A stretch of 11,423 nt of DNA from Candidatus Desantisiibacteriota bacterium. GTDB lineage: Bacteria; JACRDZ01. Of the stretch, positions 1 through 11,423 are shown piece by piece. The stretch spans positions 1 to 11,423 of the forward strand of contig JACQWU010000181.1 in assembly GCA_016209155.1 (NCBI GenBank), in the 5' to 3' direction. How positions within the stretch are numbered: the first letter of the stretch is position 1; each line of letters starts with the position of its first letter. The notes beneath the pieces were generated by a model, which was given only the letters and a program-made list of their open reading frames with translations, ran no database searches and was not told where the DNA came from. The position numbers were made by a program, and so were the translations under genes.

Positions 1-46
1 TTATTTCATTAATATCAAGTATAATCTTTATATAATAATAATTTAC

Positions 47-123
47 GGGCCCATAGCTCAGCTGGTTAGAGCTACCGGCTCATAACCGGTAGGTCCTAGG
101 TTCGAATCCTAGTGGGCCCACCA
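47..123 (+). tRNA. tRNA with CAT anticodon (tRNA-Ile2 favoured over elongator tRNA-Met)
   Basis: A complete 77-nt cloverleaf is visible. The acceptor stem GGGCCCA pairs with TGGGCCC, the discriminator is A and CCA is encoded. The anticodon stem ACCGG/CCGGT encloses the loop CTCATAA, and the T-arm CTAGG-TTCGAAT-CCTAG is perfect. The first base pair is G-C, which rules out a bacterial initiator tRNA. The anticodon CAT then leaves elongator Met or the Ile2 species whose C34 becomes lysidine. C4-G69 and C5-G68 in the acceptor stem match what is known of E. coli tRNA-Ile2 recognition by TilS, so Ile2 is favoured, but not proven. A TATAAT at 31-36 could be the -10 box; no convincing -35 is seen. 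Confidence 0.95.
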
Positions 124-207
124 TTTCTGTTCCCCTGAAAGCAAAAAAGTGCGAAATTTATTATATTTAGAATAAATTGATCCGCTTTAAAAAAGGAGGG
201 ACATATC

Positions 208-1398
208 ATGCTGTCCCGTAAGAAGGATATATTATTAATATTTCTACTGTTATTATTTATGCAGGAAAATTTACTGGCTTTCAAGCGCATAAAAGAAAAC
301 AATAACATTCCGGAAATATCCGCCGAGGATATTGATGGTAAAAAAATTCAAACTTCTGCCTATAAAGGGCAAAAAACATTAGCTATTGTATTCTGGAAAT
401 ATCCGAGCTTAAGAGGTGAAAAAGCTTTGGTTCTTTTTCAGAAATTTTATGATTCCTACCATGGAAATTTTCCGTTTGAAATTATTTCAATATATGTACC
501 TCAGGAGGATGATAAACTTACTGAAGAAGAAATGACGGAAGTAAGGAAAATTATCAGCAGTAATAAAATAACTTTTCCTGTAATAATTGATAAAGGAATG
601 GAAATTTTTAATAAATTTGGTATTATTAGTTTCCCGAGTTTTGGGCTTGTAGATAAAGAAGGTGTTTTGATTTATGAACTTCCCGGACTGCCGGAATTTT
701 TTGGTGAAAAAGATCTGACAAAAAACGTTAAAAAAGCTCTGGGGATAAAAGAAGAAGAAAAAGTTATAGCAAAAGCAGCATATATTGCGAAAAACAATTC
801 AAGTTTTTACTTAAATCTTGCAAAACAGGTATATAAAAAAGGGAATACTGATCAGGCCATCGAACACACACAAACAGCTGTACTGCGTGATCCGGATTAT
901 GCGGAAGGATACAGTTATCTTGGATTTCTTTATAATCAAAAAAAAGAATATAATAAAAGCAAAGACGCCTATATTAAATCTCTGAGTCTTGATCCTGCAA
1001 GAAGCGATACCTTGCTTACTTATGGATTTTTCTGTCTTGAAGCTGGATTTAATGAGGATGCCTACCTGCAATTTAAGAATATTATTCAAATTACTCCTGA
1101 AAAAGCGGCTGAAGGGCATTTTGGTCTCGGTACGATATATATGAAGGATGGAGTATTTGATTCAGCCCGTCAGCATCAGGAAAAAGCCATTGAATTATAT
1201 AAAACATGGAAAGAATTTTCTCAAGAAGAGGAAATCCATTTTGCAATGTCATACTATAATCTTGGAGAAACCGAGTTAAAGCTGGGATTAAAAAAAGATG
1301 CCATAGAAAATTTCAAGCAGGCTTTTATAATATACAAAGGAATAGCAACAACTATGTTAAAAGGTAAGGAATCAATGCTTGATTATAGTGTAAAATAA
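208..1398 (+). CDS. Exported thioredoxin-fold (TlpA/AhpC-like) protein with C-terminal TPR repeats, redox cysteines absent
   Basis: The start is fixed by AAAGGAGGG ending 7 nt before the ATG. Residues 1-24 (Lys/Arg, then a Leu/Ile-rich core ending near LLA) look like a signal peptide, so the protein should act outside the cytoplasm. Residues 33-175 read as a TlpA/peroxiredoxin-type thioredoxin fold: PEISAEDIDGKK opening, AIVFW strand, and IISFPSFGLVD carrying the cis-proline. Where the family has WCxxC, this protein reads FWKYPSLRG (62-70): aligning on FW puts Ser67 and Gly70 at the two cysteine positions. The only cysteine is Cys276 in the TPR region. Residues about 198-380 form four to five TPR units (for example around 200-233, 234-267, 268-301 and 345-378). 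It is therefore likely a binding or scaffold protein, not a disulfide reductase. It is convergent with the OppD-like gene, 7 bp away, with no obvious terminator between them. Confidence 0.88.
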   Translation: MLSRKKDILLIFLLLLFMQENLLAFKRIKENNNIPEISAEDIDGKKIQTSAYKGQKTLAIVFWKYPSLRGEKALVLFQKFYDSYHGNFPFEIISIYVPQEDDKLTEEEMTEVRKIISSNKITFPVIIDKGMEIFNKFGIISFPSFGLVDKEGVLIYELPGLPEFFGEKDLTKNVKKALGIKEEEKVIAKAAYIAKNNSSFYLNLAKQVYKKGNTDQAIEHTQTAVLRDPDYAEGYSYLGFLYNQKKEYNKSKDAYIKSLSLDPARSDTLLTYGFFCLEAGFNEDAYLQFKNIIQITPEKAAEGHFGLGTIYMKDGVFDSARQHQEKAIELYKTWKEFSQEEEIHFAMSYYNLGETELKLGLKKDAIENFKQAFIIYKGIATTMLKGKESMLDYSVK

Positions 1399-1405
1399 TG
1401 AAAAA

Positions 1406-2383
1406 TCAATACCTCCAGCAATTGACTTCGCTGTCTTTTTTCACGGATTTTATTGACGGCGGGCGCATATAACATATCTTTTCCACATAATGGCACCGCG
1501 GCGCAAAACTGCAGCCCGGCGGAAGAGAATACAAATCCGGAACAGTCCCTTCTATACCGTCAAGACGCGGCATTATACTTCTGTCCATATCTTTTTTCGG
1601 TATTGATGCGAGAAGCCCCTGCGTATATGGATGCAGAGGTTCTTTAAATATGGATCTTACAGGTCCTGATTCCACAATTTTTCCGGCATACATTACAATT
1701 ACACGATCAACTGTTTCTGCAATTATGCCAAAGTCATGAGTAATCAATAAAAGTGAGGTATTAAATTCTTCTTTTTTCTTACGTAATAGATCCAGTATCT
1801 GAGCCTGAATAGTTACATCAAGAGCAGTTGTGGGTTCGTCCGCAATTAAAAGCAGCGGATTACATGATAACGCCATTGCAATCATTATTCTCTGGCACAT
1901 GCCTCCGCTTAAATGGAAAGGATATTCTTTAAGTTTCTCAGAAGGAGAAGGAATCCCAACCATTTCCATAAGATGCACAGCATCCTCCATGGCTTCCTTT
2001 TTTTTCTTTTTATTATGAAGCCTGATTGCTTCAGTAAGCTGGTGTCCGATACTAAAAAGCGGATTTAGCGACGCAACAGGTTCCTGAAAGATCATCCCTA
2101 TGTCTTTGCCCCTGATTTTGCGCAATTTACTTTTGGGAAGTTTTTGAAGGTCGGTTTCATTGAAAATTATTTCACCGTCCATTATTTTACCTGGAGGCAG
2201 TACCAGATTTAATATTGAAAGCGCTACCGTGCTTTTGCCGCATCCGGATTCTCCGACAAGTCCTACACTTTCTCCCCGCCGTATGGTAAAACTTATATTA
2301 TCAATAGCTTTTATTACACCTTCGTGTGTATTAAAATATGTTTTTAAATTTTTAACATCCAATAAAATTTTATCATTCTCCAT
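1406..2383 (-). CDS. OppD/DppD-type peptide ABC transporter ATPase, orphan
   Basis: ATP-hydrolysing subunit of the oligopeptide/dipeptide/nickel transporter family, expected to dock on two permeases at the inner membrane. From the ATG at 2383 it is 325 residues, normal for OppD/DppD. Visible motifs: Walker A GESGCGKST (44-52), Q-loop FQEPVASLNPL (about 99-109), signature LSGGMCQR (158-165; Cys where Arg is usual), Walker B LLIADEP (178-184), switch His216. The family C-terminal region has PYTQGLLASIP and a Cys pattern (Cys291, 297, 304) as in GCSFAPRC, typical of OppD/DppD/OppF. An upstream in-frame TTG at 2410 lies inside the promoter spacer and is rejected as the start. No permease, partner ATPase or binding protein lies in the window, so its substrate is unknown and it must work with subunits encoded elsewhere. 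Confidence 0.9.
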   Translation of the reverse strand: MENDKILLDVKNLKTYFNTHEGVIKAIDNISFTIRRGESVGLVGESGCGKSTVALSILNLVLPPGKIMDGEIIFNETDLQKLPKSKLRKIRGKDIGMIFQEPVASLNPLFSIGHQLTEAIRLHNKKKKKEAMEDAVHLMEMVGIPSPSEKLKEYPFHLSGGMCQRIMIAMALSCNPLLLIADEPTTALDVTIQAQILDLLRKKKEEFNTSLLLITHDFGIIAETVDRVIVMYAGKIVESGPVRSIFKEPLHPYTQGLLASIPKKDMDRSIMPRLDGIEGTVPDLYSLPPGCSFAPRCHYVEKICYMRPPSIKSVKKDSEVNCWRY

Positions 2384-2395
2384 AGTCGAGGGTTG

Positions 2396-2424
2396 ATTAT
2401 AGAAAAACAACAGGATTATGTCAA
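2396..2424 (-). promoter_or_regulatory. Perfect sigma-70-type promoter for the OppD-like gene
   Basis: On the minus strand TTGACA (2424-2419) and TATAAT (2401-2396) are separated by exactly 17 bp, matching consensus at every position. The -35 box overlaps the TGA stop of the upstream 488-residue gene. Transcription should begin around 2388-2391, only about 4-8 nt before the ATG at 2383, and no Shine-Dalgarno is present there. The mRNA would be nearly leaderless. Promoter quality is seen directly; the start site is inferred. Confidence 0.8.
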
Positions 2425-3887
2425 GGGGAAGATTTTTCTAAAATAAAAACTTCATCCGGAATAAAATACATGCCGGGTTGATCTTCTTTCTTAAAGATTT
2501 CCTCAAGGTCTGATAAAATACGTTCAATATATTTTTTGCCTTCCGCACCATGACAATATTTTAATAACTGCATAAGGTCTTTTTCTGCAAACGGATATTC
2601 CTTTGTGGAAACACTTTTTTTATCGATAGGAGGTATTGGAGCAGGGAGTTGAAATCCATTAAACCATTCCTTAAAAAGAGAGGTCATTTTTTCTGATTTC
2701 GGGTTGACAGTCATAATCTTTTTTAAATTTTGGATAAATATTTTAAGCGCCTCAGGAGAATTCATCATCAACTCATTGTTATTAACAACGGATAATAATT
2801 CCTGAAAAAAATAGATCATAATAGGGGACTGCCCTGTGTATAAAAGATTTCCGGATTGAAAGTATGGATCATCCGCCCGTATTATTATCTCGGAAACATT
2901 TTCTTCGATGCTTGTCTTATTAGTATCACTTTTAGCTGTTTCACGAAAACGAGCCCGGATTTTCCCATTGATACGGCCGGAATAGTCGTATAAATCTTTC
3001 TCATCTATATTATCGCTCGATTTCGATTCAAAAACCCTGCCATTTAATTCACCTGCCAGTCCCATCAGATAATAAATACCTGTAGTAAATGATTTGGTTG
3101 TTAAAATATCAAAATCACTTCCTGTTTTGAATGAAATCTTTACTTGATTTTTAAAATCAGGAAGTCCATCAGAGGCGACATCCCAATTGTCTTTTATAAG
3201 AATCAGATATTTGAATCCGACAAAATCCTTTTTTTGAAAATACTCTGCAAAATATTTAAAAACCGGTTTCCCATCAAGGTTTTTTCGCATGGGGTCATCT
3301 CTTTTTGCGTATTTTTTTAATTCTTTGAAATTATTAACAAATTTATCCTCCTCAATTTTACCTTCAGCGCCAATTTTAAACCAGTGGACTATTTTATTGA
3401 TGTATGAATCATCTTTTCCCGTTCCCCAATCACCATCCCATAAATCAAGGGAAACTAAACTCAATGCGTGTGAAGTTGCAAGGATGATTATTTCCATATC
3501 AAATTTATTTTTAAACTCAAAATTAACATTTTTAATTTTAACTTTTTTTGGGAATTTAAGCTTTATATAATATTTTTCAATGATACTTGCATTAATAAAG
3601 CTGTCATCAGGTACTGAAAGCTCAGCTTTGTATAATGGTTTCATCCCGACAAATTCAGCCTGATTATATTTTATAAAGTAATTGATATTATTTCCCGTAT
3701 AGGGACGAATTCTTGCCGCATATATAGTTGAACTATCATTATTAAGTTTCCCTGTTTCAGATATCAGATAAATTTTATCAAAACGATCCTCATCTTTTTT
3801 CAATTTTTCAATAGCACCGGACGAACTTGCTTGAAAAATATAAATGATTGATAGAAATAAGATAAAAATCATCGAATGTGTTTTCAT
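2421..3887 (-). CDS. Exported protein of unknown function, third gene of the vWA/ABC operon
   Basis: I do not recognise this 488-residue protein. Residues 1-24 (MKTHSM, then a long Ile/Phe/Leu core ending near QASSSGA) form a signal peptide or anchor, so the rest should be periplasmic or envelope-bound. The body is Lys/Asp/Glu-rich with many beta-like segments in the first 280 residues (for example VKIKNVNFEFKNKF and KYLILIKDNWDV). The last 120 residues are mostly helical and end in MYFIPDEVFILEK. The close of the vWA protein (helix, then VWMELSYLP) is loosely similar. No CxxC, lipobox, formylglycine-enzyme-like or enzyme motif is apparent. The start is fixed by GGAGGG (3899-3894) 6 nt before the ATG, which directly abuts the TAA of the upstream transporter gene in the same reading frame. 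Translational coupling with the transporter is likely. Confidence 0.85.
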   Translation of the reverse strand: MKTHSMIFILFLSIIYIFQASSSGAIEKLKKDEDRFDKIYLISETGKLNNDSSTIYAARIRPYTGNNINYFIKYNQAEFVGMKPLYKAELSVPDDSFINASIIEKYYIKLKFPKKVKIKNVNFEFKNKFDMEIIILATSHALSLVSLDLWDGDWGTGKDDSYINKIVHWFKIGAEGKIEEDKFVNNFKELKKYAKRDDPMRKNLDGKPVFKYFAEYFQKKDFVGFKYLILIKDNWDVASDGLPDFKNQVKISFKTGSDFDILTTKSFTTGIYYLMGLAGELNGRVFESKSSDNIDEKDLYDYSGRINGKIRARFRETAKSDTNKTSIEENVSEIIIRADDPYFQSGNLLYTGQSPIMIYFFQELLSVVNNNELMMNSPEALKIFIQNLKKIMTVNPKSEKMTSLFKEWFNGFQLPAPIPPIDKKSVSTKEYPFAEKDLMQLLKYCHGAEGKKYIERILSDLEEIFKKEDQPGMYFIPDEVFILEKSSP

Positions 3888-5846
3888 TTAAAACCCTCCA
3901 CAGGATTTGGTTTCCCCGCTTGATACGCCGAGAAGCTTAAAAAGGATTATATCATTTTTACGCATCCTTACACTTGTCTGAATATTTCCAAAAATTATCA
4001 AACCGCCGATAACAGCTACAACAAACACAATACCTTTTAAAAACCACTCAGCCAATTTACGGGTATCAAGAACCCATTTATAATCAAAAATTTTTGCTCT
4101 GGGTTCATATCCTAAAGAGGATAATTTTTTTACAACAGGGATAACCTGCTGAACATTACTAACATAAACATGAGCCTTTTCTGTATATGGGAATTGTGCC
4201 ATCTTAATAATTTCGGAAGCTTGTACTGTCCAGCTAACAGCATCAGGATCATAGGGAATACTGAATACACCTTCTTTGTCTAACCGCCATTTTTCAAGGA
4301 CAAGCTGGGTTTTTAAAGGAAGATAAAAATTTCGCCCTGCTTCCGCTCTTTCTACAATACCTGCAATTGAAAGACTAATTGAAAATTCCTCAAATTCCAT
4401 TTCATCCGGATCTGTATTAAAGGTTGTTCCTCTTATTGGCCGGGCTACAGCAAAGGATAACTTTTTTCCGATAAGATTATTGCGGAATTCATCAGTAACA
4501 ATTTCTCCGTCTATTTTAAACAGACGCTTAATACTACGTTCTGAAATTATAATCTCAAGCGCACTGTCGGAAGTAAATTTCCCTCCGGCAGTAAATGCTA
4601 ATTGATCCAATTCCGGATCATTAATCTCAAGTCCATACATAGTCTCTTTTCTTATTCGATTATGCCAATCCTTAATTCTATAAATTCCCTCCCTGCGCTC
4701 AATAAAATTTATAACACCCGGAATTTTCAATATCAAAGATTTATCGGGGAATAGTTGATTAGCTGATAAATCCTTTGGAACTATATCTATTCTTGTTAAT
4801 CTGGAACCGCGGCGTATTACATCGTCTAAAAGCGTATCAGTCCCAGAACGAAGTGACTCTAAAACTGTAAGCTGAAAACTGCCCAAAAGAAGAGCTCCGA
4901 CAGTAAGAATAGTAAAAAGAATATTTCTTATAAGATCATTCATTACTAATTTAAGCTGAAGAAAACTTCCTGTTCTGGGTTTAAGCCCAAACCAGATATT
5001 TTTTTTCGATAATATTTTTACCCCGAATTGACTGACAGGTGAAAAAATTGAACTTGGTGCTTCTTCTGCTTTATCATCAACATTTTTTTCTGCCTGTCTG
5101 TGACTTTTGACAAGTTTTAGCATGCCGTTTTGTAATTCGTAAACAATTGGAGCATCAAGGAATACTTCATCATGGGAAACGACAATTATGGTTTTACCTG
5201 ATTCTGATAACTTCATCAGCATATTAAAAATATCCTTCTTACGATCTTTATCAAGACTTGCTGTCGGCTCATCTGCCAGCATAAAAACAGGATTATGAGC
5301 CAGCGATCTAAGAATGGAAAAACGCTGCTTCTCACCGCCGCTGATATTGTGAGGATAACGGCTGAGAAGATCTTTAATATTTTCATCGGCAGCTTTTGAA
5401 TTTTGTTCATTTAAAGCTCCGGATGTATACATGCTTTTTATAAGAGAATAAAAATCCTGTTTTGCTTCATCACTTTTTATGCCGTGAATACGCATGGGCA
5501 GATAAATATTTTCTTTTATGGTGAAATGTTCGAAAAGAAGGGCTTCCTGAAAAATAAATCCAATAGATTTTGCTCTAATTTCTTCCTGTATAATCCATGA
5601 TAATGAATTTTTACCGGAGTGAATATCCACATCAGCCAGACTGTAATAACCCTGATACTCTTTATCAATTAATCCCAGAATGCGAAGCAGGGTTGTTTTC
5701 CCTGAACCGCTTTCCCCCCGAATAACAATAAAATCTCCCGAGAATATAGAAAGATCAATCCCATTCAATATCAACTTATTTTCTTTTTCTTTATAGGACT
5801 TCCTTATATCTTTCAGTTGAATTACCGGTTTTATAATCGAGGTCAT
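3888..5846 (-). CDS. MacB/FtsX-type ABC transporter, fused ATPase and permease, C-terminal membrane half missing
   Basis: From the ATG at 5846 (AAAGGA 4 nt upstream) it is 652 residues. Residues 1-240 are a LolD/MacB-like ATPase: Walker A GESGSGKTT (44-52), Q-loop FQE (about 99-101), signature NISGGEKQR (167-175), Walker B FMLADEP (188-194), SHD (224-226). After a variable linker come TM1 (about 307-328), a periplasmic domain of about 270 residues, TM2 (about 601-623) and the usual cytosolic coupling stretch RKNDIILFKLLGVSSGE. MacB-type permeases then continue into TM3 and TM4; this protein stops ten residues later at SCGGF. Neither other reading frame continues with a hydrophobic sequence. 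Members of this family (MacB, LolCDE, TagTS) drive envelope mechanics or lipoprotein release. It follows the vWA gene by 23 bp and abuts the next gene. A longer GTG start at 5897 would overlap the vWA gene and lacks a site. Confidence 0.88.
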   Translation of the reverse strand: MTSIIKPVIQLKDIRKSYKEKENKLILNGIDLSIFSGDFIVIRGESGSGKTTLLRILGLIDKEYQGYYSLADVDIHSGKNSLSWIIQEEIRAKSIGFIFQEALLFEHFTIKENIYLPMRIHGIKSDEAKQDFYSLIKSMYTSGALNEQNSKAADENIKDLLSRYPHNISGGEKQRFSILRSLAHNPVFMLADEPTASLDKDRKKDIFNMLMKLSESGKTIIVVSHDEVFLDAPIVYELQNGMLKLVKSHRQAEKNVDDKAEEAPSSIFSPVSQFGVKILSKKNIWFGLKPRTGSFLQLKLVMNDLIRNILFTILTVGALLLGSFQLTVLESLRSGTDTLLDDVIRRGSRLTRIDIVPKDLSANQLFPDKSLILKIPGVINFIERREGIYRIKDWHNRIRKETMYGLEINDPELDQLAFTAGGKFTSDSALEIIISERSIKRLFKIDGEIVTDEFRNNLIGKKLSFAVARPIRGTTFNTDPDEMEFEEFSISLSIAGIVERAEAGRNFYLPLKTQLVLEKWRLDKEGVFSIPYDPDAVSWTVQASEIIKMAQFPYTEKAHVYVSNVQQVIPVVKKLSSLGYEPRAKIFDYKWVLDTRKLAEWFLKGIVFVVAVIGGLIIFGNIQTSVRMRKNDIILFKLLGVSSGETKSCGGF

Positions 5847-5869
5847 AAATTCCTTTATAAACTTCACAA

Positions 5870-7741
5870 TTATGGCAAATAAGATAATTCCATCCACACT
5901 TGTTTATTTTCACGGAAATCACGTGCAGCAGCTTCAAGAAAATTAGTAATTTTTCTTTCCGCTCTTTTTATCTGCCTGGCAATTTCCACACGCTCAAAAC
6001 GGGGTAGATTTAAAAGAGATTCCATGGAATATGTTAATAAGTTAGTATTAAAATGGATCCCCATTCTCTTTTCAATAAGTTCCTGAATCTCTATATCAGT
6101 AGGAATATCTTCACCAAGAATAGATTTAAGATTTTCTGTTACTGCATCTCTAAGTTCTTCATTGGTAAGGTCCTCATAATTTTTGCTTAATGCTTCAATA
6201 TGATTGAATAAGCGCACAAGATCTTCAAGAAAATCCTTTTCCACAAGAATCTTTTCATGATAAAGTTCCTCCTTTTCAAACATCCATCCTTCGCGAATTA
6301 AAAATCCGCCATTCTCAATACTATACTTTATGGCAGCCCCTTGCAGTCGGGATAGAACTTCAGTATTGAGTGTCTTAAGCGGTATAATAGAATATCCATG
6401 CTCTGAAGGAACCATTTCTTTAATTATGTTAGTAACTTCTGTTTCTGTATCATATACAGTTTTTCTCATAAGCTCCTTAATTTTTTTTGAGAAATTCTTT
6501 CTTCCTTGAGAATCAGAATCTTCCTCCGAAGGATAAAACTCGCCGCCGGTGCCGTTTGCAAGTTCAGATAAAATTTTAACCAAAGACCCTCCATCTTTTT
6601 TCTCTGCCTGCAATGAAAATACAGTTATATCTTTATTAATAAGCAATGAAACAACTTCTTCGGATGTTTGTTCTTTTTCAACTGACTTGGTAAGACCGAT
6701 TGTTTCGGTTTTAGCATCGTCGTTGAGAACCGCAATAATAATCTTCTTTTCTCCGCCTGAAGAATCCGCGCTTACTTCCCACTTAAACTCTTTTGTGGCA
6801 AGAATTAGCGCATCAAGTATAGGTTCAGCCGCATCACCTCCGCCAATCATTTTTTTAGGTGTAGATTCTTCACGAAGAATTTCAATCCCCTTCTCCATAC
6901 TGACAGGGTTCACTATTTTTATTTGTTCTTTATCCCACTTGTCCCTGAAAAACACAAAACCTATTTTTGTATTCTTTGGAGAAAGTTCTATTGTTTTCAA
7001 TAATTCTTCGATTGTCTCTGCCATTTTTGTCCCATATTTTGACATGGAACCCGTTGCATCAAAAACAACGCAAAAAGTAACTTTATTAAGAACATTTTCC
7101 AACTGGTTCGATGTAGTTTGTATTCTTATTTTGGTTTCAGGAACATACGTTGGGATATAAACCTTATAAATTTTTTTATAGATTTCATTCCCGCTTTCCT
7201 TATTTGTTTCTAAAGCTTTTTTATCTACAACCGGAAATGCGAGTAATTTTTTTGGCAATGCTTTAGAAATTCCGAGGTCTTCCATAAATATAGGAGGATA
7301 TGTTTTCATATCTCCCGTTCTTGCATATTCCTTTATGCTGTTCGCATCCCATACCTTAATTTCAGTTCGTTCTCCGGAAGCTGAGGGAGACGGCTGAAAG
7401 TGTATTCCCTCCCGGGTGTTCCACTCCATAACAAGAGTTTTTTTAACATATGCATGTCTGTTAGGATGCTCCAGATTTGCAATTTTGTAATAATCTCCTG
7501 AATCCTCAACAACAAAATAAGGCATCATTATTTCTACTTTATAAGCTTCTGATCCTCCTTTTTCTTTTGTAGTGGCAACAACATTATCAGAGCAGGCAAT
7601 TACTTTTTTTATGACTTTTGTGCCGGGAACATACATAAATCCAGAAGCGCTTTTGGATACTATACAAAAAATAATTATTGCAATAAAGAAAATGAAAAAA
7701 TATTTTCCGTTAAATTGGTTTTCACTAAATTTTTTATGCAT
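5870..7741 (-). CDS. Membrane-anchored periplasmic SH3-like/vWA protein with PpkA-like C-terminus, no kinase domain
   Basis: A 623-residue protein whose start is fixed by GAAGGAG 6 nt before the ATG. Residues 14-28 are a signal anchor or signal peptide, placing the rest in the periplasm. Residues about 68-108 resemble a bacterial SH3-like module (YFVVEDSGDYYKI ... AYVKKTLVMEW). Residues about 220-430 are a vWA domain: MIDAS DATGSMS (228-234; DxTxS), GFVFFRDKWD (261-270), GGGDAAEPILDAL (300-312) and IIIAVLNDD (334-342). These features match the subgroup found in PpkA and alpha-kinase-type vWA proteins. The C-terminal 190 residues are helical and end in VWMELSYLP, resembling the C-terminal end of PpkA, by recollection of the family. 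The PpkA kinase domain is absent. It heads the operon with a fused ABC transporter, so a metal-dependent envelope sensor or scaffold role is inferred. Confidence 0.87.
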   Translation of the reverse strand: MHKKFSENQFNGKYFFIFFIAIIIFCIVSKSASGFMYVPGTKVIKKVIACSDNVVATTKEKGGSEAYKVEIMMPYFVVEDSGDYYKIANLEHPNRHAYVKKTLVMEWNTREGIHFQPSPSASGERTEIKVWDANSIKEYARTGDMKTYPPIFMEDLGISKALPKKLLAFPVVDKKALETNKESGNEIYKKIYKVYIPTYVPETKIRIQTTSNQLENVLNKVTFCVVFDATGSMSKYGTKMAETIEELLKTIELSPKNTKIGFVFFRDKWDKEQIKIVNPVSMEKGIEILREESTPKKMIGGGDAAEPILDALILATKEFKWEVSADSSGGEKKIIIAVLNDDAKTETIGLTKSVEKEQTSEEVVSLLINKDITVFSLQAEKKDGGSLVKILSELANGTGGEFYPSEEDSDSQGRKNFSKKIKELMRKTVYDTETEVTNIIKEMVPSEHGYSIIPLKTLNTEVLSRLQGAAIKYSIENGGFLIREGWMFEKEELYHEKILVEKDFLEDLVRLFNHIEALSKNYEDLTNEELRDAVTENLKSILGEDIPTDIEIQELIEKRMGIHFNTNLLTYSMESLLNLPRFERVEIARQIKRAERKITNFLEAAARDFRENKQVWMELSYLP

Positions 7742-7805
7742 TTTAAACTCCTTCTACATTTGAATTTTCTGATTCTGTACCCCTCTTATTAATCTTGCAA
7801 AAATA

Positions 7806-7834
7806 ATTTTATAGTAAAATTTAGTCTTCGTCAA
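7806..7834 (-). promoter_or_regulatory. Promoter of the vWA/ABC operon
   Basis: Minus-strand TTGACG (7834-7829) and TAAAAT (7811-7806) are separated by 17 bp, one mismatch from consensus in each box. Transcription should start near 7799, giving a leader of about 58 nt that ends with the strong Shine-Dalgarno GAAGGAG of the vWA gene. The -35 box overlaps the first in-frame ATG of the divergent HEAT-repeat gene at 7834, which argues against that ATG as a start codon. Confidence 0.65.
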
Positions 7835-7872
7835 TGAATTATTTATATTTACTGAATGGGCTGGAGCATAAC

Positions 7873-8403
7873 ATGCCCCTGCTAAATTACTTGCGTATTA
7901 ATTATTATTATACTAAAATGCCTCAAATGAAAAAAATATTGCTGATTATTTTTAATATATTCATATTATTTTTTTTACAGTCCGGAATATTCTCTTTTGA
8001 TGAACAGGCTGTTAATAGCGAAATTGAAATTCTTAAAATAAAAACAGAAGATCAATTTGGTGAAAAAGTTGTCGTTCATTTTAAAAAATGGGATGCAAAA
8101 AAAAATCTTGTAAATATAGGGAAGGACGCTGTTTTGCCGCTAATAAATACACTTGACAATGAGAATGCCAGATATTATGTAATCAGAGCGCTAGGTGAAA
8201 TAGGTGATGAAAGAGCCGTTGAATCGTTATCCGTAATTTTATTAGATACAACATGCGGCTCACGGAGATTTGCCGCTATAGCTCTTGGAAAAATTAAAAG
8301 CAAAAAAGCCATACCTGCCCTTAAAAAAGCTCTGAATGATAACGATGATGTTATCAAAAAAGATGCGCGTGTTGCGCTCGATCAAATAAATGCAGAAAGA
8401 TAG
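7873..8403 (+). CDS. Small exported HEAT-repeat protein
   Basis: The secreted body contains about three PBS-lyase-type HEAT repeats: AVLPLINTLDNENARYYVIRAL, GEIGDERAVESLSVIL and GKIKSKKAIPALKKALNDND, the last closing with ARVALDQI. These repeats normally form a protein-binding solenoid; no catalytic motif is present. A hydrophobic stretch following MKK (ILLIIFNIFILFFLQ) is a signal peptide or anchor. Three in-frame ATGs are possible. The ATG at 7873 has GGAG 6 nt upstream and is used here. The ATG at 7927 gives a textbook signal peptide but has no visible ribosome site, and the ATG at 7834 falls in the divergent promoter. The gene is divergent from the vWA operon across a shared control region, so it may belong functionally with it; this is inference only. 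Confidence 0.8.
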   Translation: MPLLNYLRINYYYTKMPQMKKILLIIFNIFILFFLQSGIFSFDEQAVNSEIEILKIKTEDQFGEKVVVHFKKWDAKKNLVNIGKDAVLPLINTLDNENARYYVIRALGEIGDERAVESLSVILLDTTCGSRRFAAIALGKIKSKKAIPALKKALNDNDDVIKKDARVALDQINAER

Positions 8404-8405
8404 AG

Positions 8406-8429
8406 TTAATTAAATTAAAATTTAATTAA
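8406..8429. repeat. Pure A/T perfect inverted repeat
   Basis: TTAATTAAAT and ATTTAATTAA are 10-bp perfect complements around a TAAA loop, three bases after the HEAT gene stop. With no G-C pair and no T tract it is a poor intrinsic terminator. It could be a weak terminator, an operator or a chance product of AT-rich DNA. Confidence 0.35.
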
Positions 8430-8469
8430 TATCAAAACTTTGCCGCTAATATGTAGCAGGGGGCAGCTA

Positions 8470-9708
8470 ATGAAAAATACAATAGATGAAAATATAAAAA
8501 ATATAATAGAAAAAAAATTAGTAGTTCTTTTTGTGGATAAGAGCCAGATGTTAATTAATGAAATTTTTCTTATGCTTCATAATACACAGGATGAATGGGA
8601 AACTAAATTTGCCTATTCCGGGAATGAAGCACTTGAAATTATAAGAAAAACTAAAATTGATATTGTTATTTCTGATATTGATCTTCCTGAAATGGATGGA
8701 ATTCATCTGCTTGCAGAAATAAAAAGGTCACACCCGAAAACCATTTGTGTTCTTATGTCAGAAAATAATTACGATAAACAAAATAAAGCAATAGATTACT
8801 TTTTAAGAAAACCTCTCAGTTTAGATAAATTAAAAAAAATAATTCTGAATCCTGTTGATTTTTTAGACAAAAACAAAATCCGCTTGTTTATTTTAAAAAT
8901 GGATAAAATGCCGACAATCCCAAGTTTATATTTAAAACTTCAGGATATAATGAAATCTGAGGATTTTTCATTTAATGAAATTGCAAAAATCATTGAAAAT
9001 GATGTTACAATGACAGCAAAGATACTGCAATATGTTAATTCGGCATATTTTGGATTAAGATATCGGATATATGATATTCTTCATGCTGTAACTTATCTTG
9101 GACTGGAAACATTAAAATCAATTATACTTACTCTAAATGTATTCTGTGAATTTACAGATGAAGAAATGGAAAAATTTTCCATTCAAAATTTATATAATCA
9201 CAGCCTGAGAGTAAGTTGCTTGGTAAGTAGTATTATTCAAATTACAGCAACAGAAGACCGTTCAGCAGAGGAATCAATTGTGGCCGGAATGCTGCATGAT
9301 ATCGGAAAATTAATTTTCATAAAAAATAAACCTGAAATTTATACGGAAATTTTTCAAATTAATAAAGATAAAGGAACACCTTTGCATACTTTAGAAAATC
9401 AATATTTTGGTGTAAATCATGCTGAAGTCGGCAGTTTTCTTACTGAAATATGGGGATTTTCACCAAATTTAATTGATGCAATCAATAAACATCACAACCC
9501 GCATAATGCGTTAAAACCTCCCCTTAATATTAATTCTGCTGTTTACATTGCAAATATTTTAGATCATGATTCTGATAGCAGGGAAATAACTGATGAATAT
9601 GAAAAAATACAAAATTATTTAGATAAAATAAATCAGATGCAAAATTTATCTGTTTGGTGTTCATTGATCGATAACCTTAAAAAAAATTCAGGGATTAGTT
9701 TAAATTAA
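8470..9708 (+). CDS. Response-regulator receiver/HDOD domain signalling protein
   Basis: The start is fixed by CAGGGGG 6 nt before the ATG, giving 412 residues; an in-frame TTG at 8440 has no comparable site. Residues 16-130 are a CheY-like receiver: VLFVDKSQ (Asp23, but Lys where the second acidic residue usually is), VISDIDLPEMDG with phospho-acceptor Asp69, Ser97 at the Thr/Ser switch and Lys114 in RKP. Residues about 145-345 are an HDOD domain: MPTIPSLYLKL opening, NDVTMTAKILQYVNSAYFG, LHAVTYLGLETLKSI, an intact HD pair in MLHDIGKL (His276, Asp277) and a later KHHNP. HDOD proteins commonly act in signal relay and regulation, often without enzyme activity. No DNA-binding or GGDEF domain is attached. 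It lies 66 bp after the HEAT gene, possibly cotranscribed. Confidence 0.9.
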   Translation: MKNTIDENIKNIIEKKLVVLFVDKSQMLINEIFLMLHNTQDEWETKFAYSGNEALEIIRKTKIDIVISDIDLPEMDGIHLLAEIKRSHPKTICVLMSENNYDKQNKAIDYFLRKPLSLDKLKKIILNPVDFLDKNKIRLFILKMDKMPTIPSLYLKLQDIMKSEDFSFNEIAKIIENDVTMTAKILQYVNSAYFGLRYRIYDILHAVTYLGLETLKSIILTLNVFCEFTDEEMEKFSIQNLYNHSLRVSCLVSSIIQITATEDRSAEESIVAGMLHDIGKLIFIKNKPEIYTEIFQINKDKGTPLHTLENQYFGVNHAEVGSFLTEIWGFSPNLIDAINKHHNPHNALKPPLNINSAVYIANILDHDSDSREITDEYEKIQNYLDKINQMQNLSVWCSLIDNLKKNSGISLN

Positions 9709-9750
9709 ACCCATAGAGGTATAATTTATCTAAAATTGTATGGATGCAAA

Positions 9751-10619
9751 TCATATTTTATCTTTATTTTCAAGAAGAGTTAGTATTTTCTTTCTAAAAA
9801 CCTCAGGATTTGATTGCTGCCAGCTTCGCGATTTTGCTTCATTCCCTATCTTTTTACGCAGCTTCTGATCCGACATAACTAAATTTATATAATATTTTAG
9901 AGCATCTGCATCACCATATTTAACAATAAATCCGGATACTCCATGTTCCATGTAATCAGATGCGCCGAATGGCTCAGTAACGATAACAACTTTCCCCATA
10001 GCCATAGCTGTCGCCCATGTTATCATTCCGGTAATCCGCATAGGTTCCGGTTTAAGCGTAATCACAACACATGAACCGGATATGGCAAATCCTTTACAGC
10101 TCTCAATAATGTATCCCAATCGCGTGCCTGATATCCGCCTGTAAAGATGTATTCACTATCAACAGGCTCGCGTAGGTTTGTAAGATCAAAAGGAGTATGA
10201 ACAAGATGGAATTTATTTTCAGGAATCCTGTACTGACGCGAATAACGCTTACTTTCTTCTGATGTGAAACAGCACAAAGCCTTACTCGCTAAAGCCGCAG
10301 TTCTATTAAGTAATCCGCTCTTTACCTTAGGCCATTCGATATCCGTGAGTATAATATAACGCTTTAAATGTAAAAATTTTGCCAATATAGGTACCCATAA
10401 TCCATACCTGCCGACTGCAATACTGTCATTTTTAGCTGACAGAGAAAGAAGATAGCATGCAAACCTGAACTCAAACCAGCGTCGAAACAAGCTCTGTAAT
10501 CGAACAGGAAAACGTTCAACGCGTGAATTTACATAACCGCGCTCATCAATAAGAATAACATCTTCACGCCATGGATCATCCGAATAAAAAGTCACAGAAC
10601 GGCTAACAAAAAAACTCAT
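9751..10619 (-). pseudogene. Broken GT4-type glycosyltransferase (frameshift plus internal deletion)
   Basis: The 5' part (10619-10062) encodes 185 residues with VGRYGLWVPILAKF, IILTDIEWPK, SEESKRYSRQY and FTGGYQARDWDTLLRAVKDL, ending at VHVL and TGA. The 3' part, in another frame and ending at 9751, encodes the rest of the family's nucleotide-sugar domain: VVITLKPEPMRITG, ATAMAMGKVVIVTEPFGASDYMEHGVSGFIV. In intact GT4 relatives the segment between these blocks is about 35-40 residues longer, so bases appear to have been lost around 10060-10080 as well as the frame. The two ORFs overlap in that spot. The ATG at 10619 has GGAG 9 nt upstream; a TATAAT at 10681-10686 on the minus strand lacks a good -35. 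A spot count of the 5' part gives about 42% G+C against 32% in the HDOD gene. Its acceptor is unknown. Confidence 0.75.
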
Positions 10620-10752
10620 ATTTCACAACTCCGGTTTATAATATAAAATTCTCCTTGAAAAGCCGCATTTACTAAAAAATATTATAACATATTTTTAATC
10701 AAAATAATAATTCATTATAGGTCTTATAGAAATTTCCCATCTTGACTTTTTG

Positions 10753-10777
10753 GCAGGGTTCGATTTATCGAACCTGC
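10753..10777. repeat. REP-like hairpin
   Basis: GCAGG-G-TTCGA pairs with TCGAA-CCTGC across a TTTA loop, with one bulged G. Ten base pairs in otherwise AT-rich spacer suggest a REP-like dispersed repeat or a remnant. No T tract follows on the plus strand, so it is not a classic terminator in that direction. Confidence 0.5.
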
Positions 10778-10825
10778 TTGCGGGATTGTCCAAATATCAA
10801 ATTGCGAATAAACAAAATAATCAAA

Positions 10826-10854
10826 TTGAACTATTTATATTATTTCTATATAAT
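10826..10854 (+). promoter_or_regulatory. Promoter upstream of moaA
   Basis: TTGAAC (10826-10831) and TATAAT (10849-10854) are separated by exactly 17 bp: one mismatch in the -35 box and a perfect -10. Transcription should start near 10861, giving moaA an unusually long leader of about 177 nt that contains the palindrome at 10922-11016. Confidence 0.7.
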
Positions 10855-10921
10855 AGTTATAAAGAGTAATTGAAACAGTATGTGGTGCGGGTGTGTAGAT
10901 TAGATATGACTATTTATGCGG

Positions 10922-11016
10922 ATAGGTTGAAGGCCGAAGGTTTTTAGGTAGAACAATATAAAAAGCGCAAGCGTTTTAAATACTGATATCCTTCAGTCTT
11001 CAGCCTGAACACCTAT
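10922..11016. repeat. 95-nt imperfect palindrome in the moaA leader (MITE-like element or structured leader RNA)
   Basis: The outer ends are ATAGGT and ACCTAT. Just inside and overlapping them, GGTTGAAGGCCGAAGG (10925-10940) pairs with CCTTCAGTCTTCAGCC (10990-11005) over 16 positions with one C/A mismatch and two G-T pairs. Each arm carries two copies of a YYGAAG-like heptad. The centre, CGCAAGCG flanked by A and T runs, is at the exact middle. CTATTTAT occurs at both edges (10910-10917 and 11013-11020), as a target duplication would, although the right copy overlaps the inverted repeat. It could also be a regulatory RNA fold for moaA. Confidence 0.65.
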
Positions 11017-11037
11017 TTATAATTGGATAAAAGGACT

Positions 11038-11423
11038 ATGTTGAATATTAAGGATAATTTCGGGCGGAGTATTGATTATCTTCGTATTTCTATTACTGAC
11101 CGCTGTAATCTTAGATGCGACTATTGTATGCCTGAAAACGGGATTAAACAGCTTCCTTCAGCGGAAATTCTTACTTATGATGAGATTATAAGAATTGTTA
11201 CTTATGCGGCAGGGCAGGGGATAAATAGAATAAGGATTACAGGAGGGGAACCTTTTGTACGTAAAGATTTTTTAACATTACTGGAAAGATTAAAAAAAAT
11301 CCCGGGGATAAAGGATTTAAGCCTTACTACCAACGGGATATTATTAGAAGAATATGCTGAATCTATTTTTAAGATTGGGATTAAACGGATTAATATAAGT
11401 ATTGATTCTTTAAAACCGGAGCG
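11038..11423 (+). CDS. moaA: GTP 3',8-cyclase MoaA, 5' part (runs off the window)
   Basis: Radical SAM enzyme that converts GTP to 3',8-cyclo-7,8-dihydro-GTP, the first step of molybdenum cofactor synthesis, in the cytosol. The first 128 residues are present. Visible: the family opening NFGRSIDYLRISITDRCN, the SAM cluster motif Cys23-x3-Cys27-x2-Cys30 followed by MP, TGGEPFVR (68-75), LTTNG (96-100) and SIDSLKPE (121-128). Intact MoaA is about 320-340 residues, so roughly 60% is missing only because the window ends. AAAAGGA lies 2 nt before the ATG, which is tight; the next codon, TTG, would be 5 nt away and could serve as the start. The long leader with a strong fold suggests control at RNA level, but this is unproven. 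Confidence 0.95.
   Translation, partial: MLNIKDNFGRSIDYLRISITDRCNLRCDYCMPENGIKQLPSAEILTYDEIIRIVTYAAGQGINRIRITGGEPFVRKDFLTLLERLKKIPGIKDLSLTTNGILLEEYAESIFKIGIKRINISIDSLKPE

Follow-up and report, generated by a model that had tools for sequence, protein, structure and literature searches.

The three-gene operon described here can be read, with moderate confidence, as a stand-alone envelope-sensing module, divergent and reduced, that pairs a vWA receptor with a Type VII (MacB/Lol/FtsX) ABC mechanotransmitter. It lies in a stretch of 11,423 nucleotides (the window) from an uncultured bacterium. To this kind also belong the TssR-like/ABC clusters that Bacteroidales carry, the vWA-ATPase-permease genes without a kinase in srfABC loci and, within T6SS control, the PpkA/TagST arm; the operon distantly resembles the damage sensor that triggers the T6SS of Pseudomonas. 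In that sensor, PpkA-TagQRST of the Pseudomonas aeruginosa H1-T6SS, a periplasmic vWA protein works with the MacB/Lol-like TagT and TagS. For the window, we infer that the vWA protein belongs to this family, that the three products interact physically, in which direction the signal runs and that a permease with two TM segments functions.

Results

Operon organization

An ORF scan of the window found three long co-directional ORFs on the minus strand, in the order vWA, ABC and U488 (Table 1). The vWA stop codon and the ABC start are separated by a gap of 23 nt. The mechanically called ABC ORF begins at GTG 5897 and encodes 669 aa; we place the start at ATG 5846, preceded by AAAGGA at a distance of 5 nt. 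The ABC stop codon TAA (3890-3888) abuts the U488 ATG, both in one frame, and GGAGG lies 7 nt before that ATG; the tight spacing with abutting signals noted from the sequence alone was thus confirmed. A single promoter had also been proposed, and one plausible sigma70-type site does precede the vWA gene, but promoter-like sites occur across the region in a chance number (25 found, 21.9 expected), and the promoter is therefore weak evidence by itself.

Table 1. Features of the operon, with positions in the window
Feature	Position	Strand	Evidence
Gene 1, anchored/exported vWA protein, 623 aa, PpkA-periplasmic/TssR-like architecture	5870..7741	-	ORF and weak profile matches
N-terminal hydrophobic segment, residues 15-33, signal anchor or signal peptide	7643..7699	-	hydropathy scan
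SH3/TssR-barrel-like stretch, about residues 46-115, contains YVKKTLVMEW	7397..7606	-	weak PF17643 match, residues 46-90
vWA domain, about residues 219-403	6533..7087	-	profile match and alignment
MIDAS motif DATGSM, residues 228-233	7043..7060	-	D.TGSM invariant in alignment
GGGDA, residues 300-304, generic vWA motif	6830..6844	-	
C-terminal region of vWA protein, residues 406-623, ends VWMELSYLP	5873..6526	-	mostly helical, low-confidence model
Gene 2, MacB/LolD-type ATPase fused to truncated FtsX-type permease, 652 aa	3888..5846	-	
Nucleotide-binding domain (NBD), intact Walker A, signature, Walker B, H-loop	5157..5822	-	PF00005, E 1.4e-23
Permease TM1, residues 322-340 of 669-aa ORF	4878..4934	-	TM prediction
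Permease periplasmic domain, about 278 residues, between TM1 and TM2	4044..4877	-	without domain match
Permease TM2, residues 619-637 of 669-aa ORF	3987..4043	-	TM prediction
Coupling-helix segment, end of FtsX domain, TM3/TM4 missing	3891..3986	-	profile match and frame scan
Gene 3, U488, exported protein, 488 aa, without detectable relative	2421..3887	-	
GGAGG ribosome-binding site of U488, within final codons of ABC gene	3895..3899	-	sequence
Putative sigma70-type promoter TTGACG-17-TAAAAT	7806..7834	-	10/12 matches; just upstream of vWA gene

The vWA protein

The sequence-only reading had described gene 1 as encoding an anchored SH3-like/vWA protein with a DxTxS MIDAS, and the anchor, the barrel-like stretch and DATGSM are all present. 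Profile matches were weak (VWA_4, E 7e-4; VWA, E 1e-3; TssR N-terminal barrel, E 0.012). The barrel profile PF17643 reached 18.6 bits at best, below its cut-off of 25.7; the vWA gene was the top TssR-barrel match of its own genome (E 0.004). No match of the protein to TssR_M, TssR_VWA or TssR_C (PF20780, PF20781, PF20782) was obtained at E up to 1, and a profile search of the protein found no kinase domain. GGGDA, the other motif that had been singled out, is present but generic to vWA proteins: unrelated vWA proteins across many phyla all carry GGGD behind the MIDAS, and its use as a PpkA signature was rejected. AlphaFold2 models computed without an alignment had mean pLDDT values of 32 and 34, too poor for a fold search, and the model of the C-terminal region (pLDDT about 33) gives secondary structure that is only indicative.

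The ABC protein has intact ATPase motifs and an incomplete permease

The ATPase motifs of the ABC protein are intact (Walker A GESGSGKT, ISGGE, VFMLADEP and VSHD), and the NBD best matched the LolD/MacB/bacteriocin-export subfamilies. The FtsX profile PF02687 was matched at positions 3-42 of 120 only. The ORF runs no further than the coupling-helix segment, just TM1 and TM2 are predicted, and no hydrophobic continuation corresponding to TM3/TM4 was found in any frame; a frameshift masking these segments was ruled out, as no other frame encodes them. The ATPase-permease fusion and the large periplasmic domain seen in the sequence-only reading were upheld, but the truncation had been missed. The comparison permeases examined had four TM segments or a full FtsX domain, and the window permease was no closer to TagS-like permeases than ordinary FtsX permeases are.

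Without TM3 and TM4, the transporter may be non-functional. The parts of MacB that carry mechanotransmission are the TM1/TM2 stalk and the TM2-TM3 coupling helix (PMC5985334), both of which the truncated permease retains. The force-transmitting role suggested earlier is an inference, and it would fall to a permease that is truncated. It is also conceivable, if somewhat unlikely, that the operon is decaying or recently rearranged, an ordinary TagST/MacB-like transporter having been deprived of its two final TM helices by a recombination that brought in U488; the ABC protein would then be non-functional, and the vWA protein would act alone or not at all. The abrupt stop of the FtsX domain after position 42, the encoding of the last ABC residues, SCGGF, by the U488 ribosome-binding site, the same-frame junction of the two ORFs, and a comparable remnant on a Thiodictyon plasmid (vWA and ATPase, without a permease) are as expected from such a history, whereas the long, uninterrupted state of all three ORFs, the intact ATPase motifs, the strong translation signals and a GC3 of 0.276 in each of the three genes argue against it.

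U488

The third gene had been said to encode an exported protein of 488 residues with no recognized domain, and this was borne out: U488 has a hydrophobic segment at residues 6-24, and searches against Pfam, NCBIfam, PHROG, PADLOC and the PDB gave nothing above noise. No homologue was found in the 60 genomes searched, and U488 matched neither PF03781 (FGE/SUMF1, TagR-like) nor the Enterobacter FGE protein. Judged by its sequence, U488 is unrelated to FGE/TagR and is not detectably TssR-like, which counts against the envelope-module reading. We considered whether U488 is a vWA-less TssR-like companion of the kind present in the Bacteroidales G561 and G503, so that the window would be the direct equivalent of those clusters. 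The place in the operon logic is the same, the sizes are close (488 versus 461, 473 and 492 aa), the C-termini look alike, and there was a weak C-terminal phmmer match to the 461-aa G561 protein (E 0.017); the hhalign scores, however, lay within both shuffle and random-protein controls and no profile match to the TssR barrel was found in U488, and we regard such a relationship as quite improbable.

Kinase-less vWA/ABC modules in other bacteria

Conserved kinase-less, T6SS-independent modules consisting of a PpkA-like vWA protein, a TagT-like ATPase and a TagS-like permease exist. The order srfB, srfC, x, vWA, ABC ATPase and FtsX permease was found in Enterobacter, Gluconobacter, Cereibacter and Hyphomicrobiales plasmids, examples being Enterobacter sp. 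638 pENTE01 (WP_011906511 and its neighbours), Gluconobacter albidus and Cereibacter azotoformans; in the three annotated records an FGE protein comes next after the permease of the srfABC locus. A PpkA/TagQRST/srfABC neighbourhood without a T6SS was reported in 2013 (PMC3608642). In the Bacteroidales G503 and G561, TssR-like vWA proteins adjoin an ATPase and a permease of the same kind, and profile alignment in hhalign shows that homology between the SrfABC-linked vWA family and the TssR family extends over their full length (536 columns, P = 5E-13). No kinase-vWA PpkA protein was found in the T6SS loci of seven genomes, one betaproteobacterial family and about a dozen plasmids. The proposal that the kinase had been removed from the window protein implies a direction of evolution that found no support, and kinase-less forms are widespread.

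The genome that contains the window, 79% complete, yielded no match for TssC (VipB), in line with the description of the operon as stand-alone, and none for SrfB (PF07520); the operon itself lacks TagQ, TagR, Fha and PppA. Searches for orthologues of the vWA protein in up to 386 genomes, in GTDB pattern scans and in plasmids yielded only generic vWA matches, and those for the permease part in 386 genomes only generic FtsX matches. The exact vWA/ABC/U488 trio occurred in no other genome searched. The sequence-only reading was to be refuted if no other genome kept the three genes together; among the genomes searched this is the case for the trio, but not for the pairing of vWA and ABC genes. Among candidates that were discarded, Spirochaetota vWA proteins and a histidine kinase next to a vWA gene proved generic or chance, the PF17643 profile hit housekeeping sequence in G127 by chance, and a defence-system reading was dropped, the PADLOC matches being ATPase-domain cross-matches only.

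Relationship of the window vWA protein to the PpkA-like and TssR-like families

A vWA gene followed by an ATPase gene, with the permease fused or following, is common to the window, the srfABC loci and the Bacteroidales G503/G561. As in the srfABC modules, the window vWA gene lies directly before a LolD/MacB-type ATPase and an FtsX-type permease, and its product has the order and size of the SrfABC-linked family, namely anchor, barrel, vWA and a C-terminal region of about 200 aa (623 versus 634-733 aa). In hhalign the two aligned collinearly over 533 columns (P 4e-4), an alignment driven by the vWA domain; the barrel stretch was collinear with the family barrel, not significantly so when taken alone. 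When the flanks were replaced by shuffled or real foreign sequence, the full-length profile scores of 23.9 and 25.7 fell to at most 9.8 and 10.8, with none of the controls (0/100, 0/80 and 0/60) reaching the native score; with the vWA domain masked, the flank scores fell within shuffles. Since generic vWA proteins exceed the window protein in global hhalign score, that score is only suggestive.

Similarity of the C-terminal 190 or so residues to PpkA had been put forward as a check, and in comparisons made solely with kinase-less PpkA-like relatives no significant similarity emerged. The C-terminus alone gave a non-significant E of 0.93 against a TssR_C-type profile; hhalign against PpkA-like/TssR C-terminal profiles gave local P values of 0.04-0.2, position-consistent and likewise not significant, and a further profile search against the PpkA-like relatives gave no match. 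By sequence, membership of the window vWA protein in the PpkA-like/TssR-like family is unproven. The proposal of a stand-alone sensing module parallel to PpkA/TagTS is supported in that conserved T6SS-free modules of this sort exist, but the similarity of the window vWA flanks to their vWA proteins was not significant by sequence.

An ordinary MacB/Lol-type system for export or the handling of lipoproteins, set beside an unrelated generic vWA gene, with U488 as substrate or partner, would fit the subfamilies best matched by the NBD, a vWA sequence that is in itself no nearer to TssR/PpkA-like than to generic vWA proteins, and a trio with no known relative. We nevertheless consider it unlikely: a same-strand ABC ATPase was next to a generic vWA gene in none of 45 loci, whereas this adjacency is regular in PpkA-like/TssR-like loci, and the operon has no MacA-like adaptor and a permease lacking TM3/TM4.

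Discussion

If the operon is an envelope-sensing module, binding and hydrolysis of ATP by the intact NBDs would set the coupling helix in motion together with the TM1/TM2 stalk, and a change in the shape of the large periplasmic domain would load or release the anchored vWA protein. The vWA metal site would bind a ligand, which might be the exported U488 or some component of the envelope that becomes accessible on damage. The output would be a periplasmic change of state and not phosphorylation, because no kinase domain is attached.

More broadly, and only tentatively, PpkA-type and TssR-type vWA receptors could be a single family whose members, each with a Type VII ABC motor, serve generally as envelope sensors that are independent of the T6SS; in the window's phylum the motor would be pared down to the NBD, the TM1/TM2 stalk and the coupling helix, and U488 would replace the TagR/TssR-like companions. 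If so, the signal-receiving arm seen as a T6SS accessory, PpkA with TagQRST, would be a kinase-less module of receptor and ATP-driven mechanical transmitter that is far older and more widespread, its coupling differing between bacteria: the T6SS, srfABC, separate kinases and FHA proteins, or no obvious partner. This would account for the unexplained finding in 2013 of tagQRST/ppkA beside srfABC without a T6SS, would tie the Bacteroidota TssR to the PpkA sensor, and would offer simple kinase-less systems for testing the signal of the vWA receptor and the role of TagTS. A Type VII permease with two TM segments, if functional, would reveal which parts the mechanotransmission machinery can do without.

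Comparison with known systems

The ABC protein resembles MacB, a Type VII ABC transporter, in having an N-terminal NBD fused to TM1, a large periplasmic domain, TM2 and a coupling helix; MacB has four TM helices, whereas the window protein stops before TM3 and is without a MacA partner. Of the features of the Type VII class (MacB/LolCDE/FtsEX), the MacB/LolD-type NBD with intact motifs is present and the four TM helices with a complete FtsX domain are not.

PpkA-TagQRST likewise joins a periplasmic vWA sensor to a MacB/Lol-like ABC transporter, but the window operon has no kinase domain, TagQ, TagR or Fha/PppA, and TssC was not found in its genome. TssR, a lipoprotein of the Bacteroidota T6SSiii membrane complex (PMC10781749), and the TssR-like proteins of G503 and G561 share with the window protein the arrangement of N-terminal barrel, vWA and C-terminal domain, and in the G503 and G561 clusters an ATPase and a permease of like type adjoin; the window protein differs from TssR in that its PF17643 match is below the cut-off and PF20780, PF20781 and PF20782 are unmatched.

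In the srfABC-linked module the ATPase and the permease are separate genes and the permease has a full FtsX domain (checked in Enterobacter), in contrast to the fused and truncated form in the window; its companions are srfB, srfC and an FGE protein, whereas the window has the orphan U488 and SrfB was not found in its genome. The two nevertheless share a vWA protein of similar size and the same domain order, encoded directly before a LolD/MacB-type ATPase and an FtsX-type permease, with no kinase and no need of a T6SS.

Results

Three minus-strand ORFs were confirmed in the window, in agreement with the sequence-only reading, which had placed three consecutive genes in an operon-like run.

Features of the three-gene unit
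Feature	Position	Strand	Remark
Gene 1, vWA protein, 623 aa	7741-5870	minus	ORF
Gene 2, ABC ATPase and permease portion	start ATG 5846	minus	AAAGGA five bases before ATG
Gene 3, U488 (exported 488-aa protein)	3887-2421	minus	GGAGG seven bases upstream of start
Predicted promoter of the three genes	7834-7806	minus	number of such matches here is that of chance

The gene 1 product has a hydrophobic segment at its N-terminus and then a barrel-like stretch; a vWA domain bearing DATGSM comes next, and about 218 residues follow it. The mechanical ORF of gene 2 begins at GTG 5897, but the ATG is preferred as the start. Gaps and signals fit a single transcript for genes 1-3, for which the predicted promoter is plausible. 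A perfect TTGACA-17-TATAAT match (2396-2424, minus) overlaps the U488 end and precedes a lone OppD/DppD-type ATPase gene (1406-2410). A glycosyltransferase-like gene (9751-10619, minus) is split between two ORFs (10619-10062 and 10119-9751) that overlap in different frames, and it looks like a frameshift or pseudogene.

The permease portion of gene 2 is truncated, which the sequence-only reading overlooked. Type VII permeases are laid out as TM1, periplasmic domain, TM2, coupling helix, TM3, and TM4 (PMC5985334). Only TM1 and TM2 were predicted for gene 2, the FtsX profile matched at positions 3-42 of 120 and none beyond, the reading frame terminates at KLLGVSSGETKSCGGF, and no further TM segments were encoded in any other frame. 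Among the comparison permeases checked, those of the Bacteroidales genomes G503 and G561 have four predicted TM segments each, and those of G561 and Enterobacter 638 carry the full FtsX domain. The main rival to the mechanism proposed below is that the ABC gene decayed through a rearrangement joining U488 to gene 2. The TAA of gene 2 abuts the U488 start in the same frame, and the ABC ATPase motifs are intact.

BLAST-level searches, in which three other genomes of the phylum were included, found no orthologue of the vWA protein, the ABC protein, or U488, and neither TssC nor SrfB was found in the window's own genome, which is 79% complete. In that phylum, an 839-aa protein of G001 (L002 667-3186) has TPR-like repeats, a vWA domain with DVTGSM/GGGD, and an end resembling CsgG; its family also occurs in Spirochaetota.

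A weak Pfam match of the gene 1 product to the TssR barrel prompted a search of Bacteroidales for this barrel, which uncovered T6SS loci and two clusters (G503 and G561) without T6SS genes in the fetched stretches. The G503 order is vWA TssR-like, vWA-less TssR-like, vWA TssR-like, ABC ATPase, FtsX-like permease, SrfB, a 329-aa protein, and SrfC; that of G561 is vWA TssR-like, two vWA-less TssR-like, ABC ATPase, and FtsX permease. In G561 (L184 384-7010 and 10844-18678), this cluster is followed further along by FHA proteins, a PP2C phosphatase, and two Ser/Thr kinases, an arrangement resembling the T6SS threonine-phosphorylation pathway. Between U488 and the TssR-like companions, no significant relationship was detected.

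The SrfB gene of G503 led to plasmid-borne modules. Downstream of srfA-srfB-srfC in Enterobacter sp. 638 come genes for a protein of 311 aa, a vWA protein of 651 aa, an ABC ATPase, an FtsX permease, and an FGE protein (no relation of U488 to FGE proteins was detected). The same run occurs in Gluconobacter and Cereibacter, and on a Hyphomicrobiales plasmid the genes for the vWA protein, the ATPase, and the permease stand side by side. Candidatus Thiodictyon syntrophicum pTs485 (L196 11881-14657) has the vWA and ATPase genes with no adjoining permease or srf gene, apparently a remnant of the module. The vWA protein is encoded on more than 110 Klebsiella plasmids, and a few copies are annotated as Ser/Thr kinase. 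In 2013, srfABC was reported with tagQ and ppkA, and in most genomes also tagR, tagS, and tagT, in Deltaproteobacteria associated with hosts, almost all of which lacked T6SS machinery (PMC3608642). Together, the plasmid modules and this neighbourhood show that the kinase-less PpkA-like module type proposed from sequence alone is real and conserved, and that it was partly noted before. On Runella sp. SP2 pSP2_1 (L190 17995-26683), a BREX defence locus has srfB, srfC, and a subtilase gene immediately downstream; these three genes also occur together in G503.

The SrfABC-linked vWA family (L194, Enterobacter sp. 638 pENTE01, 18567-20522) aligned end-to-end with the TssR family (TssR and TssR-like genes, L173-L176 and L184) in hhalign (local probability 97.9, P 5E-13, 536 columns) across barrel, vWA, and C-terminal domain, which suggests that the kinase-less PpkA-like proteins and TssR of Bacteroidota T6SSiii form one receptor family. 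The D2 domain of TssR has been likened to vWA in a paper that leaves PpkA unmentioned (PMC10781749).

The window vWA protein shares domain order and size with the SrfABC-linked family, and its vWA-ABC gene order is that of the SrfABC-linked modules; none of 45 generic vWA loci had a same-strand adjacent ATPase. It aligned collinearly with the family profile over 533 columns, and the full-length score was lost in every trial in which its flanks were swapped for shuffled or real foreign sequence. However, with the vWA domain masked the flanks scored within shuffles, generic vWA proteins had higher global scores, and the C-terminal domain alone matched neither the SrfABC-linked nor the TssR family significantly. 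GGGDA, taken earlier as a special feature, is generic, since unrelated vWA proteins from many phyla share an invariant GGGD. Given this mixed evidence, the protein resembles the family in architecture and context, and its membership is unproven.

Discussion

The three genes are a real orphan unit. In MacB, the coupling helix pushes TM2, the TM1/TM2 bundle zips up, and the periplasmic domain moves (PMC5985334); the window ABC protein retains these elements. It is proposed that ATP drives a change in its periplasmic domain that would load or release the vWA protein, whose metal site would bind U488 or an envelope ligand. Because there is no kinase, output would be periplasmic or through an unlinked partner. 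Pseudomonas PpkA, with TagQRST, reacts to outer-membrane damage (PMC11881912). The stand-alone envelope module first proposed was right in kind, its detail being unproven; the unit is most likely a divergent, reduced variant of a known, little-studied kind.
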